Source of the DNA: Sneathiella glossodoripedis JCM 23214 | GTDB lineage: Bacteria; Pseudomonadota; Alphaproteobacteria; Sneathiellales; Sneathiellaceae | Length of the DNA: 64,000 nt | Assembly: GCF_000616095.1 (NCBI RefSeq) | Contig: NZ_BAMS01000002.1 | Span: 248,001 to 312,000 of the forward strand | Direction: 5' to 3' | Shown: in pieces, positions 1 to 64,000 of the stretch | Position numbering within the stretch: the stretch's first letter is position 1 | Layout: the number at the start of each line of letters is the position of its first letter | Notes under the pieces: model-generated | What the model saw: the letters and a program-made list of their open reading frames with translations, nothing else | What the model was told of the DNA's origin: nothing | The model's database searches: none | Translations under genes and position numbers: made by a program

Positions 1-384
1 GGGAATGGATTGGATGAGGCGGCGGTAAAACTCGTCATAGGAAGCAATATCCGGCACCACGACCTTGAGCAGATAATCCACATCTCCGCTCATGCGATAG
101 AATTCCGTGATTTCCGGAAATCGTTCGACGACGGTCGCAAAATTTTCAAGCCAGTTTGGGTCATGGGAGCTGGTTTTGACATTTACGAAGACGGTTACGG
201 GCAGTCCGACCTTTTCCCGGTTCAGCAAGGCAACATTGGCCCGGATAATGCCCGTTTCCTGTAAAGATTTGATCCGGCGCCAACAGACTGTGCGTGAACA
301 TCCAACCAGTTCAGCCAATTCATTGGCGGGGATTAGATTGTCTTTTTGAAGATGGGCAATAATTTTTCGATCAAGATCATCCAT
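1..384 (-). CDS. Lrp/AsnC family transcriptional regulator (partial, C-terminus beyond window)
   Basis: Reverse-strand reading gives an open frame from ATG at 384 to the window edge with no stop. The product begins MDDLDRKIIAHLQKDN and carries an AsnC-type helix-turn-helix (ELAELVGCSRTVCWRRIKSL, residues about 18-37). It then runs into the RAM/AsnC ligand domain (VTVFVNVKTS, then EITEFYRMSGDVDYLLKVVV). Members bind promoters as dimers or octamers and respond to amino acids. GDVDY corresponds to the conserved G-x-x-D-Y/F region of the effector domain. About 128 residues are visible of a usual 150-160, so roughly the last 25 are missing. The gene diverges from the DUF6356 gene. The target is unknown. 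Confidence 0.88.
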   Translation of the reverse strand, partial: MDDLDRKIIAHLQKDNLIPANELAELVGCSRTVCWRRIKSLQETGIIRANVALLNREKVGLPVTVFVNVKTSSHDPNWLENFATVVERFPEITEFYRMSGDVDYLLKVVVPDIASYDEFYRRLIQSIP

Positions 385-526
385 GAAACATATTTCCCGA
401 AAATTGATAAATATTGATAATTGTGTTTCGCATTTTTGCGATAATTAGTCAATTTTGGGAAAAATGTTCCGCTGTAAGAGGTACACTGAAGGCAGTTAAG
501 TGATGAGACACAATTGCGAGGAAATT

Positions 527-799
527 ATGCAAAACCCATTGAACCTGTTTACCGATCATCCAAGTTCTGTAAATGAGACCTATCTGGAGCATATGCAGAT
601 GTCTGGTGGTTTTGGCATTTGGCTGCTTCTTGCCGCTCTGTGCGCTTTTATTCATGCACTGCTTCCCTTTGCATTTGAAAAAACGGCCGGCGGTATAATT
701 CGAAAACTGTATTCGCGCATGGTCTCCAACCGGGTGGTCAAAACTTCTGATAAAGGTGACATATCTGCCAGTGATGCGGCTTCCTTTTTCCATATTTAA
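527..799 (+). CDS. DUF6356 family small membrane protein
   Basis: A protein of about 90 residues with a single strongly hydrophobic segment (FGIWLLLAALCAFIHALLPFAF). It is preceded by the family hallmark NPLNLFTDHPSSVNETYLEHM and followed by a short basic tail (FEKTAGGIIRKLYSRM). The motif order matches DUF6356, a small alphaproteobacterial family of unknown function. I chose the ATG at 527 because GAGGA lies a few bases upstream; an in-frame ATG at 500 would add nine residues but has no clear ribosome binding site. It stands alone between the divergent Lrp gene and trkH. Confidence 0.7.
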   Translation: MQNPLNLFTDHPSSVNETYLEHMQMSGGFGIWLLLAALCAFIHALLPFAFEKTAGGIIRKLYSRMVSNRVVKTSDKGDISASDAASFFHI

Positions 800-937
800 C
801 CCATGTTGTTGGCGCGCAATCATCTGTGTTCTATATTTAAAAGTCATTGACCTAGCTGGTGTCAGGGCGCATAAATCGCCACTGGAAATTCTTCAGGGGG
901 CTTGATAATTGCTGCTCATGCGATGGCTTAGGGGACA

Positions 938-2349
938 ATGCGACCAATACTGTTTGTAAATGGTGCCGTGCTGGCCATTATCTCTTTGCCGCTTCTCATT
1001 ATTGAGATGCTAAATCGCGGAGCGGATCAGCCGTTTCTCAAAGCGTTTGGGATGATCATATTTGTGGGGCTTGGCTTGATGCTGGCCGCAAGAGGTGGAT
1101 CAATCCGCTTTTCCAATAAACAGATTTTCGTTTTAACAGCGTCAATCTGGGTCACGTTGACATCAGCGGCAACCCTACCATTCTGGATCTATGGGATGAG
1201 CCTGTCTGATGCTGTGTTTGAGGCAACCTCAGGTATCACCACCACGGGCGCGACGGTTCTTGTGGGGCTGGACGATTTGCCTAACAGCATATTAATGTGG
1301 CGCGCTTTTCTGCAGTGGCTCGGCGGCATTGGAATTGTGGTGACCGCTATTGCGTTATTGCCATTTCTGGGGATTGGCGGAATGCAGCTGTTTCGTACGG
1401 AAAGCTCCGAAACGTCAGAAAAGGAATTGCCATCTGCCGCAAAGCTGGCATCGACGACCATGTGGTATATCTGGTTCTGACGATAGTCTGTGCTTTTGCC
1501 TATATCCTGCAGGGCATGACAGTATTTAATGGTATTGCTCATGCTTTTACAACGGTGGCAACCGGGGGCTTTTCCACCCACGATGCATCAATTGGATATT
1601 TTGAGAGCCCGTGGATCAAATGGACCTGCATAATATTCATGTTCCTGGGGAGTATTCCCTTTCTTTGGTATATTCGCGCGCTGAGAACGCGGCAATTTTC
1701 CAGTGAGCAAATCCGTGTTTATGTGTTTGGTCTGATCGCAGTTATTTCGGTGCTGACTTTGTGGTTGATGAATGAGCTGGAATTCAAGCCGGCCGATGCC
1801 ATCTTGCATGCGACGTTCAGTGTGGTGTCTGTGGTGACTACGTCAGGGTTCGCCATATCGGATTATTCCGGCTGGGGCAGTTTTACAGCCATGCTGTTCT
1901 TTTTTCTGATATTTTCTGGTGGATGTACAGGTTCAACAACCGGGGGGATCAAAATTATGCGCTTTATTATTAGCGCCAAAATGATCCGACAGGTGGTACG
2001 CCGCCAGATTTTTCCAAATGGTATTTTCGCCGAAAAATATGATGGTAAAAAAATCTCCGACGGTGTTTTCACCGGTGTTGCCAGTTTCGTGTTTCTATTT
2101 ATGCTCACCTTTGTCGTGTTTGCGCTGATCCTGATGGCGCTCGGAATGGATTTCGAATCCAGTGTGAGCGGGTCTGCCGCGGCTATCACAAATGTTGGTC
2201 CGGGGATTGGGCAAATTATCGGACCGGCAGGAAATTACGGCGACATTCCGGAACTGGCAAAATGGGTTCTGTCACTTGAAATGATCCTTGGCCGGCTCGA
2301 GATATTTACACTTCTTATCTTCCTGTCACCGCGTTTTTGGCGCTCCTGA
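938..2349 (+). CDS. trkH: Trk-type potassium uptake protein TrkH (single frameshift)
   Basis: Membrane channel subunit of the Trk K+ uptake system. The first frame reads TrkH up to STTMWYIWF-stop. The neighbouring frame continues with VYLVLTIVCAFAYILQGM, the family motif TTVATGGFSTHDASIG, and the C-terminus LGRLEIFTLLIFLSPRFWRS. Selectivity-filter loops are visible (ATSGITTTGATV, TTVATGGFSTHD, TTSGFAISDYSGWG, ITNVGPGIG). The joined product is about 470 residues, a full family length. The break lies around 1466-1475 and one added base restores the frame. A good ribosome binding site (AGGGGA) precedes the ATG. Either a consensus error or a genuine loss of function; the intact remainder favours error. 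Confidence 0.87.
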
Positions 2350-2530
2350 GTAGCAATCACTTGCTTGGTTCTGAAAAGGTGGTTTTCGCAGTTGCAATAG
2401 GTTGCTAAGGAACGCAATATCTTGTAGAACTGTGTTGCCTGAAACGCCAGATGGCCGCTTGGGTCAAATAGTATAAAGATTTCTGGCTCTGTGGGATTGG
2501 ACAGAGCTGTTTAATTTCTGGAAGTGTGCC

Positions 2531-5275
2531 TTGAACGACATAACTCTGCCTCCGAGCGATAAAGACATCGTCCCCGTTACAATTGAAGAGGAAATGCGCA
2601 AATCCTATTTGGATTATGCCATGAGTGTGATTGTATCTCGTGCGTTACCTGACGCTCGTGATGGTCTGAAACCGGTTCATCGCCGGATTATTTATGCCAT
2701 GTATGAAAATGGCTATACCTCCGATAAACAGTTCAGAAAGTCAGCCCGTGTGGTTGGTGACGTGATGGGTCGCTATCACCCCCATGGTGACGGTGCGATC
2801 TATGATGCTATGGTCCGTCTGGCACAGGACTTTTCCATGCGTCTGCCGCTGGTGGAAGGGCAGGGTAATTTCGGCTCTATGGATGGCGACAAAGCCGCTG
2901 CCATGCGTTACACGGAAGCCCGCCTTGAAAAGGCTGCGGAAAGCCTCATTGATGATATCGACAAGGAAACTGTCGACTTTGTTAATAACTATGATGATTC
3001 AGAACGCGAACCATCCGTACTTCCTGCACGATATCCAAATTTGCTGGTGAATGGGGCCGGGGGTATTGCCGTCGGTATGGCCACCAATATTCCGCCGCAT
3101 AATCTGGGCGAAGTTATTGATGCGTCTATTGCACTGCTTGAAAAGCCTGAATTATCCCCTGAAGAGCTGATTGAATATGTTCCAGGGCCGGATTTTCCGA
3201 CTGGTGGCGTCATTCTTGGCCGTTCGGGGTCAATAAACGCCCTGACAACTGGACGTGGCTCTGTGATCATGCGGGGCAAGGTCGATATCGAAGAAATTCG
3301 AAAAGATCGTCAGGCTCTGGTTGTGACCGAAATCCCGTATCAGGTTAACAAGGCTCGTTTGGTCGAGCAGATTGCAGAGCTTGTGCGGTCTAAAAAAATT
3401 GAGGGCATCGGTGATCTTCGCGATGAATCTGATCGCCATGGCGTTCGGGTTGTAATTGAAATCAAACGTGATGCCGTCGCTGAAGTTGTGTTAAACCAAC
3501 TGTATCGGTTTACTTCGCTGCAGACATCGTTCGGTGCGAATATGCTGGCGCTTAATCGCGGCAAACCTGAAATGATGAACCTCAAGCAACTTCTGGAAGC
3601 CTTTATTGATTTCCGTGAAGAGGTTGTCACCCGGCGGACGAAGTATTTATTGAAAAAGGCTCGTGAGCGGGCTCATGTCTTGATTGGTCTGGCAATTGCA
3701 GTTGCCAATATTGATGACGTGATCGCGTTGATCCGTAAAGCGCCGGATCCGGCGACAGCACGTGCTGAATTGATGGGCCGGGATTGGCCCGCGCAGTCAG
3801 TTGATGCGCTTATCCGTCTTGTGGATGATCCTGAATATCCGATTAATCCAGATGGTACCTATCGCTTGTCTGAGTTTCAGGCTCGCGCCATTTTGGATTT
3901 GCGTCTGCAACGTTTGACAGCGCTTGGCCAGAATGAAATTGGCGATGAGCTGACCGGGCTTGGCGAGAAGATTGTGGATTATCTGGATATTCTGTCGAGC
4001 CGACCAAGGCTGATTGGCATCATTCAGGAAGAACTTCTTGAAATGAAAGAAAAATATGCCAATCCACGTCGGACTGTCATCGAAGAAAATGAATTTGAAC
4101 ATGATATCGAAGACCTGATCCAGCGCGAAGATATGGTCCTGACCGTAAGTCACAAGGGCTATATCAAACGCGTACCTCTTTCAACCTATCGGCCACAGCG
4201 CCGGGGCGGAAAAGGCCGGGCGGGGATGCAGACCCGTGATGAAGATTTCGTAACGCAGGTCTTTGTTGTAAATACTCATACGCCCGTTCTGTTCTTCTCA
4301 TCCTTTGGTCGCGTCTACAAAATGAAGGTTTACAGATTGCCGCTCGGATCACCGACCAGTCTGGGGAAGGCCATCATTAATCTGCTTCCGCTTGAGGATG
4401 GGGAAGTTATTTCCACTCTTATGCCTTTACCGGAAGAAGAGGAAAGCTGGAATGACTATGAGGTTATGTTCGCAACAGCAAAAGGTAACGTGCGGCGCAA
4501 TCAGCTGAGTGATTTTTCCAACGTGAAATCGAACGGAAAGATTGCGATGAAGCTTGACGATGACGACCAGCTCGTTGGCGTTCAGCTTTGCACATCACAA
4601 AGTGATGTTCTGCTTGCGGCTCGCGGTGGTAAATGTATTCGTTTCCAAGCGACAGATGTTCGTTTGTTCAAGGGGCGCGACTCCACCGGTGTTCGCGGCA
4701 TGAAGCTTGCGAAAGGTGATAGCGTAATGAGCATGTCTATTTTGGGGCATGTTGACGTGGATACAGAAGAAAGAGATGCGTATCTCAAAGCTAGAAAATC
4801 GATCAATGAAGAAGGTGAAGTAACTGATTTATCAGGCCTTTCCAAAGAACGGTATGAAGAGCTTTATGCGCAGGAAGAAGTGTTGTTGTCCATTACAGAA
4901 AATGGCTATGGAAAACGCACCAACGCATATGAATATCGCGTCACAAATCGTGGTGGACAGGGTATCATCAATATTGAGACATCAGCTCGTAATGGCCAGG
5001 TTGTTGCAACGATGCCAATTACACCTGAACATCAGATCATGCTGGTGACAAATGGTGGTAAATTGATCCGTACTCCAATCTCGGATATTCGGATTGCCGG
5101 ACGTAATACACAGGGTGTGACCCTGTTTAAAACAGCCCAGGGAGAGCAGGTCGTATCTGTGACAGCTCTGATTGAAGCAAAATCAGAAGATGAAATGGAC
5201 GATGATCTGGAACAGTCGGAAAACGCGGAGACAGGAGCGGGATCCGGCACCAATGAGGAAGATGCCCAGCAGTAG
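2531..5275 (+). CDS. gyrA: DNA gyrase subunit A
   Basis: Type II topoisomerase breakage-reunion subunit that introduces negative supercoils together with GyrB. The 914 residues contain the N-terminal winged-helix domain, the catalytic tyrosine in [10 protein letters not shown] (Y127), and the GyrA box QRRGGKGR at about residue 558, which separates gyrase from topoisomerase IV. The C-terminal beta-pinwheel ends in an acidic tail. Translation starts at TTG (2531) with GGAAG just upstream; no in-frame ATG precedes the conserved [17 protein letters not shown]. In the quinolone region [10 protein letters not shown], glycine (residue 88) replaces the E. coli Ser83, while Asp92 (E. coli Asp87) is kept. 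Confidence 0.98.
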
Positions 5276-5330
5276 GGTGCTTCCAGATAAAAGCTAGCGA
5301 AGAAATAGCAAATCTGAAAGGAAACTCCGA

Positions 5331-5845
5331 ATGAACACTGAGCGTACGGGTCTGTATCCGGGTACTTTTGACCCTATCACCCTGGGTCATTACGATATAA
5401 TCAAGCGCGCTGCGAAACTTGTAGACACACTTGTCATCGGCGTTGCCATGAACCCTGGAAAAAACCCGCTTTTTAATGTGGACGAGCGATGCGCCATGGT
5501 TGAAAAGATGATTGAGGAGTTTCCGGATACCAACTTTGTTGTGAAACCTTTCAATAACCTGTTGATGCATTTTGCAGAAGAATGTAATGCAAGTGTGATT
5601 ATTCGTGGTCTCAGGCTGTCTCGGATTTTGAATATGAATTCCAGATGGTGGGAATGAACCGCCGGCTGAACTCCGAAATTGAAACCGTCTTTTTGATGGC
5701 GTCGGATCAGCATCAGTTTATCGCCTCTTCTTTGGTGAAAGAGATTGCGTTTCTGGATGGAGATATTTCCAAATTCGTCTCCAAGAGTACGGCTGAGGCG
5801 ATTGTAGAGCGCGTTGCACTTTTAAACGCGGAAAAAAATAGTTAA
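5331..5845 (+). CDS. coaD: Phosphopantetheine adenylyltransferase (single frameshift)
   Basis: Catalyses the penultimate step of coenzyme A synthesis, adenylating 4'-phosphopantetheine. The N-terminal T/HxGH nucleotidyltransferase motif is present (YPGTFDPITLGHYDII). The frame then runs into VIIRGLR and breaks, while another frame carries AVSDFEYEFQMVGMNR, the ISSSLVKEIA-like IASSLVKEIAFLDGDIS, and the C-terminus. One missing base in the GG near 5611-5616 (CTCAGGCTGTC) accounts for the break; joined length is about 171 residues, normal for CoaD. The enzyme is essential and normally single-copy, so a sequencing or assembly error is likeliest. It lies directly downstream of gyrA and upstream of the cyclophilin gene. 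Confidence 0.92.
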
Positions 5846-5846
5846 G

Positions 5847-5868
5847 CATCCGCCACAGAAGGCGGATG
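5847..5868 (+). other. GC-rich hairpin between coaD and ppi
   Basis: A perfect 8-bp stem, CATCCGCC / GGCGGATG with a six-base loop, lies in the 38-bp gap between coaD and the cyclophilin gene. No U-tract follows, so it is unlikely to be an intrinsic terminator. It could stabilise mRNA ends or mark a processing site. It ends only 15 bases before the ppi start codon. Confidence 0.5.
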
Positions 5869-5883
5869 AGCAGGAGCAAATAA

Positions 5884-6366
5884 ATGTCACGAGATCTTGA
5901 AAACACGTTGTATCTTGAGTTGAAAGACGGACGTGTTGTTATCGAGATGCGCCCGGATCTGGCCCCCAATCATGTCGCCCGTATCAAGGAGTTGGCACGT
6001 GAAGGATTTTATGATGACATCGTGTTTCATCGCGTGATTGATGGCTTCATGGCGCAAACCGGCGATCCACAAGGGAATGGTACAGGTGGTTCCGGGCAGA
6101 ATATCGCTGCTGAGTTTTCTGGTGAAGCTCACGTGGAAGGCACTTGTTCTATGGCTCGTGCTCAGCATCCTGATAGTGCTGATAGTCAGTTTTTCATTAT
6201 GTTTGCGCCCGCTCCGCATCTGGATAGCCAATACAGCATCTGGGGACAGGTTGTTGAAGGTATGGAGCATGTGCATGCGATTAAAAAGGGTGACGGTATG
6301 ATGAACGGAAGTGTTTCAGACCCAGATAAAATCATCAGCCTGAAAGTTGCTGCTGACGTCGAATAA
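5884..6366 (+). CDS. Cyclophilin-type peptidyl-prolyl cis-trans isomerase
   Basis: Catalyses proline isomerisation during protein folding. The 160 residues show the cyclophilin core: FHRVIDGFMAQTGDPQGNGTGGSG (with the catalytic-site FHR and Q-x-GD), CSMARAQHPDSADSQFFIMF, and a WGQVVEGMEHVHAIKKGDG end. There is no signal peptide, so it is cytoplasmic, of the PpiB type. An AGGAGCAAATAA stretch gives a strong ribosome binding site ahead of ATG 5884. It follows coaD closely and is separated from queA by a terminator hairpin. Confidence 0.92.
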   Translation: MSRDLENTLYLELKDGRVVIEMRPDLAPNHVARIKELAREGFYDDIVFHRVIDGFMAQTGDPQGNGTGGSGQNIAAEFSGEAHVEGTCSMARAQHPDSADSQFFIMFAPAPHLDSQYSIWGQVVEGMEHVHAIKKGDGMMNGSVSDPDKIISLKVAADVE

Positions 6367-6389
6367 GGTTTGTAGATTTGGTTTTTGGG

Positions 6390-6427
6390 CGAACGGCTTT
6401 CCCATTGAGAGCCGTTCGTTTGCGTTT
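6390..6427 (+). terminator. Hairpin terminator after ppi
   Basis: A nine-base inverted repeat (CGAACGGCT / AGCCGTTCG) with an 11-base loop is followed by TTTGCGTTTT. It lies after the cyclophilin stop and just before queA. The T-run is interrupted, so termination may be partial. Confidence 0.6.
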
Positions 6428-6432
6428 TAGAT

Positions 6433-7464
6433 ATGCGTGTAGAAGAATTTGATTTTGAACTGCCAAATGAACTGATTGCGGAACGTCCGGTGACACCTCG
6501 CGAGTCGGCAAAGTTGTTGGTGGTCGATGGCGGCTGTTCAGATTACAGGGTTGGGGATTTACCTGACTTTCTTAGGGCCGGAGATGTGCTGGTATTTAAT
6601 GATACCAAAGTCATTCCGGCACGCCTTCGCGGGTTGAGGCGCAGTGCGAAAATTGAAGTTACGTTGCATAAAAATACAGGCCTTGATACCTGGCATGCAT
6701 TTGCCAAACCTGCCAAAAAACTAAGGCCTGGCGATATAATTGAATTTGCAGACGGTTTTTTCGCCATGGTGTCCCAAAAGCTGGAAGGCGGTGAGGTTGT
6801 TCTCGCCTTTAATGTAGCCGGTCCAGTGCTTATGCAGATGCTCATCAAACATGGTGAGATACCCCTTCCGCCTTATATCAGTTCCATCCGCCCTGTTGAT
6901 GAACAAGATGAGGTGGATTACCAAACGGTTTTTGCCCGTGAGGAAGGGGCCGTAGCCGCACCAACCGCGGGGCTGCATTTCACACCCGAATTGCTGGAAG
7001 CCATTCGAGAAAAGGGCGTTGAGACAGTTGCAACGACTTTGCATGTGGGGGCAGGGACTTTCCTGCCGGTTAAGGTAAATGATACTGATGACCACAAAAT
7101 GCATGCGGAGTTTGGTGAGATTACGGAACAAGCCGCCGCGAAGATCAATGCTGCAAGAGCAGGAGGCGGCCGTATTGTTTCTGTCGGGACAACGAGTTTG
7201 CGTCTTCTGGAAAGTGCTGCAGATGAACATGGGATTATTCATCCTTTTCGTGCCGAGACCGATATTTTCATAACTCCCGGCTACCGGTTTAAAGCCGTCG
7301 ATATTCTAATGACTAATTTTCATTTGCCGAAATCGACTCTATTTATGCTTGTATCTGCCTTTAGTGGGTTGGAAATGATGAAATCGGCCTATGCTCACGC
7401 TATTGAAAATAAATACAGATTTTACTCATACGGAGACAGTTCGCTGTTATTTCCTGCCAAATGA
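6433..7464 (+). CDS. queA: S-adenosylmethionine:tRNA ribosyltransferase-isomerase
   Basis: Transfers and isomerises the ribosyl group of SAM onto preQ1 in tRNA, forming epoxyqueuosine. The 343 residues show the family signatures: [14 protein letters not shown] at the N-terminus, [41 protein letters not shown]-like [13 protein letters not shown], and [17 protein letters not shown]. The stop overlaps the tgt start in an ATGA, so the two consecutive queuosine enzymes are probably translationally coupled. Confidence 0.97.
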
Positions 7465-8594
7465 CAAAACAAAGATTTGAATTTGAAATTCACGCCACCG
7501 ACGGTGCAGCCCGACGCGGAACATTGAAAACCGCGCATGGAGACATTCGCACGCCAGCGTTCATGCCCGTTGGCACTGTTGGCACTGTTAAGGGAATGAC
7601 ACCGGAAGCGGTGCGAGAGACTGGCGCCGATATTCTGCTTGGGAATACCTACCATTTAATGCTGCGACCAGGCTCGGAACGGGTTCGGAAACTGGGTGGT
7701 TTGCATAAATTTATGAACTGGGAGCGCCCTATATTAACGGATTCAGGCGGTTTTCAGGTTATGTCTCTAAATGAGCTCAGAAAACTCGATGAAAATGGAG
7801 TTACTTTCAAGTCTCATATTGACGGTAAACGCTTTGAGCTGACACCTGAGCGGTCCATGCAGATCCAGAATGACCTTGATGCAACAATTACGATGGCATT
7901 TGACGAATGCACACCGTTTCCAGCGGATCATGAAACCGCCGCTACCAGTATGCGCCGTTCCATGCGATGGGCAAAACGATCCCGTGATGCGTTTGAACAT
8001 AGAAATGGGTATGGCTTGTTCGGGATTGTTCAGGGGTCGATATATGAAGACCTGCGCCATGAATCCATCGAAGCGCTAACAGAAATTGATTTTGAAGGCT
8101 ATGCAATTGGTGGTCTTGCAGTTGGTGAGGGGCAGGAGCATATGTTCAAAACCCTTGAATTTACGACGCCAAATATGCCTGCTGACAAACCGAGATACTT
8201 AATGGGGGTTGGCAAGCCTGACGATCTGGTTGGCGGTGTGATGCGGGGGGTTGATATGTTTGATTGCGTATTGCCGACCCGGTCAGGGCGAAATGCGCAA
8301 GCCTTTACCCGATTTGGAACGGTTAATATCAGGAATGCTCGCCATCAGGAAGATCCAAGGCCGCTAGATGAAAATTGCGCATGCCCGGCTTGCCGCAATT
8401 ACTCTCGCGCTTATCTGCATCATCTGTTTAGGGCAAAAGAGATCTTGGGGTCTGTGTTGCTTACGTGGCATAATTTGCAATATTATCAAGACCTTATGTC
8501 TGGAATGCGAAAGGCAATTGGTAACGGTGAATTGGCCGATTTTGCGCTTGCGTTCCATGCCATGCAGGAGCAGGGGGATATTGAGCCGCTTTAG
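7461..8594 (+). CDS. tgt: tRNA-guanine transglycosylase
   Basis: Exchanges guanine-34 for preQ1 in tRNAs with GUN anticodons. The 377 residues include the active-site aspartate motif [12 protein letters not shown], the nucleophile region [20 protein letters not shown], and the C-terminal zinc site [18 protein letters not shown]. The gene starts in an ATGA overlap with queA, completing a queuosine operon. Its last four bases overlap the convergent EAL-domain gene. Confidence 0.97.
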
Positions 8595-9811
8595 GGCTTT
8601 TTGCGGCCGAAAGACATTCGGGTTCCGATAATGTCGTAAAGTTCCTGTTCGGGAAGGGGTTTGGATATGAGATATCCTTGCCCGTAATGGCAATCAAGAT
8701 CCCGATAAAGGGCTAGTTGCTCCATGGTTTCAATCCCTTCGGCGACAATCTCGATATCCATATTGTGAGAGAGACCGGAGATTGCTCGAACAATTTCCAG
8801 GCTGTCCTGATCATTGAGCATATCGTGAGTAAAGGAGCGGTCAATCTTGAGCTTGTCTATTGGGAACTGATGGAGATAACTTAGACTGGAATAGCCGGTT
8901 CCAAAATCATCAAGGACGAGTTGAAATCCGAAATTTTTAAGCTCTTGCAGCATCTTTTTTGAGCTGTCTGCATCCTCCATCAGGATGCTTTCAGTAATTT
9001 CCAGCTGAATTTTACTGACATCAACGGCTGTCTCATGTGCAATATTTTTAAAGCGTTCAACCATATCAGGGACGGTGAACTGGTTTGCAGAAATATTAAC
9101 GCTCACAAAAAGTTCCGGGCTGTTGGTATCAGCTGCTCTTTTATTGAACAGAGCCGATTTTTTACACGCTTCTTTAAATACCCATTCGCCAATCGGGACG
9201 ATCATGTTGGTTTTTTCGGCAATATCAATGAAATGAAAAGGAGAGAGTAGGCCTCGTTCCGGGTGCTGCCAACGGATCAAGGCCTCAAATCCGGCAGTAT
9301 ATCCACCGCGCAGTGAAATAATCGGTTGGTAATGAAGAACAAATTCGTCATTCTTCAAAGCCTGTTCCAGCTCTTCCTTAATTCGAAAACGCTCGACAAT
9401 TTCCTGTTTGGAGCTTTGAATTTTATTCTGCCGGTGAGTTCGGCGCGATTGGAATATATTTGCCTGTTCGTCAGTGCCGTAGTGACGAACAGTCAAACTA
9501 TGACAACGGTCCATAAAGAAGTTTAGAAACAGGCTTATAAGGGGGTCGGAACTTGCACTTTTCTCTTCGATTTCCGCTTGGGGAACGACAACCAGAATAG
9601 TATCTTCCAAGGCCACCGCAGTGGAATAGTGATGGGCTTCTTCAATTATCCCATATTCACCAAACATTTCACCCGGTCCAACAGTATAACACCCCTGGCT
9701 GGAGACTTTGTCTGTAATCTGAACCGAACCGGATTCCACGATATAGGCACAGTTGCCTTCTTCATCGAGGCTGAGAACGGTTTCTCCTTTTTGTATTTCA
9801 ATCCGGTGCAA
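8591..9811 (-). CDS. Cyclic-nucleotide-binding domain plus EAL phosphodiesterase
   Basis: Predicted cyclic-di-GMP phosphodiesterase under control of an N-terminal cNMP-type sensor. Residues about 1-90 form a CRP-like beta-roll ([33 protein letters not shown]); about 150-400 form the EAL domain. Catalytic residues are all present: [51 protein letters not shown]. No GGDEF domain is present, so it should degrade rather than make c-di-GMP. The start appears to be TTG at 9811, since a stop lies a few codons upstream. An ATG about 13 bases further upstream is out of frame, so a one-base error near the start is possible. Confidence 0.88.
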
Positions 9812-10088
9812 ACTGGTGACTCATCACTGATTTTCGTAAAATTGCACCTATAAAATGAACAATTACCCTTACTTTTTCGTTAAACGTAAGAGATTGTTAC
9901 AAATGAGAGTGATTTTTAATTTGGGGAGAAGTAATCGAAGCTGCCATTACCCTTAAAGGGGGGGGCTTGGAAAGAGGTAACAACAGCTCCGATCAACCTT
10001 GGACAAGTACCATATTCAGCAGAGAATATTAATTTTGTGTTAATTTATAATAAAAGCATATTCTTATAATGTGAAAGTAATTCAATTT

Positions 10089-11294
10089 TTACGAGTTTTC
10101 CTTTTGTTTCAATGACTTCGAATTGAGAGGGCAATTCAATGGAAGTGTATTTCGGCTTTTAGACTCACTTTCTGCGAGCGGAAGTGAGAGAATCTTGTCC
10201 AGAATCTTAAAAATGAACTCCACGCTGTAGCCCGCAACGAATGCCAGCGCGAGTGGACTAAGTGAATTGATACCCGGATCAATAATTAATAGGGATTCGA
10301 TATTTTCTGGATTTGGGGATTTGGTGGTGTTTGGTGGGGTTACAAAATAACTTACCAGGATGCCAGCAAGTGGCCCTTGTGCGAGACGGAGGCTATAGTT
10401 GGTGTATGATTTTTTTGTAAAGGTCACATCCTCAATCTCTTTGGGGAGTTGCCTTAATATATAAAAACAGGCTCCGATTAACCCATATAGCATTGGCAGG
10501 AAATAAGTGGATATGGCCTGCAATGTGTTTTCCGCTGAAACAAGTTGGATGCGTTCCTGAATTTCGCGGTCCAGTAACTGAAATTCATCAAGCTGCCAGG
10601 GCTGTTTTGTAATCAGGTCAAGCGAAGACCAAACTTCGTTCCAGTTTTGCAGATGCACTGATGCCGCCTTTTTCCAGTTTTTATGTTCAGAAAGTTGGAA
10701 TTTCAAGATGGAAAGTTCGCTTGAAATAGCATCTTTCTGATTGTTATCTAATTGATCTGATTTGGGAAATTGGATATTGCGGATGGAATCCTGCAAGGTG
10801 TCGATATTATCGGTTTGTGTGTTGATATCAGATACCAGAGCATAGCCAATGTACCAGTATACTTGCAGGCAGATTAGCGTGATCAATGTAAGGGACGATA
10901 AAATTTTATAATTGCGGGCACATTTTTGCGCCAATGATTGAGAGCGTCCGAAAAATTCCCCAAAAGACCAGATTGATGGATCATCTGCGGAGGCGGAGTT
11001 GGCCTTTACGCTGTCAATGGTAATTGGGTGGATCGCCTGAGCCATTAATGTGTAGGCTTGCCAGAACCGGACTTCTGTATCTACCGTAATTTCGTTTGTA
11101 TAATATTGGCGCCGCATCGTTACAATTGCGTTGATGGTTTCCTCATCAAGGGGGTAGGCTTTTTCGGAGGCAACAACAAGCAAGCTGAATGCATTTTTAA
11201 GGGCTTCTTCAATCCGGTCTCGTTTGTGAGGCGATTTTTTCAAAAGTGCCCGTAATTTTTGCAAAAAGCTCTTTGGCAGCATAATGTGACCCAC
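10089..11294 (-). CDS. Uncharacterised multi-pass membrane protein
   Basis: I do not recognise this 401-residue protein. A cytoplasmic basic N-terminus of about 140 residues precedes a hydrophobic segment (ILSSLTLITLICLQVYWYIGYAL). A hydrophilic, coiled-coil-like stretch of about 110 residues rich in Q/S/L follows (ISSELSILKFQLSEHKN region). Then come three further membrane segments, including TYFLPMLYGLIGACFYILRQL and SPLALAFVAGYSVEFIFKIL. The last segment resembles the C-terminus of other bacterial membrane proteins of unknown role. It stands alone, divergent from the ArsC-like gene. A short upstream in-frame Met makes the exact start uncertain (residue 1 or 5). Confidence 0.7.
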   Translation of the reverse strand: MGHIMLPKSFLQKLRALLKKSPHKRDRIEEALKNAFSLLVVASEKAYPLDEETINAIVTMRRQYYTNEITVDTEVRFWQAYTLMAQAIHPITIDSVKANSASADDPSIWSFGEFFGRSQSLAQKCARNYKILSSLTLITLICLQVYWYIGYALVSDINTQTDNIDTLQDSIRNIQFPKSDQLDNNQKDAISSELSILKFQLSEHKNWKKAASVHLQNWNEVWSSLDLITKQPWQLDEFQLLDREIQERIQLVSAENTLQAISTYFLPMLYGLIGACFYILRQLPKEIEDVTFTKKSYTNYSLRLAQGPLAGILVSYFVTPPNTTKSPNPENIESLLIIDPGINSLSPLALAFVAGYSVEFIFKILDKILSLPLAESESKSRNTLPLNCPLNSKSLKQKENS

Positions 11295-11424
11295 TATTGT
11301 TGGTCATGTATGACGTATGGGTACGAGTGGCGTGAGAAAATCGCTGTTTGAGCGATTGCGTAGATGCTAATTGTTTGAGTTTTAAGCGACTTCGACGTGA
11401 ATAGTTGAAAAGGATGAGAGAAAA

Positions 11425-11772
11425 GTGATTACAATCTATGGTATCAAGACATGTGATACAGTTCGAAAAGCGCTGAAGTGGGCAGATGAGAACGGCTTGA
11501 ACAGTCAATTCAATGATTTTCGCAAAGATCCCGTTTCAAATGAACTCATCCGGAAATGGGACAATGCGGTTGGACGCGACGTATTAGTCAATAAAAAAGG
11601 GACAACCTACCGCAAATTGTCAGATGAAGAAAAGCGCCTGCTTGAAGGCGAGGGCGCTTTTGATCTTTTGGCGCAGCAACCGACTTTGATGAAGAGGCCG
11701 GTGTTTGAATCCGGGGACAAGATTGTCGTTGGTTTCAAAGAAGAGCAACAACAAGCTGTTTTAGAGTTCTAG
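11425..11772 (+). CDS. ArsC/Spx-family reductase (YffB-like)
   Basis: A 115-residue thioredoxin-fold protein of the ArsC superfamily. It opens ITIYGIKTCDTVRKALKWADENG, with a single active-site cysteine in KTCDTVRKA, and ends in the ArsC-like segment LMKRPVFESGDKIVVGFKE. The TCDT-type motif and short length match the YffB/Spx-like branch rather than true arsenate reductase, so the substrate is unclear. Translation starts at GTG (11425). Confidence 0.88.
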   Translation: MITIYGIKTCDTVRKALKWADENGLNSQFNDFRKDPVSNELIRKWDNAVGRDVLVNKKGTTYRKLSDEEKRLLEGEGAFDLLAQQPTLMKRPVFESGDKIVVGFKEEQQQAVLEF

Positions 11773-11785
11773 TCAGTTTCGCAGC

Positions 11786-12496
11786 TCACCTAAGTTGCTG
11801 AATGTAACACAATACGTGATCGATTGATCGAAGGTCGTCACTTAAGGGTAGGGCGATCAACCGAAGTGGGAATTCCCCTTTTAAGGATGGGAACTGTTCG
11901 GTTCCATGAGCTGGTTTACCTGAAAGTGAAACGTCACGAGCGAGACTCAGGATCCAGTCCACAATCATGGGTGTGAATTCGATCCTATCGATACGTTCTT
12001 CGTCAGTTATATTGTTAAGAGCAACTTTTCTCACAGCGTTGGTAAATTCGTATTTGACCTGGAGCCTGCCAACCTCTTTGTTGCAATGTACCAGCAGGCA
12101 ATTGGGCCAATGAATGCCAATTTCCTGAGGGTCCAGCGATTGCCAGGAAGGGTAGCGGCGAGATTGCCGAATATCCATCCAGTATCCCAAAATATCCGTC
12201 TGAACGGATTTAGGGGTGCCCCAGCCAGTTTTTCGAGGCCGCGCGCTTTGCGCGGGTTTTGGCTGGGTCGGATTTATATTTGGTGAAACCGCTTGCACTC
12301 CCGGTGCAGGGTCTGTGCCCAGCGAGGCATCCAGATCGCGACTAAGTGCGGCCAGACGCTCTGTTATATCACCCGCTTTAACAGGCGCATTAGATTTGGT
12401 GGCGTCCGGGCTCTTTGGTTTTCTCACCTGAATGCGGGAGAGGGATGCCGCGCCGTTACTTTCATCAAAATCATCTTCGTTAATCAGATTTTGCAT
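11786..12496 (-). CDS. PAS-like (PAS_5-type) domain protein in ParA cluster
   Basis: A 236-residue protein with a low-complexity, Pro/Ala/Ser-rich N-terminal half and a C-terminal domain resembling alphaproteobacterial PAS_5 proteins. That domain opens ILGYWMDIRQSRRYPSWQSLDP, followed by NCLLVHCNKEVGRLQVKYEFTN and ending RLIALPLSDD..HVLCYIQ. It is the third gene after ParA and the ribbon-helix-helix protein on the same strand. An AAGGTGA ribosome binding site precedes the ATG. The domain call rests on the yW..lR..r.yPs...ldP pattern and is tentative. A role as sensor or polar anchor for the ParA system is inference. Confidence 0.6.
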   Translation of the reverse strand: MQNLINEDDFDESNGAASLSRIQVRKPKSPDATKSNAPVKAGDITERLAALSRDLDASLGTDPAPGVQAVSPNINPTQPKPAQSARPRKTGWGTPKSVQTDILGYWMDIRQSRRYPSWQSLDPQEIGIHWPNCLLVHCNKEVGRLQVKYEFTNAVRKVALNNITDEERIDRIEFTPMIVDWILSLARDVSLSGKPAHGTEQFPSLKGEFPLRLIALPLSDDLRSIDHVLCYIQQLR

Positions 12497-12511
12497 ATCA
12501 AGTCACCTTGT

Positions 12512-13015
12512 CTAGAGTTTGAAAGGTTTGGACAGGCAGTCACAGCCCGCTGGTAAGATGCTCTGGGCGTGATTAGCTGTATATTCTCGCAAGGCCTCCT
12601 CAAGGATCGTCTGTGAAGATTTACGAGAATGGGCAGCCAACAGTTTAAGGGCCAGGTGATCATCTGGATCAAGACGAATGCTCATGCGGACCCGGCCGAG
12701 CTTATCTTTCTTGAGTTTTTTCTGTTCAGATCGATAGGCTTGTTCTGTAACCGCAACAGGTTTGCGGCTGGATGACGAACGATGCGGCCCCGCTGGTTTT
12801 TCCGTAACGGGATCGGGTTTTTGCGAAGTCGCTGAAACGCGTTGCAATACAGGTGCCGCAGCCTTTAGCGTTTGTGGGTCTACCTGTTTGGTATTTGATG
12901 ATTGGACAGGCCTTTTTCGATGAGCGATTAGCTCTTCGGGATGTTGTGAGCGAGAGGCTGGCTGAGCCATCCCTTTGCTGCTAATTAGGGAGCCAGTTAA
13001 AAAAGCTGCTTTCAT
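12512..13015 (-). CDS. Ribbon-helix-helix protein, probable ParA partner
   Basis: A 167-residue protein with a disordered, basic, Gln/Ser/Pro-rich N-terminus and a C-terminal ribbon-helix-helix-like segment. In that segment the strand RVRMSIRLDPDD is followed by helices HLALKLLAAHSRKSSQTILEEALREY. This layout, with a flexible tail and RHH, is that of small centromere-binding partners (ParG/CopG type) of ParA ATPases. It sits directly downstream of the ParA gene, 21 bp from its stop. Binding sites may lie in the AT-rich inverted repeat upstream of ParA. No canonical ParB is present here. Confidence 0.65.
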   Translation of the reverse strand: MKAAFLTGSLISSKGMAQPASRSQHPEELIAHRKRPVQSSNTKQVDPQTLKAAAPVLQRVSATSQKPDPVTEKPAGPHRSSSSRKPVAVTEQAYRSEQKKLKKDKLGRVRMSIRLDPDDHLALKLLAAHSRKSSQTILEEALREYTANHAQSILPAGCDCLSKPFKL

Positions 13016-13035
13016 ATGTCAAATTCCTTACCTGA

Positions 13036-13734
13036 TTAGGCGAATGCATTGCCTGACTGAAACGTGTCAGGTTTTGTGGGCATCCGGCTGATTTCACTGG
13101 ACAGGGCTGGACGCTTTTTCTCAAGCCGTCCACTGATATAGGACCACAGCTTTGTGAGCTCTTCACTGGATTTAGAGGCTGGGTTCAATTCCATAACAGT
13201 ACGCCCGTCAATCATGCTGGAAGCAAAATCCACACGCTGATGAATGATGGAAGGGGCAAGAGTTCCATGTTGCGATAACGCGATCGCTGCCTCACCAGTA
13301 ATTCTTGCCCTCGGTGTTGCTCCGTTCACTACAAAGATGAGGGGAGTATCCAGACCTTCCGCAAGTTCAACAGTTGCACCAACAGCCCTTAAGTCATGCG
13401 GACTGGGGCGTGTTGGGATAATGAGAAGGTCAGCAACCGTAAGCACAGTAGCGATTGTTTGGGTGATTGCAGGAGGAGTGTCAATGATCAGCAATTCGAT
13501 GCCCATCTGGGACATGCGCGCCACGTCATCTTTCAGCTTATCAATAGTTGTTCTGGCAAAAAGCGGGTTTTCGGCTTCCCTTTCGTTCCACCATTCTGAC
13601 AGGCTACCTTGCGGGTCGGTGTCGACCAAGGCAACGGGTCCTGCACCGGACATTTCCGCCTGTACCGCCAGATGACCTGCCAGTGTTGTTTTTCCTGAAC
13701 CACCTTTTTGAGATGCTACCGCGATGACTTTCAT
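13036..13734 (-). CDS. ParA family ATPase
   Basis: A Walker-type ATPase of the ParA/MinD superfamily. It shows the deviant Walker A KGGSGKTT at residues 10-17, A' motif VDTDPQGSLSEWW, Walker B LLIIDTPPA, and RPSPHDLRAVG. At about 232 residues it lacks an N-terminal HTH, like small ParA (type Ib) and orphan positioning ATPases such as PpfA. I placed the start at 13734 because GGAGA lies seven bases upstream; a longer form from 13770 has no site. Cargo could be DNA or a protein cluster. The downstream RHH gene argues for DNA. Confidence 0.85.
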   Translation of the reverse strand: MKVIAVASQKGGSGKTTLAGHLAVQAEMSGAGPVALVDTDPQGSLSEWWNEREAENPLFARTTIDKLKDDVARMSQMGIELLIIDTPPAITQTIATVLTVADLLIIPTRPSPHDLRAVGATVELAEGLDTPLIFVVNGATPRARITGEAAIALSQHGTLAPSIIHQRVDFASSMIDGRTVMELNPASKSSEELTKLWSYISGRLEKKRPALSSEISRMPTKPDTFQSGNAFA

Positions 13735-13841
13735 GGATATTCTCCAAAATTCGTAATTTAAATCATGCAATTACTTAATGTTGTGGAGAATAGTGTAATA
13801 AAAAAATTAAAATACGTTTACGAATTCAGAATCAATAAAGT

Positions 13842-13864
13842 AAATAAATATTTTTTATTTATTT
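13842..13864. promoter_or_regulatory. AT-rich inverted repeat upstream of parA-like gene
   Basis: AAATAAATA and TATTTATTT are separated by five T's, within about 120 bp of extremely AT-rich DNA between the ParA start and the echA terminator. Small ParA/RHH systems often autoregulate through repeats at this position, so an operator or partition site is plausible. That role is inference only; AT-rich DNA easily yields such repeats by chance. Confidence 0.35.
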
Positions 13865-13894
13865 TTATTTAAGTAAAAACTGCCTAAAAATTAA

Positions 13895-13930
13895 ATAAAA
13901 AAGAGGTCATTTCTGACCTCTTTGTTTTTT
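13895..13930 (-). terminator. Rho-independent terminator of echA gene
   Basis: A nine-base perfect stem AAGAGGTCA / TGACCTCTT with a four-base loop, A-rich on one side and T-rich on the other. On the minus strand it follows the enoyl-CoA hydratase stop within a few bases and ends in a T-run. By symmetry it could also act from the other direction. Confidence 0.85.
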
Positions 13931-13934
13931 GGGA

Positions 13935-14702
13935 TTAGGAAAATTTACTGAAATCAGGTGTCCGTTTTTCCATGAATGCGGTCATAGCCTCTCGTGCCTC
14001 TGGCGAAACCAGACGGGTTTGGAAAATATCTCCCTCTGCCTTCATTCTCGCTGCAGTCGTTTCAAAGTCACCTTTAAGCAATGATTTTGTCAATCGCAGA
14101 GCCTCTGGTGCTTTTGCTGCAAGTTTTTGGGCCGCAGCCATGGCGGTTCTGTCAAGATCCACTGGATCTACAACTTCGTTTACAATCCCATAATCGGATG
14201 CTTTTGCCGTATCAAAAGTTTCTCCGAGCATCAATAGTTCCGCAGCCCGCTGGTGGCCCAGCATTTTGGGGAGAAGGTAGCTTGATGCAGCCTCAGGTAC
14301 GAGGGCGAGGTTGACAAATGGCAGGCTGAAAGTTGCATTTTTTGAGGCAAAGACCAAATCGCAGTGAAGAAGCATTGTTGTTCCCACGCCCACAGCCAAC
14401 CCATTTACCGCACCGATCAAAGGTTTTTTGATGCTGGCAAGGGCATGCAGAAACCGTATTACCGGTGTTTCATCATCCTGCTGGGGGTTTTGCAGGAAAT
14501 CCATCAAATCATTTCCACTGGTAAAGCTGTCTGCTGTCCCTGTAATCACGGAGACACGGATGTCTGGATCAGTTTCAGCATTGTTCAGGCTGTCAGCGAG
14601 GATGGCGTACATATCCTGAGTGAGGGCATTTTTCTTTTCAGCCCGATTAATTGTCAATTTCTGGATACCATCTTTTAGGGATACCTGTACCAGATCACTC
14701 AT
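13935..14702 (-). CDS. Enoyl-CoA hydratase/isomerase family protein
   Basis: A 255-residue crotonase-fold protein. The oxyanion-hole segments are GTADSFTSGNDLMDFLQN and IGAVNGLAVGVGTTMLLHCDLVFAS, with the downstream FSLPFVNLALVPEAASSYLLP block. The first catalytic glutamate position is not obviously kept, while VPEAASS places a Glu at the second, as in isomerase-type members. Fatty-acid or acyl-CoA metabolism is likely but the substrate cannot be read. It ends at a strong terminator and lies 12 bp downstream of the NAD kinase stop, so the two are probably co-transcribed. Confidence 0.9.
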   Translation of the reverse strand: MSDLVQVSLKDGIQKLTINRAEKKNALTQDMYAILADSLNNAETDPDIRVSVITGTADSFTSGNDLMDFLQNPQQDDETPVIRFLHALASIKKPLIGAVNGLAVGVGTTMLLHCDLVFASKNATFSLPFVNLALVPEAASSYLLPKMLGHQRAAELLMLGETFDTAKASDYGIVNEVVDPVDLDRTAMAAAQKLAAKAPEALRLTKSLLKGDFETTAARMKAEGDIFQTRLVSPEAREAMTAFMEKRTPDFSKFS

Positions 14703-14714
14703 ATTTTTCTTCCT

Positions 14715-15482
14715 TTATAGTATGAATTGTTCATCCAGAATGCGTTGTTCCAGATTATGCTCGGGATCAAAGAGGAGGTGAATTGAAATATCAGGGGCTT
14801 CCTCAACCGTTACGACACTGACATCACGCACCTCTACAGCGTCCGCAACCGCACTGACCGGGCGCTTGCGATTTTCAAGAATTGAAAATTCAATCTTGGC
14901 CTCACGCGGGAGGATTGCCCCCCGCCATCGGCGTGGACGAAAGGCGCTTATGGGAGTAAGTGCAAGTACGCCCGCATTAACAGGTAAAATCGGACCATGG
15001 GCCGAAAAATTATACGCTGTGCTGCCTGCAGGTGTCGCGACCAAGACGCCATCGCAGGTAAGTTCTTCGACTTTTACATGATCATCAATTGAAATTCTGA
15101 TTTTCGCTGTCTGCCGGCTTTCCCGCAGCAAAGAAACTTCGTTGATAGCAAGCGCCTCTGTAACCTTGCCAGCCAAATCTTTTGCGACCATTTTCAACGG
15201 ATGCAAGCGGGTGATCTTACCAGCTTCCAGTCGCTCTTGCAGATTGTCTTCTTCATAGTTATTGAGCAAAAAGCCGACAGTGCCCTTGTTCATGCCATAT
15301 ATCGGCAACTCGCTAGCCATAAAGCGGTGCATGCTTTCGAGCATAAAACCATCCCCACCCAAGGCAACTACCACATCTGCATCTAGAACCCGATTTTGTC
15401 CATATTTATGAATAAGCCTTTTACAGGCTGATTGGGCATCTTCCGTATCGCTGGCTGTGAAGTGAATTCTTCTTGAAGACAT
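14715..15482 (-). CDS. nadK: NAD kinase
   Basis: Phosphorylates NAD to NADP. The 255 residues carry the GGDG motif ([15 protein letters not shown]), the NxGTVGFL-type segment [14 protein letters not shown], and the conserved [23 protein letters not shown] block. Length and motif spacing fit the short alphaproteobacterial NAD kinases. It is followed on the same strand by the enoyl-CoA hydratase and preceded by moaA about 80 bp upstream. Confidence 0.95.
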
Positions 15483-15562
15483 GAGAATAGGGCTTTCACA
15501 CTGTTAGTATTGAATTATTGGTGTGGTCGGAGGGGAGGTATGAGAAACCGCCGCAGGCATTC

Positions 15563-16555
15563 TTATCCACCTGTTACGCTCATGTGACGGGCGACAGCGG
15601 GAATGTGGTCACGTGAACGGTCAATCACAAAATCATGCCCTTTGGGCTTTCGGCCGATAGCTTCATCAATCGCTGCATCCAGTAATGACAAACCATTTTC
15701 CGAGCGCAGGACTTTTCGCAAATCCGCGTTGTCATTTTGTCCCAGGCACATATACAGCATTCCGGTACATGTGAGGCGTACCCGGTTGCAGCTTTCGCAG
15801 AAGTTATGGGACAGGGGAGTAATAAAACCGACTTTCTGACCGGTTTCAGCTACTTGAACATAGTCAGCAGGTCCGCCAGTTTTAAAGTCAATATCGCTTA
15901 AGTTCCAATCTTTAGACAAAGTTTCCCTGACTTCTCTTAAGGACAGGAAACGATCTGAACGCAGTTCATCGATTTCGCCCATGGGCATTGTTTCAATGAA
16001 GGTAATGTCCATTTTCCGATCACCAGCCCATGCAACCATATCGCTAAGCTCCTGATCATTGATGCCACGAACTGCAACCGTATTGAGTTTGATTTTCAGG
16101 CCTGCATCCTGCGCCGCCTGCAACCCATCCAGAACCTTATCCAGTTTGCCCCAGCGGGTAATGCGGGCAAAACGTTCAGGGTCAAGTGTATCCAATGAAA
16201 CATTAATTCTACGAACGCCTGCGGCATAAAGCGAGTTCGCATAACGCGAAAGCTGACTTCCATTTGTTGTCAGAGTTAACTCATCAAGCTCACCGCTTTG
16301 CAAATACATGCCAAGATTGTTGATCAGGGTCATTATCCCTTTACGAACGAGAGGCTCGCCACCGGTAAGACGAACTTTTCGAACGCCTTTTCTGATAAAG
16401 GTAGCTGTGATTGCTTCAAGTTCTTCCAGGCTCAGGACTTCCTTTTTGGGCAGAAAAGTCATGTTCTCGGCCATGCAATAGGTGCATCTGAAATCGCAAC
16501 GATCAGTAACTGAAACGCGCAAATACGAAACTTCTCTTCCAAAAGGATCAATCAT
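15563..16555 (-). CDS. moaA: GTP 3',8-cyclase (molybdenum cofactor synthesis)
   Basis: Radical-SAM enzyme that, with MoaC, converts GTP to cyclic pyranopterin monophosphate. The 330 residues have the SAM-cluster motif CDFRCTYC near the N-terminus, [12 protein letters not shown], and the C-terminal second cluster [19 protein letters not shown]. The chain ends in Gly-Gly (HMSVTGG), a MoaA feature needed for activity. No other moa genes are in view. Confidence 0.97.
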
Positions 16556-16649
16556 GATTGCCAGTCAAGCCCACTTCTGAATCAATCTGTAATTCTACAG
16601 ATTATCGTTTCGTGATCTTTTTACAAGTGAGAAGAGACGAAGTCTTATG

Positions 16650-17768
16650 TTATGTATCTGAATAGTCGATTGCACCGGAGACATAATCGGCATTTGCCAA
16701 TGCTCGTTTGGCAGCGTCGTCTTTTAGTAAGCCATAGAATTTTTTCAATGACTCTGACTCTATTCCGATCAGTGTGAATTTAGGAATTCGGGCTGAGATG
16801 ATCAGCTCGAGAATAGTGCCAAAAATACTTTTATCGAGGCCAATTGCCTTGCAGGCGACCGCAAGTCTTTTAGGGTCATCTGCGTAAATAAGCTTCTGCA
16901 GGTCCCGACGATCAAGTCCCGCGAGTTTTGCAAAAGAGATTTCGAAAAGATCTATTTCACCCTGACGTAACGATTTGAGTAAAAAGCCTGTGGAAAGCTC
17001 GCCTGCATGGTGCAGTTTTTCGACCAGCATTTCGGAAGGATCCATGTCTTCTGAAATTGACAGAATCGTTTGTGCCCGATCTTCGGGTGTAATCTGCAAG
17101 ATATTGGGATCTACCTCGAAACGTTCGGAAATCAATCTACGCAAGGCTGTGGACACCCAACGGTACATTTTCTCTGCAATATGCGGAGGAAGGAAGGGGC
17201 GCATCAGCAGGGGTTTCTGATAAGCAAGAATAGTTTCCGATTGTTGGCACAAGGTTTCAAGGGTTGTCTCAGCAATCTTGGCGGTGTGGTTGTTGATCAA
17301 GGATACGCAAACATCCTGACTTCCTGTATCACACAGGGCCTGAGAAATGCCTTCAGTTATATTTTCACGGGCGGCAATCGCCAGCTGATGCTGTGTTGAA
17401 CGGGTGTGTACCAGTTTGATCAGATCATGTTCTTCCAGAATTCGGCTCTCTCGGAGGACAGGAAGGGCAACTTCAATTGTGTCATTTGCCAGAAACACCA
17501 TAAGGTCTTTGGGAATATCTGTTCGCGATGCGACATTCTTTGCGAAATTCGACCTGATGTTTCTCTCCACATCTGCGGTAATACGGCAAATGATGTCGGC
17601 CATCAGTTCCTTTTCAGCAACGGAAAAAGAATGTTCGTCATCAATAAGGAAATCGCTGATTTTTTCGTAAAGAAATTTCCGCTGTTCAGGAGATTTGTCT
17701 TCTGCCAGCTCCACCAGACCCAGTATCTGATTGATATTTCCTTCGTATTGCGCGCCCAATTCACACAC
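16650..17768 (-). CDS. DUF2336 family protein (first of two)
   Basis: A 372-residue all-helical protein of the alphaproteobacterial DUF2336 family. It is HEAT-like: VERNIRSNFAKNVASRTDIPKDLMVFLANDTIEVALPVL is one repeat region, and the central block LPPHIAEKMYRWVSTALRR is typical. It is a clear paralogue of the protein at 19532-20692, which has LPPALAHKMFWWVSAALRR at the same place. Translation appears to start at GTG. It lies about 100 bp downstream of a PAS histidine kinase. The family has no defined biochemical role. Confidence 0.85.
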   Translation of the reverse strand: MCELGAQYEGNINQILGLVELAEDKSPEQRKFLYEKISDFLIDDEHSFSVAEKELMADIICRITADVERNIRSNFAKNVASRTDIPKDLMVFLANDTIEVALPVLRESRILEEHDLIKLVHTRSTQHQLAIAARENITEGISQALCDTGSQDVCVSLINNHTAKIAETTLETLCQQSETILAYQKPLLMRPFLPPHIAEKMYRWVSTALRRLISERFEVDPNILQITPEDRAQTILSISEDMDPSEMLVEKLHHAGELSTGFLLKSLRQGEIDLFEISFAKLAGLDRRDLQKLIYADDPKRLAVACKAIGLDKSIFGTILELIISARIPKFTLIGIESESLKKFYGLLKDDAAKRALANADYVSGAIDYSDT

Positions 17769-17864
17769 CTTGTCTAAATGTTAAAGAGCGATACTGGCTT
17801 GTGTGAGTTAAAAAACAATAAAGATTTACGTGCAATTTTATAGAGTGTGATGATCGTTACGTGA

Positions 17865-19478
17865 TTACAGCATGAGTGGAAGGCGAACTGTAAATCGGCT
17901 TCCTGTACCCACTTCACTGGTAACAGTGATATCGCCACCCATCAGTCGTGCAAGCTTCAATGACAAGGTGAGGCCGAGCCCAACGCCGTCTTCCCCGCGG
18001 CTGTAAATGCCATTATGGGCCTGTTGAAATGCTTCAAATATTTTTTCTTGTTCAGAGTCAGCAATTCCGGGGCCTGTATCCCATATGGTCAACAGGATAT
18101 CTTCTTCATCGACAATTGTCTCAAAGCCAATTTGACCGCCTTCGGGCGTAAATTTCACTGCATTTCCAAGGATGTTCACGATAATCTGGAGGCAGCGGGT
18201 AGGGTCGACCAGCAGGTCGAAATCATGTGCAATCACCGCCTCACTCAGGTCTATGTTTTTATCCGATGCATGACGTTGTACCAGGACAAGCGCATCGGAC
18301 ACCATTTCACTGAGTGGAGTTTTCTTTATTTCAATCGGAATTTGATCGCTTTCGATGCGGGCAATATCCAGAATATCTTCAATAAGGCTTAGTAAATGTT
18401 TGCCTGAGTTGTGGATATCTCCGATATATTCTTTGTATTTGGCGGTTAGTGGGCCAAAAGTTTCCAGACTCATGACTTCGGCAAAGCCAATAATGGCGTT
18501 GAGCGGTGTGCGCAATTCGTGGCTCATGGTTGCCAGAAATTCATCCTTTGCACGTGCTGCTGCTACGGCTTTTTTCGCTGTCAGTTCAAGTTGAAGGTTT
18601 TTGTTTGTAATTTCGCGGATCGCATTTTCAAGATCAGCGCGAGATTCATTCGCCTCACTCTCGGCCGACAGGCGGGCAGTGATGTCGTCACTTGTACCCC
18701 GGTACCCAACGAAGCGACCCTTTTCATTAAAGACGGGAACGCCGCTGATGTTGAATATTTTGGTCTCCCCATCGGCACCAACTACCTTCATCGGTTGGGA
18801 TCTGAAAGGGATATGACGGGCCATTGCATGTTCAGCCTTGCTCAGGCCTTTTTCCATGTTCTGAAATTCACCCAATTCGGTGAGCTGTTTTCCTTTGAGA
18901 AGTATAGGTGGCAGACCAACAGCCTGCACTGCGCGATCAGATACAAATGTTATATCGCCATCTTCATCTGTTTCCCAAATCCAGTCAGATGCAGCGCGAG
19001 TAATGTCCAGAAAACGTCGTTTTTCAAGACGCAGTTTCGTTTCTGCATTTACCTGTCTTGTAGAATTGATGAAGGACCCGCAGACAGCGATAAATTTGTC
19101 GTCTTTATCAAAGATTGGGAAATGGCGTGATAAATAATATTCCGTTCCCTGAGGGCTCTCGATGGAGACCTGTTTCGTTTCAGCATCCTTACTGACCGCA
19201 ATTCGGTTAATGATTTCAAGATGATCTGATTTGAGGGCTGGAAATAATCTGTTTTTGGAATTTGAGGAGGTAGTGTGGCTAAAAATCTCTGAATATCCGG
19301 AGTTTACGTACAGAACGGACCCATCAGGCCGTGCGATATACATTGGCTGCGCCTGATCAAAGACTGCATCAAAAAAATCCCGACTGATTACGCTTTGTTG
19401 TCCACCTAACAGCGCTTTTTCAATGTTTTTAACATTTTGACGCAAGGATACAACGCTTCCCCGTGACTTCTCGGCCAT
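17865..19478 (-). CDS. PAS-domain sensor histidine kinase (PleC/DivJ-like)
   Basis: A 537-residue soluble hybrid-free kinase. Two PAS domains (about 30-150, FFDAVFDQAQPMYIARPDGS; and about 155-270, ASDWIWETDEDGDITFVSD, ending GYRGTSDDITAR) are followed by a short coiled coil. The HisKA domain contains [19 protein letters not shown] and the ATPase domain contains NILGNAVKFT, DTGPGIA and GVGLGLTLS. No transmembrane segment is visible, so it senses a cytoplasmic signal. It sits between two DUF2336 paralogues on the same strand. No response regulator is adjacent. The HisKA sequence is of the PleC/DivJ/CckA-like alphaproteobacterial type. Confidence 0.92.
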   Translation of the reverse strand: MAEKSRGSVVSLRQNVKNIEKALLGGQQSVISRDFFDAVFDQAQPMYIARPDGSVLYVNSGYSEIFSHTTSSNSKNRLFPALKSDHLEIINRIAVSKDAETKQVSIESPQGTEYYLSRHFPIFDKDDKFIAVCGSFINSTRQVNAETKLRLEKRRFLDITRAASDWIWETDEDGDITFVSDRAVQAVGLPPILLKGKQLTELGEFQNMEKGLSKAEHAMARHIPFRSQPMKVVGADGETKIFNISGVPVFNEKGRFVGYRGTSDDITARLSAESEANESRADLENAIREITNKNLQLELTAKKAVAAARAKDEFLATMSHELRTPLNAIIGFAEVMSLETFGPLTAKYKEYIGDIHNSGKHLLSLIEDILDIARIESDQIPIEIKKTPLSEMVSDALVLVQRHASDKNIDLSEAVIAHDFDLLVDPTRCLQIIVNILGNAVKFTPEGGQIGFETIVDEEDILLTIWDTGPGIADSEQEKIFEAFQQAHNGIYSRGEDGVGLGLTLSLKLARLMGGDITVTSEVGTGSRFTVRLPLML

Positions 19479-19531
19479 TTTCTACTCAGCAAATCTTTGA
19501 TCTGCCGTCCCCTTAAGATTTCCCCCGGTAC

Positions 19532-20692
19532 CTAAAAAAAGGCACGTTGACTATCAAGTTTACTGTCCAGTTCCTCAATGGCACTGGTATATCCAGGTTC
19601 CAGCTTCCAGTGTGCCAGAACCGTTTTTGCACTATTTTCCTTCAAAGAGTCGTAAAACTCCATGATCTCTTCGATTTCAGCTGGACGCATCATGGTTCGA
19701 CCTTCTCCGGCGGCTCCCCCACCGCGTCTGGTCAACATGAACACAGCGGAAAAACTGTTACGATCAAACCCGAGTGCCTTGCAAAGCACTGCCATCGCTT
19801 CGGCATTTTTATCATGCACAAATCGGCTTAGTGTTTTGGTGTCCAGACCAGACAGAATTGAAAAGCACGCTAGAAAAAGCCTGATTTGTTTGCTGCGTAA
19901 GGTCTGAATGAGGGTTTTCTCGTTCAATTCGTTTTTGGCAGCCATATGGGCCGCCAATCTATCGGCATGTGTTTCTCCAAATTCCGGGATGTCCGGATCT
20001 TCAATGACCTCGGTTGTCGCAAGGGCAATAGTTTGATCCAATACTCTGTCATCTATTTGGAAGTTATTCAGGATGTGGCGTCTAAGCGCGGCTGAAACCC
20101 ACCAGAACATTTTGTGGGCCAGGGCAGGGGGTAAATCATGACGGGAGAGCAGAGGTTCCTGAAAACGATCTACGCGCTTTGACTCTTCCACCAGAAGCGC
20201 TAGTGCTTCCTTGGAAATCTGGGCGTCCTTGTTTCGCACAAGTTCTTCAATGATGTCTTCATCGCCATACTCAATCAACATGTCGCTGATGAGTGGACTG
20301 ATATCATCTCTTTCCGTGATAGCGAGTAAATGTTCCTTGCTGCGGTATTCAATAATTTCCAGAAGGTCGGCTTCCATCAACAAGCGACTCTTGGTAAGGA
20401 ATGGTTTTGCTACCTCAATCTCGTCATTGGCGAGAAGTTTAATTAGCTCAACTGGAGCCTGTTCGCTGTGGGTCAGTTTTTCTGCAAGTGTGATACGTAC
20501 GGAGAGTTCTACATCGCGAATGAGTTTGTTCATGATATCTGAGATATGGGCGCGCTCCTGTTCGCTCAGACGATCTTTCTCTTCTAGAAAAATGTCCCCC
20601 ATATTTTCAAACAGGTTACGACGGGCAGTCGTACTGCCATCACGCGACAGCGCCATTAACCTGTTTAAATCAAAATCACGACTTTTAACCAT
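19532..20692 (-). CDS. DUF2336 family protein (second of two)
   Basis: A 386-residue helical-repeat protein, paralogous to the one at 16650-17768. It shares the order KLLANDEIEVAKPFL, YRSKEHLLAITERDDIS and LPPALAHKMFWWVSAALRR. It contains a short glycine-rich loop (RRGGGAAGEG) near residue 330 that the paralogue lacks. It is the first gene of a minus-strand group followed by the PAS kinase and the other DUF2336. Function unknown. Confidence 0.85.
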   Translation of the reverse strand: MVKSRDFDLNRLMALSRDGSTTARRNLFENMGDIFLEEKDRLSEQERAHISDIMNKLIRDVELSVRITLAEKLTHSEQAPVELIKLLANDEIEVAKPFLTKSRLLMEADLLEIIEYRSKEHLLAITERDDISPLISDMLIEYGDEDIIEELVRNKDAQISKEALALLVEESKRVDRFQEPLLSRHDLPPALAHKMFWWVSAALRRHILNNFQIDDRVLDQTIALATTEVIEDPDIPEFGETHADRLAAHMAAKNELNEKTLIQTLRSKQIRLFLACFSILSGLDTKTLSRFVHDKNAEAMAVLCKALGFDRNSFSAVFMLTRRGGGAAGEGRTMMRPAEIEEIMEFYDSLKENSAKTVLAHWKLEPGYTSAIEELDSKLDSQRAFF

Positions 20693-21161
20693 TAAGTCTA
20701 CCTATTTCAGGGATAAATTCGCCGAAATAAAACTGAAGAAGCGAATCGATCCGAGATACATACACGTGCGAAAAAGACTAAACCCTTGAGGAATCGCAAT
20801 TTTCTCACAGAATCATTTTCGCTGTCTTGATCACAAGAAATCAAGAATAAATACATTTTTAGTAAATTTCTTGAGAACTGTGTGCGTAAATGTCACAGTT
20901 TTTAGCAGGTCTTCTGTTAATTAATAGTTGAGATTAATGCGCTTTTTTACTGAGGAAGGCAGATCATTTAGCACAATTTGTATATTTGTGTTTTTCAGTT
21001 ACTAAATGTAGATATTTTATTTTATGTTATCCTAATAAATTACCCTGTTTGATATTAGTTCCCTCAAAAAGCCTCATTTAAATCGAAAATACAGAGCTTC
21101 CTCCGCTTTGGGGCTTAGGAAAGTAGGATTTTTAAGTGAATTGATTTGCCTGATTTGAAGG
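20693..21161. other. Divergent intergenic region with a palindrome
   Basis: About 470 AT-rich bases between the DUF2336 gene and ldtR. I see no coding frame. A tight palindrome TCTTGATCACAAGA (20825-20838), overlapping a looser CTTGAT/ATCAAG pair, lies about 135 bp upstream of the DUF2336 start and could be an operator. No convincing promoter consensus is readable. Confidence 0.4.
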
Positions 21162-21725
21162 TTGAACCGCAAAGATTTTGCTGGGCTTTACAATTCCTTA
21201 AGGTTGTTTCGTCACATTGGTGCAGGATTTACTCAACTCATTCATAAGGTGGGGAGCCACCCAAAAGGGGAAAAAGTGGTTGAAGATTATCATGAAATGA
21301 CGCGCTTGATCGAGCGTCTGCATCGCCGGTTTCTGGATGTTCTGCGTACAGAGCTGACTTTATTGGAAATAACAGACATCAATGCTGTTCAGGCATTGCT
21401 GTTGGCAAATATTGGCGATGAAGAGATCAACGTTCGAGAGTTGATGTCACGGGGGTATTATCAGGGTTCAAATGCATCCTATAATCTTAAGAAACTTGTT
21501 GAGATGGGGTATCTGATACAGGAAAAATCTGAACGCGACCGAAGGGCAACGATGATACGATTGTCAGAAAAAGGTCTATCCCTGATCAAGCAGCTATCTG
21601 AAGCTGAAGACAAACAGGCTAATATGCTCGCCAATTCAAATCCGGCTCCCGATCTTGAGGTGACACGAAAAGCCTTGCGCCAGATTGAACGTGTCTGGAC
21701 AGATTATATTCAATATGGCGTTTAG
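21162..21725 (+). CDS. ldtR: MarR/LdtR-type winged-helix regulator
   Basis: A transcription factor resembling LdtR of Rhizobiales, which controls an L,D-transpeptidase gene. The diagnostic stretches are RLIERLHRRFLDVLRTEL, INAVQALLLANIGDEEINVRELMSRGYY, QGSNASYNLKKLVEMGYL and ERDRRATMIRLSEKG. The listed start is TTG (21162) and gives 187 residues, longer than usual at the N-terminus. A GTG at 21276 has AAGGGG five bases upstream and gives about 150 residues, closer to family length, so it may be the true start. A strong terminator follows. Confidence 0.85.
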   Translation: MNRKDFAGLYNSLRLFRHIGAGFTQLIHKVGSHPKGEKVVEDYHEMTRLIERLHRRFLDVLRTELTLLEITDINAVQALLLANIGDEEINVRELMSRGYYQGSNASYNLKKLVEMGYLIQEKSERDRRATMIRLSEKGLSLIKQLSEAEDKQANMLANSNPAPDLEVTRKALRQIERVWTDYIQYGV

Positions 21726-21748
21726 CCGGTTTAAATATACTTATAATC

Positions 21749-21778
21749 AAGCCGATCCAAATTGAGATCGGCTTTTTT
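21749..21778 (+). terminator. Rho-independent terminator after ldtR
   Basis: Stem AAGCCGATC / GATCGGCTT followed by a run of T's, 24 bases past the ldtR stop. Confidence 0.92.
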
Positions 21779-21933
21779 GTGATTTTCTCAAATAGCAGGG
21801 GTAGGAATATTTTGCCTCATTTTTGCGATAAAGGCGGAAAGTTTTGCCTACTGGGCAAAAAATACCTGTTTGGAAATACGGTTAAATAAGGATTAATATA
21901 AATAAATTCAATGACTTAATGCGGGTTGATCCG

Positions 21934-21949
21934 TGGCACGTTATTTGCT
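21934..21949 (+). promoter_or_regulatory. Sigma-54 (RpoN) promoter upstream of flaG
   Basis: TGGCACGTTATTTGCT is an exact match to the sigma-54 consensus TGGCAC-N5-TTGC(A/T), with GG and GC correctly ten bases apart. It points toward the FlaG-like gene about 310 bp downstream. Sigma-54 drives middle and late flagellar operons in many alphaproteobacteria, which fits the location at the head of the flagellar region. Confidence 0.8.
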
Positions 21950-22260
21950 AGTTTAGGGACGGGTTAATATACCTCGAGCTACGGCTCGCCCTTAGAATTA
22001 GGACAGTTGAGAGTTGTTTTACGGCGCTGCCGATATACAGCCAATTGATTGCCTCTTATACAAGCGGCGTGCTTTGCCTCATCAGGTTATTTTCCCAAAC
22101 AGTGACGAAGTAATTGTATGTAATGCATTTTGCGTTATTGGTTTGTGCTTCATTTGAGTACCAGCTTGTCCCTCTCTATCTGGGTGCGTAAAATGTTTAC
22201 GGGTTAGTAAGATTTGACGATATATAATTACGTGCTGAGGAAAGTGAGAGGAGTTGCGAT
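21950..22260 (+). other. Long putative 5' leader of flaG
   Basis: About 310 bases between the sigma-54 element and the FlaG start. No open frame with a ribosome binding site is convincing. It could be a long untranslated leader, a small RNA, or hold another promoter. A hairpin-like CTCGAGCTACGGCTCG lies near 21973-21988. Confidence 0.35.
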
Positions 22261-22632
22261 ATGGACGTAGCCCCAATTTTTAAACCAAATGTCGGCTTTG
22301 CCGGCCAGAAGTCAGAAAGCTCAACCGCTTCATCTGACGGACCAAGTGAAGATACTGGTGTATCATTGCAGGTTGCGCAGTTTGAAGAGGAAAGTCAGAT
22401 CGACGATCCTGTGCGCCGGGCCGAGCAGGCGATCGGACCTTTTTTCGAAGATGAAGAAATTCCTGCGGGAAGATTTTCAATCGATCAGGATTCCGATAGT
22501 GGGCGATTTGTTTACCGTCTGATCAATTCAGACACCGGAGAGGTATTAAAGCAGTTTCCTGGAGACTATGTGCTCCGTCGGGTTGCTTATTATCGCGAGC
22601 TGGAAGGCCTCGCTGTCGATAGCCGGGTGTAG
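22261..22632 (+). CDS. flaG: FlaG-like flagellar protein
   Basis: A 123-residue protein with a disordered acidic N-terminus. The C-terminal FlaG core SGRFVYRLINSDTGEVLKQFPGDYVLRR matches the family pattern (v.v.D..TGEVIRQIPPE). FlaG proteins influence filament length. A GAGAGGAG ribosome binding site precedes the ATG. It converges on flgN across a hairpin and lies downstream of a sigma-54 promoter. Confidence 0.75.
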   Translation: MDVAPIFKPNVGFAGQKSESSTASSDGPSEDTGVSLQVAQFEEESQIDDPVRRAEQAIGPFFEDEEIPAGRFSIDQDSDSGRFVYRLINSDTGEVLKQFPGDYVLRRVAYYRELEGLAVDSRV

Positions 22633-22704
22633 AACAGAAAGTAATCTGCTTTCTGTTCATGGCCCGGGTTTTGTCGGCTGCATGCATGTCTTCTCGATTT
22701 TTTA

Positions 22705-22737
22705 CGGTTTTTAACGTTAAATTTTATTAAAAAACCG
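22705..22737. terminator. Bidirectional hairpin between flaG and flgN
   Basis: CGGTTTTTAA pairs with TTAAAAAACCG (one bulge), between two convergent genes. The A/T-rich stem makes it serviceable in both directions, but the GC part is only three pairs. Confidence 0.5.
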
Positions 22738-22746
22738 AACAATTTT

Positions 22747-23225
22747 TCATACAACTTCATTAAAAGAAATTGATCCATTATGGACACGAGTGCTTCTTGT
22801 CTGTTGCGTGGATTGCAAGGCTGCTGATGCGTTATATGTATTGGGAGGACCTTTCTTTTTGGCCACTTCATCAGCTACTGCTTTTACAATACCTTCGGTA
22901 ACGGTTTTCACTGTTGAGAGTTGCCGAAAGTGAGCGTCCAATGTTTCGTAAAATTGCTGGCTTGTCTCTCTCAAGGCATCAATTTCCTGTTTTGGAAACT
23001 GTTTATAGTGGTTAGGGTTTTCCTTTAGTAGGGACATCTGCTGGTTATAGATTGCGACAAGTCGCGTTTTCTCTGCCTGATTTTCAGAAAGAGATTGTGG
23101 CTTTTGAGCGCCAGAAGTTCATTTTCGAACTCAAGTATCTGACTCAGTCTTGAAATTTTTTCTGACAGTTCACGTGGAGAGAGTAGTACAGGTTTGCGTT
23201 GCTGTTGTGGTGTTGTCTGTGTCAT
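22747..23225 (-). CDS. flgN: FlgN-like flagellar export chaperone (single frameshift)
   Basis: Small helical protein, third in the flgI-flgJ-flgN run, the usual place for the FlgK/FlgL chaperone FlgN. The first segment opens MTQTTPQQQRKPVLLS and continues RLSQILEFENELLALKS. Then a neighbouring frame gives QSLSENQAEKTRLVAIYNQQM, LLKENP and a C-terminal helix. One missing base near 23097-23103 reconciles the two; joined length is about 159 residues. The ENxLL helix and helix-rich C-terminus fit FlgN, but similarity in this family is weak, so the name rests partly on context. Confidence 0.65.
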
Positions 23226-23229
23226 GGGT

Positions 23230-23535
23230 TTATATCTCCTGAAGCGCCAGAATTTCGCGGTAGACCATATCTGCAATCCCAATCCCACCCTGGCGGCTCA
23301 TGGATTTTGCATATTCGTCATGCAGCATGGAGCGAAAGATTTTTTCGGATTCCCCGCCGCCGAATGTTGTATCGGTCTGCAATCCGCTGGTCATATTGTT
23401 GAGCATTTGGCTCAGAAAAAAGGCTTCAAACTCTTCGGCTGTCTGGCGCGCCTTCTGGTCAACTGGTTTGCCGTGCTTGGCTGAACTGGTTTGAAGGGCT
23501 TGAATTTGCTGGTTTTGATGAATTAAGTCACTCAT
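23230..23535 (-). CDS. flgJ: Rod-binding protein FlgJ (short form)
   Basis: A 101-residue protein equivalent to the N-terminal rod-binding domain of FlgJ, as in most alphaproteobacteria where the muramidase domain is absent. Motifs: [16 protein letters not shown], then [33 protein letters not shown]. It starts at the base where flgI ends and is followed by flgN. It probably caps or scaffolds the growing periplasmic rod. Confidence 0.92.
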
Positions 23536-24703
23536 TACATCAACTCGATTTCTGCTTGCAGGGCTCCAGCTGCTTTAATGGCCTGGAGAATGGAAATCAT
23601 ATCGCGTGGCCCGATACCCAGAGCGTTCAAGCCATCTACAAGGTCTTGCAACCTAACCCCTGAATCGAGGACCGTGAGCTTCCGATCTGCATCTTCAGTT
23701 ACCTCTACATTGGTTCTTGGGACCACAACTGTTTCGCCGTTTTCCGCAAAAGGAGAGGGTTGAGAGACCTGAGGTGTTTCAGTTATCCGGACGGTCAAGT
23801 TGCCTTGGGCGATTGCGACCGTATCGACCTTAACGTCTTTGCCGATGACAATAATTCCGGATTGTTCATCAATAACGACCCTTGCCATCTGGTCCGGCTC
23901 TACCATCAACTGTTCGATATCAGTTAGCAAAGAGACCATGTCTTCGCGTTTGCTGCCTTCCAGATTAAGAACAACAGTCGAAGGATCTGTCGATTTTGCG
24001 ATGTCGGTGCCGATATATTTGTTAATTACCTGCTCAACGCGACGAGATGTTGTAAAATCGGGGTTGCGCAGGGAAATACGCAAGGTTGTTAGAGAAGCAA
24101 GGTCGAAACCCAATTCCCGTTCTACAATTGCGCCATTGGCTATTCGGCCGGCCGTGGGCACGCCTTTGGTTACGGTTTCGGCTTCGCCGCCCGCGGAAAA
24201 TCCGGCGACATTTACGGAACCTTGCGCCACAGCGTATACCTCACCATCTGCAGCCAGAAGGGGAGTTACCACCAACGTTCCACCGAGAAGACTTTCCGCA
24301 TCGCCAATGGACGAGATCGCAACGTCAATCCTTGTGCCTTGTCTGGCAAATGCGGGCAGGGTTGCCGTAACAACAACGGCTGCAACGTTATCTGTTTTTG
24401 TCTCAGCATCGCGGGTGTTGACGCCAAGCCGCTCCAGCATTGCCGTCAAGCTCTGCTCGGTAAAGGGGGAGCTGGTGAGCTATCGCCAGTGCCGTTGAGA
24501 CCGACAACAAGTCCGTATCCCACAAGAATATTTTCGCGAACACCTTCGAAATCCGCAATATCTTTTACACGTGAGGCAGCGTTTGCATTTGGCATATTCA
24601 GGGACAGGATAATGAGTGATACCAGTATCCGCCCAAAAACCGTGGTCGGCGATTTGATCTCGCCCAGAAATGTTTGAATTTTATCAAATAGATCAATTTT
24701 CAT
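23535..24703 (-). CDS. flgI: Flagellar P-ring protein FlgI (single frameshift)
   Basis: Periplasmic P-ring subunit around the rod. The N-terminal piece has a signal sequence ([17 protein letters not shown]) and [33 protein letters not shown]. The neighbouring frame continues [44 protein letters not shown], and the C-terminal [36 protein letters not shown] single missing base in a G/C-rich spot near 24465-24475 joins them to 389 residues, normal for FlgI. A sigma-54-like promoter lies about 50 bp upstream. Confidence 0.93.
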
Positions 24704-24754
24704 CGCTAACAGGCTCTTCTTTAAAGAGGTGTGTTTTACATTTGCAACTCACAA

Positions 24755-24770
24755 TGCGAATATCGTGCCA
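24755..24770 (-). promoter_or_regulatory. Sigma-54-like promoter upstream of flgI
   Basis: On the minus strand TGGCACGATATTCGCA matches TGGCAC-N5-TTGC with one mismatch. The invariant GG and GC keep the required spacing. It lies about 52 bp upstream of the flgI start. Confidence 0.65.
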
Positions 24771-24952
24771 ATTGTTTTTCGTTATAAGTGGCTGAAAAAT
24801 AACGATAAATAAAATCGGCGGGGCGCGGTTGTTCAAGGCATGGGCAGCTATTTCCGTTTGACCCGGCAATTTTATCCCCTTGATATTTTGTGTAAAAAGA
24901 CCAAGAGTAAGTACAGACAGGTAAAGCAGATAAATTACAAACGGTTAGATTA

Positions 24953-25375
24953 ATGAGCATGAGAGTTTCAGGTCCAGGTAACGTGAACTCCACCCGCAAG
25001 GCAAAGGGAGGGAAATCTGCGTCCAAAACCGGTGAGAAATTCTCGGTCCCGGGTGAAACAAATGAAGTGGCGACCAGCAGTAATGTATCCTCATCGGCAC
25101 CTATTGCTTCAATAGATGCAATTGTTGCTCTTCAAGGTGTAGAAGATTCTGTTACGAGTAACAAAAAGGCTGTCAGTCGCGGTCAAGACCTGTTAGAGCG
25201 TCTGGAAGAAATTCGCCATGGATTGTTAATCGGAGCGATTCCCGTTGAGCGGTTGAAGCAATTGCAAGCGACACTTTCCAAAATGGATGTTAAGGCCGAA
25301 GATCCGAAACTTGCCGAGATTCTAGGCGATATAGAGCTGCGCGCTGCTGTAGAATTAGCCAAGCTCGGCTATTAA
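24953..25375 (+). CDS. fliX: Flagellar assembly regulator FliX
   Basis: A 140-residue alphaproteobacterial protein linking basal-body assembly to FlbD-dependent transcription. It begins MRVSGPGNVNSTRKAKG, has a low-complexity Ser-rich stretch, and ends with the FliX core (SRGQDLLERLEEIRHGLLIGAIPVERL ... LAEILGDIELRAAVELAKLG). It diverges from flgI across about 250 bp. The usual pairing of FliX with sigma-54-driven P-ring genes fits the promoters found here. Confidence 0.92.
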   Translation: MSMRVSGPGNVNSTRKAKGGKSASKTGEKFSVPGETNEVATSSNVSSSAPIASIDAIVALQGVEDSVTSNKKAVSRGQDLLERLEEIRHGLLIGAIPVERLKQLQATLSKMDVKAEDPKLAEILGDIELRAAVELAKLGY

Positions 25376-25511
25376 CGGTGATTTTGCGAAAACCGTCATA
25401 TTTTTTTTCCTATTTTTAGATTATAATTTCCGTTCATTACATTAGATGTGCTAAACACGCATTTCTATAAATTAGACCACTGGATATTAATGCGCTATTT
25501 GGAGTTGCGTA

Positions 25512-25928
25512 ATGAACGTTCATTTATCTGATGATTATAGGCCTTCCGAGGACGAGCCTTTTATGAACGCACGTCAGCAGGAATACTTCAGAAACAAGCT
25601 CCTGAAGTGGAGAGCTGAAATTCTCGCAGATGCTAGCCAAACGATCCTCAATCTTCAGGAAGAAACCGTTAAGGAACCTGATATTGCTGATCGTGCATCA
25701 ACGGAATCAGAGCGGGCACTTGAACTTAGGACGCGAGACCGTCAGCGCAAGCTGATTGGCAAGATTGATGCGGCCCTGAGGCGGATTGACGAGGGAGAAT
25801 ATGGCTACTGTGATGAAACAGGTGAGCCAATTTCACTTCGACGATTGGAAGCCCGACCTGTTGCAACGCTTAGCCTGGAAGCGCAGGAACGACACGAACG
25901 TCGCGAAAAAGTCTATAGAGACGACTAA
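25512..25928 (+). CDS. dksA: RNA polymerase-binding transcription factor DksA
   Basis: A 138-residue DksA/TraR protein that binds the RNAP secondary channel and works with ppGpp. It has the N-terminal coiled-coil region (ARQQEYFRNKLLKWRAEIL, and RDRQRKLIGKIDAALRRIDEGEYG) and the C4-like end, but only one of four zinc cysteines remains (YCDETGEPISLRRLEARPVATLSLEAQERHERR). Loss of the other three is normal for many alphaproteobacterial DksA. It ends at a strong bidirectional terminator. Confidence 0.95.
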   Translation: MNVHLSDDYRPSEDEPFMNARQQEYFRNKLLKWRAEILADASQTILNLQEETVKEPDIADRASTESERALELRTRDRQRKLIGKIDAALRRIDEGEYGYCDETGEPISLRRLEARPVATLSLEAQERHERREKVYRDD

Positions 25929-25931
25929 GTA

Positions 25932-25963
25932 AAAAAGCCGGCAATAATTTGCCGGCTTTGTTG
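25932..25963. terminator. Bidirectional terminator between dksA and flgH
   Basis: A ten-base perfect stem AAGCCGGCAA / TTGCCGGCTT with a four-base loop, T-rich after it on both strands. It lies between the convergent stops of dksA and flgH. Confidence 0.93.
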
Positions 25964-25980
25964 TTCCTGGGGGGCAGGGC

Positions 25981-26741
25981 TTAGAACGGGAAGATGATGT
26001 CAAACAATTGTTGACCGTAGCGTGCCTGCTGGACATCAGTCAGGTGACCACGGCCGCCGTAAGCGACACGTGCTTCAGCAATTTTGGAGCTGGCAATTGT
26101 ATTGGCGGAGGAAATGTCTTCTGGGCGAATGACACCGGTTACATAAAGATCCCGGCTTTCAAAGTTCACGCGAACTTCCTGACGACCTGAAATAACCATG
26201 TTCCCGTTAGGCAGAACCTGGGTCACAATGGCGGCAATCTCCATTTCAATGGTTTCATTGCGGGTAACGGCGCCTGAACCATCTACGCTGTGGGTACTTC
26301 CAAGGTCAGCTGCGGCCGCAGGATCAACAGCCTCTGGCAGAATTTTGGCCAGCTGGGATTCAAGCCTAGTAGATTGGTGATAGCTGCTTCTTCAGAGGAA
26401 GTGCGGGAGGTACTTGTTGAATTATTGAGAGTTGCCTTGTCCTCAATCTTGACAACAACCGTCAGAATATCACCGATCCGATTTGCCCGCTGGTCTTTAA
26501 AGAAGGCTCTTGATCCAGGACGCCATAAGGAACTCGCCTGATGAATAACCGGCTCAGGGCGTGGCATTGGTAGGGAAACGGGCTGATAGTCCTTGCTAGT
26601 AACAGGGTTTTCAATCCGTGTGAGAGGGGGCTCTTCACCGATAGAGGCTATCCGGCTGTAAGCATTACATCCTGCCAAGCTGGCGCCCAGACCAAAAAGG
26701 AGAGCAAATTTTGAGAATTTTTTGAGTGTCAGGTGGGTCAT
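25981..26741 (-). CDS. flgH: Flagellar L-ring protein FlgH (single frameshift)
   Basis: Outer-membrane lipoprotein forming the L-ring. A lipobox is visible (GASLAGCNAYSRI). The FlgH core SSLWRPGSRAFFKDQRANRIGDILTVVVKI leads to LLGL, where the frame breaks. The other frame carries ESQLAKILPEAVDP, NETIEMEIAAIVTQVLPNGNMVISGRQE, and the C-terminal VSSAKIAEARVAYGGRG-like SSKIAEARVAYGGRGHLTD. One missing base near 26358-26362 explains it; joined length is about 253 residues. Last gene of flgF-flgG-flgA-flgH. Confidence 0.93.
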
Positions 26742-26762
26742 CTTCTAATCTCCACTTTTGGG

Positions 26763-27728
26763 TTACTGGATCGCAGCTAGGCGCTGCTGGGCTGTAATAA
26801 TGCGAACCTCTTGCGGGCTTACAATTTGTGCCTGTACAGGTTTGCGGCTGTTTATGTTTTCCACCCTGATGATGTCACCGGTAGAGCCACTTTCAAGTGC
26901 TCTTCCAGTGATTGACAAGGCAATGCCCCCATTTTTAAGTGTTACTGCAACCAGCTTTCCTTTGGCGACTGTCACCGGATCACCCAGATTGTTAAGGGCA
27001 ATCGTTCCACCGGTGCGGACAGCCCGTTTGGGGCTACGGCCCAGCACATCTTCCATATGAACCGCAACGTTACGGCTGACGCGGTTCGCACGGACCAATT
27101 TGTAATCCATGTTGGTTTCAGAAATGACTTCTCCTGCAGGGATGAGGCGGGAGGCGACCGGCACCAATATCTGTTTGTAGATTTTTCCGCTGACTTTATA
27201 TCTGCGAGGATTGTCGGAAGTCGCCGGGGCAACGAGAATTGCGCTGAAAGCCTCTTTAGCCAGATTGTAGGAAATATTTTCCACCATGGCGATCGGATCC
27301 TCATCTGTTCCAACCAGAATGGCAGGTGTGCGCTGGCTTAATTGCATTTCAAATTCTGAGCCTCCCAGTTCGGTTTCGAGGGCAATCATCAACTCTTCGC
27401 GAATTTGTTGTTCTGGAATGCGAGTTCCTTCGCGCAATACGGAGATTTGCCTGATTGCCTGTTTGGGAGTCCAGCTCAGGCCATGCTTCTTGGCGACAAA
27501 CGCAAGAGAGGAGGCGTTGAAGACAATTCGCTTGCCCGGAGCTGGTGATGAGGCGATGACGTAATCAGATTTATGTGCGGCTCCATGAAACACATCACCA
27601 AATGTAATGCTTTCCCCCTCAACAGAAATGTTGTGTTTCAGCGTTACTTCAGCTGCTTGCAGCAGAGAGACACCTTGTAAAGTTAGCAAAGCGGGAAGAA
27701 TATATTTGATCAATTGTTTCATGAGCAT
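26763..27728 (-). CDS. flgA: Flagellar P-ring assembly chaperone FlgA
   Basis: Periplasmic chaperone for P-ring formation. The 321 residues open with a signal sequence (YILPALLTLQGVSLLQA) and end with the SAF-like domain: ASRLIPAGEVISETNMDYKLV, LGRSPKRAVRTGGTIALNNL, VAVTLKNGGIALSITGRALESGSTGD, and IVSPQEVRII. Long alphaproteobacterial form with an extra N-terminal region. It lies between flgG and flgH, 27 bp downstream of flgG. Confidence 0.93.
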   Translation of the reverse strand: MLMKQLIKYILPALLTLQGVSLLQAAEVTLKHNISVEGESITFGDVFHGAAHKSDYVIASSPAPGKRIVFNASSLAFVAKKHGLSWTPKQAIRQISVLREGTRIPEQQIREELMIALETELGGSEFEMQLSQRTPAILVGTDEDPIAMVENISYNLAKEAFSAILVAPATSDNPRRYKVSGKIYKQILVPVASRLIPAGEVISETNMDYKLVRANRVSRNVAVHMEDVLGRSPKRAVRTGGTIALNNLGDPVTVAKGKLVAVTLKNGGIALSITGRALESGSTGDIIRVENINSRKPVQAQIVSPQEVRIITAQQRLAAIQ

Positions 27729-27754
27729 TTCCTCTATCTTAAGAGTATCAGGCT

Positions 27755-28540
27755 TTATCTAAGCTGATTGGTGACAGACATCATTTCATCGGCTGTCGTA
27801 ATAACTTTTGAATTCATTTCATAAGCGCGCTGTGCACTGATAAGCGCTGTGATTTCGCCAACTGCATTCACATTGGAGCTTTCAAGGTAACCTTGTCGTA
27901 CTGTGCCAAAACCGGTTGAGCCGGGGACCCCCACACTTGGAGCACCGGATGCGGTACTTTCCTTGTACAGATTGTCACCCATTGGCTGTAGACCCGCTTC
28001 ATTGAAAAAGATCGCAAGATCAATCTGACCCACAGTTTGCAGATTTACCTGTCCGTCAAGTTTGACCTGAACTTCTCCGCTTGGGTTGATTGTGACGCTT
28101 AAAGCATCCTGCGGAACAGTGATGGAGGGAAGAACCGTATAACCATCCTGTGTTACGATTTCACCCGTAGCACTAACCTGAAATGATCCAGCGCGGGTAT
28201 ATGCTTCATCACCACTTGGTAGCAGGACCCGAAAATAACCATCACCCTGAATAGCAAGGTCATATGTATTTTCAGTGGCTTCCATCCCACCTTGATCGGT
28301 GATCCGATAAACTGATGCGGTTTTCACACCCACACCGATCTGAATACCAGATGGGACAACTGTTCCTGCATCAGAGGAGGATGCGCCTGCGCGGCGAAGA
28401 TCCTGATACAGAAGGTCCTGAAATTCTGCTCGCTGGCGTTTAAAACCTGTTGTGGTCATGTTGGCAATGTTATTTGAAATCACATCAACGTTCAGTTGTT
28501 GTGCCAACATTCCAGTAGCTGCTGTTCCGAGTGCACGCAT
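27755..28540 (-). CDS. flgG: Flagellar distal rod protein FlgG
   Basis: A 261-residue axial protein forming the distal rod. Hallmarks are MRALGTAATGMLAQQLNVDVISNNIANMTTTGFKRQRAEFQDLLYQ at the N-terminus (ANM/TTGFK motif) and LESSNVNAVGEITALISAQRAYEMNSK at the C-terminus. The operon continues from flgF 14 bp upstream into flgA. Confidence 0.97.
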   Translation of the reverse strand: MRALGTAATGMLAQQLNVDVISNNIANMTTTGFKRQRAEFQDLLYQDLRRAGASSSDAGTVVPSGIQIGVGVKTASVYRITDQGGMEATENTYDLAIQGDGYFRVLLPSGDEAYTRAGSFQVSATGEIVTQDGYTVLPSITVPQDALSVTINPSGEVQVKLDGQVNLQTVGQIDLAIFFNEAGLQPMGDNLYKESTASGAPSVGVPGSTGFGTVRQGYLESSNVNAVGEITALISAQRAYEMNSKVITTADEMMSVTNQLR

Positions 28541-28554
28541 TACTAATTCCTCTC

Positions 28555-29277
28555 TTAATTCAACGTGGGCAGTTGTTCGACTGCCTTCATTTGCAAGTCA
28601 TGTTCTGCATCCAGAAGTTTCTGGGCTGACTCATAGGCTCGCAAAACTTCAATCATGGTGGTCATTTCAAGGATTGGATTTACATTGGAGCTTTCCAGGC
28701 TGCCTTGAAGAACTTTGGCTTCAGGGGCAGGGAATGGATTTTCTCCGTTTGCTTTGTAATACCCGTTACCTTCTTGTGTCAGTTTTTGATTGTTATCAAA
28801 AGTCACCAGCTCAAGCTTCAGTACTTCATCTGTGCCCAAGTTAATTGTGCCGTCAGCGGCGACTTCGATGTCCGGGTTGGTCAGATCGACCTGGATGGTG
28901 CCGTTTCCTTCATCCAGGAGGAAATCACCATTGCTGGTAACGATGAACCCTTCAGGGTCCAGTTTGAAATTGCCATTGCGGGTATAGCGGACGCCATCTT
29001 CTGTGCGGATTGTAAAAAAACCATCACCAGCAATCGCAAAATCGAGGGCGCGATTGGTGTTAGTGACCCGGCCTTCACTTTGATCGTGGTAGACGCCGTA
29101 ATCCTGTACATAGGAAATCTTTTCGGCTTGAGGCTCGTTCTGTAGATATTCCTGAAATACAGGACTGACGCTTTTAAACGAAGTTGTGGACATATTTGCA
29201 AGGTTATTTGCAATAATATCCAGATGACGCTTAAGAGCCATTTGTTGAGACAATCCGACATAGACAGCATTTTCCAT
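28555..29277 (-). CDS. flgF: Flagellar proximal rod protein FlgF
   Basis: A 240-residue rod protein. Motifs: MENAVYVGLSQQMALKRHLDIIANNLANMSTTSFK, FAIAGDGFFTIRTEDGVRYTRNGNF, and the C-terminal LESSNVNPILEMTTMIEVLRAYESAQK. It is the first gene of the flgF-flgG-flgA-flgH operon, just downstream of a sigma-54-like promoter and divergent from fliL. Confidence 0.96.
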   Translation of the reverse strand: MENAVYVGLSQQMALKRHLDIIANNLANMSTTSFKSVSPVFQEYLQNEPQAEKISYVQDYGVYHDQSEGRVTNTNRALDFAIAGDGFFTIRTEDGVRYTRNGNFKLDPEGFIVTSNGDFLLDEGNGTIQVDLTNPDIEVAADGTINLGTDEVLKLELVTFDNNQKLTQEGNGYYKANGENPFPAPEAKVLQGSLESSNVNPILEMTTMIEVLRAYESAQKLLDAEHDLQMKAVEQLPTLN

Positions 29278-29609
29278 CTTTTTCTCCGCCTTTCTGGCAA
29301 ATATTCAGTTGCTCACATTTATGCATAAGCCGTGCCAAAAAATATATTGTTGTATTTCAATGAGTTAAGATGTTGGATAAGGAAGGTGATTGCGTCTAGG
29401 GAGCATAAAATACCGGGAAGACGGAAAATTATTCCATCCGTTTGAGGCGAGCGTCGCAAATTCGTCGCTGAAGTGGCTATAGGTTGTATTTTGCCAACTA
29501 AATAATATTGAAAATTTGTTATAAAGTGAAATACTGCAACTTATTGTTAACCAAGTTTTTTTAAATTTGGCAGAACTGAAATAATACCAGTAGTGGGACC
29601 AGTCTTTAG
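29278..29609. other. Divergent flagellar promoter region flgF/fliL
   Basis: About 330 bases without a gene, AT-rich in the half nearer fliL. It contains the sigma-54-like element for flgF. I found no comparably good element in the fliL direction; a TTGGCAGAACTG stretch near 29568 lacks the -12 GC. Confidence 0.5.
29323..29337 (-). promoter_or_regulatory. Sigma-54-like promoter upstream of flgF
   Basis: On the minus strand TGGCACGGCTTATGC matches TGGCAC-N5-TTGC with one mismatch in the -12 box (ATGC) and correct GG-GC spacing. It ends about 46 bp upstream of the flgF start. Confidence 0.62.
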
Positions 29610-30146
29610 ATGGCAGATGAAAATGCAGAAGGCGCAGAAGGCGCGGCAGCCTCGGAAGAGGGTGATGTTGAGAAGGTCAAGAAGAAGGGCCTGAGTGGCA
29701 AGGCTCTTATTCTGTTTATTGTTCTGCCAGTGTTGCTCATCGTTGGCGGTGCCGGCGGAGCTTATTTTGCGGGCGTTTTTGATAGTGAGGAGCCCACGGA
29801 AGAAGCGGAAGTCGAGGAGGTGGTAGAAGAGGTCGAGAAGGTTGTGGTCTTCTATGATCTTCCAGACATGCTCATTAATCTGAGTTCCGCCGCTGATGAC
29901 GCCAGTTTTTTGAAACTGGTGGTATCCCTTGAGCTTGATGACGAGACGGTTTTGCCTGAGTTGGAAAAATTGATGCCGCGGGTAATGGATAATTTTCAGG
30001 TATACTTGCGTGAACTGCGCCGGGAAGATTTGCGTGGATCCGCTGGCGTTTACCGACTTAAAGAAGAATTGCTTTATCGTATCAATAGCTCGATCAAGCC
30101 CATACAGGTCAAAGATGTCCTGTTCAAGGAAATGCTTGTTCAGTAG
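29610..30146 (+). CDS. fliL: Flagellar basal body-associated protein FliL
   Basis: A 178-residue single-pass inner-membrane protein near the stator. A cytoplasmic acidic/basic N-terminus precedes the membrane segment ALILFIVLPVLLIVGGAGGAYFAG. A glutamate-rich linker (EEPTEEAEVEEVVEEVEK) leads to the periplasmic domain (VVFYDLPDMLINLSSA ... FLKLVVSLELDDE ... FQVYLRELRREDLRGSAGVYRLKEELLYRINSSI). It begins the fliL-fliM operon, eight bp before fliM. Confidence 0.95.
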   Translation: MADENAEGAEGAAASEEGDVEKVKKKGLSGKALILFIVLPVLLIVGGAGGAYFAGVFDSEEPTEEAEVEEVVEEVEKVVVFYDLPDMLINLSSAADDASFLKLVVSLELDDETVLPELEKLMPRVMDNFQVYLRELRREDLRGSAGVYRLKEELLYRINSSIKPIQVKDVLFKEMLVQ

Positions 30147-30154
30147 GAGTTCTG

Positions 30155-31357
30155 ATGGCTGACGAAGACGAAATGGATATGGCTGCTGCTATGGCAGCTG
30201 AGGGCGGTGAAGAAGAAATGGATATGGCCGCCGCCATGGCTGCTGAAGATGGCGGTGACGATGACATGGATATGGCTGCTGCCATGGGCATGGAGCCAGG
30301 GTCCGAGGGTGAAATGGATATGGCTGCCGCGATGGGCGGCGATGCCGAGGAAGAGGAGCCTGCAGGAGCGAGTATTTCTGAAGCCTCTTCAGGGCAATCC
30401 ACCCGTGTTTTGAATCAGGATGAGATTGATAGTCTTCTTGGTTTTGACATGGACGGAGATGGTAGCGGAGAGAAATCCGGTATTAAGGCCATCATCAATT
30501 CCGCACTGGTGAACTATGAACGTCTTCCAATGCTGGAAGTTGTGTTCGACCGTCTCGTTCGTATGATGACCACATCGCTCAGGAATTTTACTTCTGACAA
30601 TGTTGAAGTCAGTCTGGACAATATCACTTCGATCCGTTTCGGTGACTATTTGAATTCAATCCCTTTACCTGCAATCTTGAGTGTTTTTCGCGCAGAAGAG
30701 TGGGATAACTATGGCCTCATTATGGTCGACAGTTCGCTGATTTACTCAATCGTGGATGTTCTGTTGGGTGGCCGGCGGGGAACTGCGGCCATGAGAATTG
30801 AAGGGCGGCCATATACGACAATTGAGAGAAATCTGGTTGAGCGGATGGTCAGCGTCATTTTGCATGACATGTGCGCCGCGTTTGAACCGCTTAGCCCCGT
30901 GAATTTCACGCAGGAACGTGTTGAGACAAATCCCCGTTTCGCAACAATTGCACGTCCAGCCAATGCCGCCATTTTGATCAAGTTGCGTATTGATATGGAA
31001 GATCGAGGCGGGCGACTTGAGCTATTGCTGCCGTATGCCACGCTGGAGCCCGTTCGTGAGCTTCTGTTGCAGATGTTCATGGGTGAAAAATTTGGTCGTG
31101 ACAGTATCTGGGAAAACCACTTGGCGACCGAGTTATGGGCCACCGAAGTGGATATTCAGGCGGTGCTGGACGAGCAGGAAATGTCTTTGAATGAAATACT
31201 GGGATTGGAAATTGGTGACACAGTCATGCTGAATGCCTCTCCGCAAAGCCCGGTTGTGCTCAGATGCGGCGGGATCGGAATGGTTTCAGGTAAAATGGGA
31301 CGTTCTGGACAGAATATCGCTGTAAAGGTCGATAAGACACTTCGTCATTTAGGATAG
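30155..31357 (+). CDS. fliM: Flagellar motor switch protein FliM with acidic repeat N-terminus
   Basis: C-ring switch protein that binds CheY-P. The canonical body starts with the CheY-binding EIDSLL motif (RVLNQDEIDSLLGFD, residues 84-98) and continues with the CheC-like middle domain and the C-terminal SpoA domain (LEIGDTVMLN, VVLRCGGIGMVSGKMGRSG). About 80 extra residues precede it, with four copies of (E/D)MDMAAAM at residues 6, 21, 37 and 53, separated by acidic Gly/Glu linkers. E. coli FliM begins directly with the EIDALL peptide, so the binding peptide is displaced onto a long acidic tether. Confidence 0.95.
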   Translation: MADEDEMDMAAAMAAEGGEEEMDMAAAMAAEDGGDDDMDMAAAMGMEPGSEGEMDMAAAMGGDAEEEEPAGASISEASSGQSTRVLNQDEIDSLLGFDMDGDGSGEKSGIKAIINSALVNYERLPMLEVVFDRLVRMMTTSLRNFTSDNVEVSLDNITSIRFGDYLNSIPLPAILSVFRAEEWDNYGLIMVDSSLIYSIVDVLLGGRRGTAAMRIEGRPYTTIERNLVERMVSVILHDMCAAFEPLSPVNFTQERVETNPRFATIARPANAAILIKLRIDMEDRGGRLELLLPYATLEPVRELLLQMFMGEKFGRDSIWENHLATELWATEVDIQAVLDEQEMSLNEILGLEIGDTVMLNASPQSPVVLRCGGIGMVSGKMGRSGQNIAVKVDKTLRHLG

Positions 31358-31364
31358 TTATGTA

Positions 31365-31814
31365 ATGGAATTTTTATCAATTCCCCTGATACTTGATTTG
31401 ATTTTGATTGTGATGCTGGCGGCCTGCATTGCCTATTGTGTCAGCCTGAACAAGAAATTGTCAGTGATGCGAGACGCGCAGTCGGAAATGCAAAAGGTTG
31501 CTAAGCAGTTTGATCAGGCAATCGTAAAATCCAAGCTTGGGATTGAAGAGCTGAAAAAAGCGAGTAAGGACGTCGGCGGCGCGCTACAAAGCGAAATAGA
31601 TGAGGCTAAAACCCTTGTTGAAGAATTGAAGCTTATTCAGGCGTCCAGTTCAAGAATTGCTGATCGGTTGCAGGAAAGTGTCGGTGGTGTTGGGCAGAAA
31701 ATCAATACGCCAAAAGAGTCGCTATCGGAAGATAAGGCGGATGAGGAAGTTGTAATTGAGCCAAGGACAGATGCCGAACGCGAGCTTCTTGAAATGTTGA
31801 CCAAATCCAAGTGA
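31365..31814 (+). CDS. DUF6468 domain-containing flagellar-locus protein
   Basis: A 149-residue protein with an N-terminal membrane anchor (IPLILDLILIVMLAACIAYCVSL) and a cytoplasmic or periplasmic coiled coil (MQKVAKQFDQAIVKSKLGIEELKKASKDVG). The length and pattern match DUF6468, found beside fliM in alphaproteobacteria. It overlaps the next gene at its stop and so is translationally coupled. Role unknown. Confidence 0.75.
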   Translation: MEFLSIPLILDLILIVMLAACIAYCVSLNKKLSVMRDAQSEMQKVAKQFDQAIVKSKLGIEELKKASKDVGGALQSEIDEAKTLVEELKLIQASSSRIADRLQESVGGVGQKINTPKESLSEDKADEEVVIEPRTDAERELLEMLTKSK

Positions 31815-32509
31815 GAAATTCCGGAAATCCCATGATGAAAAACCTGAGAATACTACCCATAACCGTAATTGCGATGGCTCTGGTTTTTGGATTGAAAATC
31901 AGCAGCTTCTGGAGTGATGCCCAAGGTTTGATTTTTGGCATTGAGGTTGCGGAAGTTCAGGCGCAGACACAGGAAACTGCCGCTGAGAATGATACCACCG
32001 AACAGACCACTGAAAATGAAGCAGCGCCGCAGGAAAATAACAATGAAGCGGAAGCGCAGCGCGAAGACTTTGACGTAACAGAGTTAAGTGAAAGTGAAAT
32101 TGAAGTTTTGCAAAAGCTGACGGAGAGACGAGAGCAATTGAAAGTTCGCGAACAGGAACTTGAAATGCGCGATAATCTCCTTCAGGCGACTGAGAAACGG
32201 ATTGATGAAAAAATCGCAAAGCTGAAAGAAATTGAATCTACCATTCAGGATTTGCTCAAAAAACATGACAAGGAAGAATTAAAGAGACTGAAAAGCCTGG
32301 TTTCCATTTACGAAAAAATGAAACCTAAAGACGCTGCGAGCATCTTTAATTCATTGGATATGAAGGTGTTGCTGGATATTGCCGGTCTTATGAAAGAGAG
32401 CAAACTGGCGACAATCCTTGGTAATATGAATGGGGCAAGAGCCAAGGAATTGACTATCGAACTCGCGACACGCAAGCAGTTGCCGGATGTGAAGGATGGT
32501 AATGGATAG
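31811..32509 (+). CDS. MotE-like protein (MgtE N-domain fold)
   Basis: A 232-residue protein with an N-terminal hydrophobic signal/anchor (ILPITVIAMALVFGLKISSFW), a Gln/Glu-rich linker, and a long coiled coil (EREQLKVREQELEMRDNLLQATEKR). The C-terminal helical domain is KRLKSLVSIYEKMKPKDAASIFNSLDMKVLLDIAGLMKE, the MgtE-N/MotE pattern. MotE is a periplasmic chaperone for MotC in Rhizobiales; the same job here is inference. Overlaps the DUF6468 stop. Confidence 0.75.
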   Translation: MRNSGNPMMKNLRILPITVIAMALVFGLKISSFWSDAQGLIFGIEVAEVQAQTQETAAENDTTEQTTENEAAPQENNNEAEAQREDFDVTELSESEIEVLQKLTERREQLKVREQELEMRDNLLQATEKRIDEKIAKLKEIESTIQDLLKKHDKEELKRLKSLVSIYEKMKPKDAASIFNSLDMKVLLDIAGLMKESKLATILGNMNGARAKELTIELATRKQLPDVKDGNG

Positions 32510-32611
32510 CTGTTATATTGCGGCACTCTGCTGTCCCATTTTTACTCGGGATTAACTTAAACGGAATAAGCTTTAAACAGCTGACAGGGCAAAATTGGGA
32601 ATAGGTGAAAT

Positions 32612-33274
32612 ATGGAACAAGCAGTGTTTGCTGAACATCTGACAAAGCGTGTTGAGACCATCCGTGAGGAGATGGGGTCGACAGTTGCTGTGGAAGATGT
32701 GGCTGATCTTGTTGAAAAGCTGATGTGCAGCATGGAAGGGGATATTAGTGGTCCTCAAATACAAATTCATTCCCAAATTTTAGAGCTTGTAGATTTTATC
32801 AAAAAAGCACGTGTTGAAATATCTTCGCTGCAACCGCAGGAAATCAGCGAACAGCATATTCCTGCAGCAGCTGACGAACTGAGCGCAATTGTTGATGCGA
32901 CCGAAGATGCGACAAATACGTTTTTGGATGCGGCGGAGACACTCGGTGAAATCGGAGCAAACATTGGCGGCGATCAGGAAGCCAAAATTGCGGATGTGAT
33001 TACACAAATTTACGAAGCTTCAAACTTTCAGGACATTACCGGTCAACGAATAAACAAGGTTGTCTCAACGCTTCAGCATATCGAAACTGTTATCAACAAA
33101 ATGGCAGATTCAATGGGAGCACCTGTAAACAAGGATGCAGCGCGCACCGATGCTACAGATGTTCTAAAAGAGAATGATGAGCGGCCGGATGCAGATCTAT
33201 TGAATGGTCCGCAAATGGATGGTGATGGTGTGTCGCAGGATGAAATCGATGCTTTGCTTGCAAGTTTCGATTAA
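32612..33274 (+). CDS. cheZ: CheZ-like protein phosphatase
   Basis: A 220-residue helical protein with the CheZ catalytic signature IYEASNFQDITGQRINKVV, whose glutamine and aspartate activate water for CheY-P dephosphorylation. The long helix before it (residues about 60-130) fits the CheZ hairpin. After a variable linker the C-terminus ends VSQDEIDALLASFD, a CheY-binding peptide almost identical to the FliM N-terminal motif. It lies in the motor operon. Start at ATG 32612 after GGAATAGGTG. Confidence 0.87.
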   Translation: MEQAVFAEHLTKRVETIREEMGSTVAVEDVADLVEKLMCSMEGDISGPQIQIHSQILELVDFIKKARVEISSLQPQEISEQHIPAAADELSAIVDATEDATNTFLDAAETLGEIGANIGGDQEAKIADVITQIYEASNFQDITGQRINKVVSTLQHIETVINKMADSMGAPVNKDAARTDATDVLKENDERPDADLLNGPQMDGDGVSQDEIDALLASFD

Positions 33275-33294
33275 AGATGGAGTAGCGCTGCCTG

Positions 33295-33975
33295 ATGTTA
33301 GGTAATTACCAGCATGTTCCCAATGCAAGGATCGCAAATAAAAGCACAACGATTGTATTCGTTGCGCTTTATTTTTTGTTGCTCGCATTTTTTATTTATC
33401 TGAACTCAATATCGGAACCTGCGGAAGAGCGAATTCGCTCTGTTATTGGCAGTATTGACGTTGCTTTCAAAGGGGAAGAAAAGACACAGCAGGAACATGC
33501 GGATACCCACTACAAGCAGGACAAGCTCGGCAATGCGGTGTTTCATGCTCAATTGAAGCAGGTCTATGAAGCTGCTATTCCACTGATCAAAAGTGAAGAG
33601 AGTAAAGAGGGCGATAGTTTGCGTTTTCGCATTCCTGTCAGTCAGTTATTTGCAGAAAAATCCACGGATATCCGCGCCGCCAGACAAGATTTACTTGATG
33701 AGACCGCCAGAATTCTGATTAAACGCAGTAGTGTTGTCCCGACTGATATGGAAATTTCACTTAGGACATCTGCTGATTTACCCAAATCGGACGAGCTTGG
33801 TGGAAATCTGGATATTAAGCGATTAAACACACTGGTAGAAAGCTTTGCCGCGCAAGGTGTGCCAGCGAGAAATCTGTTTGTTGGACTTTCCGGAAATGCT
33901 GAGAATGAAGTCGTATTTCAGTTCTATGTACGGGATAATTTTAATCACCAATTCCAGAGGGAAGCTGATAAATGA
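33295..33975 (+). CDS. Membrane-anchored protein of the motor operon
   Basis: A 226-residue protein I do not recognise by family. It has one N-terminal transmembrane segment (TIVFVALYFLLLAFFIYLNSIS) and a periplasmic domain with alternating strands and helices (LRFRIPVSQLFAEKSTDIRAAR, ILIKRSSVVPTDMEISLR, LVESFAAQGVPARNLFVGL). The VPTDMEISL / LSFAAQGVPARNL pattern loosely recalls OmpA-type stator domains, as if a second MotB-like partner. It ends in an ATGA overlap with motB. Confidence 0.6.
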   Translation: MLGNYQHVPNARIANKSTTIVFVALYFLLLAFFIYLNSISEPAEERIRSVIGSIDVAFKGEEKTQQEHADTHYKQDKLGNAVFHAQLKQVYEAAIPLIKSEESKEGDSLRFRIPVSQLFAEKSTDIRAARQDLLDETARILIKRSSVVPTDMEISLRTSADLPKSDELGGNLDIKRLNTLVESFAAQGVPARNLFVGLSGNAENEVVFQFYVRDNFNHQFQREADK

Positions 33976-34696
33976 GCCTTCTGGATGAAAATATGCTACC
34001 TGCCAAGCGCCGCACAAATACTATGTGGCTTACCTCGTTAGCTGATTTGCTTGCGCTCCTACTCGCGTTTTTTGTTCTTGTGTTTGCGATGAATGAAATC
34101 AAACGGGACACTTGGGAAAAGGTAATTGATGCAATCGGTAATCCGCTTAATCTGAACATAGAGAATGAAGAGGCGGGACCAACCGCTGAGAAGAATGTGG
34201 AGCTGTTCTCGGAACAACGAGCATTTGATCTGGACTATCTGGAAAATATTATCAGCGCAAAAGTCGCAAATAGTGAACAGCTAAAACATGTTGAGGTGTT
34301 CAAGCTGCAGACCGCCTTATTATTTCGTTTGCTGGCGATACTTTTTTTGAGGCTGGAAATAATACAGTATCTCAAAAGCTGGTGGAAGCAACTCGATTGC
34401 TCGGTGAAAGTCTGCGCTATGTAAAAAACAGGGTGGAGGTATACGGTCATACGGACCCGGTTCAGGCAAAGAACCCAACAGAGGAAACTCTGTCCAACTG
34501 GGGTTTGTCACTTGCCCGGGCCCTGTCAGTATCAGAGGCCTTGCGACGGGCGGGTTATGGGTATGATATTCGTGTTTTTGGAATGGCAGATACACGTTTC
34601 TTTGAACTGGCATCTGTAGAGACAAAAGAAAAAAAATATGCACTTGCACGCCGCGTTGATATTGTCATTCGCGAAGCAAAGGGACTTGATCGATGA
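33972..34696 (+). CDS. motB: MotB-like stator protein with OmpA domain (single frameshift)
   Basis: Stator subunit anchoring the motor to peptidoglycan. The N-terminal plug is TMWLTSLADLLALLLAFFVLVFAMN, with the proton-carrying aspartate at residue 25, followed by KRDTWEKVI. The frame breaks near 34310-34330. The other frame carries SFAGDTFFEAGNNTVSQKLVEATRL and VEVYGHTDPVQ ... NWGLSLARALSVSEALRRAGY ... IRVFGMADTR, the OmpA peptidoglycan-binding fold. One missing base gives a full product of about 241 residues. No motA is in this window, so it lies elsewhere. ATGA overlaps join it to the genes on both sides. Confidence 0.88.
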
Positions 34697-37600
34697 TTAA
34701 TCTCAGGCTTCCAGGGCAAAAAATACTCTTCTTGCTGGGTTTTATTCTGAGCTTTGCGTTTATGCCAATATTGGTGAACGCAGCGGAAAAAATTGCAATT
34801 CGGGCCGCGGAACATCCCACATATGGGCGTGTTGTTTTCGACTGGGGCAGAGCGCAATCTTATGATGCTGATATTCGCGAGGGAAGCTTGATAATCACTT
34901 TCAAGGATCCGCTAGAGGCTAATCTATCAGTTGCGGAAAGAGCCCTGCAAGATTATGTGGGGAAAGGGGAAATATATAATAATAACAAAAGTGTACGATT
35001 TCCTCTTAAAGGCGAATATGGGTTAAGGACGGCAGTTTATGGAACAGCAATTGCGGTCGACTTACTGAAGAATTCAGGTGCTACTGATGCGCGAAAATCT
35101 GTTCGTGTGCGCGCCGGTGACCATCCAAAATACAGTCGCCTTGTGGTGGACTGGCCAACGCGCACTGAATATCAGGTTCAAAAGAAAAACGGTTTTTTTG
35201 ATCTGGTTTTTGATAAATCCGCGAATCTTGACATCGCCAAAATACAATCTGACTTGCCGAAATTTGTGAGCGGGCTGGCGGTAGAGCAAAATAGTGGCTC
35301 AACAACGTTGCGTGTAACAACAGGTGATAATGCGACAGTCCGCGCTTTTCGCAGCGGAAACAGCATTGCTTTTGATTTCCGCAAAGATCAAACAGGAAAT
35401 ACCACAGCCTCAACAGAAGTTGATCCAAAACCAGCGGTAGTTGCGAAAGTTTCGAAAACACCTGTACAGAAGCTGACAAATAACATTGATAAAGTAACCC
35501 AGCCTACGCGTGAGGACGATCCAGTACCCAGTCCTGCACAAGAGTTGGGAACTAAAGATACAGAAACAATAACAGCAAGTCTGAAACCCGCACCTGCTGA
35601 AAATGTTGGCGCGTCACAGGCAGAAGAACCTGCAGACGTGCCAGCCATGGCAACCAATTCACCAAGATCATTGATCCCCGTAGCAGGCTCTAAACCCATG
35701 AAAGCTGAACCTGCTCTGCCTGAGAAAAAGTTACTTGTGGATGTTGGTAACCTTAGAGATGGATTTCGGTTGATTTTTCCTTTTGAAGAATCTGCGGCTA
35801 TGGCTTTGTTTGAGCGGTCAGGTAATTATTGGGTCGTGTTTGACAAGCCTGTAGCACTGGATTTTCGAAATTTGGGTGGTCCCTATAAGTTTCTGGTATT
35901 GAAGAAAAAACAGTTCGGCCATGAAAGCGCTACAATCGCTAGATTAGCTGTTCGAGATGGGTACGCGCCCAGCGTTACCCGTATCCAGAATGAGTGGCGT
36001 GTCGACTTTCGACTGGCGGAGTCTCCGGTTATCAAGAATACCATTGATATTCAGCCACAGCCTGCGGCACAAAATGGCGCGCGGGTATTTATTCCTGCCG
36101 TCAATAACGGGGACAAAATTAGCTTTATTGATCCACAGGCAGGTGATGAACTTGTTGCAGTTCCTCTGCATGCCCCAAGCTGGGGTTTTGGCAGATCAAG
36201 AACCTTTACACAGTTTACGATTTTACCCTCAATGCAGGGAATTGCGATGACGGCGCGCGATCCGTCTGTTGCGGTTAGTGTGGAGCGAAATGGCGTATCA
36301 GTTACTGCAGAAGGTGGATTGCAGCTAACCCGCGCGATTTCCCGCCAAGATTTGTTCGCGGACGGTGATCTGACGGATCGTTTTGATTCCAAGAAAGATA
36401 AAGCACAATTGGTTCAACTCGATACTTGGCGGCAGGTGCCTGCCAAGGAATTTTGGGAACGTAAACAGCTTTTACAGCGGCGCGTAGCAAGGTCACCTCA
36501 GGCGGGGCGTAATGGTCCCAGAATGGAGCTGGCCAAATTTTTGGTTGGGCATGAGTTTCATGCGGATGCAATCGGAGTATTGGAGCGGATACGTCTTGAT
36601 GATCCCCGTGCAGATGAGGATGGGGTTTACAGATTGCTACGAGGGCTCGCCAACCTGGGTCTAAGGCATCTGGATCAGGCGGAAGTCGATCTGTTTAACC
36701 CGGTATTTGATGGCATTGCTGAGGTGGCGCCGTGGCGAGCTAAGCTTGCTGCAGAGAAGAAAGATTGGAAACGGGCAGCGTCTGAGCTCAAAATCGGCCG
36801 CGATGCTTTTGGAGTTTATGATCAGGATTTATCAAACGAGTTCAATCTGTTGGCGGCTGAAGCTGCGCTAGAGGATTATGACATTGAAGCCGCTAATGCG
36901 GCACTTGAAGAAATCAGAACATCCGTGAGTGGTCAGGTAGATCTTGAGACCGCTGCTTTGCGGGAATATCTGGAGGGTGTCTCCGCTTTGCGCTCAGGGG
37001 ATATTGGGCGCGCCGTTGGAAAATTTGATCAAACGATAGCGCTTGATCATAGACCAACAACAGCGAAAGCAAGATTTGCCAAGGTAAATGCCCAGCTTGC
37101 GTTGAAAGAATTATCGCCGGAAGAGGCAATTGAAGAGTTTCGTAAAATGTCGTTCGTCTGGCGCGGTGATGAACTTGAGCTCAATATTCTCAAGCGGATC
37201 GGTGACTTGCAAATTGCAAGTGGTCAAATGCGCGAAGGTCTGAAGACCTTTAAGGAAATTGTCATGACATTTCCAAAAGCACCCATCGCGCGGGATACAG
37301 CAAGGGAAATGAATGACATATTCAATCAATTATTTCTTGAAGGTGGTGCAGAGGCGCTCCCTCCCATAAAGGCACTGGCGCTTTATTATGAATATCGTGA
37401 ACTCACACCACTTGGGGATAAGGGCGATCAAATGATCAGAAATTTGGCAGATCGATTAATCAAGGTTGATCTGCTGGAACAGGCCGCGCAACTGCTTGAC
37501 CATCAGGTTAATTTCCGACTTAGCGGGGCACAGAAGGCTGTCACGGGAGCAAAGCTTGCTGTTGTACATCTTTGGAATGGTGATCCTAAAGAGAGTATCA

Positions 37601-38127
37601 ATATCTTGAGCCGCACAAGATGGCGGGCTTTACCTGATCGCGTGAAAGACGAGCGTCGCTATATCCATGCGCGAGCCAATATGGAACTTGGCAAGTATGA
37701 CGATGCGTTGGATTTTCTCGAATCTGATAACAGTGAAACTGCAGATTTACTCCGTGCTGAGATTTATTGGAAGTCAAAAAACTGGGCACGTGCAACCGAT
37801 TCTATTGATAAGCTTCTTCAGAAAAACGGTGCCGAAAAAGCAGTCAAACTGAGCGAGGTGGATCGGCAACGGGTGATGCAAATGGCAGTTGCATACAGCC
37901 TTTCAGCAGATACAAACGGGATCAATAAACTTCGTTCGACCTACCGCAAGAAGTTAGTTGGTACGCCGGATCTGGATGCATTTGATTTAATTACAGATCA
38001 ATCAGACGCCTCTGACACAGGGTTTAGGGAGCGGGCGACAGCAATCGCAAAAATTGGTCAACTTGAGAGTTTTATGGCTGGGTATCGCGAACAGCTTAAA
38101 AATGGAGAATTCTGGTCAACGAACTAG
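34693..38127 (+). CDS. Large periplasmic AMIN-like/TPR protein of the motor operon
   Basis: A 1144-residue exported protein. A signal sequence (FLLGFILSFAFMPILVNA) is followed by two or three AMIN-like modules: RAAEHPTYGRVVFDWGRA, then RAGDHPKYSRLVVDWPTR, and a later GFRLIFPFEESAAM. A Thr/Pro-rich linker (about 230-330) intervenes. From about residue 600 helical TPR-like repeats take over (FLVGHEFHADAIGVLERIRLDDP, KKDWKRAASELKIGRDAFGVYD, GDIGRAVGKFDQTIALDHRP). Start overlaps motB by ATGA. A peptidoglycan or stator scaffold role is inferred from the operon. Confidence 0.72.
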   Translation: MINLRLPGQKILFLLGFILSFAFMPILVNAAEKIAIRAAEHPTYGRVVFDWGRAQSYDADIREGSLIITFKDPLEANLSVAERALQDYVGKGEIYNNNKSVRFPLKGEYGLRTAVYGTAIAVDLLKNSGATDARKSVRVRAGDHPKYSRLVVDWPTRTEYQVQKKNGFFDLVFDKSANLDIAKIQSDLPKFVSGLAVEQNSGSTTLRVTTGDNATVRAFRSGNSIAFDFRKDQTGNTTASTEVDPKPAVVAKVSKTPVQKLTNNIDKVTQPTREDDPVPSPAQELGTKDTETITASLKPAPAENVGASQAEEPADVPAMATNSPRSLIPVAGSKPMKAEPALPEKKLLVDVGNLRDGFRLIFPFEESAAMALFERSGNYWVVFDKPVALDFRNLGGPYKFLVLKKKQFGHESATIARLAVRDGYAPSVTRIQNEWRVDFRLAESPVIKNTIDIQPQPAAQNGARVFIPAVNNGDKISFIDPQAGDELVAVPLHAPSWGFGRSRTFTQFTILPSMQGIAMTARDPSVAVSVERNGVSVTAEGGLQLTRAISRQDLFADGDLTDRFDSKKDKAQLVQLDTWRQVPAKEFWERKQLLQRRVARSPQAGRNGPRMELAKFLVGHEFHADAIGVLERIRLDDPRADEDGVYRLLRGLANLGLRHLDQAEVDLFNPVFDGIAEVAPWRAKLAAEKKDWKRAASELKIGRDAFGVYDQDLSNEFNLLAAEAALEDYDIEAANAALEEIRTSVSGQVDLETAALREYLEGVSALRSGDIGRAVGKFDQTIALDHRPTTAKARFAKVNAQLALKELSPEEAIEEFRKMSFVWRGDELELNILKRIGDLQIASGQMREGLKTFKEIVMTFPKAPIARDTAREMNDIFNQLFLEGGAEALPPIKALALYYEYRELTPLGDKGDQMIRNLADRLIKVDLLEQAAQLLDHQVNFRLSGAQKAVTGAKLAVVHLWNGDPKESINILSRTRWRALPDRVKDERRYIHARANMELGKYDDALDFLESDNSETADLLRAEIYWKSKNWARATDSIDKLLQKNGAEKAVKLSEVDRQRVMQMAVAYSLSADTNGINKLRSTYRKKLVGTPDLDAFDLITDQSDASDTGFRERATAIAKIGQLESFMAGYREQLKNGEFWSTN

Positions 38128-38142
38128 CAGAACGTTCGCCAG

Positions 38143-38795
38143 CTATGTTCTCGTTTTTAAACCATTTTGTTTCATGCGCCATAAAGCGAGATCAACTCGA
38201 TCCTGCCCGAAAAAAGGTTCCCCTTCATAAACTAGTGTTGGTACTCCCCAATGTCCGGATTTTTCCAAAGCTTCCTGGTTTTGCTGAATTCGACTGTCGA
38301 TTTCAACTTCATGGCCTGTTACCTGTTGTTGCAGAACATCAAGGTTAAAGCCGGCTGCTGCCACCGTTTGCGATAGAATTTCGGGCTTATGCCAGTCAAC
38401 AGTTGTACCATCAAAAATAGATTTTGATACAACGTTCAAAAATTCAAGGCCATCTCCAGTCTCACTTGCAATCACACCTAGGCGGGTGATGTTGTGGATA
38501 TAGGGTTGATCTTCAGAAATTCTTCCTTTTTCCCTATCTATCACGACTGGATCGGGCCTTGGCCATATGAATGTCATACCTCGGTATTCTGCAATTCGCG
38601 CGCAATCGAGCATAAGATACGGAATCCATTGAGGATTGATCGTTTCAAAAAACTCTGGATTGCGGATAGCAATGGGATAAACCGGGCGAACATTTATTTT
38701 TAGATCATACGTTTTTACAAGATCCAGGTACTGAGGGATTGCCAGATAGGAATAGGGGCTTCGAAACGACCAGAACAGGTCGCAGTCATTGTCAT
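38143..38795 (-). CDS. 2-hydroxychromene-2-carboxylate isomerase/DsbA-fold protein (frameshift at start)
   Basis: Thioredoxin-fold isomerase of the HCCA/GST-kappa family. Frame A supplies ATG at 38795 (AGGGTGA before it) and MTMTA; frame B begins DLFWSFRSPYSYLAIPQYLDL with the family SPYSYL motif. It continues VRPVYPIAIRNPEFF and the C-terminus GHWGVPTLVYEGEPFFGQDRVDLALW. One missing base near 38781-38785 joins them; about 217 residues. It lies 99 bp downstream of the DUF6065-like gene on the same strand, so co-transcription is possible. Confidence 0.8.
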
Positions 38796-38894
38796 GGGGT
38801 TCACCCTTTTTGTTTTTTGTTCCTTTTTCCTATTGTGACAATGATTGCCAAGAGGATCAATTCCGAAATTCATCACTTGTTCAATTGATAAATT

Positions 38895-39689
38895 TTATTT
38901 CCGGTTCTTTCTGGACGTTTTTGCATAAAGTCCGCGCGGGCGTTCTTGAGCTGACCCCGGGTCAAGCACGGTAGCCTTGTAATCGGTCCAGTCTTCGTCA
39001 TCAAAGCTGTTCAGGTCTTCCGCAAATTCGAAATCCTTGAGAACCTTTTCACTATATGTGCTGCGATGTAGGGGTTGAATTTGCATAAGTGGCATATCGC
39101 GCCTGAAACTGATTGGCATGTCGGTTTTTCGTAAGCGCAGATTTGTAAATAAAGGACCAAACCATCGATCAGTTTCAATAATTCCCTCAAAATGTTCATA
39201 AGCACTATGTGCTGGCAAATTCGCGGGTTGGCGTACCAATATGCTCCAATCGGGTTGCGTTTTAACCATTAGACCGGACCAGATTTTAAGGACACCACTT
39301 TCGGGGGCGCGTGAAATAAAGGGAGGGGCATAGCCTTTAAGCTGGGGTGGCGAGTTTTTGTCGAAATGATCTGAAAAACCCGGATATTGTGCGGCTTCTA
39401 ACGGAAGCCAACTATCCATATCCCCAAATTGCCAAAATATTTCTGAACCATTCCAAAGCACAGAAAAGTCCATGGGAGGAAATATGTACCAACCGAAAGC
39501 AGAAGCCGTTGTCATCGGTTCACAGTATCGGAATGCTCGGGTTGGGATTAATCCACCTGCCGATCTGTCTGCCCTTTGAGGTTTAGGAGTGTCCTCGATC
39601 ATACGGTAAAATTTGATGATCGGCGAAGGTGACACCAGCGCGGAACTCCGCGCTAGGTCACTTTTTTCAATACCCTTTTGGATACCCAT
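38895..39689 (-). CDS. DUF6065-like protein next to repeat peptide gene
   Basis: A 264-residue soluble protein of the DUF6065 type, function unknown. Conserved-looking blocks are IKFYRMIEDTPKPQRADRSAGGLIPTRAFRYCEP, SAFGWYIFPPMDFSVLWNG, FISRAPESGVLKIWSGLMVKT, PDWSILVRQPANLP, IIETDRWFGPLFTNLRLRKT and MQIQPLHR. The DUF6065 assignment rests on the AxAxGW / PxNxP / VETDW-like order and is by memory. It begins 11 bases after the stop of the five-repeat protein, so they form one transcription unit. There is no signal peptide, so it is probably cytoplasmic, as a modifying enzyme or binder of the peptide would be. Confidence 0.7.
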   Translation of the reverse strand: MGIQKGIEKSDLARSSALVSPSPIIKFYRMIEDTPKPQRADRSAGGLIPTRAFRYCEPMTTASAFGWYIFPPMDFSVLWNGSEIFWQFGDMDSWLPLEAAQYPGFSDHFDKNSPPQLKGYAPPFISRAPESGVLKIWSGLMVKTQPDWSILVRQPANLPAHSAYEHFEGIIETDRWFGPLFTNLRLRKTDMPISFRRDMPLMQIQPLHRSTYSEKVLKDFEFAEDLNSFDDEDWTDYKATVLDPGSAQERPRGLYAKTSRKNRK

Positions 39690-39700
39690 AATGTTTTTGA

Positions 39701-40087
39701 TTAAACGCGAAAGGCAGGGCTCATATTTCCAAGGCGCACCTTGGCATTATCTTTTGTTTTTGTTTCTGAGATGTCAATTTTAAACACCGGGCTCATGTTC
39801 CCAAGGCGGACTTTTGCGCTATCTTTTACTTCTGTGTCAGATGTTTCTATTTTGAATGCAGGACTCATATTCCCCAGACGAACTGCTCCGGTGTCTTTTG
39901 TCTTGGCGTTGGATGTTTCAACTTTAAACGCCGGGCTCATATTTCCCAGTTGAACATTTTTTTTATCACTAACCTCTGCTTTCGCACTTTCAATCTTGAA
40001 TGCAGGGCTCATATTGCCAAGGCGAACAGAACCACAATCTTTAGTGGAAGTTTTATTGGTTGAAACAGAGAAGGTACGAGTAAACAT
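39701..40087 (-). CDS. Five-repeat LGNMSPAF protein (candidate multi-core peptide precursor)
   Basis: A 128-residue protein: a 20-residue leader with one cysteine (TKDCGS), four 24-residue units and a final 12-residue half unit. Each unit starts V(R/Q)LGNMSP(A/V)F(K/R)(I/V)(E/D) and then has a variable, charged Lys/Asp/Ser/Thr linker of about 11 residues; the chain ends exactly after the fifth motif. Codons in the motif differ between copies (Gly as GGC, GGA, GGG; Leu as CTT, CTG; Pro as CCT, CCG), so the peptide is under selection. GAGGA precedes the ATG. I know no family for it. Alternatives are a scaffold of repeated ligand motifs or an adhesin-like repeat. Confidence 0.85.
   Translation of the reverse strand: MFTRTFSVSTNKTSTKDCGSVRLGNMSPAFKIESAKAEVSDKKNVQLGNMSPAFKVETSNAKTKDTGAVRLGNMSPAFKIETSDTEVKDSAKVRLGNMSPVFKIDISETKTKDNAKVRLGNMSPAFRV
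39704..40027 (-). repeat. 72-bp tandem repeat (4.5 copies) encoding LGNMSPAF units
   Basis: Five in-frame units with starts 72 bp apart (40027, 39955, 39883, 39811, 39739), the last cut at 36 bp by the stop. DNA identity between copies is moderate and concentrated in the ATGAGCCC block, showing old duplication rather than recent slippage. Confidence 0.9.
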
Positions 40088-40798
40088 TTTAATATCCTCA
40101 TCTAATACATATAAATACAGTTACTGCCCCCAAAACCGAGAGAGTGTTTTTTCTATTCCCATTTATCCATGATCTGGGAATAAAATAGACGTCAAAGTAG
40201 TGTTTGGTGACGTTCTGTGATTAACCGTAATTTTGAAGATCAGGATTGTAAAGTTGGGTGGCGCAATGGTTGTTTAGCCGAAATTTTAACAAAGAAAAAT
40301 CAAACGTTTTTTTGGATCAAGTTTATTAACAGGTTGAAATAAAATATAAAAATTTGAACTGATTATAATTAAAGAGAGAAATATATATTTATTACTCTCT
40401 AATATAAAAGGGTGTCAAAAGATTTCATTAAGGTTAATTTCTGATGGCGGTTAACTATAATATATTGAAGATTAACAAGAATTAAATTCGTTTTTTAAGA
40501 GTTTTGTAATGAATAAAATTTTCGGATTATTTTAATAAAATTTGATTTAACGTATAATGTGATACACTAATGTAACAACCCTCACTAGTAGTATTTAAAA
40601 TTGTTTTAATCTTATTGAGTTCGTAAGTTCAGATGAAAATGATGGAATTTCTTTCCTAATTGAGCGGGAATACTGCATTTCTCTAATTAGGCAGGGTCTT
40701 ATAACCCAAAAAAACGATAAATATATTTTATTGCCGAGGAGAGGGAAAATGCCCGAATTCGCAGAATCACAGGCATTTCAATAGAACGGCAAACGTAT
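40088..40798. other. AT-rich noncoding region
   Basis: About 710 bases of very AT-rich DNA between the repeat-protein start and the threonine dehydratase stop. It has no long open frame on either strand. It holds an 11-codon frame with a strong ribosome binding site near its right end. The composition contrasts with the coding flanks and may reflect an insertion scar or a complex promoter. Confidence 0.6.
40749..40784 (+). CDS. Possible 11-residue small ORF with strong ribosome binding site
   Basis: ATG to TAG encodes MPEFAESQAFQ. GAGGAGAGGG lies four bases before the ATG, one of the strongest ribosome sites in the window. It faces the convergent dehydratase gene. It may be a leader peptide, a remnant of a lost gene, or chance. 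Confidence 0.25.
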   Translation: MPEFAESQAFQ

Positions 40799-41782
40799 TT
40801 AGAGTGAGGAATATTGAGAAAGAGTTGAAGCAAATAATTGTTGGTCCACATTACCACCGGATAATACGGCAACAACAACTTTTCCATTCACATCGATTTT
40901 GCGTTGGAGAAGGGCTGCAAAAGCGACAGCGCCACCGGGCTCAACTACCAACTTGAAATAATGGAATGCGGCCCAGATTGCTTGTTTTGCCTCCTCATCT
41001 GAAACTGTAACTCCGCTTGCTTTGCACGATTGTAGGATTGGAAATGTTAATTCTCCGGGCATGGGAGTGACAATTGCATCGCAAATGCTTTTATGTTCCG
41101 TTCCATTTTCTAATCGTTTTCCTGCGATCAAAGATCTGGTTGTATCATCAAAATTCTCAGGCTCCGCTGCGTATATCCGTGTATCCGGTACAAGGGTCTG
41201 TGCGGCGAGCGATATACCACTTAACAAACCACCCCCGCCACAAGGCGCCACTATAGCGTCAGCTTCAAGGTTCAGTCGTTTCAGTTGTTGAATAATCTCA
41301 ATTCCAGTTGTGCCTTGCCCAGAAATGACATGGGGATTGTCATATGGTTTGATTAAAGTAAGGTTTTCCTGAGCCGCAATTTTAGCACCTATTTCTTCAC
41401 GGGATTGCGTATAGCGATTGTAGGTTATGACCTTAGCCCCATATCCTTTAGTGTTGTTGAGTTTGATTTCGGGAGTGTCTTCGGGCATGAGAATTGTCGC
41501 TTTGATACCATGCATTTGAGCCGCCAAAGCGACTCCTTGAGCGTGATTTCCACTAGAGTAGGCGAAAATACCTCGATTTTTTTGATCCGTTGACAGCGAA
41601 GAGATAGCGTTAAAAGCACCTCTGAATTTAAAAGAACCTGTTTTTTGAAGCGTTTCCGCTTTTACAAACAGCCGACAACCCAGAAATTCATTAAGAGCTG
41701 GTGATTCCAGCAAGGGTGTTTTAACAGCCACAGATTTAATTGCTGTAGCTGCCTTTAAAATAGTCTCATATGTAGGTGTCAT
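40799..41782 (-). CDS. PLP-dependent threonine/serine dehydratase
   Basis: Fold-type II PLP enzyme of 327 residues. Lysine motif GSFKFRGAFNAIS, phosphate/substrate motif YSSGNHAQGVALAAQMHG, and the glycine loop CGGGGLLSGIS are clear. Length without a C-terminal ACT domain fits catabolic threonine dehydratase, serine dehydratase or serine racemase; sequence alone does not decide. It starts one base past the alpha/beta hydrolase stop, in a minus-strand run of unrelated metabolic genes. Confidence 0.92.
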   Translation of the reverse strand: MTPTYETILKAATAIKSVAVKTPLLESPALNEFLGCRLFVKAETLQKTGSFKFRGAFNAISSLSTDQKNRGIFAYSSGNHAQGVALAAQMHGIKATILMPEDTPEIKLNNTKGYGAKVITYNRYTQSREEIGAKIAAQENLTLIKPYDNPHVISGQGTTGIEIIQQLKRLNLEADAIVAPCGGGGLLSGISLAAQTLVPDTRIYAAEPENFDDTTRSLIAGKRLENGTEHKSICDAIVTPMPGELTFPILQSCKASGVTVSDEEAKQAIWAAFHYFKLVVEPGGAVAFAALLQRKIDVNGKVVVAVLSGGNVDQQLFASTLSQYSSL

Positions 41783-41783
41783 T

Positions 41784-42656
41784 TTAGTCCAGGTTATCCA
41801 GAAACGTTTTTATTGTGTTGATACAGGCGGGCTCTGTTAAAGTGGGGACGTGCCCTCGGTTGGGCAATGTCAGGGTCTGCATATGGGGTAATACAGTTTG
41901 CATTTTTTGAAAAGTCTCTTCACTTAACACATCAGATAATTCACCTCGAATGGCAAGCACTGGTTTGGAGTTGAGGGATTCAAAAAACGGCCACAAATCT
42001 ACGGGATCTTTTTTGTCAAGCTGTTCACGTAACGCTTTTCCCAATGTCAGGTCATAATTTGCACGGTAGTTTCGGTCTTTTTCATCGAACACAAATCCAA
42101 TACCAGCTGTTTCAAGCCAATATTCTTCTTCAACGTCAGGGTAAGCGGACCGATACATTTCTTTTTGCGCCAAGGCTGCATCTTCAAGGTTATTAAAACG
42201 AATATCTTTTCCAACATAATCGGCGATACGCGAGCTACCCTCTTCGGAGACTTCCGGCCCGATATCGTTCAGGATCAAAGCCTTTACAAATTGCGGGGCT
42301 AGTCCGGCCAGAGCGATACTGAGGATGCCGCCAAGTGATGTCCCTATGAAAATTGCATTCTTGATGCCCGCATGTGACAGAAATGTCAGGACGTCTGCAA
42401 GATAGGTTTGAGGGTCATAATTTTTATAGTTGCTATCCCAATCTGATTGACCCCGCCCGCGATAGTCCAGAGTGAAAATCTGCCGATCATTTGCAAACTC
42501 GGCTGCAAATCCTTCAAAGTCACCTGAGTTGCGTGTAAGACCAGAAAGACACACCACCGGTAAACGGTCACTAGTGGCACCATATTGACGGTAATAGAGA
42601 TTCAGATCATCGTTAGATTTGTAAAAATGCTCAGTGTAGCTCATAGTCTCTGCCAA
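41784..42656 (-). CDS. Alpha/beta-hydrolase fold protein
   Basis: A 290-residue hydrolase. The N-terminal RLPVVCLSGLTRNSGDFEGFA oxyanion region is followed by DYRGRGQSDWD, the nucleophile elbow FIGTSLGGILSIALAG (Ser in GTSLGG), the acid in VLAIRGELSDVLS, and the terminal histidine NRGHVPTLTEP. Substrate unknown; such enzymes hydrolyse small esters or lactones. Closely packed between the HAD gene and the dehydratase. Confidence 0.92.
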   Translation of the reverse strand: MAETMSYTEHFYKSNDDLNLYYRQYGATSDRLPVVCLSGLTRNSGDFEGFAAEFANDRQIFTLDYRGRGQSDWDSNYKNYDPQTYLADVLTFLSHAGIKNAIFIGTSLGGILSIALAGLAPQFVKALILNDIGPEVSEEGSSRIADYVGKDIRFNNLEDAALAQKEMYRSAYPDVEEEYWLETAGIGFVFDEKDRNYRANYDLTLGKALREQLDKKDPVDLWPFFESLNSKPVLAIRGELSDVLSEETFQKMQTVLPHMQTLTLPNRGHVPTLTEPACINTIKTFLDNLD

Positions 42657-42657
42657 A

Positions 42658-43347
42658 TTATGTTACTCCGACTATGGGGAACATTTGTGTCAGATTTTTG
42701 ATCTGGCAATCAGGTGAAGAGGGCAGGCGCTCTGCCGCCTGATCGAACCGGTTACACCAAATTGTATTAAATCCGAAATCTTTTGCTGAATATGCGTCCC
42801 ATCCATTGGAACTTTGAAAAGAAATATGCCGTGCATCCACACCAAGACGATCCACAGCCAATTCGTATACTTTGGGGTGTGGTTTAAAGACTTTTACTTC
42901 CGCTACCGAGTAGACTCCATCCAGCAAGCTTGAAATTCCAGCATTTTCGACCGCTGCTTCGAGCATCTGCGGTGAACCATTGGAAAGGATGGCGCATTTG
43001 ATGCCGGCCTCCTTCAGTTTTTTGAGTGTTTGAGGAACTTCCTCATAGGCGGACAAAGTCAGGTAAAGATCCATCAATCGTGCTTTGAGGGCTTTGTCAT
43101 TTAGATTTTCCGCCTCCATTGCAAAATCAAGGGCATCTTCCGTGATTTTCCAGAAATCCGTGTAATTTCCTTGCAGGCTCCTCAACCATGTATATTGGAG
43201 TTGTTTCAGCCTCCAAATGTCGGAAAGAGTTTTCCAGTTTTCGCCCAAGCGGTCTTTTTCCTGACGAGCAGCAGCATCTACATCGAATAAGGTTCCATAG
43301 GCGTCAAAAACACAGGCTTTGATGTCAGGGAAGCGGGTATCAGTCAT
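42658..43347 (-). CDS. Haloacid dehalogenase type II family hydrolase
   Basis: HAD-superfamily hydrolase. Motif I is VFDAYGTLFDV (nucleophile Asp), motif II CAILSNGSPQ, and the C-terminal SFQSSNGWDAYSAKDFGFNTIWCNR contains the haloacid-dehalogenase-type SSNxWD. The AYGTLFDV/SSNxWDA combination is that of type II (S)-2-haloacid dehalogenase. I chose ATG 43347 with AGGA six bases upstream; an upstream in-frame ATG at 43398 lacks a site. About 229 residues. Confidence 0.92.
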   Translation of the reverse strand: MTDTRFPDIKACVFDAYGTLFDVDAAARQEKDRLGENWKTLSDIWRLKQLQYTWLRSLQGNYTDFWKITEDALDFAMEAENLNDKALKARLMDLYLTLSAYEEVPQTLKKLKEAGIKCAILSNGSPQMLEAAVENAGISSLLDGVYSVAEVKVFKPHPKVYELAVDRLGVDARHISFQSSNGWDAYSAKDFGFNTIWCNRFDQAAERLPSSPDCQIKNLTQMFPIVGVT

Positions 43348-43425
43348 AAATATTCCTAATTTTAAGGCGCCCCGTATTAGATTGGCAGGATAGAGCATTC
43401 CCCTGCCTGCCGACCAGTCAAAAAT

Positions 43426-45706
43426 TCAGTTTGTTGGGTTTCCTCTCAAAAGGTCATCTCCCATTTGGACGATCTTGATCTCATCTTCGTTCAGGAGTTG
43501 ACGATAAACCTGCAGGTTCTCCATAACACGCTGAACGTAATTCCGTGTTTCATTGAAAGGAATAAGTTCAATCCAGTCCAATGTATCAATCTCGTTCAGT
43601 CTTGGATCGCCCCATTCTTCAATCCAGTTTCTTATCCGGGAACTACCCGCGTTATATGAAGCGATTGCCAGTATGTAGGAGCCATCAAACCTGTCGATCA
43701 GGCTACCAAGATACGTGCTTCCAAGGAGTGTGTTATAGGCAGGATCATTTATCAGCTTTGATTTTCCGTAACTGACTTTGAGCTTGCGTGAAACAGCGCG
43801 CGCTGTTCTGGGCATGAGCTGCATTAAACCCCTTGCTCCAGCGGGAGAGATAGCGTCACTTGCAAAGGCACTTTCCTGTCTGGTAATCGCAAGAATAAGG
43901 GGTTTTTCAATAGGTGGATTTTCAGGAAAATAGGTATGAGTTGGCCAACTGATATCCGGTAACTCCGTTCCAAGTTGTGACGCTCTTTTTGCGACGGCGA
44001 CCCCAAAATCTGGTCGGTTTATATCGCTTGCTAGTTTACCTAAATACACATAATCCTGCGGATTGGTTGCATCTTCAGTGAGTTTGAGCAAAAACGGTCT
44101 GGCATACCGACTTCGGTCAAGCTCCGCCAAATGCCGAACGATCATTACGAGTTCGTTTTTATCCAAGCGTTGTCGGGTTTCCCTGTTGAACGATGATTTT
44201 TTCTTGAGCTCGGGGGCTGATTCCAGGCCCAGTTCACTCATGGCGACCTGACCATAAAATGTGGAGCTATAGCGAGTTGCCTCCTCGAACCAGTATTTTG
44301 CAGATTTCTCATCTTTCATCGCGGCATAAGCGCGCGCTATCCAGTATGCACCGCGGGCACGGCTAATTGGATAACTGACATTTTCATACAAACGCGTGAA
44401 ATGAACGAGCGCTTCGTCATATTCATGCAGGAAGCGCAAGGCTATCCATCCTGCAAGCCATTCAGCAGAAGCAAATTTGCCACCAGTTTTAAGGCCATGA
44501 TACCGCGACAGGTTGTAAGCTTCGGTAATATGTCCAAGCCGCAAAAGCTTTCGAGCCTGAATTTCGCGCTCCGGCCACCAGATCTCGGGGTGGGGCACAT
44601 CTTCTCCCATTTTGAGGAGCAGCTCTCTTGCTTCTTCGTGGCGGCCTTTTCTTCTGCGCCATTTGGTTCTGTCAAAGATAAGCCCCGGGTCGTTCATCAA
44701 CTCTTGTGGTACCTGCCGTAGGCCAGCGTCAACATTTCGAGACATGCGCATCAGCGAATTCGGGCGATTGCAAGTTTTTTCTTGTCTGATGATACCCGAT
44801 CAAGCATTCGGATCGCGTAAACTGCATCTTTTCTCCATAACAGGTTATCAAGGCGAATTTCATGATCAAGCTGACTTAAAAGGTTTTTGTGGCTCCTGAT
44901 GAATTTTTTCTCCAGCCCTTCACTGAAACTTCCTTCATGCCAGGCGCGGCGGATCCACTCTGTTCCTTTCTCTATTTTGCCTTTTTGAAGTAAGCTTCGC
45001 CAAGACGCCACATTCCCATCCCGGTAAGAGGGGTGTGGTCTGTAAACCAAGCCAGTGTCCTTTCAGGTGAGATCGGGTTTACCAGTGCTTCCTCTGCCCG
45101 GCGCATCAGTGTTTCCCGGTAAGGCCAATGAGGATTATCAATTACAAAATTTGCAATCTGTTCAAAACTGGCCCCACCTTTATAAGCCCTTAACCAACGC
45201 CAATAGATGTATTTCGCGGGGAGTTGATAGGTCGCTTTTTCAGCATCCGCGATTGCACTCTTCCACTGAAAACGTGAAAGATGCTCAAAAGCTCTCTTAT
45301 AATGGGCTCGATCAGTGTTGGAAATTAGGCCTGTCGCGAAAGGCGGAGGCGGGAGTTCAATACCTGTCGGCCTTGTTTTTGGTAGAGGAATGGAAGTCAG
45401 GTTGATTTTTTCTGCGGCAACAGGGCTGCTGGTATTTTCTTTGCGTCTTGGCTTGGGTGGGGTGGTAGCCGACACAGGAGTTATCTGTATGAGCTGTTTC
45501 TGACGGGGCAGAGGGATATATGCTTCTGCAGGAGCATTCATTGCTTTGTTAGCAGGTTGACGATCAATCTCGTCATCCTCCAGCGTCAGCAATTCATTGG
45601 CATAGACCGTCTGGCTGCAGACAAACAGGACCGCCACCCATTTTAGTAAATGGCGAATTGTAAAACCAGATATAGGGGGCAATTTAGCCAACATTGCTGC
45701 GTTCAA
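43426..45706 (-). CDS. slt: Soluble lytic murein transglycosylase (two frameshifts)
   Basis: Exported peptidoglycan-cleaving enzyme. The N-terminus has a membrane/signal segment (LKWVAVLFVCSQTVYANEL), then a Pro-rich stretch and helical doughnut repeats. Catalytic SLT domain: ILAITRQESAFASDAISPAGARGLMQLMP (Glu in RQESAF), YNTLLGSTYLGSLID and ILAIASYNAGSSRIRNWI. Three frames are needed: MWRLGEAYFKK to GKIEKGTEWIRRAW (near 44976-44990) and KLAIARIR to LMRMSRNVDAGL (near 44750-44762), each consistent with one missing base. Joined length is about 760 residues. Two hits in one gene argue for consensus error. Confidence 0.88.
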
Positions 45707-45773
45707 CTTTCTAAAACCAATGACCTTGATAACATGTATTGCGTGAAAACAGCGTTAATTAACTCCTTCAAAT

Positions 45774-48371
45774 TTAACCATCTCCCAAACTCTTGCTCGC
45801 CATTTCATATACGTCGTTGGAAATATTTTCGGTGTTTAATATGGCTTTCAATGCGTCTTTCATTTTGGTTTGACGATCATCATCATAGCGGCGCCATTGA
45901 CCCAGCGGGCTTACAAGTCTTGCTGCAATTTGTGGGTTTATGCCGTTGAGTTTAATAATTGCATCTGTCAGAAACTGGTAACCCGCTCCTGTTCGGGAGT
46001 GAAAATGACGCGGATTAGCAGACGCAAATGCAGCAATTAACGACCTTACACGATTTGGGTTTGTATAGGTAAAGGCTGGATGGCCTAATAGCTTGCTCAC
46101 ATCTTCCAGTGCAGCATCACGGGAGGAAGTAGCCTGCAGAGTGAACCACTTATCTATCACGAGAGAGTCATTTTCCCATCGATTGTAAAAATCCTCCAGA
46201 CATTCATCGCGGGCTGGGTGGTTTGTTACAACCAGACGTGACAGAGCAGAAATGCGATCTGTCATATTGGTGGCAGTTAAATATTGTTCTCGGGCCATTT
46301 TCAAAATTGATGGATCCTCAGTGCCACTCAAATAGAGAAGCGCCATATTTTTGAGCGACCTGTCCCCGTTATGGTCTTGGTTCTGATGCTGTTCATAAAT
46401 GGCCATTAATTCATCTGAATAGGTTGCGCCGATTGTCTTGATTGCCTCTTTTCGGGCATTGTGAATGCCGTCAACATCAACCACGCTCATTTGCTGCCCG
46501 ATAAACTGCTCCCCTGGCAGAGACATAGTAATGGCTTTGTAGGCCGGCTCAAGAGAGGCATCTGCAAGCAGGTCTCCAAATGCTCCAATGAAATCTTCGG
46601 CCAGACGATTTGCACCTTTTTCGGTTATGAGTTGCAACAGGCGTTGGGTCGCGAGGCGTTGTCCCGCTTCCCATCGGTTAAACAGATCCGTATCATTTTT
46701 AAAAAGCGTCACAAGTTTATCGTCCGCGGGACTAGCCCTTAGACGAACCGGCGCAGAAAAACCACGAAACAGGGACGGGGTTGGCCTTTCTTTTAACCCG
46801 TGAAATGAAATCTCTTCGACTTCCTTTTTCAGATTAATCAATTCCGTGCCACTTCCATCTAAACCTGGGATAAGATCCTCTCCGTTACTACCAAGCAGGC
46901 CAATTTTAAGTGGAATATGTAACGGCGGTGCATTTTTACCGGCCTTGGGATTATCCTGTCTGATCCGCAGGGTGTAACTACCTGATTTTTCGTCATAGTC
47001 GTCAGTTATGGAAATTTCAGGCGTTCCTGCTTGAATATACCAGTTCCTGAACTGGGAAAGGTCGGTTTCACTACCGTCCTCTAGTGCTTTTATAAATTCC
47101 TCTGTCGTGACCGCTTGGCCATCATGTCGTTCAAAATACAGGTCCATTCCTTTGCGAAAGTTCTCTTCGCCGAGGATAGTATGTGCCATTCGAATGACTT
47201 CAGCCCCTTTTTCGTAAACAGTAGCTGTGTAGAAATTATTTATTTCAACATAGCTTTGAGGCTGAATTGGGTGGGCGAGAGGGCCTGCATCTTCTGGAAA
47301 CTGGGCGGCCCGAAGGCGTTGAACATCTTCTATGCGCTTTACCGCGGCACTGTTCATGTCAGCGGAAAACTGTTGGTCCCGAAATACTGTGAGCCCTTCT
47401 TTGAGTGTGAGTTGGAACCAGTCGCGACAGGTAATGCGATTGCCGGTCCAGTTGTGGAAATATTCATGGGCGATTACGCTTTCAATTCCGTCAAAATCTG
47501 CATCTGTTGCTGTTTCTTTTGAGGCAAGAACATATTTCGAGTTAAATACGTTAAGTCCTTTGTTTTCCATCGCACCCATGTTGAAGTCGCTGACGGCAAC
47601 AATCATAAAGATATCAAGATCATATTCGCGGCCATATTTTTCTTCGTCCCATTTCATTGATTTTTTAAGCGAAGTCATGGCGTGATCACATTTATCTTCG
47701 TTTCCTTTCTCCACAAAAATCTGCAGTTTGATCTGCCGTCCTGACTGAGTGACGAAATGATCTTCAACTACCGCGAGGTCGCCAGCTACAAGAGCAAACA
47801 GGTAAGCAGGTTTTGGGAATGGATCGACCCAAAGATTATATTGCCGACCATCATCCAGATGACCGCTTTCCATGAGGTTTCCATTAGACAGCTTAACTGG
47901 ATATTTAGTGCCATCTCCCACGATTTTAGTGGTAAAGCGGGCCATGACATCCGGACGATCCATGTAATAAGTGATTTTTCGAAAGCCTTCCGCCTCGCAT
48001 TGTGTGCAGAAGTTGCCACTGGATTTGTACAGACCTTCCAGTTCGGTATTATCCTGAGGCTTGATCAGCGTAACAATTTCGACCGTAAACTCGTCTGCAG
48101 GCGCAGCAAAAGTGAGGCCAGTACTTGATAAAGTGTAATTTTGCTGATCAAGCAGTGTTCCATCAAGAGTGATGCTTTGTAGATCGAGTTTCTCACCGTC
48201 CAGATAAACAAGGTTACCGTTATCAGTTTGTCGTTTGATTTTCAGGCTTGAGCTGACCTTAGTGACATGTTCATCCAATTCAATAACAAGGTCGACATGT
48301 GTAATAGTGAAAGCCGGAGGTGTGTAGTCCTTCAGATAGATCGTTTTCGGTGCAGCTTTTGACAGTGACAT
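45774..48371 (-). CDS. pepN: Aminopeptidase N
   Basis: M1 zinc aminopeptidase, 865 residues, cytosolic. It has the exopeptidase motif GAMENKGLNVF and the zinc site VIAHEYFHNWTGNRITCRDWFQLTLKEGLTV (HExxH...E), with the Ig-like domain and the C-terminal helical array. Length and the NWTGNRITCRDWFQL block are typical of the PepN branch. Divergent from dapA. Confidence 0.97.
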   Translation of the reverse strand: MSLSKAAPKTIYLKDYTPPAFTITHVDLVIELDEHVTKVSSSLKIKRQTDNGNLVYLDGEKLDLQSITLDGTLLDQQNYTLSSTGLTFAAPADEFTVEIVTLIKPQDNTELEGLYKSSGNFCTQCEAEGFRKITYYMDRPDVMARFTTKIVGDGTKYPVKLSNGNLMESGHLDDGRQYNLWVDPFPKPAYLFALVAGDLAVVEDHFVTQSGRQIKLQIFVEKGNEDKCDHAMTSLKKSMKWDEEKYGREYDLDIFMIVAVSDFNMGAMENKGLNVFNSKYVLASKETATDADFDGIESVIAHEYFHNWTGNRITCRDWFQLTLKEGLTVFRDQQFSADMNSAAVKRIEDVQRLRAAQFPEDAGPLAHPIQPQSYVEINNFYTATVYEKGAEVIRMAHTILGEENFRKGMDLYFERHDGQAVTTEEFIKALEDGSETDLSQFRNWYIQAGTPEISITDDYDEKSGSYTLRIRQDNPKAGKNAPPLHIPLKIGLLGSNGEDLIPGLDGSGTELINLKKEVEEISFHGLKERPTPSLFRGFSAPVRLRASPADDKLVTLFKNDTDLFNRWEAGQRLATQRLLQLITEKGANRLAEDFIGAFGDLLADASLEPAYKAITMSLPGEQFIGQQMSVVDVDGIHNARKEAIKTIGATYSDELMAIYEQHQNQDHNGDRSLKNMALLYLSGTEDPSILKMAREQYLTATNMTDRISALSRLVVTNHPARDECLEDFYNRWENDSLVIDKWFTLQATSSRDAALEDVSKLLGHPAFTYTNPNRVRSLIAAFASANPRHFHSRTGAGYQFLTDAIIKLNGINPQIAARLVSPLGQWRRYDDDRQTKMKDALKAILNTENISNDVYEMASKSLGDG

Positions 48372-48607
48372 GGTTTTCCTTTGCTAGACGTTCCTTACAA
48401 GGATAAACAGAAAAATAGTGGTTTCAAGGGGGGGACGAAACAGATAAAGCAACTAAACAGCCTGTCTCAAACATTGAACCATATGCGAGGAAATGCAAGT
48501 TACATCTTGCCAAGTCTGAAAGTCTGCCTATAACTCTGATTTCCGGCTTAAAGCATATGGAATAAGGAAAGCCGGTTCAGATCAATATTAATTTTAAGGA
48601 TACTGTC

Positions 48608-49483
48608 ATGTTTAGAGGATCAATCACTGCGCTCGTAACACCATTTAACGGTGAGAGTGTGGATGAAAAGGCGTTCCAATCTTTCGTGGACTGGCAGATA
48701 AAATCCGGAACAAAGGGGCTAGTCCCGGTAGGAACTACTGGCGAGTCGCCAACACTAAGTCATCCAGAACATGATCGGGTGGTGGAGCTCTGCATTGAGG
48801 CTGCTGACAAGCGTGTTCCTGTTATGGCGGGAGCAGGTTCCAATAACACATCAGAGGCCATACGTCTGAGCCAACATGCGCAAAAAGCTGGTGCAGATGC
48901 TGTTCTGGTCGCGATGCCCTATTACAACAAACCTTCGCAAGAAGGCATGTATGCTCATTATAAAGCAATTAATGATGCAATCGATATTCCCATTTACATC
49001 TATAACATACCGGGACGTAGCATTGTTGATATGACCCCTGAAACAATGGGTGAGCTTGCGAAGCTCAAAAATATTGTGGGTGTGAAGGATGCAACCGGCG
49101 ATGTTTCACGCGTTTCACTTCAGCGGCATTTTTGCGGAGAAGATTTTATTCAGATTTCTGGCGAAGATGCAACGGCGATTGGGTTCAATGCACAAGGGGG
49201 TGTGGGTTGCATTTCAGTGACATCAAATGTTGCTCCCGCGCTCGTCTCTCAGATGCAGGAAGCAACATTGAGTGGCGATTTTGCCAAAGCTGTTGAAATT
49301 CAGGAAAAACTGATTCTTTTGCATAGTGCGATGTTCATGTATCCAAGTCCAGCACCTGCAAAATATGCGCTTTCACTGCTTGGACATTGCAAGGAAGATG
49401 TGCGTTTGCCTCTTGTATCTGTGCCTGAAAATACAAAATCAGTAATTCGCGCGGCAATGAAGCATACTGGATTAATTGACTAG
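48608..49483 (+). CDS. dapA: 4-hydroxy-tetrahydrodipicolinate synthase
   Basis: Condenses pyruvate with aspartate semialdehyde in lysine/DAP synthesis. The 291 residues show the Schiff-base lysine GVKDATGD, the substrate motif [10 protein letters not shown], and [16 protein letters not shown] precedes the ATG. It leads into smpB 20 bp downstream. Confidence 0.97.
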
Positions 49484-49502
49484 GGGTATTTGAATACAGC
49501 AA

Positions 49503-49961
49503 ATGGCTGATAAATTTATCGCAGAAAACAGGAAAGCCCGGCATAATTACTTCATTGAGGATGATTTCGAAGCCGGGATCATGCTGCTGGGTACGGAGGT
49601 CAAAAGCCTTCGTGCCGGCGGTGCCAATATTCAAGAGAGTTATGCTTCTTTTGAAAATGATGGCCTGTATCTGGTGAATGCTCATATTGCTGAATATGGT
49701 TATGGCAACCGCAATAACCACGAGCCGTCCAGACCGCGTAAATTGTTGATGCATAAACGCGAACTTGCAAAGCTGCATCAGCAAATTCAACGTGCTGGAA
49801 AAACACTCGTTCCACTTTCGCTTTATTTTAATGAGCGCGGTAAGGTGAAGGTCAAGTTAGGCCTTGCTGCGGGCAAGAAGAAGCATGACAAGCGGGAGAC
49901 GGAAAAGAAACGTGACTGGAACCGGGAAAAACAACGCCTGATGAAAAACAGTCACCATTAA
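49503..49961 (+). CDS. smpB: SsrA-binding protein
   Basis: Partner of tmRNA in trans-translation. The 152 residues have the OB-fold core [53 protein letters not shown], and the basic C-terminal tail [24 protein letters not shown]. No ssrA gene is seen nearby. Confidence 0.97.
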
Positions 49962-49969
49962 ATACGGGG

Positions 49970-51350
49970 CTACTGCAGCGTGTAACCTTCTGGGAAATGA
50001 ATCTGCGCCAGATTGACATCTTTTGTGAACGCGACCCCAATTGACTGATCCTTTTTCCAGACAATACGCCCGGTATACTCCGTTTCTGACAAGACTGAAG
50101 AGCGGAGCGTTACCTGCGTTCCAACAGGTTTATCCAACTGTAGCCAAACTCTCGCACCTCCTTCGCTGAAATCAATCACATTGCCGTTATAACGGCTCTG
50201 ATCAACAAGAAGCGTTGCGGGGCAATTGACAGGGTGGCGGTCATGCCGTCTGCTGGACTTATGCAAGCTGTCCTGATCCAATGCGATCAATAGGCTGTTT
50301 GGAGGCAGACTTTCCAAAGCACGCGGTACATAGTCGGGATCTTTTTTCTGTTTTTCCAAAATTGAGTAATGCAGTTTTTCTGTTCCGGGAATTTGACTGC
50401 GGGAAAGATGCGTGTCAGCGCGGCCAATTTTTCGTAAATAGTCGCCGCCTCCCAATTTTGTGAAAACTCTATCGAGGAAATTGGCTTCCTGTAATAGCCC
50501 GTGCGCATCAGGTGTGCTCAGATCGTCAACTTTCTGGGTGTCAAACTGCAATCCTTCTTCACTCGCTTTGTTGAGCATCCAGCGAAAGGCAATATCGGAA
50601 AGGCGGCTGTCGCGTTGACCGCCGGTTATATTGGCATGTTTTCCTGCAAACCAGACCTGTTCAAGTCGTCGCAATTGTCCTGGTTTCACACCGATCCAGA
50701 TATGCGGTTTATAGGCCGGGTTTGTCTCATCAATTGCCAGTGCGTGATAGGCTGATTGAACTGCGGGACTAACATTTTCAGAGAGATATTCTCCCCAAAG
50801 CATTGAAAAATGACGCAGTCCTCGCACAGGGACGCCATGTGAGCCTACAGTGTCCCAGCACCCCAAAAAGCGTATTGGGACTTCACGTGCTTCAAAGCTT
50901 TCCCGAAGATTCTGTCCTGAAGCCCCGCCGAGCCGTGCCCACCAGGCGGCTATATGTGTAGGCATTTTTAATTTGCGGGAGACTTTCTACGTGCAAAAGG
51001 CCGCAAACACTGATCATATAGGCCACATATTGCAACGCAAATGCACCTCTACCAGAACCAATAAGATAAATTTCATCGCCAGGCATGTAAGTGCGGGCTA
51101 AGAACTCGTATGCGTCAAAAATTTCCTGCCGAAGACCAAAGCCAAAGGTTCTGTTTAACCACCTTTTGGGCGCAAGGGTGTTCTGGTAGTCATTCTGCAG
51201 AAGGCTTATTTGTCGTTCACCACTTGAAGTCTGTTCAAGAAGGCATCGTTCCGCAAGAGTTGCGTTACCTGAGACAGGGCGACGCTTGCTGCGAAATTGT
51301 GGCCGTTGCCAACTATGATCATTAAAAACAACCAGCTTGCGCATGAACAT
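49970..51350 (-). CDS. DUF2235-like pseudo-hydrolase fused to PilZ domain (frameshift)
   Basis: A fusion of about 459 residues. N-terminal DUF2235 (Tle1 phospholipase-like) region: RKLVVFNDHSWQ, GDEIYLIGSGRGAFALQYVAYMI, then in another frame VPIRFLGCWDTVGSHGVP. The usual nucleophile motif GFSRGA reads GSGRGA and DGTW reads DHSW, so catalysis is doubtful. The C-terminus is a PilZ domain (RRHDRHPVNCPATLL ... VIDFSEGGARVWL), i.e. cyclic-di-GMP binding. The frames join between about 50892 and 50965; the shift needs one base removed, perhaps from GGGG near 50930. GGGAG precedes the ATG at 51350. Confidence 0.75.
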
Positions 51351-51527
51351 TTATTCTCCCTTATTGGGATTCCCGACCAATATATTAGCATATTGTGAGC
51401 GGATTATCATCTCATATAGGAGAGCGGGAATTAATTAACAAATTGTAAACGCAAAAATGGTTCTAAAAAGTTACGCGGCAGTTTGTTATGGTTTTGTTTT
51501 CATTGACAAAATTCGTTTTCAAAAATG

Positions 51528-52124
51528 TCAGGCTCTCTCTTCGAGTTCTTCCAGTTCCTCAAAATCTTCTTCGTAATAATCATCTGCACGAGAATTGTTC
51601 GCACGATTGGTGAAGGAAGTCATGTCATTCAGGTCCATGAAGAAATCCGCCTGACGGCGTAACTCATCAGCTATCATCGGCGGGTTGGTTTTAACAGAGC
51701 TGACGACAGTCACGCGCACCCCTTTGCGCTGAACCGCTTCAACCAGCCTTCTGAAATCTCCGTCTCCGGAAAACAGGACGGCATGGTCGATTGAACTGCT
51801 AAGCTCAAGCATATCAATTGCCAGTTCAATATCCATATTCCCTTTGACCTTGCGGCGTCCCGCAGGATCGGTGAATTCTTTCGCAGGCTTGGTGACGAGA
51901 GTGTATCCGTTGTAATCGAGCCAGTCGATCAGGGGGCGAATGGGGGAATATTCCTGATCTTCAACCATGGCTGTGTAATAAAAGGCTCTAACCAGCCGTC
52001 CTTTGGCTGAAAATGCCTCCAATAGTTTTTTGTAATCAATTTCCAGATTGAGGGCTCTGGCGGAGGAATACAGATTGGAGCCATCAATAAACAGGGCAAT
52101 TCGCTCTTCGGTATAAAAGGCCAT
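51528..52124 (-). CDS. NYN (LabA/DUF88-like) domain protein
   Basis: A 198-residue PIN-like nuclease-fold protein. Acidic motifs ALFIDGSNLYSSARAL, VKGNMDIELAIDML and AVLFSGDGDFRRLVEAVQRKG match the LabA/NYN family, whose members are probable RNases. The C-terminus is a Glu-rich tail. It is divergent from folK. Specific RNA target unknown. Confidence 0.9.
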   Translation of the reverse strand: MAFYTEERIALFIDGSNLYSSARALNLEIDYKKLLEAFSAKGRLVRAFYYTAMVEDQEYSPIRPLIDWLDYNGYTLVTKPAKEFTDPAGRRKVKGNMDIELAIDMLELSSSIDHAVLFSGDGDFRRLVEAVQRKGVRVTVVSSVKTNPPMIADELRRQADFFMDLNDMTSFTNRANNSRADDYYEEDFEELEELEERA

Positions 52125-52252
52125 AAGTAATCCAATAGTTTGTTTTTTATTCTTATCCCTTTAATCTACAGATAATTTGCTTGTAATGGCTAGTATTTTT
52201 CCATAATCCGGCGATAATTTTGCCATGACGTAACTGCAGTATGGAAAGTTAT

Positions 52253-52762
52253 ATGATCTTTATCGCCCTTGGCGCAAATTTGAACCACCCCCTATATGGT
52301 GATCCGCTAAATACTCTGCGTGCAGCTATTGAAGAGATCGAGCAAAGTGGTCTTGAAGTGGTCGCCAAATCAAGTTGGTACAAAACTGCACCGGTTCCCA
52401 TTTCAGACCAGCCATGGTTTGTAAATGCCGTCATTCAGGTTCGGACTGCTTTGCCCGCTAAGGAGCTGTTAGCACTTTTACACACAATAGAACGTAAGTT
52501 TGGTCGAGTGCGGGAGATCCAGTGGGAAGCGAGAGTTCTGGATCTGGATTTGTTGGCATATGGTGATAGTGTTACGCAAAATCAGGATCAGCAGCTCGGG
52601 AAGGTTATTCCGCATCCCAGGATGCATGAGCGACGTTTTGTAATGGCACCATTGAGCGAAATATCACCCGATTGGCTGCATCCTGTAATCGGTAAAACGG
52701 CCAAACAAATATGTGATGGTTTGCCCTGTGATAGCGAAGTTAAGATACTGAAACAGGGTTAA
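52253..52762 (+). CDS. folK: 2-amino-4-hydroxy-6-hydroxymethyldihydropteridine pyrophosphokinase
   Basis: Pyrophosphorylates the pterin in folate synthesis. Motifs: IFIALGANLNHP, SSWYKTAPVPISDQPWFVNAV, LLALLHTIERKFGRVREIQWEARVLDLDLLAYG, and IPHPRMHERRFVMAPLSEI. I prefer ATG 52253, which has GGAAAG just upstream; an ATG at 52241 would add four residues. About 169 residues. Precedes rpoZ. Confidence 0.95.
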   Translation: MIFIALGANLNHPLYGDPLNTLRAAIEEIEQSGLEVVAKSSWYKTAPVPISDQPWFVNAVIQVRTALPAKELLALLHTIERKFGRVREIQWEARVLDLDLLAYGDSVTQNQDQQLGKVIPHPRMHERRFVMAPLSEISPDWLHPVIGKTAKQICDGLPCDSEVKILKQG

Positions 52763-52879
52763 TGACCAGCATATGTAGCTGGACAGGAAAAAAAGTGAAA
52801 AAAATATAGAGTTTCTCTTGCTTATTGAGGCGCAAGCGAATATCTAGAGGGGCTAAACACAGACTATGGAGTATTGTTG

Positions 52880-53281
52880 ATGGCTCGCGTCACCGTTGAA
52901 GATTGCGTATTGAAAGTTCCTAACCGCTTTGAGCTTGTGCTGTTAGCTGCTCGTCGCGCTCGGACAATTGCAGCAGGCTCAATGCTTACTGTCGATCGGG
53001 ACAACGACAAGAACCCGGTTGTAGCACTTCGTGAGATTGCTGAAGATACTATCAGCACCGGAGAGCTGAAAGACAGCCTGATTGGTACATTGCAGCGTCG
53101 TGTTGAGGTGGATGAGCCTGAAGAAGACAACATGGCCGCTTTGATGAGCTCAAGCAGTGAATGGGCTGGTGTTGTTCAAGAAGACGCTCATGAGGAAACT
53201 TTTTCTGCTGAAGAAGTTGGCGCCTCTGACGGAACGGCTGCACCGAAATCCGATGATATGCCGGAAGATCCGTTTGCATAA
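52880..53281 (+). CDS. rpoZ: RNA polymerase omega subunit
   Basis: The 133-residue omega protein begins [31 protein letters not shown], with the RNAP-binding core [16 protein letters not shown]. An acidic C-terminal tail follows. GGAG lies eight bases upstream; an upstream TTG is less likely. A strong terminator follows, then rsh, the common order rpoZ-rsh. Confidence 0.96.
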
Positions 53282-53300
53282 AAATCCGCAACAGAATTAA

Positions 53301-53348
53301 AAAAAAGAGGGGCACTGGACATAATTGAATGTTGGTGCCCCTTTTTTT
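53301..53348 (+). terminator. Rho-independent terminator after rpoZ
   Basis: AGGGGCAC pairs with GTGCCCCT across a 19-base loop and is followed by eight T's. It lies 20 bases past the rpoZ stop and 50 bases before the rsh start. Confidence 0.9.
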
Positions 53349-53396
53349 ATATATACTCAACTGCCTATTCTGAATTGTCTGTTCCCGGGTTGGTAA

Positions 53397-55549
53397 ATGT
53401 TACGTCAGGTTGAACTTGTTGAGCGAGTATTAAGCTATGATCCTCATGCGGATGAGGATCTATTGAACCGTGCGTATGTATTTACGATAAAAGCTCATGG
53501 TAGTCAGACACGGGCATCAGGCGATCCTTACTTTTCTCACCCGATTGAAGTCGCTGGTATCCTTACCGAGTTGAAACTCGATATGGCATCCATCATTACG
53601 GCGTTGCTGCATGATACAATTGAAGACACAGTCGCAACGAAAGAAGAAATTGAGGAAATTTTCGGTCAGGAAATAGCTGTTCTTGTTGATGGGGTGACAA
53701 AACTTTCGCAGCTGGAGCTGCAATCTGATCGCACCAAGCAGGCAGAAAATTTCTCCAAGCTGTTGTTGGCAATGTCCAATGATATTCGGGTCCTGTTGGT
53801 GAAGTTGGCTGATCGTCTGCATAACATGCGGACACTTCATTTCATCAAAAAGCCGGAAAAACGCAAACGCATTGCCACTGAAACCATGGAGATTTATGCG
53901 CCCCTTGCGGAGCGTATTGGTATTCAGAGTTTTCGCGACGAGCTTGAAGATCTCGCATTTGTCGAGCTGAACAACGAGGCGCGTAAATCCATTTTGAGGC
54001 GATTGGAGTATTTGCGGGCGGAAGGTGAAGACCTAGTAGATCGTATCGTTAATAAGCTCAAAGATGATTTGCACGAGGCAGGCTTGCAGGCGGAAGTTTC
54101 CGGACGCGAAAAACGGCCTTATTCCATCTGGCGCAAGATGGAGCAAAAGAATGTCACATTTGAACAGCTTTCAGACATTATCGCCTTTCGGGTTGTCGTC
54201 TCGAACGTGGAACAGTGTTATCATGTTCTGGGTAACCTTCATGCAAAATACTCAATGGTACCGGGGCGATTTAAGGATTACATATCCACGCCCAAGCGCA
54301 ATAATTACCAGTCCATACATACGACTATAATAGGACCGGAGCGACAGCGTATTGAAGTGCAGATCCGTACGCGTGAGATGCATGAGACCAATGAATTTGG
54401 TGTGGCGGCGCACTGGCAATACAAACAGCAGATTGGCGAAAAAGTTCAGGACGGCCAGCAGTATCGTTGGTTGAGAGAACTTCTTGAAATTCTGGAAGAG
54501 GCGTCTGATCCAGATGAGTTTCTTGAGCATACCAAGCTGAATATGTATCAGGATCAGGTGTTCTGTTTCTCTCCGAAGGGGGATTTGATCTCTCTGCCTG
54601 CTGGAAGTACACCTGTGGATTTTGCTTATGCTGTGCATACGCGGGTAGGAGATACCTGCGTGGGATCCAAGGTGAACGGTCGTCTTGCACCACTTCGCAC
54701 TATTTTGAAAAATGGTGATCAGGTGGAGATTCTCCGCTCTAAAAACCAGACCCCATCGCCAACATGGGAAAGCTTTGTTGTCAGTGGTAAGGCACGATCA
54801 GCTATTCGCCGTTTCATTCGACAGCAGCAGCGGGACCAGTATATTGAGTTGGGCAAGTCAATTGCTGAAAAATCCTTCAGAATGGATGGAAAGCCATTCA
54901 CTGAAAAGGCATTGGCACCGGTTCTGAAAGTCTGGGATCTGGAAAATATCGAGGATCTGTATTATTCCTTGGGAGATGGTACCCATACGGGGCGTCAATT
55001 GCTGGAAGTTATTTTTCCCGGCGAAAAAAGCAAGGATGCGGACGAGAATGTCGTTCCCATTCACAGAAAGAAACAGACTGGCAAGCACAAGCATGAGCAT
55101 GCAGTCCCTATCCGGGGTTTGATACCCGGAATGGCAATGCATTTTGCCGGTTGTTGTCATCCCTTACCTGGCGATCGTATTGTGGGTATTGTCATGACAG
55201 GGCGGGGCGTAACAATTCACACAATTGACTGCGACACTCTGGAGCAATATTCCGAAGTTCCTGAAAGGTGGCTGGATGTGTCATGGGACACAGACCAGCA
55301 AAATGAAACCTTGCAGGTGGGCCGGATCGGCATCGTCATGGCGAACGAGCCGGGGCGCTTTCAAGTGTGACTTCAACAATTGCCGCCAATAAAGGGAATA
55401 TCAATAATCTTGTCATATCAAATCGCAGTCAGGATTTTTTCGAAATGCGAGTTGATATCGAAGTTCGGGATGTTCGCCATCTCACCAATATCATTGCAGC
55501 TTTGCGGGCGGATCCCGTGATAAGTTCTGTAGAACGTTCTAGCGGATAA
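53397..55549 (+). CDS. rsh: Bifunctional (p)ppGpp synthetase/hydrolase Rsh (single frameshift)
   Basis: Stringent-response enzyme that makes and degrades (p)ppGpp. Order: HD hydrolase domain (HPIEVAGILTEL, ALLHDTIEDT), synthetase (VPGRFKDYISTPKRNNYQSIHT), TGS (CFSPKGDLISLPAGSTPVDFAYAVH), and zinc-finger/ACT region. The frame ends early at NEPGRFQV; a neighbouring frame gives ALSSVTSTIAANKGNI and the ACT end VDIEVRDVRHLTNIIAALRADPVISSVER. A missing G in the GGGG run near 55351 restores about 717 residues. HDTIED and the synthetase loop are intact. Pairs functionally with the omega subunit upstream and DksA. Confidence 0.95.
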
Positions 55550-55563
55550 GGATAGAAATACAA

Positions 55564-56151
55564 ATGAAACCGGAAGAAGTGCTCGCTCATTTTCGCGAAA
55601 CTGACGCCTTGCTGGAGGGACATTTTCTGCTGAGTTCAGGAATGCACTCAGACAGATATCTTCAATGCGCGAAAGTACTGATGCATCCGCAACGGGCAGC
55701 CATATTGTGTCAGGCACTGGCAAAAAAAGTTCATGATGCCCTTGGGAAAGGTGCGGTTGATCTGGTTGTCGCGCCGGCAATGGGTGGTGTTGTTGTCGGT
55801 TACGAGATGGCGCGCCAATTGGGTGTGCCGGGTATGTTTACGGAACGGGTAGAAGGACAGTTCACTTTCAGGCGTGGATTTGAGGTTCCAAAAGGTGCAA
55901 AAGTAATTATGTCAGAGGATATTGTGACGACCGGAAAGTCCAGCCGCGAATGCATCGAAGTGATTAAAGAGGCAGGCGGTGAGGTCGTGGGAGCCACCTG
56001 CCTTATTGATCGCTCAAACGGAACTGCAGATGTGGGCGTTCCTCTGTTTTCATTGATGCAGATGAACGTGAAAATCTATCCTGCAGATAAATTGCCGCCC
56101 GAGCTGCAGGCAATTCCGGCGGTCAAGCCGGGGAGCCGTAACCTGAAATAA
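55564..56151 (+). CDS. pyrE: Orotate phosphoribosyltransferase
   Basis: Adds PRPP to orotate in pyrimidine synthesis. The 195 residues contain LSSGMHSDRYLQCAKVLMHP, VVAPAMGGVVVGYEMARQLG and the PRPP loop SEDIVTTGKSSRECIEVIKE. It starts 14 bp after the rsh stop, in a compact operon with DUF2062, pdxJ and acpS. Confidence 0.97.
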   Translation: MKPEEVLAHFRETDALLEGHFLLSSGMHSDRYLQCAKVLMHPQRAAILCQALAKKVHDALGKGAVDLVVAPAMGGVVVGYEMARQLGVPGMFTERVEGQFTFRRGFEVPKGAKVIMSEDIVTTGKSSRECIEVIKEAGGEVVGATCLIDRSNGTADVGVPLFSLMQMNVKIYPADKLPPELQAIPAVKPGSRNLK

Positions 56152-56164
56152 AGATGATTTTTTG

Positions 56165-56794
56165 ATGTTTAAGCGCCGCGAAAAACCCGGCATTTTCCGT
56201 CGGGTCCTTGATTTCTTCTGGCCCTCGATCGGATTCTCCAGATCCACTCGATATCTGGGATACCGTTTGGCCAGACTACCCGGAACGCCTTATTCGCTGG
56301 CGGCGGGATTTGCATTTGGCGCGGCAATTTCATTTACGCCTTTTGTCGGGTTGCACTTTATTCTGGGGGGACTGCTCGCGTGGGCATTCAGGGCCAATAT
56401 CCTTGCTTCGGCGATAGGCACGGCTGTTGGCAATCCATGGACTTTTCCCTTCATCTGGGCATCCAGCTATCATTTGGGTTATTGGATGCTTGGGAGAAAA
56501 ACTGGTAACGACAGTGGTTTCTCAGCAGGCACAATGGATCAGTTCTTTCACAACCTTATGGAAGATGGCTGGCAAAGTGTAACGGAAATTTTTTCAAACG
56601 TGATTTTTCCCATGTTGATTGGATCAATTCCGCTATCTATTGTGGTCTGGTTAGTTTTTTATTACCCGTTGAGCATTTTGATCCGTAATTTCCACCTTCG
56701 CCGTGCAGAAGCCTTACAGGCTGGAGCGCAGCGCCAAAGGAAAGCTGCTGAAATGAGTATGCTTCAGGTTTCAAAAAATAAGGATAACAGATGA
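56165..56794 (+). CDS. DUF2062 family membrane protein
   Basis: A 209-residue membrane protein of the DUF2062 family. Family features are [45 protein letters not shown], and a C-terminal hydrophobic segment ([23 protein letters not shown]). Function unknown. A TTG three bases upstream is in frame but ATG is preferred. The stop overlaps the pdxJ start in an ATGA. Confidence 0.92.
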
Positions 56795-57525
56795 GCTACC
56801 TGCGTTTGGGTGTAAACATAGATCACGTTGCAACAATTCGAAATGCAAGGGGAGGGATCCATCCAGACCCTCTTAGAGCAGCCGAAATCGCTGAACAGGC
56901 TGGTGCGGACGGTATTACTGCGCATTTGCGGGAAGATCGCAGACATATCGCTGATAAAGATATCAAGTTGCTGGCCGAGAATTTGACAATTCCGCTTAAT
57001 TTTGAAATGGCGGCGACCGACGAAATGCTGGGTATAGCTTTAACTCATGAACCGCACGCCAGTTGCCTAGTACCAGAAAAACGTGAAGAGAGAACAACCG
57101 AAGGCGGATTGGACGTAGCAGGCTCTCACAACAAGCTCATGTATTTTGTAGATAGCCTAAAAGAAAAGAATATTCGGGTCTCTTTGTTTGTTGAACCAGA
57201 TACCAAACAGATTGAGGCTGCCCGTAAACTTGGGGCAGACATTATCGAGATACATGTTGGCCGATATTGCGATCTGGAAAGTGGGGATCTTCGTGCCAAA
57301 GAGTTTGCGAGAATCCAGTCAGCAGCAAAACTGGCTGAAGAGTTGGATATTGAATGTCACGCCGGACACGGTTTGACTTATGATACGGTTGCGCCAATTG
57401 CTGCAATTCCCAATATGAAAGAGCTTAACATTGGTCACTTTTTGATAGGGGAAGCCATATTCGTTGGGCTCGATACCGCAATTCGCAAGATGCGGAAGCT
57501 GATGGACGAAGCAAGGGCGAGTTGA
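56791..57525 (+). CDS. pdxJ: Pyridoxine 5'-phosphate synthase
   Basis: Final ring-closing enzyme of de novo pyridoxal phosphate synthesis. The 244 residues show [47 protein letters not shown], and [11 protein letters not shown]. The start overlaps the DUF2062 stop and acpS follows without a gap, as in many proteobacteria. Confidence 0.97.
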
Positions 57526-57528
57526 GTG

Positions 57529-57930
57529 ATGATTATTGGGATTGGAAATGACATTATTGACATCCGACGTATTGAAAAAACGCTGCTCCGTTTTGGAGAC
57601 CGTTTTATCAACAGAATATACACGGATGTAGAAATCGCAAAAGCAGAGCGACGCAGAAACCGCGTAGAGACCTATGCAAAAAGATATGCTGCCAAAGAAG
57701 CCTGTTCCAAGGCATTGGGAACCGGGTTTCGAAAGGGTGTGTTCTGGCGAGATATGGGTGTCGTTAATATGCCAAGTGGACGCCCGACGTTTAAATTAAC
57801 GGGCGGGGCACTTATGCGATTGCAAGAATTGACGCCAGAAGGTATGGATGCGGTTATTCACCTTACGATTACAGATGAACCACCGCAGGCACAGGCAATC
57901 GTAATGATTGAGGCAATTCCTCGTAATTAG
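57529..57930 (+). CDS. acpS: Holo-[acyl-carrier-protein] synthase
   Basis: Transfers phosphopantetheine from CoA to ACP. The 133 residues have the AcpS signature [34 protein letters not shown] and [22 protein letters not shown] directly upstream is also possible as start. Coupled to pdxJ. Confidence 0.96.
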
Positions 57931-57991
57931 CAGATAAAAATTTGATTTTTCTTCACGCAGTTTGTGAGGATATTAGGGTAGGCAATTGAAT

Positions 57992-58741
57992 ATGAGTGAT
58001 AAAGTGGAGAAGAAAGAAAGCTGGTTTGGCGAAACAGGCAAGACCATAATCTATGCGATCCTGATTGCAGTTGTCATCAGAACCTTTGCTTTTGAGCCAT
58101 TCAAGATTCCTTCTGAATCCATGCTGCCAACTTTGAAAATTGGAGATTATCTTTTTGTCTCCAAATATTCATATGGTTTTAGCAAGCATTCCTTTCCCTT
58201 TAGCGCAGGACCATTTGAGGGACGTATTTTAGAAGATATGCCTGAGCGCGGTGATGTTGCCGTTTTCAAAAAACCAATTGGCGAACCTATTGACTATATT
58301 AAAAGGATTGTCGGGTTGCCGGGTGATAAATTGCAGATGATCAATGGTGTTCTATATATCAATGGCGAAGCCGTTGTAAAAGAGCGGATTGATGATTATG
58401 TGGACCGGGACTATTACGGTAATGTCCGACGTATCCGTCGACACAAAGAAACACTACCCGGGGGAAAAAGTTATATCACGATTGACATGAACCCGTCTGG
58501 TTCAGCCGACAATACCGAAGTGTATACCGTCCCTGAAGGGCATGTTTTTGCCATGGGCGATAACCGGGACAATTCAACAGACAGCCGGTTTTTGTCTCAG
58601 GTTGGATATATACCTTTAGAAAATCTGGTTGGCCGTGCAGAAGTTATTTTCTTCTCAGTGGAGGGGGATGTCTCCATTTGGGAAATCTGGAAGTTACCTT
58701 TTGCAACCCGATGGGAACGTCTATTCAATCTGTTATCATAA
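57992..58741 (+). CDS. lepB: Signal peptidase I
   Basis: Membrane protease removing signal peptides. One N-terminal membrane segment (TIIYAILIAVVIRTFAF), catalytic Ser in FKIPSESMLPTLKIGDYL, catalytic Lys in YIKRIVGLPGDKLQM, and box E MGDNRDNSTDSRFL. About 249 residues. A TTG at 57986 would add two residues. Followed immediately by rnc. Confidence 0.96.
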   Translation: MSDKVEKKESWFGETGKTIIYAILIAVVIRTFAFEPFKIPSESMLPTLKIGDYLFVSKYSYGFSKHSFPFSAGPFEGRILEDMPERGDVAVFKKPIGEPIDYIKRIVGLPGDKLQMINGVLYINGEAVVKERIDDYVDRDYYGNVRRIRRHKETLPGGKSYITIDMNPSGSADNTEVYTVPEGHVFAMGDNRDNSTDSRFLSQVGYIPLENLVGRAEVIFFSVEGDVSIWEIWKLPFATRWERLFNLLS

Positions 58742-58742
58742 A

Positions 58743-59441
58743 ATGGATATCGAAACCGATTTCAAGCCCCTGATGAAAAGTCTGGGGCACCGTTTCAAGA
58801 ATGAAAGTCTATTGCATCAGGCGCTGACACATGGGTCCCTGATCAAGGGAAAGGGGAAGAAGAAGCGTCTTGCTGATTATGAGCGACTGGAATTTCTGGG
58901 CGACAGGGTATTAGGTATTCTAATCGCTGAGGAACTCTATAAACGCTATAAAGATGCTGAAGCAGGTCAGTTGTCCCGGCGATTTAATGCGCAGGTTCAA
59001 AAATCCACATTGGCAGATATCGCGAAACAGATAGACCTTCATAAGTATGTTCTGATTTCAGAAGAGTTGCGGGCATCTGGCGGAGCAAATAATCCATCAT
59101 TGTTGGAAGACTGTATTGAAGCGCTGATTGCAGCGCTCTATCTGGATGGTGGCTTGAAAGCAGCGAAGACATTCGTTGTTAAATACTGGTGGCCCCGATT
59201 TGATGCTGAACATGCGGCGCGGAAAGATCCAAAGTCGGCGCTGCAGGAGTGGGCTGCAAAGGGTGGACGCGGGGTTCCCTCTTATGTAGTCGTTGAGGAA
59301 AAAGGACCGGATCACGATCCGGAATTTACAGTTGAAGTCAGTGTCGAGGGCTGCAAAAGCCAGACAGCTACCGGACCCTCCAAAAGACAGGCTGAAAAAC
59401 TGGCGGCAAAGTTGATGTTGAAAGAAGTGAGTAATGGATAA
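58743..59441 (+). CDS. rnc: Ribonuclease III
   Basis: Double-strand RNA endonuclease. The 232 residues contain HRFKNESLLHQALTHGSL, the signature ERLEFLGDRVLGILIAEELY, the second acidic site SLLEDCIEALIAALYLDGG, and a C-terminal dsRNA-binding domain (DPKSALQEWAAKGG, GPSKRQAEKLAAKLML). ATG 58743 lies one base after the lepB stop. Overlaps era by eight bases. Confidence 0.96.
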   Translation: MDIETDFKPLMKSLGHRFKNESLLHQALTHGSLIKGKGKKKRLADYERLEFLGDRVLGILIAEELYKRYKDAEAGQLSRRFNAQVQKSTLADIAKQIDLHKYVLISEELRASGGANNPSLLEDCIEALIAALYLDGGLKAAKTFVVKYWWPRFDAEHAARKDPKSALQEWAAKGGRGVPSYVVVEEKGPDHDPEFTVEVSVEGCKSQTATGPSKRQAEKLAAKLMLKEVSNG

Positions 59442-60351
59442 GACAGACGCAGTCAGTGCAGAGACAAAATGCGGGTATGTTACGCTGATTGGAGCGCCTA
59501 ACGCCGGGAAGTCTACCTTGCTGAATCAGCTGGTTGGGGCGAAAATCGCGATTGTCTCTCCTAAGGTTCAGACAACGCGCGCCCGTGTCACAGCTATCGC
59601 TATTGAAGGCAATGCCCAAATTATATTTGTGGATACCCCCGGTATTTTTAATCCGTCCCGAAAACTGGAAACGGCGATGGTCAATGCCGCATGGGAAGGG
59701 GCGAATGATGCAGATGTGTTGGCCCTTCTTGTTGATGCTAATCGGGGTGTGACTAAGGATGTCGAGCGTATTCTGGATGGGCTTGAAGCTTCTGGCAAGA
59801 AAGCGCATTTAATTCTCAACAAGATTGATATGATCAAGCGGGATAAACTGCTTGGCCTTGCGCAATCTCTGACTGATCGGGGACTGTTCAATGAAGTGTT
59901 CATGATATCTGCACTGAACGGGGACGGGGTTGACTATCTGCGGGAGCATCTGGCTACACAGGTGCCGGATGGCCCATGGCTTTACCCCGAAGATCAGTTG
60001 GCGATTGCTCCAATGCGTCAATTGGCTGCTGAAATAACTCGCGAAAAGCTGTTTTTGCGTATGAACCAGGAACTCCCTTATTCCCTGACTGTAGAGACGG
60101 AGAATTGGGAGGAGAGAAAAGATGGTTCCGTTAAAATTGATCAGGTCATCTATGTGTCTCGGGCCAATCACAAACCCATGATCCTTGGCAAAGGTGGGCA
60201 GACTATTAAGAAAATTGGGGCGATGGCACGCGAAGAGCTTGAAGAGGCGATGGAGCGCAGGGTGCATCTGTTTCTGTTCGTTAAAGTACGTGAAAAGTGG
60301 TTGGATGATCCGGAACGTTACAAAGAAATGGGCCTCGATTTTCCTAAATAA
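59434..60351 (+). CDS. era: GTPase Era
   Basis: Ribosome-assembly GTPase acting on 16S rRNA. G1 GAPNAGKSTLLNQL, G2/G3 TTRARV and VDTPGIF, G4 NKIDM, G5 SALNGDGV. The C-terminal KH domain (KVDQVIYVSRANHKPMILGKGGQTIKKIG) is intact. 305 residues. Completes lepB-rnc-era; the usual next gene recO is absent here. Confidence 0.97.
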   Translation: MDKTDAVSAETKCGYVTLIGAPNAGKSTLLNQLVGAKIAIVSPKVQTTRARVTAIAIEGNAQIIFVDTPGIFNPSRKLETAMVNAAWEGANDADVLALLVDANRGVTKDVERILDGLEASGKKAHLILNKIDMIKRDKLLGLAQSLTDRGLFNEVFMISALNGDGVDYLREHLATQVPDGPWLYPEDQLAIAPMRQLAAEITREKLFLRMNQELPYSLTVETENWEERKDGSVKIDQVIYVSRANHKPMILGKGGQTIKKIGAMAREELEEAMERRVHLFLFVKVREKWLDDPERYKEMGLDFPK

Positions 60352-60452
60352 TAGAAGATCACAGTTTACGCTTGTGCAGGGAATGAACCGCCCCATATAG
60401 TATTTGGAATGAATATTCCAATTAATGGCCTTCGCAGTAAGGAGACCTGCAC

Positions 60453-61142
60453 ATGATTGACCTGTACTTTTGGCCAACTCCAAATGGCTGGAAAACTTCC
60501 ATTATGCTCGAAGAGCTGGGCATCCCCTATAACGTCATACCGGTCAATATTGGCAAAGGGGATCAGTTCAAGCCTGATTTTCTGAAAATTTCTCCCAATA
60601 ATCGAATGCCAGCCATTGTGGACCATGACCCCTTGGACGGTGGCCCCGCGCAGTCTGTGTTTGAATCCGCAGCTATTTTACTTTATCTGGCGCGTAAATA
60701 TGGAAAATTCCTCCCCAAGGATCCGCGCGCAGAAATATCGGTAATGGAATGGCTGTTCTGGCAGATGGGAGGACTGGGTCCAATGGCAGGGCAGGCGCAT
60801 CATTTCCGGCTGTATGCGCCAGAGAAAATTCCATATGCCATTGATCGCTATGTGAATGAATGTAACCGCTTATATGGAGTGCTGAACAAGCAACTGGAAG
60901 GTCGGGATTACATCGCAGGTGAGTATTCTATTGCAGATATTGCCTGTTGGCCGTGGATTGCACGGCACGAACGCCAATTGCAGGATTTGAATGATTTTCC
61001 GAACCTGAAAGCCTGGTTCGAAAGGGTCGGTGAGCGTCCTGCTGTGAAACGGGGCTTTAACCTCAATGCGGAATTACAGCAACAAACCAGCCTTACCTCT
61101 GAAGATAGTCAAAAGATTCTGTTTAATCAAAAGGCAACCTAG
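60453..61142 (+). CDS. Glutathione S-transferase, Nu-class/YghU-like
   Basis: A 229-residue thioredoxin-fold protein. The N-terminal active site is LYFWPTPNGWKTSIMLEELGIPY, with the glutathione motif ESAAILLYLARKYGKFLP, and the C-terminal helix has DIACWPWIARHERQLQ. The TPNGWK motif marks the Nu class with disulfide-bond reductase activity. Monocistronic downstream of era. Confidence 0.92.
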   Translation: MIDLYFWPTPNGWKTSIMLEELGIPYNVIPVNIGKGDQFKPDFLKISPNNRMPAIVDHDPLDGGPAQSVFESAAILLYLARKYGKFLPKDPRAEISVMEWLFWQMGGLGPMAGQAHHFRLYAPEKIPYAIDRYVNECNRLYGVLNKQLEGRDYIAGEYSIADIACWPWIARHERQLQDLNDFPNLKAWFERVGERPAVKRGFNLNAELQQQTSLTSEDSQKILFNQKAT

Positions 61143-61348
61143 GTATTTTTCGTTTCTATTGGCTGCTTTTATGTTCACAAGAGCCACGAATTTTTCAATT
61201 ATTTCAAGATTGGCATTTTAAAAATTAGAAAAAAATAATTCAGGAAAGATTTTTTTAAGGATTTACTCCCCATCATAAACTTCTAGCAAGGGTTCAAAGT
61301 GACCAAACTAGGCGTTTATCTGGATGCTGTAACGAATGGAGGAGTATC

Positions 61349-61618
61349 ATGGCAGAGCTGGATAGAGACTATTTATCAAAACTAACTGCGAAAGCTGACG
61401 CAGGCTCTCCTGAAGAGCAGTATCGCGCAGGACTACGTTTTGCGATGGGTGATGGGGTTCCTGTGGATCTTGTGACAGCGCATAAATGGCTGAACCTGGC
61501 CGCGATGAACGGTGTGGTGGAAGCCCGCGAGAGCCGCGCTGAAATTTCCATGGATATGTCTCCTCAGGAAATAGCAGTCGCACAGAAGCTTGCGCGTGAA
61601 TGGTATCTCACTCACTAA
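61349..61618 (+). CDS. Sel1-repeat small protein
   Basis: An 89-residue protein with one Sel1-like helix pair: SPEEQYRAGLRFAMGDGVPVDLVTAHKWLNLAAMNG. A single repeat preceded and followed by short helices. No signal peptide. Possibly a small adaptor. Ribosome site GGAGG precedes the ATG. Confidence 0.8.
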   Translation: MAELDRDYLSKLTAKADAGSPEEQYRAGLRFAMGDGVPVDLVTAHKWLNLAAMNGVVEARESRAEISMDMSPQEIAVAQKLAREWYLTH

Positions 61619-61661
61619 GTTACTCTGACTGAATTTTGAAAATTTCGTTTCAGTGGCGTGA

Positions 61662-62838
61662 TCAGGAAGCAATATCCTGATGCGCCAAAACTGTTCTTGA
61701 AGCTGGAAATTCTACGCGAACCGTTGTGCCTTTGTTGGCCATGCTTGTCACATTGATTTGAGCGCCATGGGCATCGCAAAACCGCTTTACCAGTGTTAAT
61801 CCAAGCCCTGTTCCTTCACTTTTCAGATTTTGCGCAATCCGACTTCTTTTAAAGGCTGAAAGAGCTCTGGAATAAATTCCTGCTCAATTCCAACGCCATC
61901 ATCTTTCACTTCCAGAATGATACGCCCCCGGCTACAGCTCCAGCTAATGTGTACATTGCCACCGTGATTGGAAAATTTGACCGCATTCCCCGCTAGATTA
62001 ACCAATATCTGTTTCAATCTGATCGGATCAGCCTGAATATAAAGCTCGGCTGGTACAACAGATGTATGTACATTTATGTTCCGCTCACTCGCACGCGCGG
62101 TGAGCATCGTTTTGCAGGACTGCGTAATTTGGAAAAGGTCTGTCTTTTGCTCATTTAACTGGATTGCACCAGCTTCGATTTTAGCAAGGTCCAGCAATTC
62201 ATTAATTAGGCTCAAAAGGTGGGATCCCGCGCCTTCAATATCCGCGGCATATTCCTTGTAGCGTTTGTCGGAATGCTCGCCGTAAACTTCAGTTGAGAGC
62301 AAGGAGCAAAGCCGATAATTGCATTTAGGGGGGTGCGAAGCTCGTGGCTCATATTGGCCATGAAATCCGACTTTGCCCTGTTGGCAAGTTCGGCATGCTC
62401 TTTGGCTTGTAAGAGCAGTGCTTCTTTCTCTTTCATGTCGGTAATGTCACTCTGGATTGACACTAAGCCACCGTTTGATGTGCGGCGATCAGTCGTTTTG
62501 ATCCAACGTCCATCTTTGAGCTGAAAGGTAAATGATCCTTTCAACGTCTGACGATATTCCTCTTTTCGTTTGAGGTATTCTTTATCTGAACCAAATTCGT
62601 CACGGACGCGAACATTTCCGCGACTAATGTCAAACTCAACCAGTTCTTTGAAATGAACGCCAGGTTTTGCTTCTTCTTTGGAATAGCCGTAGAGTTTGCG
62701 AAACTTGTCATTGCAGGTAACAAGAAACCCATCTTTGTCATAAATAACGAAAGCTTCCGAGATATTATCGAGCGCGTCCAGCAGGATTTCCTCGAACTCA
62801 AGACTTTCACGCATAAACTTACCCCCCGAGGTAAACAT
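61662..62838 (-). CDS. PAS sensor histidine kinase (two frameshifts)
   Basis: PAS_7-type sensor ([22 protein letters not shown] ... [11 protein letters not shown]) followed by HisKA ([20 protein letters not shown]) and the ATPase. Three frames are needed: GFA to [18 protein letters not shown] (near 62300-62310) and ELFQPF to [20 protein letters not shown] (near 61850). Each is explained by one missing base. The joined product is about 392 residues, ending HQDIAS. The N- and G-boxes [17 protein letters not shown] and GTGLGLT are present across the joins. No partner response regulator is adjacent. Confidence 0.82.
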
Positions 62839-63184
62839 ATTTGGTGCTCTGGATACCCTGCCAAAGCGATAAAAATTGCGCTGAAACTCTACTTAGGTAT
62901 GTTCACATTATTCTAATGTTTAAGTCTTAACACTTGATTAAGATTTAGATAAAATTAATTGTGTTAAGGTTTTAAATGCACCTTATAGTTGCTGTAATAA
63001 AGAATGTAAATTCAAGAATAATTGAAGGTGAGATTGGATTTAATCTTGAGCATGACTATCTTTGATCAAACAAAGAGCTCAAGGCCGCCATTTGCAAAGA
63101 GAATTATTGGGCGTTTCGGAAAAATTTATATTTTCCAAAAAAGGGGTTGCAACCAAAACAAAATCTGCCATATTTGCGCGCGAC
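62839..63184. other. Intergenic region between PAS kinase and tRNA-Ser
   Basis: About 345 AT-rich bases. It presumably contains the kinase promoter near 62900 and the tRNA promoter just before 63185. I see no gene, terminator or repeat. Confidence 0.5.
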
Positions 63185-63277
63185 GGTGAAGTGGCCGAGT
63201 GGCTGAAGGCGCTCCCCTGCTAAGGGAGTATGGGGTTAATAGCTCCATCGTGGGTTCGAATCCCACCTTCACCGCCA
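63185..63277 (+). tRNA. tRNA-Ser (anticodon GCU)
   Basis: Acceptor GGTGAAG pairs with CTTCACC. The anticodon stem-loop CTCCCCTGCTAAGGGAG shows GCT. A long variable arm (class II) and TGGGTTCGAATCCCA T-arm are present, and the CCA end is encoded. About 93 bases. Class II size and GCT fit serine AGY codons. Confidence 0.97.
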
Positions 63278-63350
63278 TTAATTACAGTTCTCTGTAAAGC
63301 GTTGAAAAATAAACAAAAATCAAAACGCCATTTTTTCAAATTTTTCCAAA

Positions 63351-63384
63351 ACCGTACAAAAAACCGTACAAAATACAGTACATA
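63351..63384. repeat. Tandem 11-bp iterons after tRNA-Ser
   Basis: ACCGTACAAAA occurs twice head to tail, then after one base the degenerate ACAGTACATAG. They lie 74 bp past the tRNA end. Short direct repeats of this kind are often integrase or regulator binding sites near tRNA-associated islands, but a role is not shown. Confidence 0.5.
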
Positions 63385-63427
63385 GTTTGTTTGTGTTTGT
63401 CGCGGCAAATTTGTTCACTATATCAAG

Positions 63428-63925
63428 TTAGCGCAAGTCAAAAAGTTTGATGTCTTCGAGATATGCGAGGTTGGCTGATTTGCATAGAGCTTCGAGTGCT
63501 CTTTCGAGGTCCTTGAAACCAATGTTAGCGCTGATCCACCAGCCACTTTTTGTCTTTACTGTTTTTAGGTCAGGACGACCTGGATGAATTTTTTCCTGAT
63601 TTCGCGAAACATATTGACGCGTTCGCGCTTTCTCAATTGCCAGTTTCTGCAGATATTCCGGTTTGGTTGTTGCTAGGTGATCAATGAGTTGACCGAAAAT
63701 TGTTGGTAGGGAATTGTCATGAAAATGTGTACCCAGAAAAGTCAATTTGTACTTACTTTTTTTCTCATTGTTCAGTTGCGCTGTTGAAACAAATTTTGTT
63801 TTTGCCAATCTGTAGATAATTTCGTCTAGTGTTTGGTGCTTGCTTTGTTGATGCGTGAATAAAAGTTTTACAGTTTCTTCTTTGAGGTAAACGGCGACAG
63901 TTGATGGTTCGAGGCCGCAGGTCAT
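63428..63925 (-). CDS. Hypothetical protein near tRNA-Ser
   Basis: A 165-residue protein I do not recognise. It is rich in Lys and Gln, mostly helical and without membrane segments. The C-terminal part GWWISANIGFKDLERALEALCKSANL looks like a compact domain and may be DNA-related. AAAGAGA ahead of the ATG is a plausible ribosome site. Its place beside a tRNA gene and iterons suggests mobile-element cargo. Overall confidence is in the frame, not the function. Confidence 0.6.
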   Translation of the reverse strand: MTCGLEPSTVAVYLKEETVKLLFTHQQSKHQTLDEIIYRLAKTKFVSTAQLNNEKKSKYKLTFLGTHFHDNSLPTIFGQLIDHLATTKPEYLQKLAIEKARTRQYVSRNQEKIHPGRPDLKTVKTKSGWWISANIGFKDLERALEALCKSANLAYLEDIKLFDLR

Positions 63926-63943
63926 TTTGTATCTCTTTCTTTT

Positions 63944-64000
63944 CTAAGCATCTGCTTTTGGTCTTCTTGTTGGGAGTGGTAACAGGTCACCACCGTTTCG
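63944..64000 (-). CDS. C-terminal fragment of an upstream gene (partial)
   Basis: On the minus strand an open frame enters from the window edge and ends at TAG (63946-63944), giving ...NGGDLLPLPTRRPKADA. It would place another gene just upstream of the hypothetical. Only 18 residues are visible, so it may be chance. Confidence 0.3.
   Translation of the reverse strand, partial: RNGGDLLPLPTRRPKADA

Follow-up and report, generated by a model that had tools for sequence, protein, structure and literature searches.

We have identified a two-gene module in which a small protein made of short repeated motifs is paired with a DUF6065-like partner. Searches of public genomes recovered 20 distinct loci: nine from Sneathiella, ten from an alphaproteobacterial family designated f66 (with genera g165, g277 and g279) and one on Rhizobium plasmids, where two nearly identical strains were counted as one. 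At all 20 loci the repeat protein lies immediately upstream of the DUF6065-like gene on the same strand (gap of 11-224 nt), and only this pair is common to all lineages. An earlier note on this DNA had proposed that the two genes are functionally coupled, and had suggested searching genomes for the motif, its co-occurrence with DUF6065 and variation in copy number; the search returned the pairing at 20/20 loci with 2-11 motif copies per protein. The functional coupling is strongly supported by this obligate pairing, by joint presence or absence within Sneathiella and by a single clade of partners. Apparent coevolution of the two proteins suggests a two-part system, not described before, with the repeats as docking sites for the partner. 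A predicted fold is now available for an uncharacterised Pfam family, which is coupled here to a small protein with 103 natural copies of its motif.

In the window (the whole 64,000-nt stretch analysed), the repeat protein is encoded on the minus strand, which the earlier note left unstated, at 39701-40087, with a GAGG ribosome-binding site at 40096-40099 and the ATG 8 nt on. Its 128 residues contain five V(R/Q)LGNMSP(A/V)F(K/R)(I/V) motifs at an exact 24-residue period, as the earlier note had read them: copy 1, VRLGNMSPAF (39998-40027); copy 2, VQLGNMSPAF (39926-39955); copy 3, VRLGNMSPAF (39854-39883); copy 4, VRLGNMSPVF (39782-39811); and copy 5, VRLGNMSPAF (39710-39739), all on the minus strand. 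Twenty residues precede motif 1, and the chain ends two residues past the final Phe. Self-similarity of the protein is 40, versus at most 5 across 20 shuffles. It matched no Pfam family above cut-off and no relative in a PDB sequence search, and a looser motif pattern found no further copy in the window genome. The partner gene (38895-39689, minus strand, 264 aa) begins 11 nt past the peptide stop, at the distance first noted.

Codon comparison among the five copies indicates what has been conserved. The ten motif codons have a pS of 0.77 and a pN of 0.04, whereas the linkers have a pS of 0.73 and a pN of 0.34. Thus, selection on the peptide is purifying and the linkers drift around a nearly fixed motif, bearing out what had been proposed from synonymous differences between copies; the same contrast shows that the window array is not a recent DNA duplication. 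Near-identical units in three other arrays (L007, L048 and L095) show that recent duplication does occur, which speaks for a meaningless tandem duplication beside DUF6065. We give that explanation practically no weight: it is refuted by the pS/pN contrast and by conservation across lineages, with independent variants at 20 loci.

Over the 20 loci, the motif can be written V-[RKEQ]-[LMI]-[GA]-[NMG]-[ML]-[SAQ]-P-[ALTV]-F. Its P and F were part of the motif search pattern, whereas V, which is present in 92/103 copies, and the L/M/I position were not. Each lineage carries its own variant: GNMSPAF in Sneathiella, GM[ML][AS]PAF in g165, GG[ML]SPLF in g277 and g279, GGMQPTF in the second module of one f66 genome (G409) and ANKSPAF in Rhizobium. 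Spacing ranges from 10 to 29 residues while motif and gene order persist. No array lacks a copy at the expected spacing, and 19/20 proteins end 0-3 residues after the final Phe. Fixed motifs separated by drifting spacers constitute a sticker-and-spacer pattern. Additionally, most repeat residues have pLDDT <50 in a fused model of repeat protein and partner, consistent with a repeat protein that is apparently disordered.

It is very improbable that the repeat protein assembles with itself as a beta-solenoid or in an amyloid-like manner, DUF6065 being then an accessory or unrelated neighbour. Such a role was indicated by a weak Pfam match to the HET-s model (PF11558; 25.9 bits, E 1e-5), but the score is below the curated cut-off of 32.2 bits and no stretch passes alone, and we rejected this lead. 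Every copy contains an invariant proline, the G-N of the motif becomes G-M or G-G in other lineages, and the pairing with DUF6065 is strict.

The module is sporadic even among close relatives. Among 25 Sneathiella genomes, which as relatives are not 25 independent tests of co-occurrence, the repeat motif and the DUF6065-like gene are both present in 9 and both missing from 16. A search of 398 genomes of the phylum returned the window genome as sole match at E 1e-15; thus, the module is rare. G409 harbours two modules, in which each partner is accompanied by its own motif variant (GMMSPAF and GGMQPTF). The public annotation of the Rhizobium plasmid labels the repeat protein 'hypothetical'. An extra GNMSPAF match in another genome (G012) proved to be a single copy in an unrelated 102-aa frame, and was discarded as a module.

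The partner proteins belong to a distinct branch of their family. The window protein scores 59.9 bits against PF19541 (cut-off 26.6), in agreement with the DUF6065 assignment of the earlier note, and other module members score 39-50 bits. In a tree of 95 DUF6065 proteins, the 20 peptide-associated and 75 canonical sequences separate at 100/100, so the module proteins are a divergent sister group outside the canonical clade. The window protein resembles canonical DUF6065 (PF19541; Alphaproteobacteria and IMG/VR viral contigs) in its PF19541 score and conserved segments. However, canonical genes have no such neighbour: the 30 canonical bacterial loci tested all lack a comparable repeat protein in the nearest 1.5 kb or so, and none was recognised at 80 viral DUF6065 loci examined. 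The literature searched mentions neither the motif strings nor DUF6065, a family for which we know of no catalytic activity.

Structure prediction points to a trimeric-dUTPase-like fold for the partner. An AlphaFold2 model from a 60-row alignment has a pLDDT of 80, and trimeric dUTPases head the list of its PDB matches (Foldseek E 7.7e-5). VIA-align superposes it on 119/119 residues of 3ecy, the whole dUTPase domain, with a Z of 12.4, and a library of predicted viral structures agrees. The resemblance to trimeric dUTPases lies in the predicted all-beta fold; identity is only about 15%, and comparison of the DUF6065 profile with dUTPases and dCTP deaminases gave nothing significant. An hhalign match to dUTPase (E 0.018), in register at motifs III-IV, came from a 6-row profile and was not reproduced with 29 rows. 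By inspection only, GxIETDxW of the partner resembles dUTPase motif III and is kept, whereas the Asp of motif I and the Arg-Ser-Gly of motif II seem to be replaced. A PDB sequence search found no relative of the partner. Homology is not confirmed by sequence profiles, so the case for the fold depends on the model.

Multivalent docking is in keeping with the strict pairing, the short conserved motif between unconstrained spacers, the varying copy number and the complementary charges. We give about an even chance to a linker-and-client reading of the module, in which the repeat protein is disordered and multivalent and gathers the dUTPase-fold partner into clusters by binding it. The V-x-[LMI]-G-x-[ML]-[SA]-P-x-F motifs would be equivalent docking sites along a disordered chain with flexible, variable spacers. 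Each would bind the DUF6065-like protein through hydrophobic anchors (V, L/M, M, P and F) and complementary charge. If the partner is a trimer, binding to a chain with several sites would cross-link it, giving a cytoplasmic assembly in which it is concentrated or its activity controlled. Direct binding, clustering, a ligand or reaction of the partner and a biological role are all inferred, as is its trimeric state, which is assumed from the predicted fold. The two-copy members, found at three Sneathiella loci, are weak cross-linkers. A repeated motif bound by DUF6065 had been named as an alternative in the earlier note, and it is now the best-fitting reading on account of the pairing, the disordered chain and the charges. 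However, the complex prediction, run as a fused model of a locus where read-through naturally joins the repeat protein to its partner (L001), gave no confident docking.

The Rubisco linkers EPYC1 and PYCO1 bind an oligomeric partner (PMC10288592). The repeat protein is like these sticker-and-spacer proteins in having several short conserved motifs per chain and predicted disorder. It differs in belonging to a bacterial two-gene module with unrelated sequence and a partner predicted to have the dUTPase fold. The module may work like sticker-and-spacer linkers while being a member of none known. It is possible, although distinctly less probable than docking and clustering as such, that the disordered protein recruits and concentrates a repurposed dUTPase-fold protein through the short motif and forms a regulated compartment or condensate around a ligand or reaction. 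If so, it would represent a new kind of scaffold system in bacteria and give a DUF6065 clade its first role. Clustering of the partner would provide a simple, genetically encoded scaffold. The compact protein-peptide pair also comes with natural mutagenesis built in, as the loci differ in motif, spacing, copy number and charge.

The charges of the two proteins vary in opposite directions. Per-repeat net charge is strongly anticorrelated with the net charge of the partner over the 20 loci (r = -0.90), and where both proteins are clearly charged their signs are opposite at nearly every locus. Within one family, g165 combines basic repeats with acidic partners, and the sister clade g277/g279 shows the reverse; the TPR regulator next door is acidic in both clades, with no sign flip. 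After phylogenetic correction by independent contrasts, computed on the tree of partners, r is -0.57 (sign-flip P about 0.03). Without the largest contrast, r is -0.42, with 10 negative and 8 positive contrasts, and within Sneathiella alone the correlation is not significant (r -0.38, P 0.32). The phylogenetically corrected correlation rests mostly on one split. The anticorrelation is suggestive of direct electrostatic contact between repeat protein and partner, and is not proof of it.

The earlier note had preferred a multi-core RiPP. In such a reading the DUF6065-like protein would chemically modify each motif, and housekeeping proteases and exporters would release the products. A repeated conserved segment adjoins an uncharacterised gene in all loci, as in multi-core precursors with a candidate partner gene. 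In Rhizobium the module runs on into an MFS permease gene (L105:8720-9862) that overlaps the DUF6065 gene by 4 nt, and an EamA permease lies 166 nt downstream of the second G409 module. In f66, the module, including the second G409 copy, lies beside BTAD/TPR (SARP-type) regulators (L084:6538-8568, L253:449-2497, L254:5520-7682 and L260:611-2614), a regulator type that is common in specialised metabolism. Other DUF6065 proteins are fused to Cupin_8/JmjC or adjoin a 2OG oxygenase. However, N-termini ahead of motif 1 range from 1 to about 70 residues (ORFs as called), with only 1-3 residues in L094, L095 and L100; thus, there is no constant leader. The spacers contain no constant cleavage site. 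Across the 20 loci no protease or transporter is conserved, the permeases being confined to Rhizobium and the second G409 module, and most Sneathiella loci have neither. Additionally, the predicted dUTPase-like fold would itself have to modify peptides, for which we know of no precedent, and to our knowledge the partner is outside any RiPP enzyme family. We therefore regard the RiPP reading, once the preferred one, as unsupported and rather unlikely. Modification of the motif, were it to occur, would define a new RiPP class.

Besides the RiPP, the main rival to multivalent docking is a regulatory or inhibitory pairing, by analogy with phage dUTPases (PMC5608427). Trimeric dUTPases bind regulatory partner proteins, which also counts in favour of docking, and act as regulated switches (PMC5608427). 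The repeat protein might inhibit or sense an enzyme or switch with the dUTPase fold, or serve as its antidote, and the number of copies would tune the dosage. The predicted fold of the partner is compatible with such a role, as are the patchy, island-like occurrence of the module and its long conserved upstream region. However, an inhibitor has no need of up to 11 regular copies, and DUF6065 has no known catalytic activity. PADLOC returned no match for four proteins, which does not exclude defence since a system may be absent from its library; the defence lead was dropped. We consider a regulatory pair unlikely, and somewhat less likely than the RiPP.

The genomic setting in Sneathiella is that of an accessory island. 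A PLP-dependent, threonine dehydratase-like gene (PF00291; 40799-41782, minus strand in the window) borders the module in 9/9 Sneathiella genomes that have it, and a 1144-aa TPR-type protein (34693-38127, plus strand) lies on the other flank. In module-free Sneathiella the PLP gene directly abuts the convergent TPR gene in 12/13 informative genomes, which thus retain an empty site. In the remaining one (G004), the flanking aminotransferase is present and the module absent. Between the PLP gene and the repeat protein, a 711-nt non-coding stretch (40088-40798, minus strand) is AT-rich (30% GC), and its counterparts at the other Sneathiella loci are also AT-rich and span 513-736 nt. It contains a dyad, TGTTACA-N5-GTATCA (40560-40577, minus strand), which lies about 490 nt upstream of the repeat protein and may serve as an operator or promoter element. 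Among the nine Sneathiella loci the dyad is exact in three, has 1-2 mismatches in five and 4 mismatches in the ninth. As its consensus was drawn from these same sequences, only its constant position, 470-504 nt from the start codon in 8/9 loci, is independent support. A dyad so far upstream points to a long leader or to some feature in between.

Canonical DUF6065 genes occur in other settings, including at least 98 viral-contig stretches (IMG/VR; L107-L186), and the module offers a lead on the role of DUF6065 that extends to the many viral contigs with canonical copies. Viral neighbours include DNA polymerase B (L157), a true dUTPase (L136), a 2OG-Fe(II) oxygenase (L146) and collagen-like genes (L114). 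One DUF6065 is fused to a Cupin_8/JmjC domain (L026:1471-3168, 138 bits), and a viral copy has a weak SET-like C-terminus, below cut-off (L163:4938-6200). About 4 kb from another viral copy, unrelated-looking 19-residue repeats (GM[SA]VSGSPL; L138:8948-9319) are possibly there by chance. No relatives turned up when viral sequences were scanned with a profile of the peptide-clade DUF6065 proteins or with a repeat protein of 11 copies. Neither the window DUF6065-like protein nor a viral DUF6065 had a relative in a phage collection, and PHROGs returned only families without assigned function.

Elsewhere in the window, two genes near the module may contain errors. A DsbA-like or 2-hydroxychromene isomerase-like gene (38143-38810, minus strand) has no in-frame ATG at the start position of its relative in L008; the ATG there is out of frame, and a frameshift or assembly error is possible. 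A MotB-like gene (33972-34696, plus strand) appears split into overlapping frames (33972-34424 and 34382-34696), possibly by a second assembly indel. A tRNA-Ser (GCT) at 63185-63277 is the sole Rfam match in the window.
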